NCBI GenBank assembly: GCA_947478365.1
Contig: CANJWG010000002.1
Coordinates: forward strand, 1 to 64,000
DNA length: 64,000 nt
Direction: 5' to 3'
Source: Flavobacteriaceae bacterium
Lineage (GTDB): Bacteria > Bacteroidota > Bacteroidia > Flavobacteriales > Flavobacteriaceae
Below, in pieces: positions 1 to 64,000 of this stretch. A program made the translations under genes and the position numbers. How positions within the stretch are numbered: position 1 is the stretch's first letter; each line of letters starts with the position of its first letter. Below the pieces are notes generated by a model. That model did not search any database. It had not been told where the DNA came from and saw nothing but the letters and a program-made list of their open reading frames with translations.

Positions 1-612
1 AAATACGGAAAAACTCCTTTAATCATTGGCGGTGGTCATAACAATGCCTATGGAAATATAAAAGGAACAGCACTTGGATTAGGAAAACCAATAAATGCCA
101 TCAATTTTGATGCGCATTCTGATTTTAGAATTCTGGAAGGAAGACATAGTGGCAACGGTTTTTCGTATGCATATGAAGAAGGTTTTCTTAAAAAATATTT
201 CATCTTTGGGTTACACGAAAATTATACTTCTAAAAACGTACTCGATAATTTAAAAAAAATTGAAGACCGTGTAACCTTTAATACTTACGATGAAATAAAA
301 GTAAGGCAACAAAAGAACTTTCAACAAGAGCTAAGCACTGCATTAGATTTTATTAAAAATGAAGCCTACGGAATTGAAATTGATTTAGATGCATTGCCAA
401 ATATTGCTAGTAGCGCTATGACAATGAGTGGTTTTTCAGTAGAAGAATTACGCCAGTTTGTTTTCTTTTTTGGCAACTATAAAAATGCAACTTATCTTCA
501 TATTTGCGAAGGTGCGCCAGAACTTGGTGAAGAAAAAAACAATCATCTTATCGGTAAATTGATTGGATATTTGGTTACCGACTTTATTAAATCGAGAAAG
601 GAATTGATTTAG
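1..612 (+). CDS. Arginase/formimidoylglutamase-family protein, 5'-truncated by window edge
   Basis: Frame 1 is open from base 1: KYGKTPLIIGGGHNNAYGN...NFDAHSDFR...IEIDLDA, the ureohydrolase metal-binding motifs. Confidence 0.8.
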   Translation, partial: KYGKTPLIIGGGHNNAYGNIKGTALGLGKPINAINFDAHSDFRILEGRHSGNGFSYAYEEGFLKKYFIFGLHENYTSKNVLDNLKKIEDRVTFNTYDEIKVRQQKNFQQELSTALDFIKNEAYGIEIDLDALPNIASSAMTMSGFSVEELRQFVFFFGNYKNATYLHICEGAPELGEEKNNHLIGKLIGYLVTDFIKSRKELI

Positions 613-617
613 TTGAT

Positions 618-687
618 GATTTCGGGTTATGGGTTTCGAGTTCAAAACATAGAAAACCCGCAACGCGCAACACCTAACCAATAAAAC
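618..687. repeat. Degenerate heptad tract R1 (NGTTNNG, opposing arrays)
   Basis: gatttcg ggttatg ggtttcg agttcaa aacatag aaaaccc gcaacgc gcaacac ctaacca ataaaac. Confidence 0.6.
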
Positions 688-730
688 CCTATCTTTGCCT
701 CGACTTACTACTTAACAGTAAGTATATTTT

Positions 731-1981
731 ATGTTATTCGAAGAGTTATCATTGTCCAAAAGTATTCAAAGAGCCGTTTTTGAAGAAGGATACACACAGC
801 CCACACCTATTCAGGAAAAAGCTATTCCATTTATTTTAGCAGGAAAAGATTTAGTAGGTTGTGCTCAAACCGGTACTGGAAAAACAGCAGCTTTTGCTAT
901 TCCAATTATACACAACCTTCACAGGATAATAGGTTCATCCAAAAAAACAAAAGAAATTCGTTGTTTAGTAGTAACTCCAACACGAGAATTAGCTGTTCAG
1001 ATTGGCGAAAGTTTTGACACTTATGGAAAATATACCAACATTGGTCAACTAACCATTTTTGGTGGTGTTTCGCAAGTGCCGCAAGTAGATCAATTAAAGA
1101 AAGGTGTTGACATTTTGATTGCCACACCAGGAAGATTATTGGATTTACACAAACAAGGTTTTATTGATTTTGATAGTCTGCATTATTTGGTTTTAGATGA
1201 ATCAGATTTGATGCTCGATATGGGTTTCATAAACGATGTTAGAAAAATTGTAAAACTGGTTCCTAATAACAGACAAACTTTACTGTTTTCGGCGACAATG
1301 CCGATGGCAATCCGTGAATTAGCAGATACTTTTTTAAACAAACCAGAGTATGTTTCGGTAACACCAGTTTCTTCTACAGCAGAAATAATAGAGCAAAAAA
1401 TATATTTTGTTGGAAAAGAAGACAAACGTGGTTTATTGTATCATTTGATACGCAATGAAAACCTCAGCAATGTATTGGTGTTTGTAAGAACAAAACATGG
1501 TGCTGATAATGTAGTTAAAGCGTTAAAAAAACATGGGGTTAATGCCGAAGCAATTCATGGCGACAAATCACAAACGGCAAGACAACGCGTTTTAGATCAT
1601 TTTAAAAACAAAGAAATCTCTGTTTTGGTGGCAACTGATATTGCAGCTCGAGGGATTGATATTGAAAGTTTACCGTATGTAATCAATTTTGATTTGCCCA
1701 ATATTCCCGAAACCTATGTTCACCGAATAGGTCGAACTGGTCGTGCTGGAAACGGCGGAATATCGATTTCGTTTTGCAGCAAAGATGAAGAACCTTATTG
1801 GGTAACTATTCAGAAGTTGATTAAGGTTAATGTAAAAACGATAAAAGACCATCCTTTTCCATGGAAAGATGCTGAACAAAATCAAGAAGCTAAACCTGAT
1901 TTGAGAAACAAAAAGAAACCTGAAGGAAGTAATTCTAGAAAATCAGATGCTTCCAAGAAGAATAAAAAACGCTGGTACTAA
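731..1981 (+). CDS. DEAD/DEAH-box ATP-dependent RNA helicase (RhlE-like)
   Basis: AQTGTGKT, PTRELA, ATPGRL, DESD variant of DEAD, SAT, HRIGRTGR motifs; basic C-terminal tail. Confidence 0.95.
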   Translation: MLFEELSLSKSIQRAVFEEGYTQPTPIQEKAIPFILAGKDLVGCAQTGTGKTAAFAIPIIHNLHRIIGSSKKTKEIRCLVVTPTRELAVQIGESFDTYGKYTNIGQLTIFGGVSQVPQVDQLKKGVDILIATPGRLLDLHKQGFIDFDSLHYLVLDESDLMLDMGFINDVRKIVKLVPNNRQTLLFSATMPMAIRELADTFLNKPEYVSVTPVSSTAEIIEQKIYFVGKEDKRGLLYHLIRNENLSNVLVFVRTKHGADNVVKALKKHGVNAEAIHGDKSQTARQRVLDHFKNKEISVLVATDIAARGIDIESLPYVINFDLPNIPETYVHRIGRTGRAGNGGISISFCSKDEEPYWVTIQKLIKVNVKTIKDHPFPWKDAEQNQEAKPDLRNKKKPEGSNSRKSDASKKNKKRWY

Positions 1982-4182
1982 TAAGTGGTTTCTCTTTTAT
2001 TTACTTGATTTTGAATGACCTGAAATAACATTGAAGGTTCAAAAGGCTTCATCAAAACATCATTCATCCCAGCAGAAATAGCTTGTTCCGCTACTTCTTG
2101 TTTGTCAAAAGCAGTCAGGGCAATAATGGGAATAGTAATTCCTTTTGCTCTTATTTTTCGTGATGTATCAAAACCGTTGATTAATGGCATGTTGATATCC
2201 ATTAATATTAAATCAAACGATTCGCGTTCCAAAGCAACCAAAGCAGCAAAACCATCATCAACAATGGTGCAACTCATATTACTTAGCTCAATTATTTTTT
2301 TGGTTACAACCTGATTAATTTTATTGTCTTCGACAACCAAAATGTTATATAAGTGTCTAGTCGATAAATCAACCTCTATATTATTTATAATTTCTTTTGA
2401 TTTGTCTTCATCAAATTCAAATCCGATAGTGAATGAAAAAGTAGTTCCAATATTTTCTTCACTCACTATATGAATTTCACTATTGAATAATTTTACCAAA
2501 CTTGAAACAATAGATAATCCTAGACCTGTGCCTTGATAATCTTCATCTTTTCTTTCTATCTGAACAAATTTTTCGAAGATTTTTTCTTGATCTTCTTTTG
2601 CTATCCCTATTCCTGTGTCTTTAACTTTAAATTCAATAAAATACGTTTTGTCTTCTACATTTTTCAAATCGGCATAAATAGCAACTTCACCGTTCTTAGT
2701 AAACTTCAAAGCGTTACTTACTAGGTTCATAATAATTTGAGATAACCTGAGTTTATCACCAATTAAAAATTCAGGTATTGCTGTATCAATTTCAATAGTT
2801 AATACATCATTGTTTTTATCAGCGATGTATTCGACAGAATTTTTTATCAAAGTGATTTCATCTGTCAAGTTGAAAATAAGACCTTCTAACACTATTCTTT
2901 TTTCCTCTATTTTATTGATTTGAAGAATATCATTAACCAAAGATAGCAAGTATTTAGCAGAGAACTTTAGGGATTTTAAATGTGGATTATTGAACAATTC
3001 TTTATGTTCGTCTAGGATTATATTGGTAATTCCAATAACACCATATAATGGTGTTCTCAATTCATGAGTAATAGTAGAAACAAATTGTGATTTGAGTTGA
3101 GAAGCTTCTTCTGCTTTTTCTTTGGCCTCTATTAAAGCTTCATTAGCCAATTCTAATTCATGATTAGCTTGTTCTCTAATTTTTACGTTTTTATATAAAG
3201 TCAATAACAATAATAATAAAATTATCAAGATAACAATAAATAGTATTACGATTAACTTAGAATCTTTTTTACTTTGCTTATGCTTTTCGTTTACTTGTTC
3301 AATTCGTTCCAATTGGTTTTTGTATTCGTCTAGCTCTATTTGTAAAGCTGCTTTTTGCAGTTTATCTAACTTATCTTCTGAATAAACAACTTTACTTAAA
3401 GAATCTGATTTTTCATTATACTTTTTTGCTTTTTCAGTTTCTTGATAATGTTTGTAATGGTAAACTAAGTTATCATAAATACTAATTAAATACGAGTCGT
3501 ATCGAATCTCCTTGGCTATTTCCTGGGCTTTAGCATAATATTGTTCTGCTTCAGCTTTTCTATTATGATTTGTTGCGTAAATCCCAAGTAAAGACGTCAA
3601 CATCATTTTGTTTTCCTTGTTACCATATTTCTGTATATGTTCCTTAATGCCTTTTAAATACAGATTTCCTTCATCATATTTATTAATCGCATAATAAGCA
3701 CTGACAATATTCATTTTTGTATTAATGATGTCTTTACTGTCTTTGATTTTTTCGGCATAGAATAACGCCTTTTTAAAATAATTTAATCCTTTTGGAACAT
3801 CATTTAAGTTATAATAATAAACACTTCCTAAATTTCCGTATATCCAATTTAAGAGTTTAACTTTATTGGTTTTTTTGGCATAAGAAAGTGCTTTAAAGTA
3901 AAATTCAATAGCTTTTTTGGAATCGGAGCATTTATCATAAATAACTCCTAGCGTATTGTAGGATTGTGCTATATATAAGTCGTCATTTATACCAAAAGAG
4001 ATAATCAAAGCTTGTTTTGAAGAATCTAATGCCTTGTCATATTGCGCATTATTATAATCAGAAAAAGCTTGATCAAGCAATCTTTTTATTTCAGTTTTCT
4101 CCTTATTATAATCTTGTGCAACCAAATTGGTATAAGAGAAAAGAAAAAATAAAAGTAAACTAATGTATTTGACTTTAATCAT
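1978..4182 (-). CDS. Hybrid sensor histidine kinase/response regulator with N-terminal TPR-like region
   Basis: Signal peptide, TPR-like repeats, TM helix, H-box THELRTPL, HATPase GTGLGLSIV, REC LILMDINMP. Confidence 0.93.
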   Translation of the reverse strand: MIKVKYISLLLFFLFSYTNLVAQDYNKEKTEIKRLLDQAFSDYNNAQYDKALDSSKQALIISFGINDDLYIAQSYNTLGVIYDKCSDSKKAIEFYFKALSYAKKTNKVKLLNWIYGNLGSVYYYNLNDVPKGLNYFKKALFYAEKIKDSKDIINTKMNIVSAYYAINKYDEGNLYLKGIKEHIQKYGNKENKMMLTSLLGIYATNHNRKAEAEQYYAKAQEIAKEIRYDSYLISIYDNLVYHYKHYQETEKAKKYNEKSDSLSKVVYSEDKLDKLQKAALQIELDEYKNQLERIEQVNEKHKQSKKDSKLIVILFIVILIILLLLLLTLYKNVKIREQANHELELANEALIEAKEKAEEASQLKSQFVSTITHELRTPLYGVIGITNIILDEHKELFNNPHLKSLKFSAKYLLSLVNDILQINKIEEKRIVLEGLIFNLTDEITLIKNSVEYIADKNNDVLTIEIDTAIPEFLIGDKLRLSQIIMNLVSNALKFTKNGEVAIYADLKNVEDKTYFIEFKVKDTGIGIAKEDQEKIFEKFVQIERKDEDYQGTGLGLSIVSSLVKLFNSEIHIVSEENIGTTFSFTIGFEFDEDKSKEIINNIEVDLSTRHLYNILVVEDNKINQVVTKKIIELSNMSCTIVDDGFAALVALERESFDLILMDINMPLINGFDTSRKIRAKGITIPIIALTAFDKQEVAEQAISAGMNDVLMKPFEPSMLFQVIQNQVNKRETTY

Positions 4183-4224
4183 ATGTTTGGTTCATCGCTC
4201 AAATATAAAATTTTTATTCAAAAA

Positions 4225-4248
4225 AAAATCCCGATTACTCGGGATTTT
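4225..4248 (-). terminator. Rho-independent terminator downstream of ettA
   Basis: aaaatcccga ttac tcgggatttt, T-run on minus strand. Confidence 0.85.
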
Positions 4249-4260
4249 CTTAGTAAAAGT

Positions 4261-5955
4261 CTAATTTCTAATCAATTTGCGATATTTTATTCGTTTTGGT
4301 GATACATCTGCACCCAAACGTTTCTTTTTGTTTTCTTCATACTCAGAGAATCCACCTTCAAAATAGTACACATCAGAGTTTCCTTCAAACGCTAAAATGT
4401 GCGTACAAATTCTGTCTAAGAACCATCTATCGTGACTAATTACTACTGCACAACCAGCGAAGTTTTCTAATCCTTCCTCCAAAGCACGAAGCGTATTAAT
4501 ATCCAAATCATTTGTTGGCTCATCAAGCAACAATACGTTTCCTTCTTCTTTTAAAGTCATGGCCAAATGCAAACGGTTACGTTCTCCACCTGATAGCGCT
4601 GCCACTTTTTTGTTCTGATCACTTCCGCCAAAGTTAAAACGAGACAAATAAGCTCTTGAGTTTACTTGTCTTCCACCCATCATGATTAATTCTTGTCCGT
4701 CGCAGAAATTTTCCCAAATAGTTTTATTTGGGTCTATATTGGAATGTGATTGGTCAACGTAAGCAATTTTCACTGTTTCACCAACACTAAATTGACCAGC
4801 ATCTGTTTTTTCTTCTCCCATGATCATTCGGAAAATAGTTGATTTACCAGCTCCATTTGGTCCAATAATACCAACAATTCCTGCTTGTGGTAGGGTAAAG
4901 TTTAAATTATCATATAATAATTTATCTCCAAATGCTTTGGCTACATTCTTAGCTTCAATTACATTAGTTCCTAATCGTGGTCCATTCGGAATATAGATTT
5001 CTAATTTTTCATCTAGTTCTTTTTGGTCTTCGTTTAAGAGTTTATCATAGTTTTGCAAACGTGCTTTTTGTTTTGTCTGGCGTCCTTTGGCTCCTTGTCG
5101 CACCCAATCCAACTCTCGTTCTAAAGTTTTTCTACGTTTGGAAGCCACTTTTTCTTCCAGCTCCATACGTTTTGATTTTTGGTCAAGCCAAGAAGAATAG
5201 TTTCCTTTCCACGGAATACCTTCGCCTCTATCCAATTCCAAAATCCAGCCGGCAACATTATCCAAGAAATATCTATCGTGCGTTACGGCAATTACGGTTC
5301 CTGCATATTGAGCTAAATGTTGTTCTAACCAAAGAACACTTTCCGCATCCAAGTGGTTGGTCGGCTCATCTAGTAAAAGCACATCCGGATTTTGTAACAA
5401 CAAACGGCAAAGCGCAACTCTACGTTTTTCTCCGCCTGATAAAACACTAATTGGCATATCCCCGTCAGGAGTGCGAAGAGCGTCCATGGCAACTTCTAAT
5501 TTATTATCAATTTCCCATGCGCCACTAGCGTCAATACGGTCTTGCAATTGCGCTTGACGGTCCATCAATTTATCCATCTTGTCGGCATCCTCATAAACTT
5601 CTGGCAACCCAAACATATCATTGATTTTATTGAATTCGTCCAAAAGCGCCATCGTTTCTGAAACTCCTTCTTTTACGATTTCTAAAACTGTTTTGGTTTC
5701 ATCTAGTTTTGGTTCTTGTTCTAAGTAACCAACAGTATAACCAGGTTGGAAAACCACATCGCCTTGATAATTTTTATCAACTCCGGCGATGATCTTTAAT
5801 AAAGATGATTTACCTGAACCATTTAATCCAAGGATTCCAATCTTTGCTCCATAAAAGAAACTTAAATAAATATTCTTTAAAACTTGCTTATCACTACCTT
5901 GGTAAGATTTACTTAATCGTTGCATTGAGAAAATTACTTTCTTATCGTCTGACAT
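4261..5955 (-). CDS. ettA: ABC-F energy-dependent translational throttle protein EttA
   Basis: Two ABC domains ([39 protein letters not shown]) and ABC-F linker, about 564 aa. Confidence 0.93.
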   Translation of the reverse strand: MSDDKKVIFSMQRLSKSYQGSDKQVLKNIYLSFFYGAKIGILGLNGSGKSSLLKIIAGVDKNYQGDVVFQPGYTVGYLEQEPKLDETKTVLEIVKEGVSETMALLDEFNKINDMFGLPEVYEDADKMDKLMDRQAQLQDRIDASGAWEIDNKLEVAMDALRTPDGDMPISVLSGGEKRRVALCRLLLQNPDVLLLDEPTNHLDAESVLWLEQHLAQYAGTVIAVTHDRYFLDNVAGWILELDRGEGIPWKGNYSSWLDQKSKRMELEEKVASKRRKTLERELDWVRQGAKGRQTKQKARLQNYDKLLNEDQKELDEKLEIYIPNGPRLGTNVIEAKNVAKAFGDKLLYDNLNFTLPQAGIVGIIGPNGAGKSTIFRMIMGEEKTDAGQFSVGETVKIAYVDQSHSNIDPNKTIWENFCDGQELIMMGGRQVNSRAYLSRFNFGGSDQNKKVAALSGGERNRLHLAMTLKEEGNVLLLDEPTNDLDINTLRALEEGLENFAGCAVVISHDRWFLDRICTHILAFEGNSDVYYFEGGFSEYEENKKKRLGADVSPKRIKYRKLIRN

Positions 5956-5962
5956 TTTTTTT

Positions 5963-6018
5963 AAATTTTAAATTTTATAAATATTCTGCTTACTGCGACT
6001 GAACACTGAATACTTTTT
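5963..6018. repeat. Degenerate heptad tract R2 (ACTGNNN)
   Basis: aaatttt aaatttt ataaata ttctgct tactgcg actgaac actgaat acttttt. Confidence 0.6.
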
Positions 6019-6199
6019 ACAAACGCCCTTTTAGAGAACTGAAAACCCAAGCATTGGCTAAAAAACCTACGCCTACGGCACCAAACCCCCAACCTGCAAC
6101 ATCGGCATATCGATAAATCCCTAACCCTATTAGAATAAATCCCATTATAATCATTATTAAGGTTGCCCATCCTAAGACGGTATTTTTATTCATTCCCAT
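6017..6199 (-). CDS. Small membrane protein (CAL67264-family-like)
   Basis: 60 aa, two hydrophobic helices: MGMNKNTVLGWATLIMIIMGFILIGLGIYRYADVAGWGFGAVGVGFLANAWVFS. Confidence 0.7.
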   Translation of the reverse strand: MGMNKNTVLGWATLIMIIMGFILIGLGIYRYADVAGWGFGAVGVGFLANAWVFSSLKGRL

Positions 6200-6253
6200 G
6201 TTTTTTAGTATTTAATTTTTGGAGAGCAAATTTAACTAAAATATATCAGTTTT

Positions 6254-6302
6254 GAAAGGGATAAGAGAAAAGCAAAAGGAATAAGAAAAAGTAGAGAAAA
6301 CT
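6254..6302. repeat. Degenerate heptad tract R3 (GGAWWAG-like)
   Basis: gaaaggg ataagag aaaagca aaaggaa taagaaa aagtaga gaaaact. Confidence 0.5.
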
Positions 6303-6525
6303 ATTCTATTCAAAAGAAAATGATTCAATCGAATCACTCTCCCCTAGTTACTTTATTAACTACCCCTTCTTTTGACCAAGGATTTCACATTAAGTCTTTT
6401 CGATAATCATTAGTATCAATAAGTTTACGCATTGGATGAAAGTATCTTGAAGCGCTAGTGCAGTTAATAGAATAGTAAAGAAGAATATTTTTTTTAATAT
6501 TTATTGATTTTTATAAAGATAGGAA

Positions 6526-7530
6526 TTAATTAAAAATACTTATCAACATTTCCTTTTGTAAATCGCCTTGGGGTAACCCATTTGCTCCAACACCTTTGCT
6601 TTTTACATCAATATCTCGGAGCTTTCCAACAATGGCACTTACTTTTTTCATTGGATAATTATGTGCTGCAGCAATATAATCGTTAACAAAATAAGGGTTT
6701 ACTTTAAGTATTTTGGCAACATTTGCAGCAGATTTATCTTTTAAGCCATGATATTGAAGTAAAGCAGAAAAGAAACTAAAAACCAATCCGTTGGTCATAA
6801 CAATTGGATTATCTTTTTGGTTTTGGGCAAAATAATTGGCTATCTGATAGGCTTTAAATTGGTTCTTTTCACCAATGGCTTTTCTAAACTCAAACACATT
6901 GAAATCCTTACTGAATCCAATATTTTCTTCAATATGATGTGGTGTAATGGTACTTCCCTTTGGCAGAATGATTTCAAGTTTGGTCAATTCGTTAGCAATT
7001 CGGCTCAAATCATTTCCAAGAAACTCGACAAGCATGGCCATTGCTTTGGGTTCAATACCATAACCTCTTCCTTGCAAAACGCGTTTAATCCACTCGCCTA
7101 CTTTATTGTCGTACATCTTTTTGCTTTCGTAAACCAAACCATTTTTTTCGAGCATTTTGGTTACTTTCTTGCGTTTGTCCAACGATTTGTATTTGTAAGC
7201 GAAAACTAAAACCGTTGTATGTTGAGGATTTTCGGCATATTTTTCTAATTGGTCAATCGTTCTGGATAATTCCTGTGCTTCTTTTACAATGACCACTTGG
7301 CGTTCTGCCATCATTGGGTAGCGTTTAGCATTTGCTACAATATCATCAATAGTAGTATCGCGACCATAAAGCACCATTTGGTTAAACCCTTTTTCATCTT
7401 CGGTCAAAAGGGTATCTTCCAAATATTCGGTGATTCTATCAATATAATAAGGCTCTTCACCCATCAAAAAATAGATAGGTTTGATTTTGCCAGCTTTGAT
7501 GTCATTAATTATTTTTACTACTTCGTCCAT
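6526..7530 (-). CDS. holA: DNA polymerase III subunit delta
   Basis: 334 aa, HolA-like: IKPIYFLMGEEPYYIDRI...; C-terminal LKVNPYFVNDY. Confidence 0.92.
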   Translation of the reverse strand: MDEVVKIINDIKAGKIKPIYFLMGEEPYYIDRITEYLEDTLLTEDEKGFNQMVLYGRDTTIDDIVANAKRYPMMAERQVVIVKEAQELSRTIDQLEKYAENPQHTTVLVFAYKYKSLDKRKKVTKMLEKNGLVYESKKMYDNKVGEWIKRVLQGRGYGIEPKAMAMLVEFLGNDLSRIANELTKLEIILPKGSTITPHHIEENIGFSKDFNVFEFRKAIGEKNQFKAYQIANYFAQNQKDNPIVMTNGLVFSFFSALLQYHGLKDKSAANVAKILKVNPYFVNDYIAAAHNYPMKKVSAIVGKLRDIDVKSKGVGANGLPQGDLQKEMLISIFN

Positions 7531-7533
7531 TAT

Positions 7534-7603
7534 TTAATGTTCAGTGTTCAGTCGCAGTTGGCAGTTTGTCTAATTTCTATGTTCTATATTCTTTTCTCTA
7601 AAA
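7534..7603. repeat. Degenerate heptad tract R4 (10 units in register)
   Basis: tttaatg ttcagtg ttcagtc gcagttg gcagttt gtctaat ttctatg ttctata ttctttt ctctaaa. Confidence 0.7.
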
Positions 7604-7620
7604 AAATATATCTTTGTTGA

Positions 7621-8079
7621 ATGCAAAACCTCAACTTTCCTTCCTATAACTTTCGCTTCAAAAATAGTGAAAATAAAGTGTCGATTTTTGATGACATCAG
7701 GAAAAAGTTTATCATTCTTACTTCCGAAGAATGGGTTCGTCAAAATACCATTCAATTCTTATTAAAAGAGAAGAATTATCCAAAATCATATCTCAATATA
7801 GAGAAACTGATTAAGATAAATGATATAACTAAACGCTATGACATTGTTGTTTTTCGACCTGATGGCACATTATCTTTATTGATCGAATGCAAAGCTCCCG
7901 AAGTTAAGATCACACAAGATACTTTTGACCAAATTGCACGTTATAATTTGAAATTGAAAGCTCACTACTTGATGGTAACCAACGGACTAAATCATTACTT
8001 TTGTCAAATGGACTTTGAGAATGAACGATATATATTTCTTGAAGAATTACCTAGTTTTAGACAAGAGACCAAGAGATAA
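7621..8079 (+). CDS. HsdR N-terminal-domain protein (solo PD-(D/E)XK nuclease-like)
   Basis: RYDIVVF...LLIECKAP...FDQIARYN, the D-ExK-QxxxY pattern of type I R-subunit N domains. Confidence 0.85.
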   Translation: MQNLNFPSYNFRFKNSENKVSIFDDIRKKFIILTSEEWVRQNTIQFLLKEKNYPKSYLNIEKLIKINDITKRYDIVVFRPDGTLSLLIECKAPEVKITQDTFDQIARYNLKLKAHYLMVTNGLNHYFCQMDFENERYIFLEELPSFRQETKR

Positions 8080-8101
8080 TAGATGATAGACAAGAGAATA
8101 G
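8059..8101. repeat. Degenerate heptad tract R5 (AGACAAG/AGATAAT)
   Basis: agacaag agaccaag agataat agatgat agacaag agaatag. Confidence 0.7.
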
Positions 8102-9078
8102 CTGTAGTTGTATTAAATTGGAATGGGGCTAAATTGCTGGAGCAATTCTTGCCTTCTGTGGTTGCCTATTCTGATGAAGCAAAAATCTATGTGGCTGATA
8201 ATGATTCGACTGATAAATCGATTGCTATTATAAAAGAAAAGTTTCCATCAATTACTATTATTAAAAATGATGGCAATTATGGTTTTGCCAAAGGTTATAA
8301 TTTAGCATTGAAACAAGTAGAAGAAGAATACTATGCATTGGTAAACTCCGATATTGAAGTTACTAAAAATTGGCTTGCTCCTATACTATCTATATTTGAT
8401 ACAGAAGCAAAAATCGGAATCATACAACCAAAAATATTAGATTATAAAAACAAAGAATGCTTTGAATATGCTGGTGCGGCTGGTGGCTTCATAGACCAAT
8501 TTGGTTATCCATATTGTAGAGGGCGAATTTTTGAAACCATAGAAAAAGACAATGGTCAATATGATGATTCGTTAGAAATTTTTTGGGGTAGCGGTGCTTG
8601 TTTTTTTATTCGAAAAGAAGTTTACCGAAAACTAAACGGTTTTGATGATGATTTTTTTGCACATCAAGAAGAGATTGATTTGTGCTGGCGCGCTTTTAAT
8701 TTGGGCTACAAAGTAAAATACACTTCAGAATCAGTAGTGTATCATGTTGGTGGTGCCACCTTAAACGAAAGCAATCCGAAGAAGACTTTCTTGAACTTCA
8801 GAAACTCATTATTGATGCTTACTAAAAATTTACCAGCAAATAAATTGGTTTCTATTCTTTTTGTGCGGTTCATACTTGATGGTTTTGCCGGAATTCAATT
8901 CATTTTTAAAGGAAATTTTATTCATTGTTGGGCAATTATTAGAGCCCACTTTCATTTTTATCATCTGATAAACAAAACGTTAAAAAAAAGAAACGGATCT
9001 CAGTTCGAAAATTATTATCAGTCCAAAAGCATTGTCTATCGCTACTTCCTGAAAAACGGCACTATATTTGAAAAATGA
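8083..9078 (+). CDS. Glycosyltransferase family 2 protein
   Basis: VVVLNWNGAKLLEQFLPSV...VADNDSTDKS...LVNSDIEV; GT2 rhamnosyltransferase-like. Confidence 0.9.
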   Translation: MIDKRIAVVVLNWNGAKLLEQFLPSVVAYSDEAKIYVADNDSTDKSIAIIKEKFPSITIIKNDGNYGFAKGYNLALKQVEEEYYALVNSDIEVTKNWLAPILSIFDTEAKIGIIQPKILDYKNKECFEYAGAAGGFIDQFGYPYCRGRIFETIEKDNGQYDDSLEIFWGSGACFFIRKEVYRKLNGFDDDFFAHQEEIDLCWRAFNLGYKVKYTSESVVYHVGGATLNESNPKKTFLNFRNSLLMLTKNLPANKLVSILFVRFILDGFAGIQFIFKGNFIHCWAIIRAHFHFYHLINKTLKKRNGSQFENYYQSKSIVYRYFLKNGTIFEK

Positions 9079-9110
9079 TTTTAACAATAGATTATCATTT
9101 AAAACCACTC

Positions 9111-9138
9111 TTGAAATCTAAATTAATATGTACTTTTG
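9111..9138 (+). promoter_or_regulatory. Bacteroidota-type promoter for ompA-like gene
   Basis: TTG ... 17 nt ... TACTTTTG (TAnnTTTG). Confidence 0.6.
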
Positions 9139-9163
9139 TTAAAATTTTTAATTACCCTATCCT

Positions 9164-10000
9164 ATGAAAAAAGTAATTTTCGCACTTTCGTTGGTTGCCC
9201 TTACTCTAAGCTCTTGTGGCACAAAGAAAAAAATTGCTGCTCTCGAAGCACAAAACAAAGAATGTCAAGACTTATTAAATTCAACTACCGTTAAATTAAA
9301 TTTATGTCTGTCTGAAAAAGAGGCGCTTTCTAAACAGAACGATTACTTAAAACAAAACAATTCTGACTTGATTAACAGTTCTAAAGAAATAACACTGTTA
9401 AGCACAAAAGGTGCTCAAAACTTGGAAAAATCATTGGAAAGTTTAAAAGAAAAAGATTTAAAAATTTCACGTCTTCAGGATGCTTTAACCAAAAAAGACA
9501 GCGTTACCTTAGCATTGGTTACCAGTTTGAAAAGCTCAGTTGGCATTACTGATCCAGACATTGAAATCAACGTAGAAAAAGGTGTTGTTTTCATCTCAAT
9601 TGCAGATAAATTATTATTCAAAAGCGGAAGTTACGTAGTAAGTGACAAAGCTAAAGAAGTATTAGGAAAAGTAGCTAAAGTAATCAACAGCAGACCAACA
9701 TTTGAGTGTATGGTTGAAGGTCATACCGATAATGTACCTTTTACAGGAAATGCTATATTGTTAGACAATTGGGATTTGAGTGTAAAACGTTCTACGGCTA
9801 TTGTTAGAGTATTGACAAATGATTTAGGTGTAAAACCATCTCAATTAATTGCTGCCGGAAGAAGCGAATTTATTCCGTTAGTCGATAATAATTCTGCAGA
9901 CAACAGAGCTAAAAACAGAAGAACTCGTGTCGTAATTTTGCCAAAAATTGATGAGTTCTACGAAATGATTGAAAAAGAAATGAAGAATCAGAAAAAGTAG
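9164..10000 (+). CDS. OmpA-family lipoprotein
   Basis: Lipobox LSSCG, coiled coil, C-terminal OmpA domain (VEGHTDNVPF...NRRTRVVI). Confidence 0.9.
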   Translation: MKKVIFALSLVALTLSSCGTKKKIAALEAQNKECQDLLNSTTVKLNLCLSEKEALSKQNDYLKQNNSDLINSSKEITLLSTKGAQNLEKSLESLKEKDLKISRLQDALTKKDSVTLALVTSLKSSVGITDPDIEINVEKGVVFISIADKLLFKSGSYVVSDKAKEVLGKVAKVINSRPTFECMVEGHTDNVPFTGNAILLDNWDLSVKRSTAIVRVLTNDLGVKPSQLIAAGRSEFIPLVDNNSADNRAKNRRTRVVILPKIDEFYEMIEKEMKNQKK

Positions 10001-10006
10001 TTTCTT

Positions 10007-10042
10007 AGAGAAAAGATAATAGATAAATAGATAATAGACAAA
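10007..10042. repeat. Degenerate heptad tract R6 (AGATAAT)
   Basis: agagaaa agataat agataaat agataat agacaaa. Confidence 0.7.
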
Positions 10043-10070
10043 ACGTCACGAGAAATCGAGACGTTTTTTT
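10040..10070 (+). terminator. Rho-independent terminator downstream of ompA-like gene
   Basis: aaaacgtc-a-cga gaaa tcg-a-gacgttttttt. Confidence 0.8.
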
Positions 10071-10082
10071 GTATTTAATAAT

Positions 10083-10117
10083 ACTGTCAACTCTGACCGT
10101 GACTGAGACTGATTACT
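10083..10117. repeat. Degenerate 6/7-mer tract R7 (ACTGNNN)
   Basis: actgtca actctg accgtg actgag actgatt act. Confidence 0.6.
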
Positions 10118-10736
10118 AAAATATATCCGGATCGCCTTTACCTTCACGAATAACTTCTGGTTCATAACCCGATAAATCGATAATTGTTGAACCAACATTA
10201 TCTCCGTAGCCACCATCAATAACTATGTCAACCAAGTGTTGCCATTTTTCAAAAATCAGTTCCGGGTCTGTTGAATATTCTAATACTTCATCATCATCGT
10301 GGATAGATGTAGATACAATTGGGTTGCCCAACATTCGAACAATATCCAAAGCAATATTATTATCAGGCACACGAATACCCACAGTTTTCTTTTTGCGAAA
10401 TGCTGACGGCAAATCGTTATTACCAGGCAAAATAAAAGTATAAGGTCCTGGCAAGCTTCTTTTTAGAATTTTAAAAGTAGAGGTATCTATTTGGCGGACG
10501 TAATCTGACAAGTTACTCAAATCGCTACAGACAAAAGAGAAATTGGCTTTCTCTAGTTTTACTCCTTTAATTTTAGCTATGCGTTCCAAAGCTTTTGAAT
10601 TGGTTATATCACAACCTAAACCATAAACGGTATCTGTTGGATAAATTACCAAACCGCCACTTTTTAATATATCAACAACCTTTTTTATAGCAGCTTCGCT
10701 GGGTTTGTCTTCATATATTTTAATGAATTTAGCCAT
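10116..10736 (-). CDS. L-threonylcarbamoyladenylate synthase (Sua5/YciO/YrdC)
   Basis: GGLVIYPTDTVYGLGCD...; KxR-type YrdC motifs. Confidence 0.92.
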   Translation of the reverse strand: MAKFIKIYEDKPSEAAIKKVVDILKSGGLVIYPTDTVYGLGCDITNSKALERIAKIKGVKLEKANFSFVCSDLSNLSDYVRQIDTSTFKILKRSLPGPYTFILPGNNDLPSAFRKKKTVGIRVPDNNIALDIVRMLGNPIVSTSIHDDDEVLEYSTDPELIFEKWQHLVDIVIDGGYGDNVGSTIIDLSGYEPEVIREGKGDPDIF

Positions 10737-10743
10737 TTATTTT

Positions 10744-10827
10744 ATGCTGTAAGCCGTAAGCATTATGCTATAGGCGTTAAATTATTTATTCTAAAGCTTA
10801 TGGCTTATTGCCTAGAGCTTAAAGTTA
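10744..10827. repeat. Degenerate heptad tract R8 (ANGCNNT, opposing arrays)
   Basis: atgctgt aagccgt aagcatt atgctat aggcgtt aaattat ttattct aaagctt atggctt attgcct agagctt aaagtta. Confidence 0.8.
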
Positions 10828-13155
10828 ACCAATCACATCAAGCTTAGCAAACCTCAAAAGTAGCTTCTTAATTCCTCCTACTTCAAATTTGATTTCTGCT
10901 TTTTTATCAGCTCCAGCTCCTTCTAGACTAACGACTTCGCCTTTACCAAATCGTTCATGTATGACTACATTTCCAATAGTTAATTTACTGTCAAACAAAT
11001 TAGTGTTGCTTGGTGCATTCCCTATAGGTTTCAATTTACGAATATTCGCTGATGAAACCGGCTCGTCTCCATATTTCTTTGGAGGCGTTCCTGCGGTTGG
11101 TTTGGCCAATCGCAATTTGGATTTATCGATATCACCAAAAATATCCAAATCGATGGTTGGTTTATATCGATAACCTGAATCCATCGGGTTTATATATTCA
11201 AGATATTCATCTTTTATTTCTTCAATAAAACGAGAAGGTTCACTATCGACCAATTTACCCCAACGGTAACGCGACTGCGCATAGGTTAAATACGCCTGAT
11301 GTTCGGCTCGGGTTAAGGCAACATAAAATAACCTTCTTTCTTCTTCCAATTCGCTTCTGGTATTCAAACTCATCGCACTCGGAAACAAATCTTCTTCCAT
11401 TCCGACCACAAAAACATACGGGAATTCCAATCCTTTTGCCAAGTGAATCGTCATCAAAGCTACTCTGTCGTCATCGCCGGTATCTCGATCTAAATCAGTT
11501 GCTAAAGCTACGTCTTCCAAAAACTCGGATAATGCTCCACGCGCGCCATCAATTTCTCTTTGACCTTCGATGAAATCTTTTATACCACCCATTAAGGTTT
11601 CTATATTTTCAATTCTTGCAATACCTTCGGGCGTTCCGTCTTTTTTGAGTTCCTGAATTAAGCCTGTTTTTTTGGCAACATGTTCTGTTAACACAAAGGC
11701 ATCCTGCTGTTCGTTGATAATTTGAAAACTCTTAATCATTGTAACAAAATCTTCCAGCTTTTGCTTGGTTCCTGAGTTTAATTTCAAATCAATCTTATCG
11801 ATGTTTTCCATAACCTCAAAAACGGAACGTTTATAATGATTGGCAGCGACTGTAAGTTTTTCGATAGTGGTATCACCAATTCCTCGAGCCGGATAATTAA
11901 TCACACGAACTAATGCTTCTTCGTCTTTTGGATTAATTACCAATCGTAAATAACACAATACGTCTTTGATTTCCTTTCTTTGATAAAAAGACAAACCTCC
12001 ATAAATTCGATACGGAATATCGCGTTTACGCAACGCATCTTCCATGGCGCGAGATTGCGCATTGGTTCGGTACAAAATGGCAAACTGACCATTTAACATT
12101 TGGTTGCGCATCTTTTGTTCAAAGATTTCAGAGGCTACAAATCGACCTTCTTCACCGTCTGTAATGCTACGATGCACTTTTACTTTTGGTCCAAAATCAT
12201 TTGCGGTCCAAACTATTTTATCAAGTTTGGTTTTATTCTTATCGATGATGGAATTAGCAGCTTCAACAATGTTTTTTGTAGAACGATAATTCTGTTCTAA
12301 CCGATAGGTTTTTACATTTTCATAATCCTTTTGAAAGTTGAGAATGTTATTAATATTCGCTCCACGAAACGCATAGATACTTTGGGCATCATCGCCCACG
12401 ACACAAATATTTTGAAATCTATCGCTCAATGCACGTACAATTAAGTATTGAGAATGATTGGTGTCTTGGTACTCATCAACCAAAATATATCGGAATCGGT
12501 CTTGGTATTTTGCCAACACATCCGGATAACGATTTAAGAGTTCATTGGTTTTTAATAACAAATCATCAAAATCCATGGCGCCAGCTTTGAAACATCTGTC
12601 AACATAATTGGCATAAATTTCACCCAAACGCGGCTTTTTACTCATGGCATCCTGCTCTTGTAATTCGGGGTTATTTAGATAAGCTTTAACGGTAATTAAT
12701 GAATTTTTATACGATGATATTCTGCCCAAGATTTGTTTTGGTTTGTAAATATCTTTATCCAACTGCATTTCTTTGATAATAGCTGAAATCAATCGAACAC
12801 TATCTTGAGTGTCATAAATAGTAAAATTGGTAGGAAAACCTAATTTATCGGCTTCGCTTCTTAGAATGCGAGCAAAAACCGAATGAAACGTTCCCATCCA
12901 TAGATTTTTGGCTTCAGCCGGGCCAACTATATCTCCGATACGCTTTTTCATTTCGCGTGCGGCTTTGTTGGTAAACGTCAGTGCCAAAATATTAAACGCA
13001 TCCACACCCAAACTCATCAAATAGGAAATACGAACTGTCAGCACACGAGTTTTTCCAGAACCTGCGCCAGCGATTATAATCATAGGCCCATCTTTCTGAA
13101 AAACAGGTTGTTGTTGGGCTTCGTTAAGTTGGGAGATATATTTTTCTATCATCAT
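10825..13155 (-). CDS. UvrD/PcrA-family ATP-dependent DNA helicase
   Basis: AGAGSGKTRVL, VDEYQDTN, QNYRS, TIHLAKGLEFPYVFVVG motifs. Confidence 0.95.
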   Translation of the reverse strand: MMIEKYISQLNEAQQQPVFQKDGPMIIIAGAGSGKTRVLTVRISYLMSLGVDAFNILALTFTNKAAREMKKRIGDIVGPAEAKNLWMGTFHSVFARILRSEADKLGFPTNFTIYDTQDSVRLISAIIKEMQLDKDIYKPKQILGRISSYKNSLITVKAYLNNPELQEQDAMSKKPRLGEIYANYVDRCFKAGAMDFDDLLLKTNELLNRYPDVLAKYQDRFRYILVDEYQDTNHSQYLIVRALSDRFQNICVVGDDAQSIYAFRGANINNILNFQKDYENVKTYRLEQNYRSTKNIVEAANSIIDKNKTKLDKIVWTANDFGPKVKVHRSITDGEEGRFVASEIFEQKMRNQMLNGQFAILYRTNAQSRAMEDALRKRDIPYRIYGGLSFYQRKEIKDVLCYLRLVINPKDEEALVRVINYPARGIGDTTIEKLTVAANHYKRSVFEVMENIDKIDLKLNSGTKQKLEDFVTMIKSFQIINEQQDAFVLTEHVAKKTGLIQELKKDGTPEGIARIENIETLMGGIKDFIEGQREIDGARGALSEFLEDVALATDLDRDTGDDDRVALMTIHLAKGLEFPYVFVVGMEEDLFPSAMSLNTRSELEEERRLFYVALTRAEHQAYLTYAQSRYRWGKLVDSEPSRFIEEIKDEYLEYINPMDSGYRYKPTIDLDIFGDIDKSKLRLAKPTAGTPPKKYGDEPVSSANIRKLKPIGNAPSNTNLFDSKLTIGNVVIHERFGKGEVVSLEGAGADKKAEIKFEVGGIKKLLLRFAKLDVIG

Positions 13156-13254
13156 TTTTGAGAATCCTCAAATTTATGATTACTCCTTTTGAATTACAAT
13201 AAATTCTAAGGGTATTTCTATTATATTTGTCAACAATTTTAGTCTAAACTCAAT

Positions 13255-13779
13255 ATGAACACCGATAAAATTTTAGAATTACTTATGTATGCTGTTCCCT
13301 CGATGATAACTGGTGGTGTAGCCTATTATTTGTTTGATAATTACTTCAAAGACCAACAAAATACCAGACGTTGGTTATTACAAAGAGAAAATCAGAAACA
13401 TTCCTTGCCTTTGCGTTTGCAGGCATATGAAAGATTGGCTTTATTTTTAGAGCGAATCAATCCTGCAAAGTTGTTAATTAGAGTAGCACCTTTGAGTGAT
13501 AATAAAGTAGATTATCAAAATCTATTAATTCATCATATTGAGCAGGAATATGAGCACAACATCACGCAACAAGTATATATAACAAATGAACTATGGACGA
13601 TGCTATTAACAGCTAAAAACACCATTATTCAAAATATCAGAAAAACTGCTTTGGATGAAAGTGTAACTACTGCTGACCAACTAAGGGAAAAGATTTTGAG
13701 TAATTTATTGGACGGACAATCTGCAAGTACAGTAGCACTTAGTTATTTAAAAAATGAAGTCGCTGAAGTTTTAGGATAA
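13255..13779 (+). CDS. Conserved hypothetical protein with N-terminal membrane helix
   Basis: 174 aa ORF with upstream TATATTTG motif and downstream terminator. Confidence 0.75.
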   Translation: MNTDKILELLMYAVPSMITGGVAYYLFDNYFKDQQNTRRWLLQRENQKHSLPLRLQAYERLALFLERINPAKLLIRVAPLSDNKVDYQNLLIHHIEQEYEHNITQQVYITNELWTMLLTAKNTIIQNIRKTALDESVTTADQLREKILSNLLDGQSASTVALSYLKNEVAEVLG

Positions 13780-13810
13780 AAAAATCCTTCTCAATTGAGA
13801 AGGATTTTTT
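13779..13810. terminator. Bidirectional terminator, perfect 32-bp palindrome
   Basis: aaaaaatccttctc aatt gagaaggatttttt. Confidence 0.92.
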
Positions 13811-13812
13811 GT

Positions 13813-15807
13813 TTATTTAAATTTTGAAATTCCGCCTTTTAACCAAGCTAAATATTCCTCTATGTTTGGTGTATAGCTAATAGGTTCGTTAAGCTTTTCT
13901 TCTTTTAAATCAATCAAAACATAGAATGGCTGCGTGTTTGTTTTGTATTTAGTAATAATAAATTCCGTCCATTTATCGCCAACCGTAATAATATCATTTC
14001 CGGTTTCTTTTGAAACTGTTTGTTCACTTTTTGGCAATTCTCTTTTATCATCAACATATAATGATATTAAAACCACTTCGTTTTTCAATACGTTTAAAAC
14101 CTTTTCATCCGACCAAACATTGTTTTCCATCTTACGGCAATTCACACAGGCATAACCTGTAAAATCTAGCATAACAGGTTTGTTTACTGTTTTGGCGTAA
14201 GCCAAGCCTTTAATATAATCAGTAAAAACGGTTAAACTATGCGGTCCAATTTCTGCTCCATCAGGTAATCCGTCTTTAGATGAAGTTGCACTATTTCCAA
14301 AAAATCCTGTTGGACTTTCACTATACGTTTGTGGTGGTGGAAAAGCACTAATCAATTTTAAAGGGGCACCAAATAATCCGGGAATCATATAAATGACAAA
14401 TGCTAAAACGAGTAATCCTAAAGACAATCTCCCCACAGAAATATGGGTTAACGGACTATCGTGCGGAGTCGTTATTTTTCCTAATAAATACATAGCCCAA
14501 GCACCGAAAATGGCAATCCATATCGCCAAGAAAACTTCTCTTTCCAGTAAATGCAATTGCAACACCAAATCGGCATTCGACAAAAATTTAAACGCCAAAG
14601 CTAATTCTAAAAATCCAAGAGAAACTTTGACCGTGTTTAACCATCCTCCAGATTTTGGTAGTGAATGCATCCAACTCGGAAACATAGCAAACAGCATAAA
14701 CGGCAAAGCCAAAGCAGTTGAAAAGCCCAGCATACCAATGATTGGCGCAATGCCCCCTTTAGAAGCTGATTCAACTAAAAGGGTCCCAACAATTGGTCCT
14801 GTGCATGAAAAGGAAACAATAGCCAAAGCCAAAGCCATGAAAAGAATGCCAACGACTCCACCTCTGTCGGCTTGTCTATCGACTTTGTTTGCCCATGAAT
14901 TAGGCAACATGATTTCAAAAGCGCCCAGAAAAGAAACAGCAAAAACGATTAATAGAAAAAAGAAAAACACATTGAACCAAGGATTTGTAGATAGTGCATT
15001 CAATGCATCGGCCCCGAAAATTCCCGTGATTGCTAATCCTAAAACAACATAAATTGCTATAATTGAAATTCCGTAAAGAATAGCATTTCGTTTTCCTAGT
15101 GCCGGATTTTTACTTTGTTTGGTAAAAAAACTAACCGTCATTGGGATCATTGGGAAAACACAAGGTGTTAGCAAAGCAGCAAAACCTCCTAAAAAAGCGA
15201 GTAAGAAAATAGTCCACAATCCTTTTTCATCTTCTTCTTTCGGAGCTTCAACAACTGTTTTAGTTTCTGGTTTTGATGTTTCTCTGACCGTAAATTCTGA
15301 GGAACTAATGGTATCCGTTTCTGAAATATTAGTTACAGCTACTTCACTAGGTTTTTCTCCGTTTGGCAACTGAAATGTAAAACTCATATTGTCATTGATA
15401 CACGCCTGTTTGCAAACCTGGTAATCAATTTCAACTTTTATTGAAGTAAGTTTGGGATTACTGATTTTTACTTTTTGAGTAAAGATCACTTGCTTCTCAA
15501 AGTAATATTCATCTACTTCAAAAACATCATTGAACGCTTTTTTATAGGGACTTTCTTTAACTTTTCCAACCAATTCATAGTTCCCTTTTGTATTGTCAAA
15601 TTTGAATTCAGCTGGCAAAGAACCTCCTTCAGGTGTGAATTGAGAATACACATGCCAACCTTCGTCAATCTTTCCTTGCATCACCAAATTAAATTCGGAA
15701 TCAGTTACCTTTTCAACTTTGGTTGACCATTTTACTGGTTTTACAATTTGTGCATTTAAGTTGGCTAAAGCCAAAAAACACAAAATAAAAAATAGTACTT
15801 TCTTCAT
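13813..15807 (-). CDS. Protein-disulfide reductase DsbD family (thiol:disulfide interchange)
   Basis: N-terminal DsbD-alpha-like domain with CKQAC, multi-TM domain, C-terminal thioredoxin-like CVNC. Confidence 0.92.
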   Translation of the reverse strand: MKKVLFFILCFLALANLNAQIVKPVKWSTKVEKVTDSEFNLVMQGKIDEGWHVYSQFTPEGGSLPAEFKFDNTKGNYELVGKVKESPYKKAFNDVFEVDEYYFEKQVIFTQKVKISNPKLTSIKVEIDYQVCKQACINDNMSFTFQLPNGEKPSEVAVTNISETDTISSSEFTVRETSKPETKTVVEAPKEEDEKGLWTIFLLAFLGGFAALLTPCVFPMIPMTVSFFTKQSKNPALGKRNAILYGISIIAIYVVLGLAITGIFGADALNALSTNPWFNVFFFFLLIVFAVSFLGAFEIMLPNSWANKVDRQADRGGVVGILFMALALAIVSFSCTGPIVGTLLVESASKGGIAPIIGMLGFSTALALPFMLFAMFPSWMHSLPKSGGWLNTVKVSLGFLELALAFKFLSNADLVLQLHLLEREVFLAIWIAIFGAWAMYLLGKITTPHDSPLTHISVGRLSLGLLVLAFVIYMIPGLFGAPLKLISAFPPPQTYSESPTGFFGNSATSSKDGLPDGAEIGPHSLTVFTDYIKGLAYAKTVNKPVMLDFTGYACVNCRKMENNVWSDEKVLNVLKNEVVLISLYVDDKRELPKSEQTVSKETGNDIITVGDKWTEFIITKYKTNTQPFYVLIDLKEEKLNEPISYTPNIEEYLAWLKGGISKFK

Positions 15808-17117
15808 TAGGCTGTATAATTTATTTTTAAAATTTTTGTCGTCATTTCAGTAACTTTAAATCGCTCGTCCATTCTTTTTCCTACAACCCAAACAATTTGA
15901 TTTTCAGAACATAAAAGCCAAGTACTTGATTTATCTAATAAAGAATATTTTTCGTCTTTAAAAAACTTACTAAGCTTCTTTTTTCCATTAAATCCATGAG
16001 GATATAACCAATCGCCTTCATGCCATTTTCTAATTTCTAAAGGAAACTTAAGCTTATCTTCATCGACAAATATAACATTTGTTGCTTGATTCGAAATGTC
16101 ATCTACTTTAGAAAACACCATTTTTATGGGAAATTTAACTTCTTTTTGGTCTTTTTCTATCAAAAACAGTGTTGTTTTTTCACTTTCTTGTTTAGGAAAA
16201 ACAATCAGTTCATTTCTGTCTTTCAATAAAACATGAGTTTCCGAAAATACTTGTTTTCCTGATTGTGCTGAAGCCAAATCTTTAATGGAATCCCAATCGC
16301 TAAAACCAAAAGGTTCGAGCCATTGAAACAAATACGCTTGAAAATTTGGCAATTGCATCAATTCCGTCAAATTAATTCTCTTTTGAAAATTAATGTCAGC
16401 GACAACTTTTCGATATACAATTCGGGATGCATCATCAACTAAAGACTGGGCTTGCTTTAAATTTGAAATAGTTTTTTCAAAAGAAGACAACAAACTTGGA
16501 TTCAATTCCTTTAAAACGGGAATCACATCATGCCGCAATTTGTTTCGCAAATAGTTATCGGAAGCATTGCTGCTGTCTTCGCGCCATTCAACTTTGTTTT
16601 CTTTGGCAAATGCTTCAATTTCATTTCTGGAAAAAACTAATAAAGGACGAACAATATTCACGTTTTGCTGAGGAATTCCGGTCAAACCATCTAATCCAGA
16701 TCCACGGGTAAAATTGATTAAAAAGGTTTCCAAACTATCATCCAAATGATGCGCCGTTAGTATATAATCATAATCATTATTTATTAAAAGTGTGTTGAAC
16801 CATTCGTAGCGCAGGTTTCGGGCAACAACCTGAATGGATAACTTTTCTTTTTCTGCAAATGTTTTGGTGTCGAATTTTTTAATAAAAATTGGGATTTGTA
16901 ATTTATCTGTTTGGGATTTAACAAAGTCTTCATCATCATCACTTTCATCACCACGTAGTTGAAAATTGCAATGCGCCACTCTTATATCCAACTCCAAATG
17001 ATGACATAAATGTAATAAAACCATGCTGTCAATGCCTCCGCTAGTTGCCAAAAGCAATCGCTTTTCTTTGAGAAAAGGAAGATTTTGATTTATATGGTTT
17101 TGAAATTTTGTGAGCAT
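15807..17117 (-). CDS. tilS: tRNA(Ile)-lysidine synthetase
   Basis: SGGIDSMVLLHL PP-loop, TAHHLDDSLET. Confidence 0.94.
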   Translation of the reverse strand: MLTKFQNHINQNLPFLKEKRLLLATSGGIDSMVLLHLCHHLELDIRVAHCNFQLRGDESDDDEDFVKSQTDKLQIPIFIKKFDTKTFAEKEKLSIQVVARNLRYEWFNTLLINNDYDYILTAHHLDDSLETFLINFTRGSGLDGLTGIPQQNVNIVRPLLVFSRNEIEAFAKENKVEWREDSSNASDNYLRNKLRHDVIPVLKELNPSLLSSFEKTISNLKQAQSLVDDASRIVYRKVVADINFQKRINLTELMQLPNFQAYLFQWLEPFGFSDWDSIKDLASAQSGKQVFSETHVLLKDRNELIVFPKQESEKTTLFLIEKDQKEVKFPIKMVFSKVDDISNQATNVIFVDEDKLKFPLEIRKWHEGDWLYPHGFNGKKKLSKFFKDEKYSLLDKSSTWLLCSENQIVWVVGKRMDERFKVTEMTTKILKINYTA

Positions 17118-17118
17118 G

Positions 17119-17160
17119 GTTTAAGTCAAAAGGGATTAGGGAAAAGGGAGTAGTTAATCC
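17119..17160. repeat. Degenerate heptad tract R9 (GGAWWAG)
   Basis: gtttaag tcaaaag ggattag ggaaaag ggagtag ttaatcc. Confidence 0.7.
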
Positions 17161-17507
17161 TCTAGTTTTTTAATTAACGAATTTAGCATTTTTTCAATTT
17201 CTATAGATAGTTCTTTTATTTCTTCTAAATTTTCAACTTTTATAAAGTCTAAATTTACAGCAATTTCTAATTGGGTTTGATTTTCAAATAAAGAACCTCT
17301 TGCAATTTGTAAAAATCTTGAATAATCTTTTCTATAATTTCTTCCATATCCTTCAGCAATATTTGAAGGGATGGAAATTATACTTCTTTTAATTTGTGGA
17401 ATTAAGCCATATTTTTCATTATCAGGTAACACAAGTACTAAATTATAAATAAGCGTTACCAAATCCATTGATTTTTGCCAAACAATTAAATCTCTATAAC
17501 TTTTCAT
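17154..17507 (-). CDS. Four-helix bundle protein (23S rRNA IVS / S23 family)
   Basis: YRDLIVWQKSMDLVTLIYNL...PSNIAEGYGR...FLQIARGSLFE, canonical family motifs. Confidence 0.93.
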   Translation of the reverse strand: MKSYRDLIVWQKSMDLVTLIYNLVLVLPDNEKYGLIPQIKRSIISIPSNIAEGYGRNYRKDYSRFLQIARGSLFENQTQLEIAVNLDFIKVENLEEIKELSIEIEKMLNSLIKKLED

Positions 17508-17518
17508 ATTTTATTATT

Positions 17519-17560
17519 TAACTTATCCCTTATCTCTTTTCCCTTATTCCTTTCTTAACC
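17519..17560. repeat. Degenerate heptad tract R10 (inverse of GGAWWAG)
   Basis: taactta tccctta tctcttt tccctta ttccttt cttaacc. Confidence 0.7.
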
Positions 17561-18838
17561 CAAAACTTCAAACATAGCTTTAGCTTTTAGCAAACATTCT
17601 TCATATTCCTGTTCCGGATTAGATTGTGCTGTGATAGCGCTTCCAACAGAAAATGAAACGTAATTGGCTGCGGCATTATATAAAATACTTCGGATTACGA
17701 CATTAAAATCGAAATCATTTTCAGGAGTAAAATAACCTACTGCGCCACTATATAATCCACGTTTTGTCTCCTCTAGTTCTTCGATTATCTTCATGGCTGA
17801 AATCTTCGGTGCTCCGGTCATGCTTCCCATTGGAAAAGTGGTTCGGAGAATTTCTACCGGTGAAATTGTATTATCTATGATGGATACAACTGTCGATATC
17901 ATTTGATGTACTTGCTCAAAAGTATAAATACCGCAAAGTTCTTCAACTGCTACAGTACCTTTTATTGCTGTGAGAGATAAATCATTACGAACCAAATCAA
18001 CAATCATTATATTTTCTGAACGTTCTTTTGGGTTTTGCGCTAATTCATTTTTTGAATTATTGTCTAATATTTCATTCGAAAAGCGTTTGGCAGTTCCTTT
18101 TATTGGTTGCGAAATGACTTTATTTGCTTCTTTTCTTAAGTAACGTTCAGGCGAAGCACAAAGCAAATATTGTTGATTATTTTTAAAGAAGTTGGCAAAT
18201 GGTGATTTAGAAATTGTGTTTAGTCTTTGATAGATTTCGATGGGGTCAACAGTTGTATTTTCGGCATAAAACTCCATACAGAAATTCGCCTCGTAGATAT
18301 CACCACGATAAATATGTTCGAGCATTTTATTTACTTTAGTAAGATAAATTTCTTTTGAAATACGCTGAACTATTTTAGTTTTCGAGTTTCGAGTTTCGAG
18401 TTTCGAGTTATTTTGAATAGCTAAAAAATCAGATTCCATTTCATCATCACACATTCTAAGATATTGAATTTCTAATTTATTTCCTTTTAGCAGAAACAAT
18501 TTCTTTGGCTGAAAGAAAAACAATTCGGGAAAATGTAATCGGTCAAAATTGTTGGAATGTAATTTTTCTATATCATTTTTTAAATCATATGACAAATAAC
18601 CAAACAGCCAATCCCTGGTTTGTTGTTGGTATTGTTTTAAATTTTCAAAAGCATTATGATTATCTGTTTTTATAGAAGTAAAAGCATCAACAGCAAGCAC
18701 AAAATCAAAGCTGGAATGTTTCTGAAGATAATTATTAGAATCCAAAAAAATCACTTCAGTAAACTGCTGTGACCAATGTAATAATTGGTTTTTGAACAGT
18801 TCCGGATTGTCAATTTTTTTTGAAATTATAGTTCTCAA
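17555..18838 (-). CDS. pabB: Aminodeoxychorismate synthase component I / anthranilate synthase component I family
   Basis: GDIYEANFCMEF, SPERYL, PIKGTAKR, MIVDLVRNDL, TFPMGSMTGAPK chorismate-binding motifs. Confidence 0.9.
   Translation of the reverse strand: MRTIISKKIDNPELFKNQLLHWSQQFTEVIFLDSNNYLQKHSSFDFVLAVDAFTSIKTDNHNAFENLKQYQQQTRDWLFGYLSYDLKNDIEKLHSNNFDRLHFPELFFFQPKKLFLLKGNKLEIQYLRMCDDEMESDFLAIQNNSKLETRNSKTKIVQRISKEIYLTKVNKMLEHIYRGDIYEANFCMEFYAENTTVDPIEIYQRLNTISKSPFANFFKNNQQYLLCASPERYLRKEANKVISQPIKGTAKRFSNEILDNNSKNELAQNPKERSENIMIVDLVRNDLSLTAIKGTVAVEELCGIYTFEQVHQMISTVVSIIDNTISPVEILRTTFPMGSMTGAPKISAMKIIEELEETKRGLYSGAVGYFTPENDFDFNVVIRSILYNAAANYVSFSVGSAITAQSNPEQEYEECLLKAKAMFEVLG
18381..18408. 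repeat. Perfect 7-bp tandem repeat, (TTCGAGT)x4, inside pabB
   Basis: ttcgagt ttcgagt ttcgagt ttcgagt. Confidence 0.97.
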
Positions 18839-18993
18839 TTACATCTTTTTTTTGGTACTCAAAATTACAATAAAATAATCGGCAGATTGAACAGAACTAG
18901 ACGAAAATTTTGGCCCACTTTTTTATAGGAACGAAATAACATTTAATAAAAATTACACTCACTTTTTTGAAACAGAATATATAACTATTTAAA

Positions 18994-19578
18994 ATGAATA
19001 AAAAAAAACTTAGTTTGGCATTACTCCTTATTAGGTTTACCTTTGTGAAATAACAAGAAGAAGCGTTTGAAAATGCTATTGAAGCTATGGCTGATAGTGA
19101 TACTTTATAAACTATTTCTATTAAATACGCAAAAAAGAGAAAAAAGTAAGTATTCTGAAATTTATTCGAACTAACGATTTAAACTTCAAAGTGAAAAATG
19201 TTGCTAAATCAACCCATGCTATTGAAATATAATTACTAAAAACGATTATTAAATACCTTTTATCTATTTTAAGTGTAATATCAGCGAAAAATCAGAAAAA
19301 AAATCAGAAAAAATAGCACCATTGATACTAATTCGATTTACCTCTGATAATACGAAACCCCTTGTGTCTCAAACACCCAATTAAATAGCGTTTTAAAATC
19401 TAAGGCTAAAGAAGTTGCTATTCTCGATAGTTAATTGATAAAAGCTGATGATGTCGCTTTTAACTTATTGTTGAATAAAATGAAAAAAAAAGATTATAAA
19501 CTCACTAAAAAAATAGAAAAAGACATCGATAATTGCGGTAAAAACTATATAGTACAACTAATGAAGGACATAAGGTAG
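18994..19578 (+). pseudogene. Degraded gene remnant, original function unknown
   Basis: One frame reads MNKKKLSLALLLIRFTFVK*QEEAFENAIEAMADSDTL* ... LNSVLKSKAKEVAILDS*LIKADDVAFNLLLNKMKKKDYKLTKKIEKDIDNCGKNYIVQLMKDIR*, coding-like but with multiple in-frame stops. Confidence 0.5.
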
Positions 19579-19669
19579 TGTTTTGATAATGAAATAAATA
19601 CCCTTGAGACATCTCTTTGGATTTTTTTTAATTAACTTTGGTATATTAACCAAGAAAACTTCAATTATT

Positions 19670-20044
19670 ATGAAAAATGCAACTATTTTTATTAGAATAT
19701 CAATTGGACTTTTACTATTATATGCTTCTATCTGTTTCTTTTTAAAATTAGCCCCTGAAACCGAAGCTACAGGAAGTTTTAAAGCTTTTAATACCGGTTT
19801 AATTGCATCAACTTACCTTATGCCTTTAGCAAAAATAATTGAACTATTATCTGGTTTATCTTATGTAACCGGAAAATATGTAAGTCTAGCTAATATCGTT
19901 ATTTTGCCTATAACCTTAAACATTTTATTAATTAATTATTATATGTCTCCTGATAAATTGTTTATTGCAATACCGCTTTTTTTGGGCAATTTATTCTTAA
20001 TTTATCGTTACTGGAACAATTATAAAACCGTATTTACTCCATAA
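19670..20044 (+). CDS. DoxX-like small membrane protein
   Basis: About 124 aa, 4 TM helices; ATG at 19670 preferred over 19604. Confidence 0.7.
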   Translation: MKNATIFIRISIGLLLLYASICFFLKLAPETEATGSFKAFNTGLIASTYLMPLAKIIELLSGLSYVTGKYVSLANIVILPITLNILLINYYMSPDKLFIAIPLFLGNLFLIYRYWNNYKTVFTP

Positions 20045-20079
20045 AAAAAGTCCTCTCGTTTTAAATAAGAGGACTTTTT
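20045..20079. terminator. Bidirectional terminator between doxX-like gene and katG
   Basis: aaaaagtcctct ... agaggacttttt. Confidence 0.9.
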
Positions 20080-20095
20080 AATTTATATTTAAAAA

Positions 20096-22312
<2,217 letters not shown>

Positions 22313-22576
22313 TTACATTTTTAAAAAACCAAATCTACTGATAACTGTCATCTTTTATAATAGTTTCTAATTATATATTACTATTTACAAATTGTCAAAA
22401 CTTATATAAAAAAAGAGCCATACTATAAAATAAATTTCTTTTGTGTGTTAATTCCGAATTTAGACTAAAAATTAATTTTACTTTCGCACCATACTATTAT
22501 ACCTAAAAAGGTCTCGGGTCTCTTTTTACTATCAAATCTTTTATATATTTGTTTTACTAGAATTAAAAACCAACCT

Positions 22577-24499
22577 ATGCGATTTTCAAACTTATTTCGA
22601 AAAAAAACTGTTCAAGATATTTTAAATCAAGTTGCCAAAAATGAAGCCAATGGACATCAAGCATTAGGAAAGCATTTAACGGCGCGTGATTTAACTGCAT
22701 TTGGAATTGCTGCTATTATTGGAGCCGGAATTTTTAGTACCATTGGAAAAGCTAGTGCCGATGGTGGTCCTGGAGTTATATTCTTATTTATTTTTACAGC
22801 TATTGCATGTAGTTTTGCGGCCTTTGCTTACGCTGAATTTGCTTCTATGGTCCCGGTTTCTGGAAGTGCTTATACTTATTCTTATGTCGCTTTTGGCGAA
22901 ATCATTGCTTGGATTATTGGTTGGGCACTAATCATGGAATATGCTATCGGAAATATTACTGTGGCTATTTCATGGAGTGATTATTTTACCAGTTTGCTAA
23001 AAAGTGGTGGAATTAATCTGCCACAATGGGTTCAAATGGATTATCTCACTGCTTCAAATGGGTTTAAAGATGCTACTGCACTTATGCAAGGTGGAAAATC
23101 TTTTGGAGATTTATCAGAAGGACTGCAAGCTGCTTTCACCGCTTGGACAACATCTCCAACTATTGGTGATTTTCATCTGGTAGCAGATTTGCCTGCATTA
23201 TTCATCATAATTATCATAACGTATTTAGTATATCGCGGGATGAAAGAATCGCGTAACGCCAGTAATTTGATGGTGGTTATAAAACTTTGTATAATCCTTT
23301 TAGTTATAGCTGTGGGTGTATTTTATGTTGATACTGCCAACTGGCATCCGTTTACACCAAATGGTGTTGGTGGTATTCTAAAAGGTGTTTCAGCAGTGTT
23401 TTTTGCCTATATTGGTTTCGATGCCATATCTACAACGGCAGAAGAATGCAAAGATCCGCAACGTGATTTACCTCGGGGTATGATGTGGGCCATTATTATT
23501 TGTACCATTCTTTATGTAGTTATTGCTTTGGTACTAACTGGAATGGTGAATTATGCCGATTTAAATGTGGGTGATCCTTTGGCATTTGTGTTTGATAAAT
23601 TGAATTTGAAATGGATGTCTGGGATTATTGCCGTGAGTGCTGTTGTAGCTATGGCGAGTGTTCTGTTAGTATTCCAAATGGGACAACCTCGCATCTGGAT
23701 GAGCATGAGTCGCGATGGATTATTGCCAAAACGCTTCTCTAGGGTGCATCCTAAATACCATACGCCATCTTATGCTACGATTGTGACCGGATTTGTAGTA
23801 GCTATACCTGCTTTGTTTCTAAATTTAACTATGGTAACCGACTTATGTAGCATTGGAACTTTATTTGCTTTTGTATTGGTTTGTGCCGGTGTTTTGGTAC
23901 TGCAAAATAAACCTGATATTCCACGTGGTAAATTTAAAACGCCTTATGTCAATTCTAAATTTGTATTTCCGTTATTGATACTAATTGGAATTGGAATTGC
24001 TTTTACTGTAAATAAAAAATCTACTCTAGATTTCTTAACAAATGAAAGACAAATCAATACTCCTGCTGATATAGTGACTTCGTTAAGTAAAGAGGACAGC
24101 AAAAAGGTTTATGACTATTTGGTAACCCTAAATAAAGAGGTCAACACAGAGGATATAGAAAAACTACTTAGCGAATTCAGTCAAAATGAGACTACTTACA
24201 AACAGGTTGTAGATAATATGCCTATTGATAATTCATTGAAATATGAAATTGGATTGAGTTTATTTAAACACAAAATTCCAATGTGGATTTTCCTAATTTC
24301 TTTGTTGTGTTTTGCTGTTTGGTCTTGGAGACAAAACTTATCCTTAATTCCGTTACTTGGTCTTGTTTCCTGTTTGTATATGATGGCAGAACTGAGCATT
24401 TGGAATTGGATATACTTTACTTGTTGGCTACTTATCGGACTTACCATTTACTTTGGCTTTAGTCATAAAAACAGCAAACTGAATCAGAAAGAAGCCTAA
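22577..24499 (+). CDS. Amino acid permease (APC superfamily, cationic amino acid transporter-like)
   Basis: AIIGAGIFSTIG, multi-TM; about 90 aa soluble insert before the last helices. Confidence 0.92.
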   Translation: MRFSNLFRKKTVQDILNQVAKNEANGHQALGKHLTARDLTAFGIAAIIGAGIFSTIGKASADGGPGVIFLFIFTAIACSFAAFAYAEFASMVPVSGSAYTYSYVAFGEIIAWIIGWALIMEYAIGNITVAISWSDYFTSLLKSGGINLPQWVQMDYLTASNGFKDATALMQGGKSFGDLSEGLQAAFTAWTTSPTIGDFHLVADLPALFIIIIITYLVYRGMKESRNASNLMVVIKLCIILLVIAVGVFYVDTANWHPFTPNGVGGILKGVSAVFFAYIGFDAISTTAEECKDPQRDLPRGMMWAIIICTILYVVIALVLTGMVNYADLNVGDPLAFVFDKLNLKWMSGIIAVSAVVAMASVLLVFQMGQPRIWMSMSRDGLLPKRFSRVHPKYHTPSYATIVTGFVVAIPALFLNLTMVTDLCSIGTLFAFVLVCAGVLVLQNKPDIPRGKFKTPYVNSKFVFPLLILIGIGIAFTVNKKSTLDFLTNERQINTPADIVTSLSKEDSKKVYDYLVTLNKEVNTEDIEKLLSEFSQNETTYKQVVDNMPIDNSLKYEIGLSLFKHKIPMWIFLISLLCFAVWSWRQNLSLIPLLGLVSCLYMMAELSIWNWIYFTCWLLIGLTIYFGFSHKNSKLNQKEA

Positions 24500-24756
24500 A
24501 AAATCCGTTAAAGTAAACACACTAATGGATTTCTACACAATTTGATATTTTTACTAATAACCCACTTTTGCTTTAAACAACTCTGTTTACTGTTTTAGTT
24601 GTTTTAATTTATTGGTTTTCATAATTTTAACATTAAAAAGTAGGACTTTTTTATTCTTGTGTTCTTATACTTATTAATTAAAAATAAAGCTAAAATTTAT
24701 CTTATAAATTCTATTTTTTATGATTCAATGTTTAATAAAAAGTAAAATAAAAACTG

Positions 24757-24764
24757 TAATTTTG
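24757..24764 (+). promoter_or_regulatory. -7 element TAATTTTG for lpdA
   Basis: Matches TAnnTTTG 40 nt upstream of ATG. Confidence 0.45.
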
Positions 24765-24803
24765 TGACACAAAAAATAAAATCCAAACAATAAACACATA
24801 ATT

Positions 24804-26207
24804 ATGAGTTCATTTGACGTAGTCATTATAGGTTCTGGTCCAGGCGGGTATGTATCTGCTATACGTTGTGCCCAATTAGGTTTCAAAACTGTAATCATCG
24901 AAAAATATTCCACACTAGGTGGAACTTGTCTTAACGTAGGCTGCATTCCATCAAAAGCATTACTTGCATCTTCACATCATTACGAAGAATTACAACATTT
25001 TGCCGATCACGGAATTGAAGTAACTGGAGATGTAAAAGTGAATTTAGAAAAAATGATTGCCCGCAAGCAAGCAGTTGTTGATCAAACTTCGGGTGGGGTT
25101 AAGTTCTTAATGGATAAAAATAAAATTGCCGTTTTTGAAGGACTAGGTTCTTTTGAAGACGCTACCCATGTTAAAGTTACTAAAGCGGACGGTACCTCCG
25201 AAGTAATCGAAGGTAAAAACATTATCATAGCTACTGGCTCAAAACCATCTTCTCTACCTTTCATCAAATTAGACAAAGAAAGAATCATATCATCAACAGA
25301 AGCCTTAAAATTGCCGGAAGTTCCCAAACATTTAATCATAATTGGTGGAGGTGTAATCGGAATTGAATTAGGGCAGGTTTATCTTCGTTTGGGTGCACAA
25401 GTATCGGTAGTTGAATTCTTGGACAGAATCATTCCGGGTATGGACGGGGGTTTATCAAAAGAACTGACCAAAGTGTTGAAAAAACAAGGCATGAAATTCT
25501 ATACTTCTCATAAAGTAAAAGAAGTAACCCGAAAAGGGGCAACCGTAACTGTTCAAGCGGATGATGCTAAAGGAAATAACGTAACTTTTGAAGGCGATTA
25601 TTGCCTAGTAGCTGTTGGCCGCCGCCCTTATACTGACGGACTTGCTGCTGATAAAGCCGGAGTTAAAGTAACCGAACGCGGCATGATTGAAGTCAACGAA
25701 CATTTGCAAACGAATGTTCATAACATTTATGCCATTGGTGATGTGGTTCGTGGTGCTATGTTGGCTCACAAAGCCGAAGAAGAAGGAACTATGGTTGCCG
25801 AAATCATAGCTGGTCAAAAACCACATATCGATTATAATTTAATTCCGGGTGTAGTTTACACTTGGCCAGAAGTAGCTGCCGTTGGTAAAACTGAAGAGCA
25901 ACTAAAAGAAGCTGGCGTTGAATACAAAGCAGGAAGTTTCCCATTCAAAGCGTTAGGAAGAGCTCGTGCCGGAGGTGATTTAGATGGATTTGTTAAGATA
26001 CTAGCCGATGCTAAAACTGATGAAGTACTAGGGATTCATATGATTGGTGCCCGTTGTGCCGATTTGATTGCAGAAGCAGTAACCGCAATGGAATTCAGAG
26101 CATCTGCTGAAGATATAGCAAGAATTTCGCATGCACATCCAACATTCGCTGAAGCAATGAAAGAAGCAGCATTGGCAGCTACTGATAATAGAGCCTTACA
26201 TGTCTAA
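24804..26207 (+). CDS. lpdA: Dihydrolipoyl dehydrogenase
   Basis: GSGPGGYVSAIRCAQLG, GGTCLNVGCIPSK redox motif, HAHPTFAEAMKEA. Confidence 0.97.
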   Translation: MSSFDVVIIGSGPGGYVSAIRCAQLGFKTVIIEKYSTLGGTCLNVGCIPSKALLASSHHYEELQHFADHGIEVTGDVKVNLEKMIARKQAVVDQTSGGVKFLMDKNKIAVFEGLGSFEDATHVKVTKADGTSEVIEGKNIIIATGSKPSSLPFIKLDKERIISSTEALKLPEVPKHLIIIGGGVIGIELGQVYLRLGAQVSVVEFLDRIIPGMDGGLSKELTKVLKKQGMKFYTSHKVKEVTRKGATVTVQADDAKGNNVTFEGDYCLVAVGRRPYTDGLAADKAGVKVTERGMIEVNEHLQTNVHNIYAIGDVVRGAMLAHKAEEEGTMVAEIIAGQKPHIDYNLIPGVVYTWPEVAAVGKTEEQLKEAGVEYKAGSFPFKALGRARAGGDLDGFVKILADAKTDEVLGIHMIGARCADLIAEAVTAMEFRASAEDIARISHAHPTFAEAMKEAALAATDNRALHV

Positions 26208-26250
26208 TTAGACTAGCTTAGACTGCTTTACTTTCTTAGATTTTTTTAGA

Positions 26251-26307
26251 TAAAAAAAACCGATTCGATAAAACGAAACGGTTTCTTTTGGAGCCGGCGG
26301 AGGGACT
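26251..26307 (-). repeat. Partial duplicate of tRNA-Thr 3' end plus its terminator (copy 1)
   Basis: 57 nt taaaaaaaaccgattcgataaaacgaaacggtttcttttggagccggcggagggact, 1 mismatch to 26353-26409. Confidence 0.95.
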
Positions 26308-26352
26308 TCCCGAAACAAGTTCGGGATAAACTTCTCGTCCTAATTTCATATA

Positions 26353-26409
26353 TAAAAAAAACCGCTTCGATAAAACGAAACGGTTTCTTTTGGAGCCGGC
26401 GGAGGGACT
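26353..26409 (-). repeat. tRNA-Thr 3' end plus terminator (copy 2, belonging to the intact tRNA)
   Basis: Same 57 nt; hairpin AAACCG-TTCG/CGAA-CGGTTT followed on minus strand by T8. Confidence 0.95.
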
Positions 26410-26467
26410 CGAACCCACGACCTGCTGATTACAAATCAGCTGCTCTAGCCAACTGAGCTACGCTGGC
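26394..26467 (-). tRNA. tRNA-Thr (anticodon TGT); CCA encoded at 26391-26393
   Basis: Minus strand GCCAGCGTAGCTCAGTTGG...GCTGATTTGTAATCAGC...GGTTCGAGTCC...CGCCGGCT(CCA); cloverleaf apart from A4/C69 and U50/U64. Confidence 0.95.
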
Positions 26468-26534
26468 AGCGTAATAGTTCTGCAAATATATAAGTGAAAA
26501 TTAATTCTCCAAAATATTTGCAAACTTTTTTCTA

Positions 26535-26801
26535 TTAAAGTGCATTGATTTTTTCAACCAATTGATTTGCAGTTTGTTCTAAATCTGCATTAATTTGCTT
26601 GAAATGAGCTTTTTTATTTTCTACTTTTTTAGCATTAACTTTTTCTATCAAACCGTCAAATGACGTAATAGCTTCATCAATGATAGCGTTGGTTTTGTCA
26701 GATGGCTTTCCGGTAGTTGTCATTTCGTATATGTAAACCGCTTCAATAATATCACCCAATACGAAGTTAATATCTTTCTTTAAATTTTTAACACTTGGCA
26801 T
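26535..26801 (-). CDS. Conserved hypothetical protein
   Basis: MPSVKNLKKDINFVLGDIIEAVYIYEM...; short helical ORF, internal ATG at 26801 preferred. Confidence 0.75.
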   Translation of the reverse strand: MPSVKNLKKDINFVLGDIIEAVYIYEMTTTGKPSDKTNAIIDEAITSFDGLIEKVNAKKVENKKAHFKQINADLEQTANQLVEKINAL

Positions 26802-26887
26802 TTTCTTTATTTTTAAAATTAATTTCATTCCGTTCAGCCTTTGGCTTCGGGTCCGTGCAAAATTACACTAAATCTTTAGAAAACAAA

Positions 26888-27859
26888 CTACGAAATATAA
26901 ATTTCTAGGATTGATGCTTTTCCAGAAAGCTGAAAATCAGTTAAAGCTGCTGGTATCAATATAGTATCTCCCTTTTTATAAGTGAAGTTCTCATGATCAA
27001 CTGTTAGCTGAAAATTACCGTCAACACACATATAAACGGTAAAAGAGTTTTGATTTTTATGAATTTCTCTATTTCCTGTAAGTGGAATAAAATTAGTTGT
27101 AAAGTACTTGCAATTAACTACTTCGTTGGAAATATCTTCCGTTTTCGAATAGAATCGTTGTGCTTCAATTTTATCATAATTTAAGGCTTCCAAAGCTAAA
27201 TCGATATGCAGTTCTCGGGTTTTTCCGTTAGCATCTAATCTATCGAAATCATAGACTCGATAAGTGATATCAGAAGTTTGCTGAATTTCGGCAATAACAA
27301 TTCCGGCTCCAATGGCGTGAATCGTTCCTGTATCCAAAATAAAAACATCACCTTGCTTTACTTTTTTAGTATCCAAAATAGTGAGTAGAGTTTTGTTATT
27401 CAGGTTTTTAATATACTCCTCTGGTGACGATTTTTCTTTGAAACCTACAATCAATCGGGCATCCGTATCGGCTTGCATCACATACCACATTTCGGTTTTA
27501 CCAAAAGAATTGTGACGTTTTTTGGCTAATTCGTCGTTAGGATGCAGTTGAATAGATAAATCTTCCCGGGCATCTAAATACTTAAAAAGTAGTGGGAATT
27601 GTTTTCCAAATTGGGCATAAACTTTGGTTCCCAAAACGGCTTCGGGAAATTCGTTAATCAATTCGATTAATGATTTTCCTTTCAATGAACCGTTAACCAC
27701 AACACTAACATCATTTTCTACAGTAGATATTTCCCAGCTTTCACCTGTAATATTGGAAATTATAGGTTTGTTTAGAAAGGTTTTTAATTTGGTTCCACCC
27801 CAAATTCTTTCTTTCAGAATGGGTTCAAATTGTAATGGATATAATTTCATCGATTCCAT
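26888..27859 (-). CDS. manA: Mannose-6-phosphate isomerase class I (type I PMI)
   Basis: KERIWGGTKL, QLHPND, KTEMWYV, GTIHAIGAGI; start moved to 27859 to avoid overlap with bcp. Confidence 0.9.
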   Translation of the reverse strand: MESMKLYPLQFEPILKERIWGGTKLKTFLNKPIISNITGESWEISTVENDVSVVVNGSLKGKSLIELINEFPEAVLGTKVYAQFGKQFPLLFKYLDAREDLSIQLHPNDELAKKRHNSFGKTEMWYVMQADTDARLIVGFKEKSSPEEYIKNLNNKTLLTILDTKKVKQGDVFILDTGTIHAIGAGIVIAEIQQTSDITYRVYDFDRLDANGKTRELHIDLALEALNYDKIEAQRFYSKTEDISNEVVNCKYFTTNFIPLTGNREIHKNQNSFTVYMCVDGNFQLTVDHENFTYKKGDTILIPAALTDFQLSGKASILEIYIS

Positions 27860-27869
27860 TTTGAAAAAC

Positions 27870-28319
27870 TTAAATAGTTTTGAGAATTTCAAGTGATTTT
27901 TCGATATGTATTTTAGCGGAAGTACTATCAAAAATTAATTGAACAACTCCTTTTTTATCAATAACATATGTCGCTCTGCCTGGAATCAAACCTAAGAAAT
28001 CATTAGGAACACCAAACTGTATTCTAATTTTTTTATCAAAATCTGAAAGCAGTATAAATGGAAGTTTGTAACGTGACGCAAATTTTTGATGTGATTTTAA
28101 ACTATCACTGCTTATTCCAATTACTTCAGCACCAAGCGCTTTAAAATCTTCATATTTATCTCGAAAAGTGCAAGCTTGAATAGTGCAACCGGGAGTGTCA
28201 TCTTTCGGATAAAAGTAAATTACTAATGGTTTTCCAATATATTCTTTTATATCAAACGAATTTCCTTTACTATCTATCGAGGTAAATGAAGGGATTTTGT
28301 CCCCAATTTTTAGTGCCAT
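27870..28319 (-). CDS. bcp: Thioredoxin-dependent peroxiredoxin (BCP family)
   Basis: YFYPKDDTPGCTIQACTFRD. Confidence 0.95.
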   Translation of the reverse strand: MALKIGDKIPSFTSIDSKGNSFDIKEYIGKPLVIYFYPKDDTPGCTIQACTFRDKYEDFKALGAEVIGISSDSLKSHQKFASRYKLPFILLSDFDKKIRIQFGVPNDFLGLIPGRATYVIDKKGVVQLIFDSTSAKIHIEKSLEILKTI

Positions 28320-28729
28320 TAATTTCCGTTGTAGGTTACAAAATTTCTTGGTGTTTCGTATAAAACCACTTCTAGATCTTTATCAGCATCAATAATTTTT
28401 CTAAGTTTTTGCCAAATAACAACTACTATATTTTCAGCAGTTGGATTTAAGTCTACAAACTCAGGAACATCAAGGTTTAGATTTTTGTGATCAAAAACAT
28501 TTTCAATATGTTCTTTAATTAAATCAGACAAGATTTTAGTATCGATAACATAACCCGTTTCTTGATCAATTTCTCCTGTAACAGAAACAGTTAATTCGTA
28601 ATTATGTCCATGAAAGTTTGGATTATTACACTTCCCAAAAACAGTATTGTTTTTCTCCATTGACCAATCTTTACGATACAATCGGTGTGCGGCATTGAAG
28701 TGGGCTTTTCTTGAAACGGTTACTTTCAT
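28319..28729 (-). CDS. queD: 6-pyruvoyl tetrahydropterin synthase / 6-carboxytetrahydropterin synthase
   Basis: HFNAAHRL...CNNPNFHGHNYELTV...DHKNLN. Confidence 0.9.
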   Translation of the reverse strand: MKVTVSRKAHFNAAHRLYRKDWSMEKNNTVFGKCNNPNFHGHNYELTVSVTGEIDQETGYVIDTKILSDLIKEHIENVFDHKNLNLDVPEFVDLNPTAENIVVVIWQKLRKIIDADKDLEVVLYETPRNFVTYNGN

Positions 28730-28733
28730 TTTG

Positions 28734-28814
28734 ATTAAGGATTTAAGTTTAAGGATTTGGGATTTAAGAATAAGGTTAAAAATCCTAATTCCTAATTCGC
28801 AATACCTAAATTTT
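28734..28814. repeat. Degenerate heptad tract R12 (opposing ATTTAGG / AATTCCT arrays)
   Basis: attaagg atttaag tttaagg atttggg atttaag aataagg ttaa aaatcct aattcct aattcgc aatacct aaatttt. Confidence 0.7.
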
Positions 28815-29333
28815 ATGGTCTTCTAAATAATGATAAAATTCGTCAAATATTATTTTGAACCAAACAGTGTAAATATCAGGGTTTTGAATCAAATCTGTTT
28901 TCACATCTTCAATTTTCATCCATTTCCAGCTTTCTACTTCTTCTTTGTTCACATTTGGTTCATTATTATAATAACCAATCATCACATGGTCGAGTTCGTG
29001 TTCCGTCAAACCATTATCAAAAGGCGCTTTATAAATAAAATGAAATAATTCTTTGAGTTCGGTTTTGAAACCCATTTCTTCATATAACCTTCGGGTTCCG
29101 GCCTGAATATTGGTTTCTCCGTTGCGTTGATGACTACAACAAGTATTTGTCCATAAGAGTGGTGAGTGGTATTTATGGTTCGCCCGCTGCTGTAACATGA
29201 TTTCGTTATTGCTATTCAACACAAAAACCGAAAAAGCACGATGCAGCATTGCTTTTTCATGTGCTTCGAGTTTATTCATCAAGCCAATTGGTTCATCTTG
29301 CTCGTTAACCAAGATTACTTGTTCTTCAATCAT
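28806..29333 (-). CDS. idi: Isopentenyl-diphosphate delta-isomerase
   Basis: NUDIX-like; LLWTNTCCSHQR, RRLYEEMGF. Confidence 0.94.
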   Translation of the reverse strand: MIEEQVILVNEQDEPIGLMNKLEAHEKAMLHRAFSVFVLNSNNEIMLQQRANHKYHSPLLWTNTCCSHQRNGETNIQAGTRRLYEEMGFKTELKELFHFIYKAPFDNGLTEHELDHVMIGYYNNEPNVNKEEVESWKWMKIEDVKTDLIQNPDIYTVWFKIIFDEFYHYLEDHKI

Positions 29334-29467
29334 AACTTATAATATTTGTCAACCTGAGCACAGGCAAAGGACAAAAATACAAAAAAAAATGAGCCTTCAT
29401 AATTATACATTTTCAACAACCGTTAAACTTTCATTAAATATCAGTAATTTATAATCTATTTGACATT

Positions 29468-29494
29468 TTGACTGATATAAGTAACTTAAATTTG
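29468..29494 (+). promoter_or_regulatory. Bacteroidota-type promoter for msrBA
   Basis: TTG ... 16 nt ... TAAATTTG. Confidence 0.6.
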
Positions 29495-29517
29495 TATCAG
29501 ATTTAAAATCAAATATT

Positions 29518-30627
29518 ATGGAAAAATCTATTTTTTACTTTTTACTTTTGTCACCACTATTTTTGCTGAATACATGTGCACAAAAAAACAAAATTCAAAA
29601 CACAACTTCAAAATCCACTGCTATGGAAAACGCAATGTCAAAAATCGGAAATCCTTATTATTCTAATACAGACACCCAAAAACTAAATGTTTCGGATGCT
29701 GAATGGAAAAAAGTATTACCTCCCGATTTGTATGCTGTAGCCAGAGAAGCTGATACCGAAAGAGCATTTACTGGAACTATGTGGAATTCTGAAACCAAAG
29801 GAACTTATTTTTGTGCTGTTTGTGGATTAAAACTTTTCAGATCAAACCAAAAGTTTACAAGCAGTTGTGGTTGGCCAAGTTTTTTTGAACAGGAAAATAA
29901 AGAAAGTGTTGTTTTTAAAAGTGATAATTCATTTGGAATGCAAAGAACAGAAGCACTTTGCGGAAGATGTGATAGCCATTTAGGGCATTTGTTTGATGAT
30001 GGACCGGCTCCAACAGGAAAACGGTATTGCATGAATGCTATTTCATTAGATTTTGTTCCAGATAGTGTAACCACTTCAACAAACAATGAAAATTTAGAAA
30101 CTATAGTATTAGGTGGCGGTTGTTATTGGTGTGTAGAAGCTGTTTACGAAAATTTACAAGGTGTTGAGAAAGTGGTTTCTGGTTTTGCAGGAGGAAAAGT
30201 TGAAAATCCGAGTTATGAAGAAGTTTGTTCCGGAAGCACTGGAGCGGCCGAAGTAGTTCAAATTACTTATGATAAAAACAAAACAAATTTAGATGAAATC
30301 TTTAATGTATTTTTTACAGTTCATGACCCAACCACTTTGAACCGACAAGGTGCTGATGTGGGAACACAATATCGTTCGGTAATTTTTTATGCTAACGAAG
30401 AACAAAAGAAAGCAGCTGAGAGTATTATTTCCGAATTGAATAGTGCTAAAGTTTATGGCAGTAAAATTGTAACCACTTTAGAACCTTTTAAAGCTTTTTA
30501 CAAAGCAAAAGATTATCATCAAAACTATTATGAAAACAACAAAGACCAACCTTATTGTCAAATGGTAATTCAACCTAAGATTGAAAAATTTGAAAAAGTT
30601 TTTAAAAATAGATTGAAAAAGAAATAG
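29518..30627 (+). CDS. Bifunctional peptide methionine sulfoxide reductase (MsrB-MsrA fusion), exported/lipoprotein-like
   Basis: N-terminal signal, MsrB (CGWPSF, CGRCDSHLGHLFDDGP), then MsrA (GGGCYWCVEAVYE). Confidence 0.94.
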   Translation: MEKSIFYFLLLSPLFLLNTCAQKNKIQNTTSKSTAMENAMSKIGNPYYSNTDTQKLNVSDAEWKKVLPPDLYAVAREADTERAFTGTMWNSETKGTYFCAVCGLKLFRSNQKFTSSCGWPSFFEQENKESVVFKSDNSFGMQRTEALCGRCDSHLGHLFDDGPAPTGKRYCMNAISLDFVPDSVTTSTNNENLETIVLGGGCYWCVEAVYENLQGVEKVVSGFAGGKVENPSYEEVCSGSTGAAEVVQITYDKNKTNLDEIFNVFFTVHDPTTLNRQGADVGTQYRSVIFYANEEQKKAAESIISELNSAKVYGSKIVTTLEPFKAFYKAKDYHQNYYENNKDQPYCQMVIQPKIEKFEKVFKNRLKKK

Positions 30628-30633
30628 TATTAT

Positions 30634-30661
30634 AAAACTCCTTGTATGTACAAGGAGTTTT
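30634..30661. terminator. Bidirectional terminator between msrBA and gltA
   Basis: aaaactccttgta tg tacaaggagtttt. Confidence 0.9.
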
Positions 30662-30679
30662 TTATTTTTAAATGTTATA

Positions 30680-31963
30680 TTATCTTTTATCCATTGGCGC
30701 AAAGTCTCTCAAAGGATAACCAGTATATACTTGTCTTGGTCTTCCTATTGGCTCTTTGTTGATACGCATTTCTTTCCATTGTGCTATCCAGCCCGGTAAT
30801 CTTCCAATGGCAAACATTACAGTAAACATGTCGGTTGGAATTCCTAAGGCTCTGTATATAATTCCGGAGTAGAAATCAACATTTGGATATAATTTTCTTG
30901 ATACAAAGTATTCATCAACCAAAGCTGCTTCTTCTAATTCCTTTGCTATCCTTAAAATCGGATCATCTACACCAAGGTTTTTCAATACTTCATCTGCCGC
31001 TTTTTTTATAATCCTAGCTCTTGGATCAAAGTTTTTATATACACGGTGTCCAAATCCCATTAAACGAAAAGGATCATCTTTATCTTTGGCTTTAGCCATA
31101 TATTTTGCTGAATCTCCACCATCTTTTTGAATAGCTTCTAACATCTCTAACACAGCCTGATTAGCTCCACCATGCAATGGACCCCAAAGTGCAGAAACTC
31201 CGGCAGAAATGGAGGCAAATAATCCAGCGTGTGACGAACCAACAATTCTCACTGTTGAAGTTGAACAATTTTGTTCATGGTCTGCATGAAGGATAAATAA
31301 TTTATCTAGTGCATCTACAACTACAGGATTTGAAGAATATGGACCAGTAGGTAATTTAAACATTAACTGCATAAAATTCTCAACATACCCTTGTGTGTTA
31401 TCATAGTAATTTAAAGGATAACCCATCATTTTTCGGTATGTCCAGGTAGCAATCACAAGGAATTTACCCATGGTTTTGCAAACGGCTTCATACATTTCTT
31501 TTTCATTTTCTACATTTACCACTTTTGGATTAAAAGCGGTTAGTGCGCTTGTAAGCGAAGATAAAACGCCCATTGGATGAGCCGTTTTTGGAAAACCATC
31601 TATAATGTTTTTCATTTCTTCATTTACCAAAGTGTATTTTCTGATGTCGTTTTCAAATTGAGCTAACTGACTTTTTGTTGGTAATTCTCCAAATATGACC
31701 AAATAGGAAACCTCAAGAAAATCTGCTTTTTCAGCTAAATCTTCAATTGCATAACCGCGATAACGAAGAATTCCTTCTTCACCGTCAAGGAAAGTGATAT
31801 CGCTTTTGCATGAACCAGAGTTTTTGTAACCCGGATCAAGAGTTATTGCACCTGTTAAAGCACGTAGTTTTTCAATATCAATAGCTGCTTCATTTTCACT
31901 TCCTACAATTACTGGAAACTCGTACTTGTTGCCATCAAATTCTAATATTGCTGTTTTGGACAT
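30680..31963 (-). CDS. gltA: Citrate synthase
   Basis: ILHADHEQNCSTSTVR, GPLHGGANQAVLEML, GFGHRVYKNFDPRA. Confidence 0.96.
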   Translation of the reverse strand: MSKTAILEFDGNKYEFPVIVGSENEAAIDIEKLRALTGAITLDPGYKNSGSCKSDITFLDGEEGILRYRGYAIEDLAEKADFLEVSYLVIFGELPTKSQLAQFENDIRKYTLVNEEMKNIIDGFPKTAHPMGVLSSLTSALTAFNPKVVNVENEKEMYEAVCKTMGKFLVIATWTYRKMMGYPLNYYDNTQGYVENFMQLMFKLPTGPYSSNPVVVDALDKLFILHADHEQNCSTSTVRIVGSSHAGLFASISAGVSALWGPLHGGANQAVLEMLEAIQKDGGDSAKYMAKAKDKDDPFRLMGFGHRVYKNFDPRARIIKKAADEVLKNLGVDDPILRIAKELEEAALVDEYFVSRKLYPNVDFYSGIIYRALGIPTDMFTVMFAIGRLPGWIAQWKEMRINKEPIGRPRQVYTGYPLRDFAPMDKR

Positions 31964-32005
31964 GGTATAAATAAGGGAATTAAATCTGTTTGTTTAACAA
32001 TTCAA

Positions 32006-32013
32006 CAAATTTA
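32006..32013 (-). promoter_or_regulatory. -7 element TAAATTTG for gltA
   Basis: CAAATTTA on plus strand. Confidence 0.45.
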
Positions 32014-32171
32014 GGGAATTCGAAATGAAATAAAAAACAAATATGATAACGTTTTCGTTAATTATTTGATAAATATTTTATCAAAAACCAATGTTTTATA
32101 TGAAACACACTTAGCTATATAAGATGTACTTATTACAGAATTAAAATTCAACATTTAAGAGATTGTTTTCA

Positions 32172-32255
32172 AAAAAATAGTTATAAAAAATCCTGAGCTT
32201 TGCTCCGCCAGTTCGCTTCGCTCGGGTCGCTCAGGATTTTTTATAACTATTTTTT
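32172..32255. terminator. Long perfect inverted repeat (27-bp arms, 30-nt REP-like loop); probable sucC terminator
   Basis: aaaaaatagttataaaaaatcctgagc / gctcaggattttttataactatttttt. Confidence 0.9.
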
Positions 32256-32257
32256 GT

Positions 32258-33451
32258 TTAGGATAAAGCGGCTTTAACCTGGTCAGCTGCTTCTTGGAAT
32301 TGCACTGCTGATAAAATTGGCATTCCCGAGTTATCGATTAATTCTTTTGCAATTTCTGCATTAGTTCCCTGAAGACGCACAATTATTGGCACTTTTATAG
32401 CATCGCCCATATTTTTATAGGCATCAACCACACCTTGAGCTACTCTGTCACATCTTACGATTCCACCAAAGATATTAATCAGGATTGCTTTTACATTCGG
32501 ATCTTTGAGAATAATTCTAAATGCAGTTTCAACACGTTTTGCATCTGCAGTTCCTCCTACATCCAAGAAATTTGCTGGTTCAAAACCTGCATATTTAATT
32601 AAATCCATTGTTGCCATAGCTAATCCGGCACCGTTAACCATACATCCTACTGTTCCATCAAGGTCAACATAATTTAAACCAACTTCTTTGGCCTCTACCT
32701 CAATTGGATTCTCTTCTCGAATGTCGCGCATATCAGCATATTTTGGCTGACGATATAAAGAGTTATCATCAATATTTACTTTAGCATCAACAGCCATAAT
32801 TTTATTATCAGAGGTTTTTAAAACCGGATTGATTTCAAACATGGAAGCATCAGAACCTACATAAGCGTTATATAAAGAATCGACAAATTTAACCATTTCT
32901 TTGAAAGCATTTCCCGAAAGTCCTAGATTAAAAGCAATTCTTCGTGCTTGAAAACCTTGCAATCCAACAGAAGGATCAATTTCTTCGGTAAAGATTAAAT
33001 GTGGAGTATGTTCGGCAACTTCTTCAATATCCATTCCGCCTTCCGTAGAATACATAATCATGTTTCTGGCTTTAGCTCTGTTTAGAAGAACAGACATATA
33101 AAACTCTTTGGTATCACTTTCTCCAGGATAATAAACATCTTCAGCAATCAAAACCTTATGCACCCGCTTTCCTTCAGGTGGAGTTTGAGGTGTTTTTAAC
33201 ATCATCCCAATAATTTGTTCCGATAGCTCTTCAACCTGTTGCAGATTTTTAGCTAATTTAACACCACCACCTTTTCCTCTTCCACCTGCATGAATTTGAG
33301 CTTTGATAACATGCCAACTAGTTCCTGTTTCTGCCGTTAATTGTTTTGCTGCAGCAACAGCTTCAACTGGGCTATTAGCAACAATCCCTCGCTGCACTCT
33401 AACGCCATAACTTGCTAAAATTTCTTTTCCTTGATATTCGTGTATGTTCAT
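32258..33451 (-). CDS. sucC: Succinate-CoA ligase (ADP-forming) subunit beta
   Basis: MNIHEYQGKEILASYGV, IHAGGRGKGGGVKLAK, INIFGGIVRCD. Confidence 0.97.
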   Translation of the reverse strand: MNIHEYQGKEILASYGVRVQRGIVANSPVEAVAAAKQLTAETGTSWHVIKAQIHAGGRGKGGGVKLAKNLQQVEELSEQIIGMMLKTPQTPPEGKRVHKVLIAEDVYYPGESDTKEFYMSVLLNRAKARNMIMYSTEGGMDIEEVAEHTPHLIFTEEIDPSVGLQGFQARRIAFNLGLSGNAFKEMVKFVDSLYNAYVGSDASMFEINPVLKTSDNKIMAVDAKVNIDDNSLYRQPKYADMRDIREENPIEVEAKEVGLNYVDLDGTVGCMVNGAGLAMATMDLIKYAGFEPANFLDVGGTADAKRVETAFRIILKDPNVKAILINIFGGIVRCDRVAQGVVDAYKNMGDAIKVPIIVRLQGTNAEIAKELIDNSGMPILSAVQFQEAADQVKAALS

Positions 33452-33611
33452 AAATAAAGAGTTTGTTAGTTAAGATTCTGCAACAATCCCGAAATTTCAG
33501 GGAAGCAAAACTTGGCACAAAAATAATTAAAATCAAATTATCAATGCTAAAGTATTCCAGCTTATTTTTAAGATATTGTAAAAAAGATTTGTACTAATGG
33601 ATTAATAAAAA

Positions 33612-34340
33612 TCAATACAACATTTTTATCTCTTTTACTTCATAATGAGTGATACTATCATCTTCGTGCAAAACCTGTAACATGCCAGTTTTTGTCACTT
33701 TTTGAATTATACCCATAAATCGATTTCCTTTTTTATCTTCAAAAGGTGATGGATAGTCTTTTTTATATAAATTTTGATGATATTCTTCCCATAGCAAATC
33801 AGAGTTCTGGTATAAAATTTCTCTATTTGCTATTAATGAATCTTTTAAAAGTTTAGCTATTTCTTCCAGCTCATAGGTTTTACCAGTAATACATTTTAAT
33901 GAAGTGGCTTGAGGCAGGTTATCAAAATTAGTTTGGTTTAAATTCAATCCAATACCGACAATTATTGTAAAACTACCGTCATGTTTTATGATGTTTTCAA
34001 TGAGTATGCCTGCCACTTTTTTAGAATCTGCCATAATGTCGTTAGGCCACTTTATGACAACATTTGGTATTTGAATATTTTTTAAAACTTTTAAAACAGA
34101 TATTGCTACCGCAATATTAAAATCGTAAATGTTTTTATTGTTAAGCTGAATATCTTTAACCAAGATACTTATTGTAAGGTTTTTGCCCGGTTCAGAAATC
34201 CATTTAGCTCCCATTTGCCCTTTGCCTTTGGTTTGCTCTTTAGCCATGACAATTGTATAATCATCCACTTCTGATTCTTTAAGCAATTGTTTTAAGAAGT
34301 CATTCGTCGAATCTATGGCATCGAGTTTGATTAAAGACAT
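33612..34340 (-). CDS. birA: Biotin-[acetyl-CoA-carboxylase] ligase
   Basis: KGKGQMGAKWISEPGKNLTISI, KWPNDI. Confidence 0.92.
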   Translation of the reverse strand: MSLIKLDAIDSTNDFLKQLLKESEVDDYTIVMAKEQTKGKGQMGAKWISEPGKNLTISILVKDIQLNNKNIYDFNIAVAISVLKVLKNIQIPNVVIKWPNDIMADSKKVAGILIENIIKHDGSFTIIVGIGLNLNQTNFDNLPQATSLKCITGKTYELEEIAKLLKDSLIANREILYQNSDLLWEEYHQNLYKKDYPSPFEDKKGNRFMGIIQKVTKTGMLQVLHEDDSITHYEVKEIKMLY

Positions 34341-34405
34341 TTTTAGTAGGGTAAATATTAATGAATTTTAAACTTTTGTTGAGCAAAAATAAAGACAAAA
34401 AGTAA

Positions 34406-34413
34406 TACATTTG
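34406..34413 (+). promoter_or_regulatory. -7 element TACATTTG for rsfS-ftsH
   Basis: Matches TAnnTTTG 20 nt upstream of ATG. Confidence 0.5.
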
Positions 34414-34433
34414 CAAAACATATATAAATATAA

Positions 34434-34805
34434 ATGACTAAAAAAGCGGTTAACACAGATGTTCTTTTGGTGAACATCATAAAAGGCATTGAAGAAGTAA
34501 AAGGAAATGATATTGACATACTCGATTTAAGAGCCATAGATACAGCAGTTTGTGATTACTTTATTATCTGTAGCGGAAGTTCAAATACTCAAGTTAACGC
34601 CATAGTTAACTCCATCCAAAAATTAGTTTCTAAAGAATTAAAAGATAAACCTTGGCACGTCGAAGGAACAGATAATGCCGAATGGGTCTTAATGGATTAT
34701 GTTAACATTGTGGTTCATGTTTTTCAAAAACAAATTCGCGAATTCTACAACATTGAAGGGCTTTGGGGTGATGCTAAAATTACTACCATTCAAAATAAAT
34801 ATTAA
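34434..34805 (+). CDS. rsfS: Ribosome silencing factor
   Basis: DYFIICSGSSNTQV, WVLMDYVNIVVHVF. Confidence 0.94.
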   Translation: MTKKAVNTDVLLVNIIKGIEEVKGNDIDILDLRAIDTAVCDYFIICSGSSNTQVNAIVNSIQKLVSKELKDKPWHVEGTDNAEWVLMDYVNIVVHVFQKQIREFYNIEGLWGDAKITTIQNKY

Positions 34806-34826
34806 AAATAGTTCATAGTATAAAAA

Positions 34827-36746
34827 ATGGCTAACGAAAAAAAACCTAATAATTTCAAAATAAGTCCGTGGTTAATATACGTAATAGTAATTGCAGGGTT
34901 TATTGCACTTAATATATTTGGTGGTTCTGGATTTCAAGACACCACTAAAATATCTTACTCTAAATTCAATGAGTATTTAAATAAAGGACAAATTGAAAAA
35001 GTAATCATCTACAATAAAACAGAAGGTGAAGCCTACTTGACTAAAGCTGCATTAAAGGAAAAAGAAAATAAGAAAGTAGCAAAGGACATGATGGGGAATT
35101 TAAATAAAGGCCCACACTACTCTTTCGACATAGGAAACGATCAAAGCTTCCAAAATAATATTGAAAAAGCAGCTAAAGAAGGAAAGATAAAAGATTACGA
35201 TTTTAAAGCAAAAAGTAATTGGAGTGAACTTCTAATGACTTTATTACCATTTATCATCATTATTGGACTTTGGGTATTGATTATGCGTAGAATGTCTGGT
35301 GGTGCTGCGGGTGGCGGAGGTCAAATCTTCAACATCGGAAAATCGAGAGCCAAGCTTTTTGATGAAAAGACAGAAGTTAAAACAACATTCAAAGACGTTG
35401 CCGGATTAGAGGGTGCTAAAGAAGAAATACAAGAAATTGTAGAATTCCTTAAGACGCCTGAAAAATATACCATTTTGGGAGGTAAAATTCCAAAAGGAGC
35501 ATTATTAGTTGGCCCTCCTGGAACCGGAAAAACATTATTAGCAAAAGCTGTTGCCGGTGAAGCTAAAGTGCCTTTTTTCTCATTGTCAGGTTCCGATTTT
35601 GTTGAAATGTTTGTTGGTGTGGGTGCTTCCCGTGTTAGAGATTTATTCAAACAAGCCAAAGATAAAGCACCATCCATAATTTTTATTGATGAAATTGATG
35701 CTGTTGGTAGAGCAAGAGGAAAAAACAACATGTCGGGCGGTAATGACGAACGCGAAAATACTTTGAACCAATTACTAACCGAAATGGATGGTTTTGGTAC
35801 AAATACACACGTAATCGTAATTGCAGCAACCAACAGAGCCGATGTTTTAGACAAAGCTTTGATGCGTGCCGGGCGTTTTGACAGACAAATTTATGTTGAT
35901 TTACCGGACATCAGAGAAAGAAAAGAAATCTTTGAAGTTCACTTGGCTCCATTAAAAAAAGTAGAAGGTTTAGATACCGAATTTTTAGCCAAACAAACAC
36001 CTGGTTTTTCGGGCGCAGACATTGCTAATGTGTGTAATGAAGCTGCCTTAATTGCGGCTAGAAATAATAAATCTGCAGTTGACAAACAAGACTTTTTAGA
36101 TGCTGTTGACCGAATTGTTGGTGGACTAGAAAAGAAAAATAAAATAGTAACTACCGAAGAAAAACATGCAATTGCCGTACATGAAGCTGGGCATGCAACC
36201 GTAAGTTGGATGTTAGAACATGCTGCGCCTTTGATTAAAGTTACGATTGTTCCTAGAGGGCAAAGTTTAGGTGCTGCTTGGTATTTACCAGAAGAAAGAT
36301 TAATTGTTCGTCCGGAACAAATGCTAGATGAAATGTGCGCCACTATGGGCGGAAGAGCAGCAGAGAAAGTTATTTTTAATAAAATCTCAACCGGTGCTCT
36401 AAGCGATCTAGAAAAAGTAACCAAACAGGCACGGGCTATGGTTACCATTTATGGTTTGAATGAAAAATTAGGTAACATCACTTATTACGATTCAACTGGA
36501 CAAAGTGAATATAGTTTTTCAAAACCTTATTCAGAGGATACTGCTATGACAATTGATAAAGAGATTTCATTACTGATTGAAAATGAATATCAAAGAGCTA
36601 TAAAAATCTTAGAGGATAATAAAGAAAAATTGGAACAGCTTGCTGCCATCTTAATAGAAAAAGAAGTAATTTTTAAAGACGATTTGGAAACTATTTTTGG
36701 GAAAAGGCCTTTTAATATTCCTCCGGAAGAAACCGATATAGTATAA
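34827..36746 (+). CDS. ftsH: ATP-dependent zinc metalloprotease FtsH
   Basis: [16 protein letters not shown] motifs. Confidence 0.97.
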
Positions 36747-36773
36747 TACAAATAAGGTTTTTAACATTTTTTT

Positions 36774-36815
36774 AAAATCTTAATTCAAAAGTAAGTTTTG
36801 AATTAAGATTTTTTT
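36774..36815 (+). terminator. Terminator downstream of ftsH
   Basis: aaaatcttaattcaaaa gtaag ttttgaattaagatttt + T-run. Confidence 0.85.
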
Positions 36816-36822
36816 ATCTTTG
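36815..36822 (+). promoter_or_regulatory. -7 element TATCTTTG, overlapping the ftsH terminator T-run
   Basis: Matches TAnnTTTG 40 nt upstream of the LUD-like gene. Confidence 0.45.
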
Positions 36823-36862
36823 AAGGATTTCAATTTACAACCTAGATTATACCTAATTAAGC

Positions 36863-37468
36863 ATGAGTCTTTTCAGAAAAATTTTTGGCACCGGTAATGA
36901 TGCCTCTGACGAAGAAAGTCAAAGCGAATTCAACAATGCTCCTTCAAGCTTTTCATTACTTCCAGTAGATGAAAAGTTTACTTATAACTTCAAAAAAAAT
37001 GGTGGTAAGTTTTTATATTGTGAAAACTTAAACGAAGTAAAAGATCAATTTCTAAATATTTTAGAAGAAAATGATTGGTTCGAATGCGAAGCCTTATGTT
37101 ATGAACCAAAGCTTTATAGCATGTTAGACGAGAATAAACTACTTTACGATAAACCAAATAATCCAAAATTTTTATTTGCTAGTTGCGAAAATTTGATTGC
37201 AGATGAAGGCTCGGTGCTTTTTTCTTCAAATCAAATCAAACAAAACAAACCAAATGATTTGCCTAATAACATCATTATTTTAGCTACCACTAGTCAAATT
37301 TTAGAAGCAAAAAGCGATGGGCTTCGTGTGATAAAAAAGAAATATATTAAAGATTATCCAACGAATATCACCACTATAAAATATTTTGAGAAAGCTAAAG
37401 ATGAAGACTTTCTTCAATATGGAAGCAGTGCAAAGAACTTGTATCTTCTGCTTCTAGAAGATTTATAA
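36863..37468 (+). CDS. LUD-domain-like conserved protein
   Basis: 201 aa, flavobacterial LUD-like; lies between ftsH and cdsA. Confidence 0.65.
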   Translation: MSLFRKIFGTGNDASDEESQSEFNNAPSSFSLLPVDEKFTYNFKKNGGKFLYCENLNEVKDQFLNILEENDWFECEALCYEPKLYSMLDENKLLYDKPNNPKFLFASCENLIADEGSVLFSSNQIKQNKPNDLPNNIIILATTSQILEAKSDGLRVIKKKYIKDYPTNITTIKYFEKAKDEDFLQYGSSAKNLYLLLLEDL

Positions 37469-37469
37469 A

Positions 37470-38300
37470 ATGAACGAATCGCTAAAGAGATTTTTATCTG
37501 GTGTAGTTTATGTAGCACTGCTTATATTTGCCACATATTATTCTGATAAAGGTTATAGTTTTTATTTGCTGTTCGGAATTTTTATGATAATTGCAATTTA
37601 TGAATTTTGCCAATTAATTCATTTAAACAAAATAGCACCAATTCTAATAGGCACTGCAGCCTTCACTTTAGCAACTCAATTTAAAACAAATCAAACGAAT
37701 GATGCCTTACTTTTAATTGCAACACTGTTTGTTTCTTTAAAATGTTTACTACTTCTTTTCAATTCAAAAAAAGAGAAATTCAATACGCTTTCCAAATACG
37801 TATACACTATTGGGTATGTTATTCTTCCTTTTATAATTATTACAAAGATTCCGTTTTCATATAACGAATATAAACCCAAAATAATCATCAGTATATTTAT
37901 TCTGATTTGGACCAATGATACTTTTGCGTATATCGTTGGGAAATCAATCGGAAAACATAAACTAATAGAAAAAATATCTCCCAAAAAAACCATCGAAGGA
38001 TTTATTGGAGGAATTTTATTTTCAATAATTGCCGGAATTTTAATTTCAAAATTTTATTTTCAACCCAAACCAAATTACCTTATTACTTCAATAGTTATTT
38101 GGACAATAAGTGCTATAATCATTGGCATATTTAGTACTCTAGGTGATTTAATCGAATCGAAATTTAAAAGAATTGCCGGTGTAAAAGACAGCGGAAATAT
38201 AATGCCCGGTCACGGCGGTATTCTAGATCGATTGGATAGTATTATATTTGTAGCACCATTTGTATATTTGTTTTATCAAATTTTATATTATGTTTCATAA
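37470..38300 (+). CDS. cdsA: Phosphatidate cytidylyltransferase
   Basis: Multi-TM; SPKKTIEGFIGG, C-terminal KDSGNIMPGHGGILDRLDS signature. Confidence 0.95.
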   Translation: MNESLKRFLSGVVYVALLIFATYYSDKGYSFYLLFGIFMIIAIYEFCQLIHLNKIAPILIGTAAFTLATQFKTNQTNDALLLIATLFVSLKCLLLLFNSKKEKFNTLSKYVYTIGYVILPFIIITKIPFSYNEYKPKIIISIFILIWTNDTFAYIVGKSIGKHKLIEKISPKKTIEGFIGGILFSIIAGILISKFYFQPKPNYLITSIVIWTISAIIIGIFSTLGDLIESKFKRIAGVKDSGNIMPGHGGILDRLDSIIFVAPFVYLFYQILYYVS

Positions 38301-38943
38301 AGAAGGCGGAAAAATTATTTTAATAGCAACCACACTAACTGTAATAATTACACTTTTTGCACCAAAGTTGACTTCAATACTATGGTTAGAAAAAACAATT
38401 CAAATTGCAGCTTTGGCTTTTCTAATACTGATATTACAATTTTTTAGAAATCCAAATAGAAAAATTGAAGCAAATGATAAAGTTGTCCTTGCCGCCGTTG
38501 ATGGAAAAGTAGTCGTTATTGAAGAAGTATTTGAAGATGAATATTTCAAGGATAAACGCATACAGGTTTCTATTTTTATGTCGCCCATAAATGTTCACGT
38601 CACTCGTTATGCTCTAAGCGGAAAAGTAAAATACAGTAAATACCATCCAGGAAAATATTTAGTAGCTTGGCATCCAAAAGCAAGTACCGAAAACGAAAGA
38701 ACAACTGTTGTTATTGAAAACCGGGTTTTTGGTGAAATTTTATATCGACAAATTGCCGGTGCCCTAGCTCGCAGAATTGTAAACTATGCAGAAGAGGGAA
38801 TGCACGTTCGTCAAGGCGATGATGCCGGTTTTATCAAATTTGGATCGAGAGTCGATATGTTTTTCCCATTGGGAACAAAAATAGAAGTGAAACTTCAGCA
38901 AAATGCTGTTGGAAACCAAACTGTTATTGCAACAAAAGAATAA
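38290..38943 (+). CDS. psd: Phosphatidylserine decarboxylase family protein
   Basis: FMSPINVHVTR, FIKFGSRVD cleavage motif. Confidence 0.92.
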   Translation: MFHKEGGKIILIATTLTVIITLFAPKLTSILWLEKTIQIAALAFLILILQFFRNPNRKIEANDKVVLAAVDGKVVVIEEVFEDEYFKDKRIQVSIFMSPINVHVTRYALSGKVKYSKYHPGKYLVAWHPKASTENERTTVVIENRVFGEILYRQIAGALARRIVNYAEEGMHVRQGDDAGFIKFGSRVDMFFPLGTKIEVKLQQNAVGNQTVIATKE

Positions 38944-38949
38944 ACTGAA

Positions 38950-39225
38950 ATGGCTGAAAAAGAATTAGATATTCGATTTCAGGAAGCAGTAGAAATTGCT
39001 TCAAAAATGTCACAATCTGAGCTTCCGCAAGATGTGCAATTGCGTTTGTATGCCTATTATAAGCAAGCCACTTTTGGAACAATTAACTATAATCAATCTT
39101 CAGATTTTGATTTGCGAAATGCATTTAAAACCAATGCCTGGATGCAGATTAGTCATTTGTCTATTGACGAAGTAAAAGAACTTTATATTGAAGCAATACA
39201 TTCTATTGCAAATGATAAAAAATAG
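38950..39225 (+). CDS. Acyl-CoA-binding protein
   Basis: 91 aa ACBP: LYAYYKQATFG...DLRNAFKTNAWMQ. Confidence 0.9.
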   Translation: MAEKELDIRFQEAVEIASKMSQSELPQDVQLRLYAYYKQATFGTINYNQSSDFDLRNAFKTNAWMQISHLSIDEVKELYIEAIHSIANDKK

Positions 39226-39228
39226 ATT

Positions 39229-40008
39229 ATGAAATCGAAGATTCTTTCAGTTATTTTATGCCTTTCATTTATAATGTTATTGCCTTCATGCAAAAGAAAA
39301 AAGCTAACCGAAGTTGTTGAAGTTCCACTGCCATCAGCTGAAGAAAAAATAACTATAGGGCAACCTGATGACGTAACAGCAAACGACGGTGAATTCTCAT
39401 TAGTAAAATTACCATATGAATATAATGCGCTTTCACCAAGCATTGATATTCTTACGATGGAAATGCATTATTCCAAACATTATCTGACTTACACGAATAA
39501 CCTAAATAAATTAGTTGCTGAAGACCCAACATTAGTCGACTTACCCATTGAAGACATCCTAAAAAAATGTGATGGAAGTAATGCCGATTTAAAAAATAAT
39601 GCTGGTGGCTATTATAATCACAGTTTGTTTTGGGAAGGCATGTCTCCTAAATCGGGAGGGCAACCTAAAGATACTTTAGCAACACTTATTTCCAGAGATT
39701 TTGGCTCTTTCGAAGTCTTTAAAACACAGTTTGCTGATGCGGCTGATAAGCAATTTGGTTCTGGGTGGACTTGGTTGGTTGTTGATAAATCAGGTAAATT
39801 ACAAGTAGCTAGCACTCCAAATCAAGACAATCCTTTAATGCCTAAGCAAATCGTTTCAGGAACCCCAATTTTAAATCTCGATGTTTGGGAACATGCCTAT
39901 TATTTGGACTATCAATACAAACGAAAAAAATATATCGACAACTTCTTCAAAATCATCAACTGGAAAAAAGTTTCCGAACGCTATGAAGAGGCTGTTACAA
40001 AGAAATAA
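39229..40008 (+). CDS. Superoxide dismutase (Fe/Mn), predicted lipoprotein
   Basis: Lipobox LLPSC after hydrophobic helix; metal ligands in EMHYSKH, YYNHSLFW, DVWEHAYY. Confidence 0.94.
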   Translation: MKSKILSVILCLSFIMLLPSCKRKKLTEVVEVPLPSAEEKITIGQPDDVTANDGEFSLVKLPYEYNALSPSIDILTMEMHYSKHYLTYTNNLNKLVAEDPTLVDLPIEDILKKCDGSNADLKNNAGGYYNHSLFWEGMSPKSGGQPKDTLATLISRDFGSFEVFKTQFADAADKQFGSGWTWLVVDKSGKLQVASTPNQDNPLMPKQIVSGTPILNLDVWEHAYYLDYQYKRKKYIDNFFKIINWKKVSERYEEAVTKK

Positions 40009-40059
40009 GTTCAAAAAAAATCCCGATTACTCTGTACTTTTTCTTTTTATGTCTTGTCC

Positions 40060-40134
40060 TTAAATAGCGATAACCAAAAAAGGAGCTTGAGGCAATAAAG
40101 CAGTAATCTGAAACTCGGGTGATATTTTGTTCAT
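40060..40134 (-). pseudogene. Possible remnant of a hotdog/FabZ-like gene
   Basis: MNKISPEFQITALLPQAPFLVIAI*; LLPQ-PF pattern resembles beta-hydroxyacyl-ACP dehydratase N-termini. Confidence 0.3.
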
Positions 40135-40469
40135 TTAGTTGTGTTGAATTAAATTTTTAAGCAGTGTATCTATATGATTTAGTTTTAATGAAAATATCTG
40201 ATTTCTAAAATTTTATAAAGATAATTTTATGTTAAGTTAAAATATATCTTAATAGTTGTTAATCTATTTTAAGATAAAACATTCATATATTTATAAATTA
40301 AAACTTAAAATATTTTTTATCTTTTTTTAATTTTAATTAAACAAAAAAATATGTCTAAATCAAACAAAGTGTTTCCTATTTTTACAACTTTTTTTTATCT
40401 GAAAAAGTCAAAGAAAAGAGTGAGACAGTTACTGTATACATAGCAATTATTAGTTTCCTTCTGCACTTA

Positions 40470-41243
40470 TTGCTAATTTGTTTAGTAAATTTAGATATTA
40501 TAAAAATTACTAATCATTCTGAACTATTACGCAATCCAATCTCAGCTATTTATACTCCTTTTTCTTTTGTACTTATTTATGAAGTCTATTTATTGTTGTA
40601 TTATTTACCAAAATCAACCTCTATTTATATTGGTAAACAATATGAAATAATTTCGTTAATTGTTATTAGAAGAATTTTTAAAGATTTATCACATTTAGAA
40701 TTTTCGACAAATTGGTTTTATATCAAAAATTATGTTTTATTTACAAGTGACTTATTAGCCATACTCATTTTATTCTTTCTAATTTTTGTTTTTTATCGAC
40801 TGGTTAAAGAAGGTAGCTCAAATGAGACTAAAATAGTCAATCCTGAAATAATAAAATTTATTACCTTAAAAAAAACAATCGCTACATGTTTAGTTCCAAT
40901 TCTATTAGTATTATCTATTTATAGTCTTGGCCACTGGTTATATGAGAGTTTATTTTCTGTGAGTAAGATTGTTAATGAGATTAAAGACATTAATAAAATA
41001 TTTTTTGATGATTTTTTTACTGTATTAATCCTTGTTGATGTTTTGTTATTATTGTTTTCCTTTTTGCATTCTGACAAATTTAATATGGTAATCAGAAATT
41101 CAGGATTTATTATTTCAACTATTTTAATCAAGCTGTCTTTTAGTACTGAAGGTATAATGAATATTTTGCTGATAGTAATGGCAATTATATTTGGTGTTGT
41201 ACTTTTGAAAATTCATAATTTGTATGAAACTATCAAAAAATAA
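40470..41243 (+). CDS. Hypothetical multi-TM membrane protein; N-terminus apparently frameshifted at 40389-40396
   Basis: Hydrophobic ORF from TTG; an upstream ATG at 40351 is joined by a -1 shift in T8. Confidence 0.65.
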   Translation: MLICLVNLDIIKITNHSELLRNPISAIYTPFSFVLIYEVYLLLYYLPKSTSIYIGKQYEIISLIVIRRIFKDLSHLEFSTNWFYIKNYVLFTSDLLAILILFFLIFVFYRLVKEGSSNETKIVNPEIIKFITLKKTIATCLVPILLVLSIYSLGHWLYESLFSVSKIVNEIKDINKIFFDDFFTVLILVDVLLLLFSFLHSDKFNMVIRNSGFIISTILIKLSFSTEGIMNILLIVMAIIFGVVLLKIHNLYETIKK

Positions 41244-41249
41244 TGCTCA

Positions 41250-42821
41250 TTAAAGTGAACTTATTTTCAAACTTTCTGCAATCTTCAAAGCACATTTCTC
41301 TCCGTCAATAGCAGCTGAAATGATACCTCCGGCAAAACCAGAACCTTCTCCACAAGGATACAATCCTTTAATTTGTGAATGCTCCAAAGTTTCGTTATTT
41401 CGTGGAATTCGTACCGGAGAGGAAGTTCTGCTTTCGGGAGCGTGAAGAATCGAGTCATTGGTCATATAACCACGCATTGCTTTTCCAAATTCTTTAAATC
41501 CTTCTCGCATAATTTGAGATAAAAAGCCAGGGAAAACCTGCCCCATTTCAACAGAAGTAGTTCCGGGAACGTAAGAGGTTTTAGGAATTGATGCCGAAAC
41601 TTTATTTTGTGTAAAATCAATCATTCGTTGTGCTGGAACTTTTTGAGTCTGACCTGCCAAATGCCAAGCTTTTTGTTCGATACTTTTTTGGAATTCCATT
41701 CCGGCAAGTGCTCCAAATTTAGCAAACGGTTTAAAATCTTCCATTTTTAATTCGACTACAATTCCAGAATTTGCGGTTGCCTGATCTCGTTTAGATGGCG
41801 ACCAACCGTTGGTTACTACTTCACCTGGACTAGTAGCACAAGGTGCTATCACACCTCCGGGACACATACAAAAAGAGTATATTCCACGACCATTTACCTG
41901 CTTCACAATAGAATACGCTGCCGGTGGCAAATTGTCTCCACGATAATCACAACTGTACTGTATTTTATCAATCAATTCTTGAGGATGTTCAGCACGAACA
42001 CCAATTGCAAAAGGCTTGGCTTCTATTAAAATCTTTTTTCTATCTAATAATTCAAAAATGTCACGAGCCGAATGTCCGGTAGCTAAAATTAATTTATTGG
42101 CAGCAATCGTATCTCCATTTTGAGTGACAACACCTTGTATCTCGTTATTTTTTAGAATAAAATCAATCACACGGGTTTCAAACAAAACCTTCCCACCACA
42201 TTCAATAATTTTATCTCGAATGTCCTGAATAATTTGAGGTAATTTATTGGTTCCTATATGTGGATGCGCTTCTACTAAGATATCTGGTGTGGCACCAAAA
42301 CCAACTAAAAGTTTTAGAATTCTGTCTACATCACCACGTTTTTTAGAACGCGTGTATAATTTCCCATCAGAATAGGTTCCTGCTCCGCCTTCGCCAAAAC
42401 AATAATTCGAATCTTCATTGACAATATGGTCGACATTGATGGCTTTTAAATCTCTACGACGCCCACGGACATCTTTTCCGCGTTCGATAACAATTGGTTT
42501 TAAACCTAATTCTATTAATTGCAAGGCTGCGAAAAGTCCGGCCGGACCTGCACCGACAATGATTACTTCTTGTTTATTGGAAACATTTTTGTAAATAGGA
42601 AGTTCCATTTTTTGTTCCGTGTATTTTTCATCAATTAGATAGACCAAAACTTTAAGATTGACCTTTATTGCTTTTTGACGAGCGTCTATAGAACGTTTTA
42701 GAATTACAACTTTATGCACCAATTTAGTAGAAACTCGAACTAATTTAGCAACATTCTCATAGAGCAGACTTTCGTTTGCAGCTATTTCGGGTGAAACTTG
42801 AAGTTGGAGTTCGCTTGGCAT
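41250..42821 (-). CDS. FAD-dependent oxidoreductase (uncharacterised dehydrogenase family)
   Basis: VIIVGAGPAGLFAALQLIE, FGEGGAGTYSDGKL, CMCPGGVI. Confidence 0.92.
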   Translation of the reverse strand: MPSELQLQVSPEIAANESLLYENVAKLVRVSTKLVHKVVILKRSIDARQKAIKVNLKVLVYLIDEKYTEQKMELPIYKNVSNKQEVIIVGAGPAGLFAALQLIELGLKPIVIERGKDVRGRRRDLKAINVDHIVNEDSNYCFGEGGAGTYSDGKLYTRSKKRGDVDRILKLLVGFGATPDILVEAHPHIGTNKLPQIIQDIRDKIIECGGKVLFETRVIDFILKNNEIQGVVTQNGDTIAANKLILATGHSARDIFELLDRKKILIEAKPFAIGVRAEHPQELIDKIQYSCDYRGDNLPPAAYSIVKQVNGRGIYSFCMCPGGVIAPCATSPGEVVTNGWSPSKRDQATANSGIVVELKMEDFKPFAKFGALAGMEFQKSIEQKAWHLAGQTQKVPAQRMIDFTQNKVSASIPKTSYVPGTTSVEMGQVFPGFLSQIMREGFKEFGKAMRGYMTNDSILHAPESRTSSPVRIPRNNETLEHSQIKGLYPCGEGSGFAGGIISAAIDGEKCALKIAESLKISSL

Positions 42822-42942
42822 TGTTTAATATTTTGGTAAAAGTAAGAATTTGAAAATGTGAAAATGTGTCAATTTTAAAATTGTTTACTAAAACGATTTA
42901 AAAACAAATTCAGTATGTAACTTTGCTTGCTATTGAAATAAT

Positions 42943-43173
42943 ATGAGACAAATAAAATTAATTTGGGATTTTCGTGGAGAAGCTTCGTCTAAAACGGCAG
43001 AGCATCATGAAATACATTTAAAAGAATATATCGTAATTCAAAAGCTTCCAATAAACATCACCGGTTATGAAATCAAAAACGAAATTCATGCTATTGCTTT
43101 TATGGTTGTAACGGATGAGAATATGATTCAGGTTCGTGATGCATTAAAACCGCATCGTGGTGAAGTTTTTTAG
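42943..43173 (+). CDS. Small conserved hypothetical protein
   Basis: 76 aa ORF with TAACTTTG motif upstream. Confidence 0.7.
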   Translation: MRQIKLIWDFRGEASSKTAEHHEIHLKEYIVIQKLPINITGYEIKNEIHAIAFMVVTDENMIQVRDALKPHRGEVF

Positions 43174-43236
43174 TTTTCAGTTTTCAGTCACAGTTTTCTG
43201 TTTTATTCTGTGACTGAATGCTGCGACTGCGACGTT
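43172..43236. repeat. ACTG-family heptad tract R13 forming an imperfect hairpin
   Basis: cagttttcagtcacag (43178-43193) pairs with ctgtgactgaatgctg (43208-43223), 14/16. Confidence 0.7.
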
Positions 43237-45432
43237 TTAATTCGCTACTTCACTTATAAATTTTATTCGCATCAAGCGCAATTCTTCAATATCATAATCG
43301 CCATCAAATTCCTTTAAAGCGTCTTCAATTTTATCGGATTCTGAATCCATAAAATAATCGTGAATTTCTTCCTGTTGATCTTCATCAAGAATTTCATTAA
43401 TCCAATAGCTGATATTTAATTTGGTTCCAGAATAGACAATTTGCTCCATTTCTTTCAACAAATTATCCATCGTAAAACCTTTGGCTTTCGCTATATCTTC
43501 AAGGGATAATTTTCGGTCAATATTTTGAATGATATAAAGTTTATTAGCAGAATTGGCTCCAGTAGATTTTACTACTAAATCATCAGGACGAATAATGTCA
43601 TTATCTTCAACATATCGCTCAATTAAATCAACAAATTCTTTACCATACTTTTTGGCTTTACCTTCTCCAACTCCATGTGTATTTGTGAGTTCATCAATAG
43701 TAATTGGATATTTCAACGCCATATCTTCTAATGATGGATCTTGAAAGACTACAAATGGTGGAACGCCTAATTTTTTTGCTACTTTTTTACGCAATTCTCT
43801 TAGCATCGACATCAAAGCTTCGTCTGCTGTTCCTGCCACTTTTGATGCTGTTACTATGGCATCGTCTTCCGCTTCATTATATTCGTGATCTTCCGACATC
43901 ATAAAAGATGTTGGCTTTTTAATAAATTCATGTCCTTTGTCCGAAACCTTCAATATACCATAGGTTTCAATATCTTTAGTCAAAAGACCTGCTACCAAAA
44001 CTTGTCTGATTAATGCCATCCAATAACGTTCTTCAAATTTGCTTCCCATTCCAAAAAAAGATTGTGAATCGGTTCTGTGTGCTTTAATCATCGCATTTAC
44101 TCTTCCAATAAGTGTAAAGCATATCTCTTTTGATTTATATAAATACTTGGTATCACGAACAATTTCTAAAAGTAGTTTGACTTGATCTTGAGCTTCAATT
44201 TTTATTTTAGGATTGCGAACATTGTCATCCATATCGGCGCCTTCGCCCGTTTCGCTGTCAAATTCTTCTCCAAAATAATGCAATAAGAATTTACGGCGCG
44301 ACATCGAAGTTTCAGCATAAGCAACAACTTCCTGTAGCAACGCAAATCCAATTTCTTGTTCAGCTAACGGTTTGCCCGACATGAATTTTTCTAACTTCTC
44401 AACATCTTTATAAGAATAGTAAGCCAAACAATGGCCTTCTCCTCCATCACGGCCACCTCGACCCGTTTCTTGATAATAACTTTCTAGTGATTTTGGAATA
44501 TCATGATGAATTACAAAACGAACATCGGGTTTATCAATCCCCATTCCGAATGCGATTGTGGCTACAACTACATCTACATCTTCCATAAGAAACATGTCCT
44601 GATGTTTGACTCTCGTTTTAGCATCCAATCCAGCATGATAGGGTACGGCAGAAATTCCATTAACCTGAAGTACCTCTGCAATTTCTTCAACCTTCTTCCG
44701 ACTTAAACAATATATAATTCCAGATTTACCCTTATGCTGTTTTATAAAACGGATGATATCAGATTCTATATTTTTTGTTTTAGTACGTACCTCATAAAAT
44801 AAATTTGGGCGATTGAAAGAAGCTTTAAAAGTAACAGCATCTGACATATCCAAATTTTTAAGAATGTCTTCCTGTACTTTTGGCGTTGCTGTTGCAGTCA
44901 AACCAATTACAGGAACATCGCCAATAAGTTTAATGATGGCTTTTAAATTTCGATATTCAGGTCTAAAATCGTGCCCCCATTCTGAAATACAATGTGCTTC
45001 GTCTATAGCAACAAAAGAGATTTTTACTTTTTGAAGAAACTCAACGTATTCTTCTTTAGTTAATGATTCAGGCGCTACATATAATAATTTAGTAATCCCT
45101 GAAGTTATATCTTTTTTAACTTGATTTATTTCTGTTTTAGTAAGCGAAGAGTTTAAAACATGAGCAATACCATTTTCCGAAGACAAACTTCGAATGGCAT
45201 CTACTTGATTTTTCATTAAAGCAATAAGGGGCGAAACAACAATTGCTGTTCCATCTTGAATTAATGCGGGTAACTGATAACACAACGATTTTCCGCCACC
45301 TGTAGGCATTATAACAAAAGTATTATTTTTACCTATAATACTTTTTATAACTTGTTCTTGTAATCCTTTAAATTGGTTAAACCCAAAATATTTTTTTAAT
45401 GCTGCGTGAATGTCAATTTCGTTTAAATTCAT
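43237..45432 (-). CDS. recQ: ATP-dependent DNA helicase RecQ
   Basis: MPTGGGKSLCYQLPAL, IDEAHCISEWGHDFRPEY, ETGRGGRDG, HRDC-like region. Confidence 0.95.
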   Translation of the reverse strand: MNLNEIDIHAALKKYFGFNQFKGLQEQVIKSIIGKNNTFVIMPTGGGKSLCYQLPALIQDGTAIVVSPLIALMKNQVDAIRSLSSENGIAHVLNSSLTKTEINQVKKDITSGITKLLYVAPESLTKEEYVEFLQKVKISFVAIDEAHCISEWGHDFRPEYRNLKAIIKLIGDVPVIGLTATATPKVQEDILKNLDMSDAVTFKASFNRPNLFYEVRTKTKNIESDIIRFIKQHKGKSGIIYCLSRKKVEEIAEVLQVNGISAVPYHAGLDAKTRVKHQDMFLMEDVDVVVATIAFGMGIDKPDVRFVIHHDIPKSLESYYQETGRGGRDGGEGHCLAYYSYKDVEKLEKFMSGKPLAEQEIGFALLQEVVAYAETSMSRRKFLLHYFGEEFDSETGEGADMDDNVRNPKIKIEAQDQVKLLLEIVRDTKYLYKSKEICFTLIGRVNAMIKAHRTDSQSFFGMGSKFEERYWMALIRQVLVAGLLTKDIETYGILKVSDKGHEFIKKPTSFMMSEDHEYNEAEDDAIVTASKVAGTADEALMSMLRELRKKVAKKLGVPPFVVFQDPSLEDMALKYPITIDELTNTHGVGEGKAKKYGKEFVDLIERYVEDNDIIRPDDLVVKSTGANSANKLYIIQNIDRKLSLEDIAKAKGFTMDNLLKEMEQIVYSGTKLNISYWINEILDEDQQEEIHDYFMDSESDKIEDALKEFDGDYDIEELRLMRIKFISEVAN

Positions 45433-45518
45433 TCTCTGTTAATGGTATTTTTACATAAATTTGCAGAGTTAAAGATACTACTTTCTTTATTACATACAAA
45501 TTTTATATTGATACAATT

Positions 45519-46484
45519 TTGATAAAAAAAGATAACATTCTTGCTTCTGCCAAAAAGACAATTTTGTCTGAAAGTGAGTCTATAGCCAAGCTAACCGATT
45601 TTTTAGATGATAATTTTGTAAATGCTGTCGAAATCATCTACAAATCAAAAGGGCGTTTAGTTGTTACCGGAATAGGTAAAAGTGCTATCATAGCACAAAA
45701 GATTGTGGCTACATTAAACTCAACCGGAACGCCTTCGCTTTTTCTTCATGCGTCTGAAGCTATTCATGGCGATTTAGGCATGGTACAGCCTGGTGATGTT
45801 GTTATATGTATTTCAAAAAGCGGGAACAGCCCAGAAATTAAGGTTTTGGTTCCGTTATTAAAACGATTTGCAAACAAACTGATTGCCATTACGGGAAATA
45901 CTACTTCCTTTTTAGGAAAAGAAGCTGATTTTGTTTTGAATACATATGTAGAAACTGAAGCATGTCCGATTAATCTAGCACCAACGAATAGCACCACGGC
46001 CCAATTAGTTATGGGAGATGCCATTGCCGTTTGTTTGATGAAAATGAAAAATTTTACAGCTGAAGATTTTGCCAAATATCATCCCGGTGGTGCTTTGGGT
46101 AAAAAACTATTGCTTCGTGTAGGCGATATGCTTGATACAACGCACAAACCAATTGTGGCTGCGAATTCAACGATAAAAAATGTTATCATTGAAATATCTG
46201 AAAAACGATTAGGAGTAACTGCAGTTATTGAAAATGAAAAGGTTATCGGAATTATAACGGATGGAGATATTAGAAGGATGCTGAATAAAACGGAGAACAT
46301 TTCAGGATTAATGGCACAAGACATAATGACTAAAAATCCAAAAACCATAAAGTCAACAGATATGGTTATTGACGCCTTGAACATTCTTGAAGACTTTTCA
46401 ATAACGCAATTAGTTGTTGTTGATAATGGTCTCTATAAAGGAGTAATTCATTTGCATGACATTTTAAAAGAAGGCATCGTATAA
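45519..46484 (+). CDS. kdsD: KpsF/GutQ sugar-phosphate isomerase (arabinose-5-phosphate isomerase)
   Basis: SIS domain GIGKSAIIAQKIVATLNSTGTPSLFLHASEAIHGDLG, two CBS domains; TTG start. Confidence 0.93.
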   Translation: MIKKDNILASAKKTILSESESIAKLTDFLDDNFVNAVEIIYKSKGRLVVTGIGKSAIIAQKIVATLNSTGTPSLFLHASEAIHGDLGMVQPGDVVICISKSGNSPEIKVLVPLLKRFANKLIAITGNTTSFLGKEADFVLNTYVETEACPINLAPTNSTTAQLVMGDAIAVCLMKMKNFTAEDFAKYHPGGALGKKLLLRVGDMLDTTHKPIVAANSTIKNVIIEISEKRLGVTAVIENEKVIGIITDGDIRRMLNKTENISGLMAQDIMTKNPKTIKSTDMVIDALNILEDFSITQLVVVDNGLYKGVIHLHDILKEGIV

Positions 46485-47305
46485 TGGCGAAGAAAGCACT
46501 AAATGAAATGTCATTCCTGGATCATCTGGAAGAATTAAGATGGTTGTTGGTGAGAAGCTCGGCTGCAGTTGTGATCATGGCAGTTGTATCTTATTTCTTT
46601 GCTGATTATATTTTTAGTGACCTAATTTTTGGTCCGACAGATCCAAGTTTTATTACTTACCGTTTTTTTTGTGAGGCATCACATTACCTTGGTTTTGCTG
46701 ATAGTATTTGTATAACTGAACTCAATTTCATCATTCAGAATACCGAAATGGAAGGTCAGGTAAATATTTTTGTTTGGGTATGTATAACAGCAGGTTTTAT
46801 CTTAGCGTTTCCTTATATACTTTGGGAGTTCTGGAAATTTATTAGCCCAGCCTTGTATGAAAAAGAAAGAAAGAATGCCAAAGTTTTTATTTTTGTGGCT
46901 TCCATACTATTCTTCCTTGGTGTGCTTTTTGGTTATTTCGTAATCGTTCCAATGTCTGTAAATTTCCTAGCAACTTTCTCTATAAGCAGTGTTGTAAAAA
47001 ATCAATTTAGTATTGATTCCTATGTAAGCATGGTTAAAACGGCTGTCATCGCAAGTGGGTTATATTTCGAATTGCCAATCATTATTTACTTCCTGACCAA
47101 ATTAGGATTAGTAGGCCCAAATTTCTTAAGAAAATATAGAAAATATGCTGTAGTAATTATATTAATTATTGCAGCAATCGTAACGCCTCCTGACGTAGTA
47201 AGTCAAATTACCGTTGCCGTACCCATGATGATAATTTATGAAGGATGCATTTGGATTTCAGCCGTGGTAGAAAAAAATAAAAAGAAAGATGAGCAAACTA
47301 GTTGA
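46484..47305 (+). CDS. tatC: Sec-independent protein translocase TatC
   Basis: FLDHLEELRWLLVRS, 6 TM helices. Confidence 0.95.
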   Translation: MAKKALNEMSFLDHLEELRWLLVRSSAAVVIMAVVSYFFADYIFSDLIFGPTDPSFITYRFFCEASHYLGFADSICITELNFIIQNTEMEGQVNIFVWVCITAGFILAFPYILWEFWKFISPALYEKERKNAKVFIFVASILFFLGVLFGYFVIVPMSVNFLATFSISSVVKNQFSIDSYVSMVKTAVIASGLYFELPIIIYFLTKLGLVGPNFLRKYRKYAVVIILIIAAIVTPPDVVSQITVAVPMMIIYEGCIWISAVVEKNKKKDEQTS

Positions 47306-47636
47306 AGAATTTAATGACTATCGTTCTAAAATGAACGAAAAATTATTGGCTGACAATAATAAAATCGTAAAACGAATTTTCAATCTGGATACAAATGCCT
47401 ATTCAGAAGGTGCTCTTGATGTAAAGACAAAAGAACTTCTCGGACTTGTAGCATCAACCGTGTTGCGCTGTGATGATTGCATCAAATACCATTTAGAAAC
47501 AAGTTATAAAGAAAGGATTACAAAAGAAGAAATGATGGAAGCTATGGGGATTGCCACATTAGTAGGCGGAACCATTGTAATTCCGCACTTGAGAAGAGCT
47601 TATGAGTTTTGGGAAGCACTAGAAGCAGGAAGTTAG
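47289..47636 (+). CDS. Carboxymuconolactone decarboxylase/AhpD-like protein
   Basis: LRCDDCIKYHLETSYKERITKEEMMEAM. Confidence 0.9.
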   Translation: MSKLVEEFNDYRSKMNEKLLADNNKIVKRIFNLDTNAYSEGALDVKTKELLGLVASTVLRCDDCIKYHLETSYKERITKEEMMEAMGIATLVGGTIVIPHLRRAYEFWEALEAGS

Positions 47637-47652
47637 AAGATGGAAGATGGAC
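47625..47652. repeat. Degenerate heptad tract R14
   Basis: gcaggaa gttagaa gatggaa gatggac. Confidence 0.5.
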
Positions 47653-47729
47653 GTTTTCTAAAATTAGAGTTAAAACAATAAATTAAACTTAGTTACTCTG
47701 TAACTTTACAACTTTGCAACTTAAATAAA

Positions 47730-48482
47730 ATGAAATTAAGAGCCGAAAATTTAGTGAAGACCTACAAAGGCAGAAGCGTTGTTAAAGGTATTTCTGTAGA
47801 AGTAAATCAGGGTGAAATCGTTGGCCTTTTGGGTCCAAATGGCGCAGGAAAAACAACTTCCTTTTATATGATTGTTGGATTGGTGAAACCAAATTCAGGG
47901 AATATCTATTTGGACGACATGGATATTACAGAATTTCCTATGTACAAACGTGCTCAATATGGCATTGGTTATTTGGCTCAAGAAGCTTCTGTATTTAGAA
48001 AATTGAGTGTTGAAGATAATATCTTGAGTGTACTCCAATTAACAAAACTATCCAAAGAAGCCCAAATCGCCAAAATGGAAAGCCTAATTGCCGAATTTAG
48101 CTTGGAACATATCAGAACCAATCGTGGTGATTTACTTTCAGGAGGCGAACGTCGTAGAACTGAAATCGCTCGTGCATTAGCTACTGATCCAAAATTTATT
48201 CTACTTGACGAACCGTTTGCAGGTGTTGACCCGGTTGCTGTTGAAGATATCCAACGTATTGTAGCACAACTAAAAAATAAAAACATCGGAATCTTAATTA
48301 CTGATCACAACGTTCAGGAAACTTTGGCTATTACTGACAAAACCTATTTGATGTTTGAAGGTGGTATTCTGAAAGCCGGAATTCCGGAAGAATTAGCTGC
48401 CGACGAAATGGTTAGAAAAGTATATCTCGGACAAAACTTTGAACTTCGTAAAAAGAAAATTGATTTTAATCAACCTCATTAA
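47730..48482 (+). CDS. lptB: LPS export ABC transporter ATP-binding protein
   Basis: [35 protein letters not shown]. Confidence 0.95.
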
Positions 48483-48484
48483 AT

Positions 48485-48513
48485 AAAAAAGCTTCCTAAT
48501 TGGAAGCTTTTTT
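48485..48513. terminator. Bidirectional terminator between lptB and pssA
   Basis: aaaaaagcttcc taatt ggaagctttttt. Confidence 0.92.
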
Positions 48514-49209
48514 ATTTACTATATTGTTGATTACCGAAATTAATACATAAATAATAATTATAATTGGAATCGCTAATATCTGAAGTAAAATCAACATCAA
48601 AACTGAAACTGCCAAAAAGAAAATCTGTAGTTTGTATTTAGAAAAACTGAAATCTTTAATCTTTAGTGAAAATAGTGGAATTTCAGCGTTCATGACATAA
48701 GCGCTTAAAAATGTTATTGCGCTTAAAACCCACTGATTTGATAAATATTCTGAAATAAAATTACTTGGATATTGTGCAATAACTAAAGGTAAACTTGTAA
48801 TAAATAAAGCATTTGCTGGAGTAGGCAAACCTATAAAAGAATCAGATTGCCTTGTATCAATATTGAATTTTGCCAAGCGATAACAAGCGCCAAGAGTGAT
48901 AATAAAACCCAAATAAGGTAAGTAATTAAATGAAGGATAATTTATATTAGACAATAAACATAACATTACAAATCCAGGAACTAAACCACTGGTAACCATA
49001 TCTGCCAACGAATCTAATTGAACTCCCAAAGGGCCAGCTACATTAAATTTTCGAGCAAAGAATCCATCAAAAAAATCAAAGAAAATTCCAAGACACACGA
49101 AGTAAAAAGCCAAATCAAATTTATAATCTGCTACCATTACCATAGCTAAACAACCACTAAACAAATTAAGCAATGTAAATAGGTTCGGAATTTGGGCTTT
49201 AATTTTCAT
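48496..49209 (-). CDS. pssA: CDP-diacylglycerol-serine O-phosphatidyltransferase
   Basis: FLGIFFDFFDGFFARKFNVAGPLGVQLDSLADM, CDP-alcohol phosphotransferase motif. Confidence 0.92.
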   Translation of the reverse strand: MKIKAQIPNLFTLLNLFSGCLAMVMVADYKFDLAFYFVCLGIFFDFFDGFFARKFNVAGPLGVQLDSLADMVTSGLVPGFVMLCLLSNINYPSFNYLPYLGFIITLGACYRLAKFNIDTRQSDSFIGLPTPANALFITSLPLVIAQYPSNFISEYLSNQWVLSAITFLSAYVMNAEIPLFSLKIKDFSFSKYKLQIFFLAVSVLMLILLQILAIPIIIIIYVLISVINNIVNKKASN

Positions 49210-49321
49210 ACAAATTCAATTAGCTTCTAAAAAAGATTTACAAATTTAATACAATAAGTTAAGCCTTTCTACGTTTTATATTATAGTTTTTTATTTGATA
49301 TTTGTAAAAAGATAAATTTAC

Positions 49322-50392
49322 TTGAAAAAAACAATTGCTATTCAACTTCTTTTTATTAGCATATTTGCTAATGCACAATCAGTTAGAAAATATTCCAATG
49401 AATTTATGAGTATTGGTGTTGATGCGGCTGCTTTGGGAATGTCGAATGCAGTAACTGCTTCTACAGGCGATGTAAATTCCGGCTATTGGAATCCAGCTGG
49501 TTTACTGAAAATCGAAGTTAGTGAAGTTTCACTAATGCACGCAAGTTACTTTGCCAATATTGCCCAATATGATTATGCGGCTTATGCCAAAAAGATAGAT
49601 GACCGAAGTGCATGGGGAATTTCTTTAATTCGTTTCGGAGTAGATGATATTTTAAATACGACACAGCTTATTGATAGCCAAGGAAATATTGACTACAATC
49701 GAATCAGTCTTTTTTCAACCGCCGACTATGGACTAACGTTTTCCTATGCTAGGCAACCAACATTAATTGAAGGGTTACATTATGGAGTAAGTGCTAAAGT
49801 TATCCGAAGAGTTATTGGTGAATTTGCCAGTTCATGGGGATTTGGTTTTGATTTTGGATTGCAATATGAAAATAATGATTGGCATTATGGGGTAATGATT
49901 AGAGATATTACGACAACTTACAACATATGGGCAATTGATGAAGATAAATACAATGCGATAAAAGATGCCGTAGTCGGACAAAATCAGGATCCGCCTGAAA
50001 GTACGGAGATAACACTTCCAAAAGCTCAATTGGGCGTTTCTAAAAAATTCGATTTTCACTATGATTATACCCTACTTACGTCAGTTAATTTGAACATGCA
50101 ATTTGCACAAACAAATGATATAATTTCTAACAGCGCCTTTAGTATCGACCCCGCATTGGGACTTGAATTTGGGTATACCGATTTGGTTTTTCTTCGTGCC
50201 GGTGTTGGAAATTTTCAAAATTTAGAGCAACTTGACGGAAGTAGCAAAGTAAGCTTCCAACCTAATATTGGTCTGGGGTTTAAATACAAAGGTATCCAAG
50301 TAGATTATGCTTTGACTGATTTGGGAGACCAAAGTGCTGCTTTATACTCTAATATTTTTTCGGTTAAAGTTGACTTAAGTATTTTTAGATAA
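49322..50392 (+). CDS. PorV/PorQ-family outer-membrane beta-barrel-like protein
   Basis: Signal peptide; SIGVDAAALGMSNAVTASTGDVNSGYWNPAGL; TTG start. Confidence 0.85.
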   Translation: MKKTIAIQLLFISIFANAQSVRKYSNEFMSIGVDAAALGMSNAVTASTGDVNSGYWNPAGLLKIEVSEVSLMHASYFANIAQYDYAAYAKKIDDRSAWGISLIRFGVDDILNTTQLIDSQGNIDYNRISLFSTADYGLTFSYARQPTLIEGLHYGVSAKVIRRVIGEFASSWGFGFDFGLQYENNDWHYGVMIRDITTTYNIWAIDEDKYNAIKDAVVGQNQDPPESTEITLPKAQLGVSKKFDFHYDYTLLTSVNLNMQFAQTNDIISNSAFSIDPALGLEFGYTDLVFLRAGVGNFQNLEQLDGSSKVSFQPNIGLGFKYKGIQVDYALTDLGDQSAALYSNIFSVKVDLSIFR

Positions 50393-50396
50393 AATT

Positions 50397-51515
50397 ATGT
50401 TCAAAAAAATTCTTTCTTTTTCTATAATGCTATATAGTTTCATTGCGTTTTCAAAAAGTCCAGCACTTTCTGCAGAAGCACAAGTTAGTATTTTTACTTG
50501 TGACAGAGGTGAAGAATTGTATTCAACTTTCGGACATACCGCACTTCGAATTCAAGATCCAAACAATGCGCTTGATGTAGTCTATAATTATGGTTACTTT
50601 GATTTCAGAACCAAAAATTTCTACTTTAAATTTGTAAAAGGTGATTTACAATATTTCATGAACGTAACTTCTTATGATGATTTTGTTTTTGAATACAAAT
50701 TGGATAGAAGAGAAGTTATTGAACAAACATTGAATTTAACTTTAGCAAAAAAACAAGAACTATTTGACGCATTAAATAAATCGTTACTCTCCGACGAAAA
50801 AAGCTATACCTATAAGTTTATTGACAAAAATTGTACCTCAATGGTTGTCAATAAAATAAATGGTTTATTTGGTGCTGAGAAGATTCAAAAAGTTGACGAT
50901 AAATCCATAAGTTACCGAACACTTTTATATCCTTATTTCGAGAATTATTTTTGGTATAAATTGGGAATTAATATTGTTTTTGGGGCCAAAACAGACCAAA
51001 AAGCAGAAAAATTATTTCTTCCAATAGAATTATTGAACAGTCTAGATAAAGCAACAATTAACGGAAAGCCATTTGTTTCTAAAAAGGAAATTGTAGTGCA
51101 GGGTGTAACGGTTCGACCTGAATTTTCGTTTTTCAACAGCATTTACTTAATCTGTATGATACTTTTAATTCTGATAATCATCAACAAACGAATTCTATTT
51201 AAATGTTATCTTTTTGCATGTGGAATTTTGGGGCTTTTTCTAAGTCTTGTTGGTTTATATTCTCAGCATGAAGAATTGCTTTGGAATTACAACGCATTAC
51301 TCTTTAATCCGTTATTTCTTTTGATTCCGTTTGTAAAAGAAAACTTTTTGAAAAAACTAAACATTACTTTATTAGTTTTTCTATTGATTTACTGCATAAT
51401 TATTGTGACAAAATCACACCTAATCATTATGCTTCCGTTTATTATTGCCAATCTTTATATTTTAATGAAATTGAATGGAAGAAATCCACTCAAACTACTG
51501 TCCACGATAAAGTAA
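50397..51515 (+). CDS. DUF4105 (Lnb-like) membrane protein
   Basis: SIFTCDRGEELYSTFGHTALRIQDP, FIDKNCTSM, C-terminal TM helices. Confidence 0.85.
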   Translation: MFKKILSFSIMLYSFIAFSKSPALSAEAQVSIFTCDRGEELYSTFGHTALRIQDPNNALDVVYNYGYFDFRTKNFYFKFVKGDLQYFMNVTSYDDFVFEYKLDRREVIEQTLNLTLAKKQELFDALNKSLLSDEKSYTYKFIDKNCTSMVVNKINGLFGAEKIQKVDDKSISYRTLLYPYFENYFWYKLGINIVFGAKTDQKAEKLFLPIELLNSLDKATINGKPFVSKKEIVVQGVTVRPEFSFFNSIYLICMILLILIIINKRILFKCYLFACGILGLFLSLVGLYSQHEELLWNYNALLFNPLFLLIPFVKENFLKKLNITLLVFLLIYCIIIVTKSHLIIMLPFIIANLYILMKLNGRNPLKLLSTIK

Positions 51516-52889
51516 AACAGTACTCAGCGTTTTAAATATGATATTAACATCAAGAAAAATACTTCTGTGCTTGATATAATATAAGTCATATTGAAGTTTT
51601 ATTAAACTATCGTCAATAGTTGCACCATAAGAATAATTTACTTGTGCCCAACCTGTTAATCCAGGTTTTATAACATGACGGGTTTCATAAAAAGGCATTA
51701 CCTCGGCAATTTCGTTTACAAAAATAGGGCGCTCCGGTCTTGGTCCAATTACGGCCATGTCGCCTTTAAGAATATTGATAAACTGAGGTATTTCATCCAA
51801 TCTGGACTTTCTCATTATTTTTCCAAAAGGTGTTACACGATTATCATTTGTTGTGGCAAAAACAGCACCTTCTTCCTCGGCATTTTTAATCATTGTCCTA
51901 TATTTAATAATATTAAAAATTTTACCATTCTTCCCAACTCTTTCTTGTCTGTAAAATAGTTTTCCCCTATTTCCGAATAAATTTCCAATTAAAATTAATG
52001 GGAAAATAATCAACCCTAATAGTAGCCCCGTTACAGATATTATAATCTCAAAAAGACGCACTATAACCAAGTAAAAACGGTTTTGATTATTTCTGCTAAA
52101 AGGGAAATAACGGTAGAAATCTCTTGAAAGATATTTTACCGGAATTCGTTGGGTAATGTTTTCATAAACTTGAGTATATTCCCTTATTGCATAACCATTT
52201 TCTATTAAATGTATTAATTGATTATATAGATTTACTGTTATACCATCTGTTTTTTGAGATGCAACAACAACTTCGGAAATGTAATTTTTCTTAACAAATT
52301 CTTCGAGAGAGTTAATATCAATGTTCTTTATCTTAATATCGTCATTAGTTTTAATATCTGCACTATCTGAATTTACAAACCCCAAAACACGATAATGAGG
52401 ATCTTCATTTTCAAGTGCATAAACCAATTCTTTTAGCTGGTCTTTATCACAAATAAGAATTACTTTTTTGGAAAATCTATTAGAAGCAAAAAAACGAACA
52501 TAAATCATTCTCCATAAAAACAATGCTATGAAAATAGCAATAAAAAAAAACAATATTTGAAGACGATTACTAGGAAGAACCGGTGTGAAAACTGGCGTTA
52601 ATAAATAGACCAAAACTGTTATAGATGAAGTAAGAATTATACTTTTTATAACTTGTAATTGATTACTGGCGACTTGCAGATTGTACATTTCAAAAACGGA
52701 TCCGATAAAATTCAGATAAATTCCTAAAACAATTGTCCAATAAAAATTTGTTTTTGAAATATTGAAATAATTAAATTTAAAAACTATTCCGACAAAGAAT
52801 AATGAAAGTAGCACAAATATGATATCAAAAATTCGTAAAAGAATTTTTCTTTCTGAAACTTCAAAATGTATGGCCTTGAATTTGTTCAT
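51495..52889 (-). CDS. Polyprenyl glycosylphosphotransferase (WcaJ-like initiating transferase)
   Basis: FRQERVGKNGKIF-type motif, KYRTMIKNAEEEG, SRLDEIPQFINILKGDMAVIGPRPERP. Confidence 0.94.
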   Translation of the reverse strand: MNKFKAIHFEVSERKILLRIFDIIFVLLSLFFVGIVFKFNYFNISKTNFYWTIVLGIYLNFIGSVFEMYNLQVASNQLQVIKSIILTSSITVLVYLLTPVFTPVLPSNRLQILFFFIAIFIALFLWRMIYVRFFASNRFSKKVILICDKDQLKELVYALENEDPHYRVLGFVNSDSADIKTNDDIKIKNIDINSLEEFVKKNYISEVVVASQKTDGITVNLYNQLIHLIENGYAIREYTQVYENITQRIPVKYLSRDFYRYFPFSRNNQNRFYLVIVRLFEIIISVTGLLLGLIIFPLILIGNLFGNRGKLFYRQERVGKNGKIFNIIKYRTMIKNAEEEGAVFATTNDNRVTPFGKIMRKSRLDEIPQFINILKGDMAVIGPRPERPIFVNEIAEVMPFYETRHVIKPGLTGWAQVNYSYGATIDDSLIKLQYDLYYIKHRSIFLDVNIIFKTLSTVLLYRGQ

Positions 52890-53242
52890 TTTTACCAGTA
52901 AACGAATTATAAAATTGCAAGTTAGTAAAATTAGTAATTCAATCCTTTGCTTTTTGACTATTTACCAATCAAGGCTTTAACGTCTCTTCCGCTTTTTCAG
53001 ATAAACTATATGCCTAATTGGGAACTATAAAAGGCGAAAATTTATTTGTCAATATTTCTATAACACTTTTTTAGGTGTATTATAAAAAAGGATGTTGTAA
53101 TAAAAAAATTATTTTCTTTAGACAAATAAATCCATTCTTCTTTTATAGATTTATTAGTATAATAAAACTCAAACATTTTTTTTGCAAAATAGAATTCGAA
53201 GTATAGCCAAGAACGGATAAGTTATTCCCTATGTATAGAAGG

Positions 53243-54565
53243 CTAATCTTCATCCATATATACTTTTAAGAGCGATAACGAATACACAAAAGCTGGTGCA
53301 GCAATTCGCATTGCTGAATGATTAATTGTTAGTGCCCAAAATAAAAGAAAACAAAACATATAAATATGTTGCTGATTATCAATGAATAAAAAAATTGGCG
53401 TGAAAAATACTATTAACAATGCTATTATACCCATAGTTCCATGTTCTGCAAAAGTCCTTGAAAATTCACTATGAGAAGCGATAAGTAATCCGCCTGATTT
53501 TTCTTGTCTTACTTCTAATGCTTTTCCAACACCAACACCAAAAACGGGATGATCAAGAAAATCATCAATTTCACTATTCCAAATATCTTCTCTTCCTGAA
53601 AATTTACTTTCTTTAAGTCTACCTGCTGCATCTTTATTTGCATATCGTTTATCTATTAATCCTCCTGTTTGATTAGAGGTATAAGCCCAAGTTGCTAAAA
53701 AAGCAATCGACATAAAAATCAGAAGACGATAAAGATTATATCTCCCATTGCTTTTTGTTTTTATAAATAAATAAAGTATTAAAATTATAATTATAATGAA
53801 ACCAGTTAGCATTCCACCTCTAGAAAATGTAACTAATCCTCGATACGTTATATTAAATAATATTACTAAATTTATTAAAAACATTAACTTGGTTTTCGAC
53901 TCTAAAATCAATCTTGAGAAAAAAACAAACATACCAATACCCATTAAAGTAGCTACCTGATTCGGTCCAAATCCACCAGATGTGGCAAAATTCGAACCTG
54001 TTCCTGTCAAAATTCCCTTTAAATCAGGAGTATACAAAATTAAATAGATTGTTGTAGAAAAAATAGGCAGTCCTATGCTTAACAATATGTTATTAAGTTG
54101 AGAAAATAAAATCTTCCTATTAAATGTATAAATTGAAGCAATTCCAAGGCAAACAGGTCCGGAAATGTTAAAAGCGATTTGTTTTCGAATATCAGTCCCA
54201 ATATTTAATGTCTCAGTAGCTATGATTACTCCTGGTAATAATAGTAGTAAATAAACCCAATATGGTATAGCATTGTTTGAAAACCCACTATAATACAATC
54301 CCAAAGCTAAAAAAATCATTACACCATATTTTGCAGATTCATAGAGTAAACTTCCTCCTGTCATCCTTAAAAAAACCTCACTCCCAACAATGTAAGCAGC
54401 AACATATAACGCTTCGTGACCACTATTTTGCGTTTTCAAAACATAATACAAACCAATAGCAGTAATACAAATAGCATATACTAATGATAATGGTCTAAAG
54501 AAAAATATTAATACAGCAATTACAATATGAAAGGTAATTAATAAAATGTATTTTTTTTCATTCAT
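53243..54565 (-). CDS. O-antigen ligase/polymerase family protein
   Basis: Multi-TM with GRxxIW-like SGREDIWNSEIDDFLDHPVFGVGVGKA and HSEFSRTFAEHG. Confidence 0.9.
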   Translation of the reverse strand: MNEKKYILLITFHIVIAVLIFFFRPLSLVYAICITAIGLYYVLKTQNSGHEALYVAAYIVGSEVFLRMTGGSLLYESAKYGVMIFLALGLYYSGFSNNAIPYWVYLLLLLPGVIIATETLNIGTDIRKQIAFNISGPVCLGIASIYTFNRKILFSQLNNILLSIGLPIFSTTIYLILYTPDLKGILTGTGSNFATSGGFGPNQVATLMGIGMFVFFSRLILESKTKLMFLINLVILFNITYRGLVTFSRGGMLTGFIIIIILILYLFIKTKSNGRYNLYRLLIFMSIAFLATWAYTSNQTGGLIDKRYANKDAAGRLKESKFSGREDIWNSEIDDFLDHPVFGVGVGKALEVRQEKSGGLLIASHSEFSRTFAEHGTMGIIALLIVFFTPIFLFIDNQQHIYMFCFLLFWALTINHSAMRIAAPAFVYSLSLLKVYMDED

Positions 54566-54568
54566 ACT

Positions 54569-55639
54569 TTACAAACTTAAAATCCAATTTAAATAGTTAG
54601 CAATAATAACCTTTTCTGAATGGTTATCAATAATAGTTTGATATAGAGCATTTCCCATTTGAGTTCGTAAATCTTCTTCTTGTATGTAATTTATTAACTT
54701 TTCATAAAATAAATCAATATCATTTGAATCTACTAGAAAACCTTCAATTCCGTCTTTAACAATAAATGGAATTTCGCCCACTTTTGTCAAAACTACAGGT
54801 TTTTTCATCAATCCATATTCTATCACTGAAACTGGCAACCCTTCGGATATTGATGTCAAAATAGCAATATCTGATTGTTTTAAGATATGAAAAACATCAT
54901 TTTTTGACCCATAAATGAAAACTGAGTCATTTAAATTATAGTCCCTTATTTGTGCTTTTAATTGATTAGAGTAATCGTCAAGAAAATCTTTACCTATTAA
55001 ATGAAACGACCAATCGGGATACTTTTTAAAAATTTTATTAGCTATTTCAACAAGAAAACTGTGGTTTTTAGGATACTTCAAATTAGCAATACAAACTATC
55101 TTTTTGCCTTCAAAACCTTTTAAAATCGTGCATGGATCCTCTATTTTATTGGATGTAAAATTATTTAATAATATAATATTATTACATCTCAAGTTTAATT
55201 TACACCATTCTTCCAATGATTTATTTACAACAACAATTCCTTTGAAAAAATAGGAACAAAACAATAACAAAGTATTTTTATTAATATCTTCTGTATGACG
55301 AGAGCCAAAATGTTCATGCCACACTATTTTAACTTTTGGGTAAACAAACTTAACTAATATTGCTATAAAATAAGAAGTGCCATGGGCTTGAATAAAATCA
55401 ATATTGTTTTCTTTACAATATTTTTTTAATCTTAAAACTGCACCAAAATCAATAATTCTTTTTCTATTTAAAAAAAGATAAGATACTTTTTCATCCAATT
55501 CAATTTTTAAATTTCCTTCAGCTCTAGTAGCAACCAATCCTGAAAATTCAATTTTAGTTAGTAGTGCATTTGCATAATTAACAGCCATTTTTTCGGCACC
55601 TCCAAGATCTAATGAATCTATAACTTGAACTATTCTCAT
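54569..55639 (-). CDS. Glycosyltransferase (GT4-like)
   Basis: SLDLGGAEKMAVNYA; SISEGLPVSVIEYGLMKKPVV. Confidence 0.92.
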   Translation of the reverse strand: MRIVQVIDSLDLGGAEKMAVNYANALLTKIEFSGLVATRAEGNLKIELDEKVSYLFLNRKRIIDFGAVLRLKKYCKENNIDFIQAHGTSYFIAILVKFVYPKVKIVWHEHFGSRHTEDINKNTLLLFCSYFFKGIVVVNKSLEEWCKLNLRCNNIILLNNFTSNKIEDPCTILKGFEGKKIVCIANLKYPKNHSFLVEIANKIFKKYPDWSFHLIGKDFLDDYSNQLKAQIRDYNLNDSVFIYGSKNDVFHILKQSDIAILTSISEGLPVSVIEYGLMKKPVVLTKVGEIPFIVKDGIEGFLVDSNDIDLFYEKLINYIQEEDLRTQMGNALYQTIIDNHSEKVIIANYLNWILSL

Positions 55640-56754
55640 GATTTTAAAAGTAGCTTAATTTCCTCTTCAAAAACATCCATAGTAAATTGTCTTGACCATT
55701 GAACTGATTTAATTACTTTATCCTGATACAAATTATTGTTTTTTAGAATTGATTCGATGCTTTGAACATCCTGATTTAATATTAAATCAAGCAGCAATCC
55801 TCTTTTGCCATTTTCAAGCATATTTGGAACACATGAAACCTTGGTGGCTATGGGTAAACAACCCCAAAACATTCCTTCGGCAACAACCTTTGGCCAACCT
55901 TCACTCAACGAAGGTAAAATTACAAAATGATTTTCACAGTATGCCTTTTTAATCGTTTCTTGATTTTGATTTCCTTTAAGAAAAATAAAATTATCTAGTT
56001 TATTTTCCGAAATGTAATTCTCAATAATGGTTCGTTCCTTTCCTTCACCATATAACGTTAATTGAACATTATTTGCGTTCTTATGCAATTGTTCAATTAA
56101 ATGAATAGCGTACAAAGGTTGCTTACCATTAGAAAGAGTTCCGACAAAAACAAATGATATTTTACCATTTAAATTTTTTGGTAATACTTCTACTTTATCT
56201 TTTTCAAAATAACTAGCTGTAAAAAAAGGTTTGATGTTTTTGGTGCTATTTTTCCATTCTCCATAGACCAAAACCTGCATGTTTTTAGTTAAAAAGGTAT
56301 TACTCAAAATCCATTTTTGCAAACGATAACTTAATGGTTGTTTGACATTTACGTCCCAGTTTCCTGCATACTTAGCGGATTTTATTTTTTTTGGAAATAG
56401 AATTTGAATAAAACAAGCCAAAAGCCCTATATTTCCAGGGCATCTTAAATGAATAGTGTCTGATTTTTTAATGTTTTTATACAATAAAATGCAATCTTTA
56501 ACTAGTATAGGGAGGGCTTTGAAAGCATTTCCAATTGTAGTAAAATTAAATTCCTGTAAGTAATAAATCGCATCAATTTTAAAGGGAATTTTAGTTATTA
56601 ACAAAGTACCTTCCGTTTTCCAATAGGGGCAACAAAAAAGAAGTTCCTCTACATTTTTTCGCCAAATTTCCATTTCTTTCACATAAGGACTGTAGGCATA
56701 AATACCATCGGTTTTAGTAATAAAAGGAGCTGATGAAATTACCAATAGTTTCAT
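55636..56754 (-). CDS. Glycosyltransferase
   Basis: VLPSLSEGWPKVVAEGMFWGCLPIATKVSCVPNML. Confidence 0.9.
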   Translation of the reverse strand: MKLLVISSAPFITKTDGIYAYSPYVKEMEIWRKNVEELLFCCPYWKTEGTLLITKIPFKIDAIYYLQEFNFTTIGNAFKALPILVKDCILLYKNIKKSDTIHLRCPGNIGLLACFIQILFPKKIKSAKYAGNWDVNVKQPLSYRLQKWILSNTFLTKNMQVLVYGEWKNSTKNIKPFFTASYFEKDKVEVLPKNLNGKISFVFVGTLSNGKQPLYAIHLIEQLHKNANNVQLTLYGEGKERTIIENYISENKLDNFIFLKGNQNQETIKKAYCENHFVILPSLSEGWPKVVAEGMFWGCLPIATKVSCVPNMLENGKRGLLLDLILNQDVQSIESILKNNNLYQDKVIKSVQWSRQFTMDVFEEEIKLLLKS

Positions 56755-57308
56755 TATATATATCCTTTTGATGAATTGTGAGAAATGATTTTAGCTGGAA
56801 CTCCAAGTAAAACGGAGTTTTCTGGAGCATCAATAGTAACTAAGGAACAAGCACCTATTAAAACATTATCTCCAATTGTGATTTTTCCCACTACAACTGA
56901 ATTTGCACCAATATAAATATTATTTCCTAAAACGGGAACACCGCGTTTATCGTCTTGTCCAGAAACTCCTATAGTAACCCCTTGAGAAATATTACAATTT
57001 GTTCCTAGTATGGCATTAGAGTTTAAAAAAATACCTCCAAAATGACCTATATAAAATGAAGATCCAATTTGAGCCGATGCAGGAATCGAAATTCCTGTAG
57101 TAATTTCAATAACTTTTCGCCAAATATACATTACACCCATAAATAAAAAACGAAAAGGCTGAATCCTTAAATTTACATGAATAAAATGAGCAATTCTATA
57201 TTGAAAAGTTGCCCAAAATCCTTGGGTGAAAAATAAAATTACAAAAAAATTACTACCGTATTTTTTATATTTCTGATAATCAGAATAGATTAAATGAAAT
57301 GTAGTCAT
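56754..57308 (-). CDS. Serine acetyltransferase-like / hexapeptide acyltransferase
   Basis: Left-handed beta-helix repeats: GTNCNISQGVTIGVSGQDDKRGVPVLGNNIYIGANSVVVGKITIGDNVLIGACSLV. Confidence 0.9.
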   Translation of the reverse strand: MTTFHLIYSDYQKYKKYGSNFFVILFFTQGFWATFQYRIAHFIHVNLRIQPFRFLFMGVMYIWRKVIEITTGISIPASAQIGSSFYIGHFGGIFLNSNAILGTNCNISQGVTIGVSGQDDKRGVPVLGNNIYIGANSVVVGKITIGDNVLIGACSLVTIDAPENSVLLGVPAKIISHNSSKGYI

Positions 57309-57309
57309 A

Positions 57310-58455
57310 TTATTTTTCTGAAATTGATGTATAAAACTCAATATTTTTTTTACATAAAACCGTAACGTCAAACTCATTTATCACTCTTTTTCGAGCTTCG
57401 ATTCCCATTTTGATGGCTTGGTCATAATTTTCAAAAATATATTTTATTTTGTTGGCTATCGCTTTTGGATCGTGAGGATTTACCAAAAAACCTGTAATTC
57501 CATCTTGTACCGCTTCCGGTCCTGGACCAGTAGTACTTCCTAAAAAAACTTTCCCCATAGCAAGAGCCTCTAACCAAGCAAGTGGCATTGCTTCCATATG
57601 ACTTGGATAACAACAAATTTGGGCTTTTTCTATTAAACTAGGAATTTGAAAATTAGGAATGCTACCTAAGAATGTTATGTGTTTTTTTATTTTTTCGGTA
57701 ATTTCTTTTTCTAGAATTGGAAGATATGGTGTTTTGGTTCCGGGAATATTTCCGTTTCTTCCAGCAATTTTCAATTGAATATCGGGATAATCATCAACCA
57801 AATATCCTAAAGATTGAACCAATTGACGAATTCCTTTTTTCTCAATTATCGTTCCCACAAACAACAAAGTATGCTTTTCTATTTTATTACTATCCGATTG
57901 ATAAAAACGAATAGTATCAATTGGATTATAAATAACGGTGACTTTTTTTTTCTTTAAATCAATTATTTTTTTTGTAGATTCAGTAACATATTCCGAAACG
58001 GCTAGAATAGCATCAGCATTTTTAAAGGATCTCTTTTCCTGCCAAACTTTCTTCCATTCTGTTGGTCTGTTTTCTGCTTCTGAAAAAAAATGATGACCTC
58101 CATGAAGTCTAATTATGTACTTAATTTTATTTATGTTATTTATAAATGCCAAACCTAACTCTGATGTTTCTATAATATCAATAGGTTCTCTTTTGTGTAT
58201 TTCTCTAATTTTAGATTGAATTGCATTAGAATTAAAATACCATATTAAACCCTTAATATTACTTTTTTTAAGCCTATATATATTTACACCATCTTCTATA
58301 AGTTCCTCATAATTTGGCGTGTAATTTATTCCAATTACAGTTACCTTAATGTTGTTTTTTACCAATTCTTGCGAAATTGTTTTTACAAAACTACCGATTC
58401 CTCCATGCGCAAAGCCTGTTTTCGGGTACTCGTTTGTTAGGAAACAAATATGCAT
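57310..58455 (-). CDS. Glycosyltransferase family 4 protein
   Basis: PKTGFAHGGIGSFVKTISQEL; YPSHMEAMPLAWLEALAMGK. Confidence 0.93.
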   Translation of the reverse strand: MHICFLTNEYPKTGFAHGGIGSFVKTISQELVKNNIKVTVIGINYTPNYEELIEDGVNIYRLKKSNIKGLIWYFNSNAIQSKIREIHKREPIDIIETSELGLAFINNINKIKYIIRLHGGHHFFSEAENRPTEWKKVWQEKRSFKNADAILAVSEYVTESTKKIIDLKKKKVTVIYNPIDTIRFYQSDSNKIEKHTLLFVGTIIEKKGIRQLVQSLGYLVDDYPDIQLKIAGRNGNIPGTKTPYLPILEKEITEKIKKHITFLGSIPNFQIPSLIEKAQICCYPSHMEAMPLAWLEALAMGKVFLGSTTGPGPEAVQDGITGFLVNPHDPKAIANKIKYIFENYDQAIKMGIEARKRVINEFDVTVLCKKNIEFYTSISEK

Positions 58456-58459
58456 GTTA

Positions 58460-59842
58460 CTACTTTTTAATCTGTTCTAAAATATTTTTTGATGCATTTT
58501 GATAATCCCCTAAGATAGTTTCTTTCCAAATATCCATATGTTTGTTATCCATAAGAGATAGTGATTTTTCTATTTTGATTACTATTTCTTGTTTGTTATT
58601 TAGCCAATATACTGCACTCTTATTGGGCATACTTTTAAAATGTTGAAATTGATAAATTGTATTAGTTGACCAATTAGAAACTTCTTTTTCTATTTGATCA
58701 TAATTTATAAAAATACAAGGTTTGTTAAACATTGCAAAATCAAAAGCCATAGTAGAACCCACATTAACAACAACATCAGAATAATAGGCTGTTGTGACTA
58801 ATAATTTTATATCATCAATGGTTGGATAAATAGTTGTCCAGGTTTTGATATTGTTAAAGTTCCATAACGGAGGCGCTTTTTTAATTAAATCTGGATATTT
58901 ATTTAATACATTATTAAATCTACCCGACATGTCTACAGGACATCTTCTTAATAAAATTTGATATTTATCATTACAATTTGATTTAATTATAGCAGAAGCA
59001 ATGTCTTCTAAATATTTTGGATCATCGGGAGATGTTCTCTCATCATCACCTGAAAAACAGATTATTTTTTTAGTTAAATCAAGACTATAGTTTCTATAAA
59101 ATGTTTCTTTATCAATAATATTGTCTTTATTCATGTAACATTCAAATTGTGGAGTTCCAGTTACAATCACAGTATCTTGATGAATTTCCGGATAATACAG
59201 TTTCATTTCTTGTTTCATGTAATCAGACCATACTAAATACTTGTCAGCACGAAGTGCTAGTCGAGCTTTAGGTAAATTATCCCATGAATAAATAACCGTT
59301 GTAGTTGGTATTTTTAAATCCAAAGCAACTGCAAAAATAGTAGCCATTTTTAAACCTCTCTGATGCAAACAAAAAACACCTTGTAAATTTTGTTTTTCAA
59401 GAATAGACTTAATTTCAATATAAAATATATTTTTACGAATAGCTTTCTGATATTTAATTTCTAGATTTAGAATCGTACCATAATTTTGATTGAACTTAGA
59501 TAATATCTCGATTGCTTTATAAAAAAACTTTTTAAAAAATGATTTTTGATTCCAATTCCAATTGGTCAAAATTGTCTTGTTTTTTGTGATTTCTGAATTG
59601 TATTTTAGTCTTTTTAAACAAATTAATTCTCTCAAAAATTTCTCTTCGATAGTTTCTTTGAATTTTGGAATAGTAATTTCGTCTGAAAATGAGGTCGTCT
59701 TTTTAATATCATTTATAGTTTGATAATCAAAATTATGAAACAAGACCAATTCACAACTTGTATTTTTGAATACATTAGAATATAAATAATTTCTAATACC
59801 AACTCCATCTGGAAAAATTAAGAGTAACTTATTGTTTTGCAT
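58460..59842 (-). CDS. Uncharacterised glycan-biosynthesis protein, GT-B-like
   Basis: 460 aa; VVNVGSTMAFDFAMFNKPCIFINYDQ resembles a sugar-nucleotide GT-B C-domain; in polysaccharide locus. Confidence 0.7.
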   Translation of the reverse strand: MQNNKLLLIFPDGVGIRNYLYSNVFKNTSCELVLFHNFDYQTINDIKKTTSFSDEITIPKFKETIEEKFLRELICLKRLKYNSEITKNKTILTNWNWNQKSFFKKFFYKAIEILSKFNQNYGTILNLEIKYQKAIRKNIFYIEIKSILEKQNLQGVFCLHQRGLKMATIFAVALDLKIPTTTVIYSWDNLPKARLALRADKYLVWSDYMKQEMKLYYPEIHQDTVIVTGTPQFECYMNKDNIIDKETFYRNYSLDLTKKIICFSGDDERTSPDDPKYLEDIASAIIKSNCNDKYQILLRRCPVDMSGRFNNVLNKYPDLIKKAPPLWNFNNIKTWTTIYPTIDDIKLLVTTAYYSDVVVNVGSTMAFDFAMFNKPCIFINYDQIEKEVSNWSTNTIYQFQHFKSMPNKSAVYWLNNKQEIVIKIEKSLSLMDNKHMDIWKETILGDYQNASKNILEQIKK

Positions 59843-60963
59843 TATAAATCTCTAAATTGTTTTTGATGATTAATATCCCAAATATTAGAATTTTTTAAAG
59901 ATTCTAGAAATAATTGAGCACTATTCCCTTCTCCAAAATCAGAGTTTGAATTTTGAATTTTATGGGAATCAATACTATTTAATGCTTTTAAAATACTTTC
60001 TTCAGAATAGTCTACATTGATAATGTCTGCATGAAGGGTTCTATTTTTCTGGCGAGTACCTATATTTATTATTGGAATTCCATAATAGGGAGCTTCACGT
60101 ATTCCTGCACTACTGTTACCAATAATGAATTTGGCATTTTTTAGTAAAACCAAAAAATATTCAAAACGCAATGAAGGAAAAATTCTAAAACGAGAATGCT
60201 CTTTAAGATTCATATATTCATTAATAATAAACTTACTTCCCAAGTCATTGTTAGGATAAATAACTACATAATTGTGAGTATCTTTCTGCAAAGCAGCAAC
60301 AAAATTATTAGCATATTGCCTCATATAATTTGCTTCAGTTGTAACAGGATGAAAAATTACAATACCAAATTGATCAAAAGGAATTTGATAATAAGTTTTC
60401 ACAACTTTATTTGTTGGCAAACCACTAGAAAACATAATATCAATATCGGGTGAACCAATTGTAAAAATGGATGATTTTATTTCTCCCATTTGCAGTAATC
60501 TTTTCGCAGCTTCATCATTTGAAACAAAATGAATATGACTTAATTTAGTCACGCTATGTCGAATTAGTTCGTCTACTGTTCCTGATAATTCACCGCCTTC
60601 AATATGTGCAACGAGAATATTATTAAGAGAACCTACAATTGCAGCTGCTAAAGTTTCTACTCTATCGCCATGAATCACAATCAAATCCGGGCTTACTTTT
60701 TTGCAATAACTTGAAAAACCCTCTATCGTTTTTGCTAATGTCAAATCCATGGTAGTTTCATGCGTATGATTTTCAAAAGTGTAGACATTTTTGAAATTAC
60801 AGCGTTCGATTTCTATTAGTGTATATCCATATTCTTTTTGCAGATGCATACCAGTGACAAAAACAAATACTTCAAAATCCTGATGCAAATCAAGAATTGA
60901 AATCAGTGATTTAATTTTGCCAAAATCAGCACGTGTGCCAGTAAGAAAAAGGATTTTTTTCAT
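59842..60963 (-). CDS. neuC: UDP-N-acetylglucosamine 2-epimerase (hydrolysing)
   Basis: LTGTRADFGKIKSLI, VIHGDRVETLAAAIVGSLNNILVAHIEGGELSGTVDELIRHSVTKLSHIHF. Confidence 0.93.
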   Translation of the reverse strand: MKKILFLTGTRADFGKIKSLISILDLHQDFEVFVFVTGMHLQKEYGYTLIEIERCNFKNVYTFENHTHETTMDLTLAKTIEGFSSYCKKVSPDLIVIHGDRVETLAAAIVGSLNNILVAHIEGGELSGTVDELIRHSVTKLSHIHFVSNDEAAKRLLQMGEIKSSIFTIGSPDIDIMFSSGLPTNKVVKTYYQIPFDQFGIVIFHPVTTEANYMRQYANNFVAALQKDTHNYVVIYPNNDLGSKFIINEYMNLKEHSRFRIFPSLRFEYFLVLLKNAKFIIGNSSAGIREAPYYGIPIINIGTRQKNRTLHADIINVDYSEESILKALNSIDSHKIQNSNSDFGEGNSAQLFLESLKNSNIWDINHQKQFRDL

Positions 60964-60968
60964 AATTT

Positions 60969-62072
60969 TTATGCAATACGACTTGGATAATATTTATCTC
61001 TAATAGTAAGAAAATATTTTTCAATATAATTGGTCATTAAAATGCCTGAAAAAATACTTAATAATGAAGTTACGATAAACATTAAATAATGATTCAGCTC
61101 TAAATGTAAATAATTTTTTAACGAACGATTTATAAAAGTATGAATAATATAAATTGAATAAGACGAATATCCTACTTTAGAAATAAAGGTCACTAAATAG
61201 GAAGAAAAACATCTATTTAATATTTTATTAATATCATTCTCAAGTAGAAAATAAATCAATACAATACTAAATGAAATATATAATAATGAAAAACCAAGAG
61301 TCTTAATAAAGAACGATTGTAATGGATCAGTTAACGGAGTAAAAGAGACACATAAAATGGCTAAGACTATTAATATGATTTTATTAGAGAAGTATAAGTG
61401 TTTTAAAAAATTGATTTTAAAATAATATAAATAAGAAATTAAAACTCCAGCAATAAGTGAATCAACCCTTAAATGAGTCATTGTAAAATTTTTTATAAAA
61501 TTTTCAGGATAAAAAACATTATTATATACTCTTAATAAAAATACAATCAACATTATTGACAATATAATAACTTCAAATTTATTAATTCTTTTAGCATTTT
61601 CTTGAACTTCTAATTTGACAAAATTAAACTTCAAACTTAACCAAAGTAATAGAGCAAAACCAAAGTAAAAATGTTCTTCAACAGCTAATGACCAACTTGC
61701 TGCATAAGCATAACCCCAGCCATTAACATAATTTTGAATAAAAAACATATCTGAAAGAAATCCTTTCCATTCAAATCTATGTTCACTAAACATAAAAAAT
61801 AAATATAATAGGTAGAATAAAAAATAAATGGGATAAATTTTAAAACCTCTTCTGATTAAAAATAATTTTGGCATTATATCTCCAAATTTTATATACTCCT
61901 TAAACAGTAATCCAGACACTAAAAAACCACTTAAAACAAAAAACAAATCAACACCAATCCATCCCATTCTTGACGTAAATGTAAATAGATATTGGTGCCT
62001 TAACAAGACAAGAAGAATCGCTATTCCTCTCAAAAAATCAATTTCTCTTAAACGTTTATTTTTTAGAGTCAT
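60969..62072 (-). CDS. Acyltransferase-3 family membrane protein
   Basis: REIDFLRGIAILLVLLRH, WIGVDLFFVLSGFLVSGLLFKEY, SWSLAVEEHFY. Confidence 0.94.
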   Translation of the reverse strand: MTLKNKRLREIDFLRGIAILLVLLRHQYLFTFTSRMGWIGVDLFFVLSGFLVSGLLFKEYIKFGDIMPKLFLIRRGFKIYPIYFLFYLLYLFFMFSEHRFEWKGFLSDMFFIQNYVNGWGYAYAASWSLAVEEHFYFGFALLLWLSLKFNFVKLEVQENAKRINKFEVIILSIMLIVFLLRVYNNVFYPENFIKNFTMTHLRVDSLIAGVLISYLYYFKINFLKHLYFSNKIILIVLAILCVSFTPLTDPLQSFFIKTLGFSLLYISFSIVLIYFLLENDINKILNRCFSSYLVTFISKVGYSSYSIYIIHTFINRSLKNYLHLELNHYLMFIVTSLLSIFSGILMTNYIEKYFLTIRDKYYPSRIA

Positions 62073-62080
62073 TATTTAAT

Positions 62081-62956
62081 CTATTTATTTTTTAAATTTT
62101 GATTTATCCCAATGGTAAGTTCACCATACTTAAAAAAAATAAAGCTATAGTTTTGCAAAATTGAATTTATTTCATCTCTACAATTAAATTCGTTATGAAT
62201 TTCTACGGCAATACATTTTGTGATGTTTAAAAAACTTAAATCAGCATTATCCGAAGTAAAAATTTGTTTTTCTGAACCTTCTACATCAATTTTTAATATG
62301 TCAATAAATTGAAAATTAAAATCCTCTATTATTTGATTAATTGAAAATGCTTTTATCCCATTTGAATCTGTAGTTTCCTCTACTCTAAAAGACCAATCAC
62401 TTTTATCTCTAAAATCGCTAACAACATTTAAAAAAGTATTTGAACTCCATAAACCAGCTTTAATTTTAGTAATGTTTTTTTTATTAATCAAATTAAATTC
62501 TAGGATTTTGAAATTTTCTTGTTCTGGTTCAATAGCAACAATGTTAGGTTCGTCAAAAAAATCATACATAAACAAAGAAGAAAGACCAATATTTGAGCCT
62601 GCATCAATAATGTTTAGTTTGTTACCACTAGAAAAGTTTTGATTGTACTCTTCTACTACTGTTTTATATTCATGCCAATCAAAAACTTGTTGAAAAACAT
62701 AAAAATCACTAGATGGACTTTTTCTTAGTTTTATTAGATTGGTATATTTATTTTTAAATTCTGAAATGATTTCTTTATCAGTTTCTTGTAAAAAGCAACC
62801 ATTATAACTAATTAAAAAATTATAATATAGGTATATGTTTTTTTCGTGTAGTGTTGGCTTAACACCTAATAATTTTTTAATCAAATAGGTTATTACAACT
62901 AATCGATATCTAAAATTTATTCTTTTAAAATTTAAAATTTTATTTACTCTTGCCAT
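62081..62956 (-). CDS. FkbM family methyltransferase
   Basis: NIIDAGSNIGLSSLFM, VAIEPEQENFKILEFNL, DILKIDVEGSE. Confidence 0.92.
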   Translation of the reverse strand: MARVNKILNFKRINFRYRLVVITYLIKKLLGVKPTLHEKNIYLYYNFLISYNGCFLQETDKEIISEFKNKYTNLIKLRKSPSSDFYVFQQVFDWHEYKTVVEEYNQNFSSGNKLNIIDAGSNIGLSSLFMYDFFDEPNIVAIEPEQENFKILEFNLINKKNITKIKAGLWSSNTFLNVVSDFRDKSDWSFRVEETTDSNGIKAFSINQIIEDFNFQFIDILKIDVEGSEKQIFTSDNADLSFLNITKCIAVEIHNEFNCRDEINSILQNYSFIFFKYGELTIGINQNLKNK

Positions 62957-63743
62957 TTTGTTTAAGATATTTTTTTATTTCAAATTTAATTTTAAGAATT
63001 TTTAAATCATAAGAAGCACTTTTAAAATAATTTATTGTATTAGTATAGAGAACTTTTTTAAAAAAAGAAAGCAGTATTACAATAGTACCATAGTATTTTT
63101 TATTGTATAACAGGTAATATGAAATGTTTTCATTTTTATATCTATTTAATAATGATTTTTGATCTCTTTTGATAAAATAAAAGAATGTTTCATTTATATC
63201 TAAAATGTCAAATCCTTTTTTTACAACTCTTTCTGACCATTCTTTATCTTCACTAAAGGTTAAATTTTCGTCAAATTTATTATCAATCCAAATCTCTTTA
63301 TTTACAACTGCACAACCTGTCATTAAACCATATTTTAAAGGTTCTTTGACTTTAAAATCATTTAAAAGAGCACGATTATAATTTTCAATGCTATTAATGA
63401 ATCTTATTCCTGCAATGGTATTCGATTTTTCTAATTCTTGAAAAGTATTTTTAAAAAAACTTTTACCAATAGGAATCGCATGAGCACTTAATAGCAAAAC
63501 ATATTTTGAATTTGCTGATGAAATTCCTAAATTTGTTGCACTTCCGTATGTGAATTCATCAATTGTAACTACTTTACAATTATAATGATTTGCTATTGAA
63601 ATACTATTGTCAGATGAATTATTATCAACGATTATAATTTCGTAAATATCTTCACTGTATAATTTTGTAAGTATTGACAAAACATTTTCTAAAGCCTGTC
63701 CTTCATTTTTATTTCTTATTACTATTGATATCATATAAATCAA
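62940..63743 (-). CDS. Glycosyltransferase family 2 protein
   Basis: [31 protein letters not shown]. Confidence 0.92.
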
Positions 63744-64000
63744 TTAAAATCTTCAAAAGTTAATTGTTCATCATCATCAATATCTCTAGAAGCAATTTTT
63801 CCAATTAAATCATTAAAATGTTCAGCTAAAATTTTTCCAGTTCCTGGTCGTTTTACCCAAATATTTTCTTTGGTTAATGTTTCGCCTTTTTTTATTGCTG
63901 CGATACTACAAACGGTTGCAAAAGCAAAATCGATAGTTACTTGTTCTTCTTTGGCAGGTTCTTTTGTTCCGCCACGCATTTGCCACATTTCATTAGAAGA
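63740..64000 (-). CDS. neuB: N-acetylneuraminate/legionaminate synthase-like (NeuB family), N-terminus outside window
   Basis: SAF-domain tail [43 protein letters not shown]; frame stays open to the edge. Confidence 0.82.

What the first reader, a model, noticed from the sequence alone, without database searches (positions are those of the whole stretch)
17119..17560. Four-helix-bundle (IVS/S23) gene bracketed by inverted heptad arrays
The single gene 17154-17507 lies between a left array (ggattag ggaaaag ggagtag) and a right array whose reverse complement is gaataag ggaaaag agataag ggataag. Both are GGAWWAG-type and share TWAGGGAAAAG or AAGGGAAAAG cores, in opposite orientation. Flanking genes (tilS, pabB) are ordinary. 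The S23 family is known from intervening sequences in 23S rRNA and is related to the Avd proteins of diversity-generating retroelements. A gene plus inverted terminal arrays looks like a small cassette inserted at, or generating, heptad tracts.
Basis: partly seen in the sequence, partly recalled or inferred. Interest (0 to 1): 0.62.

Follow-up and report, generated by a model that had tools for sequence, protein, structure and literature searches.

The report
Tiny mobile gene with matching repeat ends
A 117-amino-acid bacterial protein gene sits between two short repeat arrays that mirror each other, and comparisons across many bacterial phyla show that gene and arrays travel together as one very small mobile element, which would explain both the puzzling insertions found in ribosomal RNA genes and some of the unexplained seven-letter repeats in bacterial genomes.

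Summary
The window gene 17154-17507(-) is a PF05635 (S23 / 23S rRNA intervening-sequence) protein. It lies between GGGAAAAG-type heptad arrays in inverted orientation.
The pattern is general. In 212 S23 genes from Flavobacteriaceae, many other phyla and plasmids, flank periodicity is 7 nt (116 genes) or 8 nt (52). The 5' array matches the reverse complement of the same gene's 3' array (cross-phylum permutation z=28.7); viral contigs repeat this. Each paralog in a genome has its own unit.
Arrays come and go with the gene. Empty pabB-tilS junctions have no heptads. On 97%-identical cyanobacterial plasmids an about 410-bp insertion, S23 plus both arrays, is flanked by a 4-5 bp duplication. S23 genes at least 70% identical but in unrelated locations carry the same unit.
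So this is a minimal mobile cassette without a recognisable recombinase. Its fold is that of the DGR protein Avd. Published anatomy of the Coxiella 23S rRNA IVS (S23 ORF, heptamers, terminal inverted repeats) matches. I found no paper linking heptad arrays to S23. Catalysis, and S23 binding to its unit, are inferred. Solo arrays without a gene also exist and are not explained by resident S23 genes.

The parts
17154..17507 (-). S23 / 23S rRNA-intervening-sequence protein gene (PF05635), 117 aa, four-helix bundle
   Evidence: ORF; Pfam 8e-38; AF2 pLDDT 97, TM 0.94 to 2GSC, 0.81 to Avd 4DWL
17132..17153 (+). 3' terminal heptad array (GGGATTA GGGAAAA GGGAGTA G), G-rich strand pointing toward the gene
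   Evidence: sequence; TRF; inverted match
17522..17554 (-). 5' terminal heptad array (reverse complement reads GGAATAAGGGAAAAGAGATAAGGGATAAG), G-rich strand pointing toward the gene
   Evidence: sequence; TRF; inverted match
17132..17554 (-). whole cassette, about 420 bp (left array + S23 + right array); exact ends inferred
   Evidence: absent from empty pabB-tilS junctions; size agrees with the about 410-bp plasmid insertion
15807..17117 (-). host gene tilS (3' neighbour of the cassette in the transcript order pabB-S23-tilS)
   Evidence: Pfam
17555..18838 (-). host gene pabB-like (chorismate-binding), 5' neighbour
   Evidence: Pfam

Best explanation
The locus is one copy of a very widespread, minimal mobile element of about 400-450 bp: a single S23 (Avd-like four-helix-bundle) gene between two short arrays of 7- or 8-nt units that are inverted with respect to each other, G-rich strand pointing inward. 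Shown: gene and both arrays are gained and lost together as one insertion, they keep their unit when the gene sits in a different place, and the unit length follows the protein lineage. Inferred: the S23 oligomer (pentameric in the published Xcc0516 structure) recognises repeated units at both ends, one unit per subunit, on DNA or on the hairpin-forming transcript, and so pairs the ends for insertion; each S23 lineage has its own cognate unit, as RAYT proteins have their REPs. The cutting and joining activity is not visible in the 117-aa protein and is probably borrowed from the host or from another element. In transcripts the inverted arrays can pair into a stem that could let RNase III cut the element out, as in the 23S rRNA IVS, which would make insertion inside operons and even rRNA tolerable.
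For: Empty versus filled sites: (a) plasmid locus upstream of TrbI: filled L231 and L199, empty L230 and L232 (about 97% identity), with GTAAT on both sides of the insert and once in the empty site; (b) two plasmids of one Nostoc strain carry different S23 elements at different junctions of the same operon, each giving the other's empty site; (c) cas10|S23|cmr3 in Picosynechococcus 7003 against empty in 7002; (d) pabB-tilS: clean empty junctions without heptads, filled taxa scattered on the tilS+pabB tree (6 changes). Arrays travel with the gene: among pairs in non-homologous contexts the array match rises from 8-9 (<60% protein identity) to 19.9 (70-80%) and 21.3 (>80%), same orientation only; Mantel r 0.18, permutation maximum 0.06. 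Unit length follows the protein tree: 15 changes against 45 when shuffled, minimum 38. Inverted match: z=28.7; 20 of 34 viral-contig loci score at least 15. Inward G-rich strand in 90% of array segments. Each paralog has its own unit in G127, G097 and G251. Relatives inserted in type I-D and III-B cas operons.
Against: The target duplication is clear at one site only; at others it is 3-5 bp with a mismatch, ambiguous (the array end itself mimics it), or absent. No recent within-genome copies were found (paralogs at most 65% identical), so transposition is rare or mainly accompanies horizontal transfer. Some genes have direct instead of inverted arrays (L144, L145, L173), and 32 of 212 have no array above threshold. 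At pabB-tilS the distribution could also be one old insertion with several losses. Many 7/8-nt arrays occur without an S23 gene and mostly do not match resident S23 units, so a broader array-making process may exist. No catalytic residues are recognised in S23.
Confidence: 0.72

Rival explanations
1. The 7-8 nt arrays are a general product of genome replication (slippage) or of another machinery, common in intergenic regions, and S23 genes are simply tolerated there; the arrays have no functional tie to the gene.
For: Dispersed heptad arrays without S23 are common: about 60 non-coding ones in 2.4 Mb of G251; the window itself has solo arrays, e.g. in pabB; heptamer arrays are described in Xanthomonas, Nostoc and Beggiatoaceae (PMC4692102, PMC4679880).
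Against: Other genes in the same loci show little of this (lag-7 score 5.9 against 11.6); the two flanks of one S23 gene match each other and not those of other genes (z=28.7); arrays are absent from empty sites; the unit co-varies with the protein across unrelated contexts.
Confidence: 0.08
2. The inverted arrays are primarily an RNA feature: they form a stem that isolates or excises the S23 transcript (as in 23S rRNA IVS) or regulates expression; mobility is accidental and rare.
For: The arrays pair in the folded cassette RNA (z=-2.2); the Coxiella IVS is cut by RNase III at such a stem (PMC4990558); insertion sites are mostly between co-directional genes.
Against: Left and right units differ at variable positions, so pairing is imperfect, and unit number differs between 97%-identical elements (L199, L231); a stem does not require 7/8-nt periodicity.
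Confidence: 0.25
3. S23 is an Avd-type cofactor of a reverse transcriptase acting in trans; the element moves as an RNA copy and the repeat arrays are made during reverse transcription (templated repeat addition).
For: Avd fold (TM 0.81 to 4DWL, also 8UBE and 8UB7); units have a fixed core and variable positions and fluctuate between 7, 8 and 9 nt, unlike simple duplication.
Against: No RT next to the window's element; array length changes can be explained by slippage; no RT dependence was tested.
Confidence: 0.12
4. At pabB-tilS: one ancient insertion inherited vertically and lost several times, no longer mobile here (compatible with the best explanation for the family as a whole).
For: Same orientation, same site and related S23 in all nine filled genomes.
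Against: Filled taxa fall in four places on the tree; S23 in L373 is 91% identical where pabB is only 72%, against 79% and 76% in L375.
Confidence: 0.5

Closest known systems
23S rRNA intervening sequence (IVS) with S23p ORF, e.g. Coxiella burnetii (PMC4990558)
   Same: About 430 nt, one S23 ORF, terminal inverted repeats, GACAGAT heptamers next to the ORF with strain-variable number, suspected mobile origin
   Different: IVS sits inside 23S rRNA helices and is cut out by RNase III; here the cassette is intergenic between protein genes, and heptads form both ends
Avd of diversity-generating retroelements
   Same: Same four-helix-bundle fold; weak bAvd Pfam match
   Different: No reverse transcriptase or template/variable repeats beside the gene; only 10-12% identity to solved Avd
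Heptameric SSRs of Xanthomonas and Nostoc (GGGAATC, GGGGA(C/T)T; PMC4692102) and TAACTGA repeats (PMC4679880)
   Same: 7-nt units with degenerate positions, convergent G-rich pairs, intergenic
   Different: Described as repeats of unknown function; no link to an S23 gene or to mobility was made, although Xanthomonas encodes the S23 protein Xcc0516
RAYT / REP-REPIN systems and MITEs
   Same: Small protein lineage-specific for a short repeat; gene-less inverted arrays exist (L234)
   Different: RAYTs are Y1 transposases acting on palindromic hairpins (from general knowledge); S23 has no recognised catalytic motif, and the repeats are tandem 7-8-mers

Membership tests
S23 protein family PF05635 | sequence profile above curated cut-off | tested here: met
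   129.3 bits against cut-off 33.8
S23 protein family PF05635 | four-helix bundle fold as in Xcc0516 | tested here: met
   AF2 model, TM 0.94 to 2GSC
23S rRNA IVS element | S23 ORF within terminal inverted repeats | tested here: met
23S rRNA IVS element | location inside a 23S rRNA gene | tested here: not met
   flanked by pabB and tilS
23S rRNA IVS element | excision from RNA by RNase III | not testable with these tools
   arrays can pair in RNA, cleavage unknown
DGR accessory protein (Avd) | Avd fold | tested here: met
   TM 0.81 to 4DWL
DGR accessory protein (Avd) | adjacent reverse transcriptase and template/variable repeat | tested here: not met
   neighbours are tilS and pabB
Insertion sequence / DNA transposon | terminal inverted repeats | tested here: met
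Insertion sequence / DNA transposon | target site duplication | tested here: inconclusive
   clear GTAAT at one plasmid site; ambiguous or not seen at others
Insertion sequence / DNA transposon | encoded transposase with known catalytic fold | tested here: not met
   the only ORF is a four-helix bundle without matches to nucleases or recombinases
Heptameric SSR / STRR repeats | tandem 7-nt units with degenerate positions, intergenic, convergent G-rich pairs | tested here: met
   literature
REPIN / MITE | gene-less non-autonomous copies with matching ends | tested here: inconclusive
   one good case (L234); few gene-less inverted pairs in G251

The most novel reading that the evidence does not exclude
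S23 cassettes are a new class of autonomous minimal mobile elements: an Avd-like pentamer, without any conventional transposase, recognises a private 7/8-nt code at both ends and drives integration (alone or with a reverse transcriptase or host nuclease in trans), while also writing or maintaining the arrays. 23S rRNA IVSs are members that landed in rRNA, and part of the bacterial heptamer repeats are their footprints.
Probability: 0.4. Interest if true: 0.93.

Novelty: new variant of a known kind. Interest (0 to 1): 0.82.

Why it matters
The origin and mobility of S23-bearing intervening sequences in 23S rRNA have been called unclear for over 25 years (PMC4990558), and heptameric repeats in bacteria have had no function assigned (PMC4692102). 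The pattern found here joins the two: a gene family present in 119 of 121 searched genomes of the window's genus and in many phyla is a mobile cassette whose ends are lineage-specific heptad arrays. It makes both questions directly testable (does S23 bind its own unit; does a marked cassette move), and it points to one of the smallest self-contained mobile elements known, with a possible evolutionary bridge to the Avd protein of diversity-generating retroelements.

Tried and rejected
Insertion into pre-existing heptad tracts: rejected, empty sites have none. Phage collection: no relative. A related non-mobile control (bAvd PF22296 in the order) gave only S23-like hits, and loci could not be cut out, so it was not usable as a negative control. 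Recent transposition bursts within multi-copy genomes were sought and not found. Solo arrays as debris of resident S23 elements: in G251 the main solo units (AACTGAT, AAAGGTTC, GGCTAAA) do not match the nine resident S23 genes, so this simple model fails. A generic target duplication could not be established; only one site is clean. Literature searches for a published S23-heptad link found none in the library; preprints are not held.

Full report
What is in the window. The gene at 17154-17507(-) encodes a 117-aa protein of PF05635, 23S rRNA-intervening sequence protein (129 bits, cut-off 33.8), with a sub-threshold bAvd match. Its order in the transcript is pabB - S23 - tilS. The left array (17132-17153, GGGATTAGGGAAAAGGGAGTAG) abuts the S23 stop codon; the right array (17522-17554) runs up to the pabB stop codon. 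As inverted copies they align with score 13.5 (direct 5.0). Seen alone this is moderately unlikely by chance: 0.7% of Markov shuffles and 0.025% of same-geometry pairs in the window reach it. In RNA the two arrays pair as the outer stem of the cassette (fold z=-2.2).

Same genome. The genome (G000, draft) has five PF05635 genes. All have array-like flanks on both sides in inverted orientation, but the unit differs: GGGAAAA here; CAGTCGC/CAGTATT in L003; GGTTRTC in L005; TTAGATT-like in L001; GAGGTTA-like in L004 (L001 is at a contig end, and the arrays of L001 and L004 are degenerate).

Generality. PF05635 occurs in 119 of 121 genomes of the genus and 115 of 151 sampled from the family. A scan of GTDB contigs gave relatives in Nitrospirota, KSB1, Desulfobacterota, Planctomycetota, Acidobacteriota, Clostridia, candidate phyla, Alphaproteobacteria, Cyanobacteria and others, and their flanks show the same anatomy. 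Quantitatively (173 genes, 439 control genes from the same loci) the best periodic segment in the flanks is raised at lag 7 (11.6 against 5.9), lag 8 (8.5 against 5.0) and lag 14, and at no other lag from 3 to 13. The 5' flank matches the reverse complement of the own 3' flank (mean 15.0) far better than those of other genes (8.0); direct matches are much weaker (9.3 against 7.6). In the cross-phylum subset (73 loci, one gene each) the values are 15.5 against 7.75, with permutation z=28.7 and none of 10,000 permutations above 9.2. A set not used before, 34 IMG/VR viral contigs with some redundancy among them, repeats it: 20 have an inverted match of at least 15. Among 212 genes the dominant period is 7 in 116, 8 in 52, another in 12, and none passes in 32; the strand pointing toward the gene is G-rich in 90% of array segments.

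Gene and arrays move together. First, empty sites. At pabB-tilS, many relatives have only about 20-30 bp between the two genes and no heptads, while five of 30 loci (later nine orthologs among about 200 genomes) have S23 with GGGAAAA-type arrays. On cyanobacterial plasmids about 97% identical, the filled site reads AAAAAGTAAT|AAATCAGAATTCAGGAGTCAGAATAA-[S23]-CTCCTGAGTTCTTCTTTG|TAATTAAC and the empty site AAAAAGTAATTAAC: an insertion of about 410 bp comprising S23 and both arrays, flanked by a 4-5 bp duplication. One filled copy (T. variabilis) has two more units (14 bp) in its left array than the other (Scytonema). Two plasmids of Nostoc ATCC 53789 carry the same operon with different S23 elements at different junctions, so each shows the other's empty site. 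Picosynechococcus 7003 has S23 between cas10 and cmr3 where PCC 7002 has none. Second, conserved pairing in new places. For pairs of S23 genes whose neighbours are unrelated, array similarity in the same orientation is 8-9 below 60% protein identity, 15.9 at 65-70% (13 pairs), 19.9 at 70-80% (12 pairs) and 21.3 above 80% (5 pairs), while the opposite orientation stays at about 8-11; Mantel r=0.18 against a permutation maximum of 0.06. One trio spans Nitrospirae, KSB1 and Desulfobacteraceae. Third, unit length follows the protein: 15 changes on the S23 tree against 45 (minimum 38) in shuffles; orthologous positions contribute to this signal.

What does not fit neatly. Target duplications are clear only once: at the Nostoc ATCC 53789 sites they are 3-5 bp with a mismatch or may be mimicked by the array end, and at other sites none is evident. 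Multi-copy genomes (14 and 15 copies) contain no recent paralogs, and each copy has its own unit. A census of 2.4 Mb of one complete genome (G251) found nine S23 genes, eight of them with recognisable arrays, but also about 60 other non-coding 7/8-nt arrays, mostly solo and not of the resident S23 units. Solo arrays also replace each other at one place in pabB: the same linker encodes TTTCGAG in the window, and TCAATTA, CAACCGA, CATCATC, an ACTTTGCG 8-mer, GGGAAAA or AACTTCC units in relatives. So array formation is broader than S23 transposition, or arrays outlive and outnumber their elements. At pabB-tilS, filled genomes fall in four places of the tilS+pabB tree (6 changes; shuffles average 9), which could mean several insertions, transfer of the region, or one old insertion with losses.

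How it probably works. Shown: the unit of movement is gene plus inverted arrays; the arrays are lineage-specific. Inferred: S23 recognises its unit. Supporting considerations are the co-variation of unit and unit length with protein lineage, the repeated-unit ends suited to an oligomer (Xcc0516 is an assembly of five four-helix bundles, Lin et al. 2006 as cited in PMC10053308), and the relationship to Avd, which works on nucleic acid together with a reverse transcriptase (fold match TM 0.81 to 4DWL and matches to DGR ribonucleoprotein structures). The model has no significant fold similarity to nucleases or recombinases, so catalysis is presumably supplied in trans. Whether DNA or RNA is the substrate is open.

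Relation to what is known. The Coxiella 23S rRNA IVS is a 428-nt element with an S23 ORF, terminal inverted repeats forming a 28-bp stem and two or three GACAGAT heptamers before the ORF, variable between strains; its authors state that function and origin of IVSs are unclear and mention transposition as a hypothesis (PMC4990558). That is the anatomy seen here, so rRNA IVSs are best read as members that landed in rRNA. Heptameric repeats in Xanthomonas (186 arrays, 70 convergent inverted pairs in Xcc) and Nostoc were described as quadruplex-forming repeats of unknown function (PMC4692102); Xcc encodes Xcc0516, an S23 protein, but no connection was made there. I could not fetch Xanthomonas DNA to test whether Xcc0516 is flanked by GGGAATC; this is a prediction.

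Verdict. Membership in 'DNA transposon' is not claimed: no transposase is encoded and the target duplication is inconclusive. Membership in 'IVS' is by anatomy, not by location.

Noticed in passing
window 18380-18409 (inside pabB) and the corresponding codons in L371-L378, L038-L065: A variable linker in pabB encodes a solo heptad array (TTTCGAG x4.3 in the window); relatives have different heptad or octad units at the same place, as if arrays were repeatedly replaced there while the frame is kept.
   Followed up: partly
L197, L244 (type I-D, between cas6 and cas4) and L243 (type III-B, between cas10 and cmr3): S23 cassettes sit inside CRISPR-cas operons of cyanobacterial plasmids; annotated 'four helix bundle protein' there is probably a hitchhiking element and not a Cas component.
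   Followed up: partly
L234 positions about 1065-1320 (Nostoc ATCC 53789 pNsp_c): At the site where L200 and L201 carry an S23 element, this plasmid has a gene-less pair of inverted GGGAACT-type arrays, like a miniature derivative.
   Followed up: partly
L106, L018, L103 versus L108, L067, L122: Same neighbouring genes but the S23 gene is in the opposite orientation, suggesting inversion between the arrays or independent insertion.
   Followed up: no
L233 (Nostoc C052) and L249: Decayed S23 remnants still next to arrays; L249 also has extra internal arrays, suggesting nested insertion.
   Followed up: no
L144, L145, L173, L013: Exceptions in which the arrays on the two sides are in direct instead of inverted orientation.
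   Followed up: no
G251 (L251-L370), e.g. 1662919-1663053 (TTCCTAA x19), 1144341-1144399 (AGAGACA x8): Long solo 7-nt arrays with no S23 nearby and units not matching the resident S23 genes; maker unknown.
   Followed up: partly
L059 and L062, pabB-tilS junction: Repeat-rich inserts of about 250 bp with CACGAATT / TTAATC-type blocks instead of an S23 cassette at the same junction.
   Followed up: no
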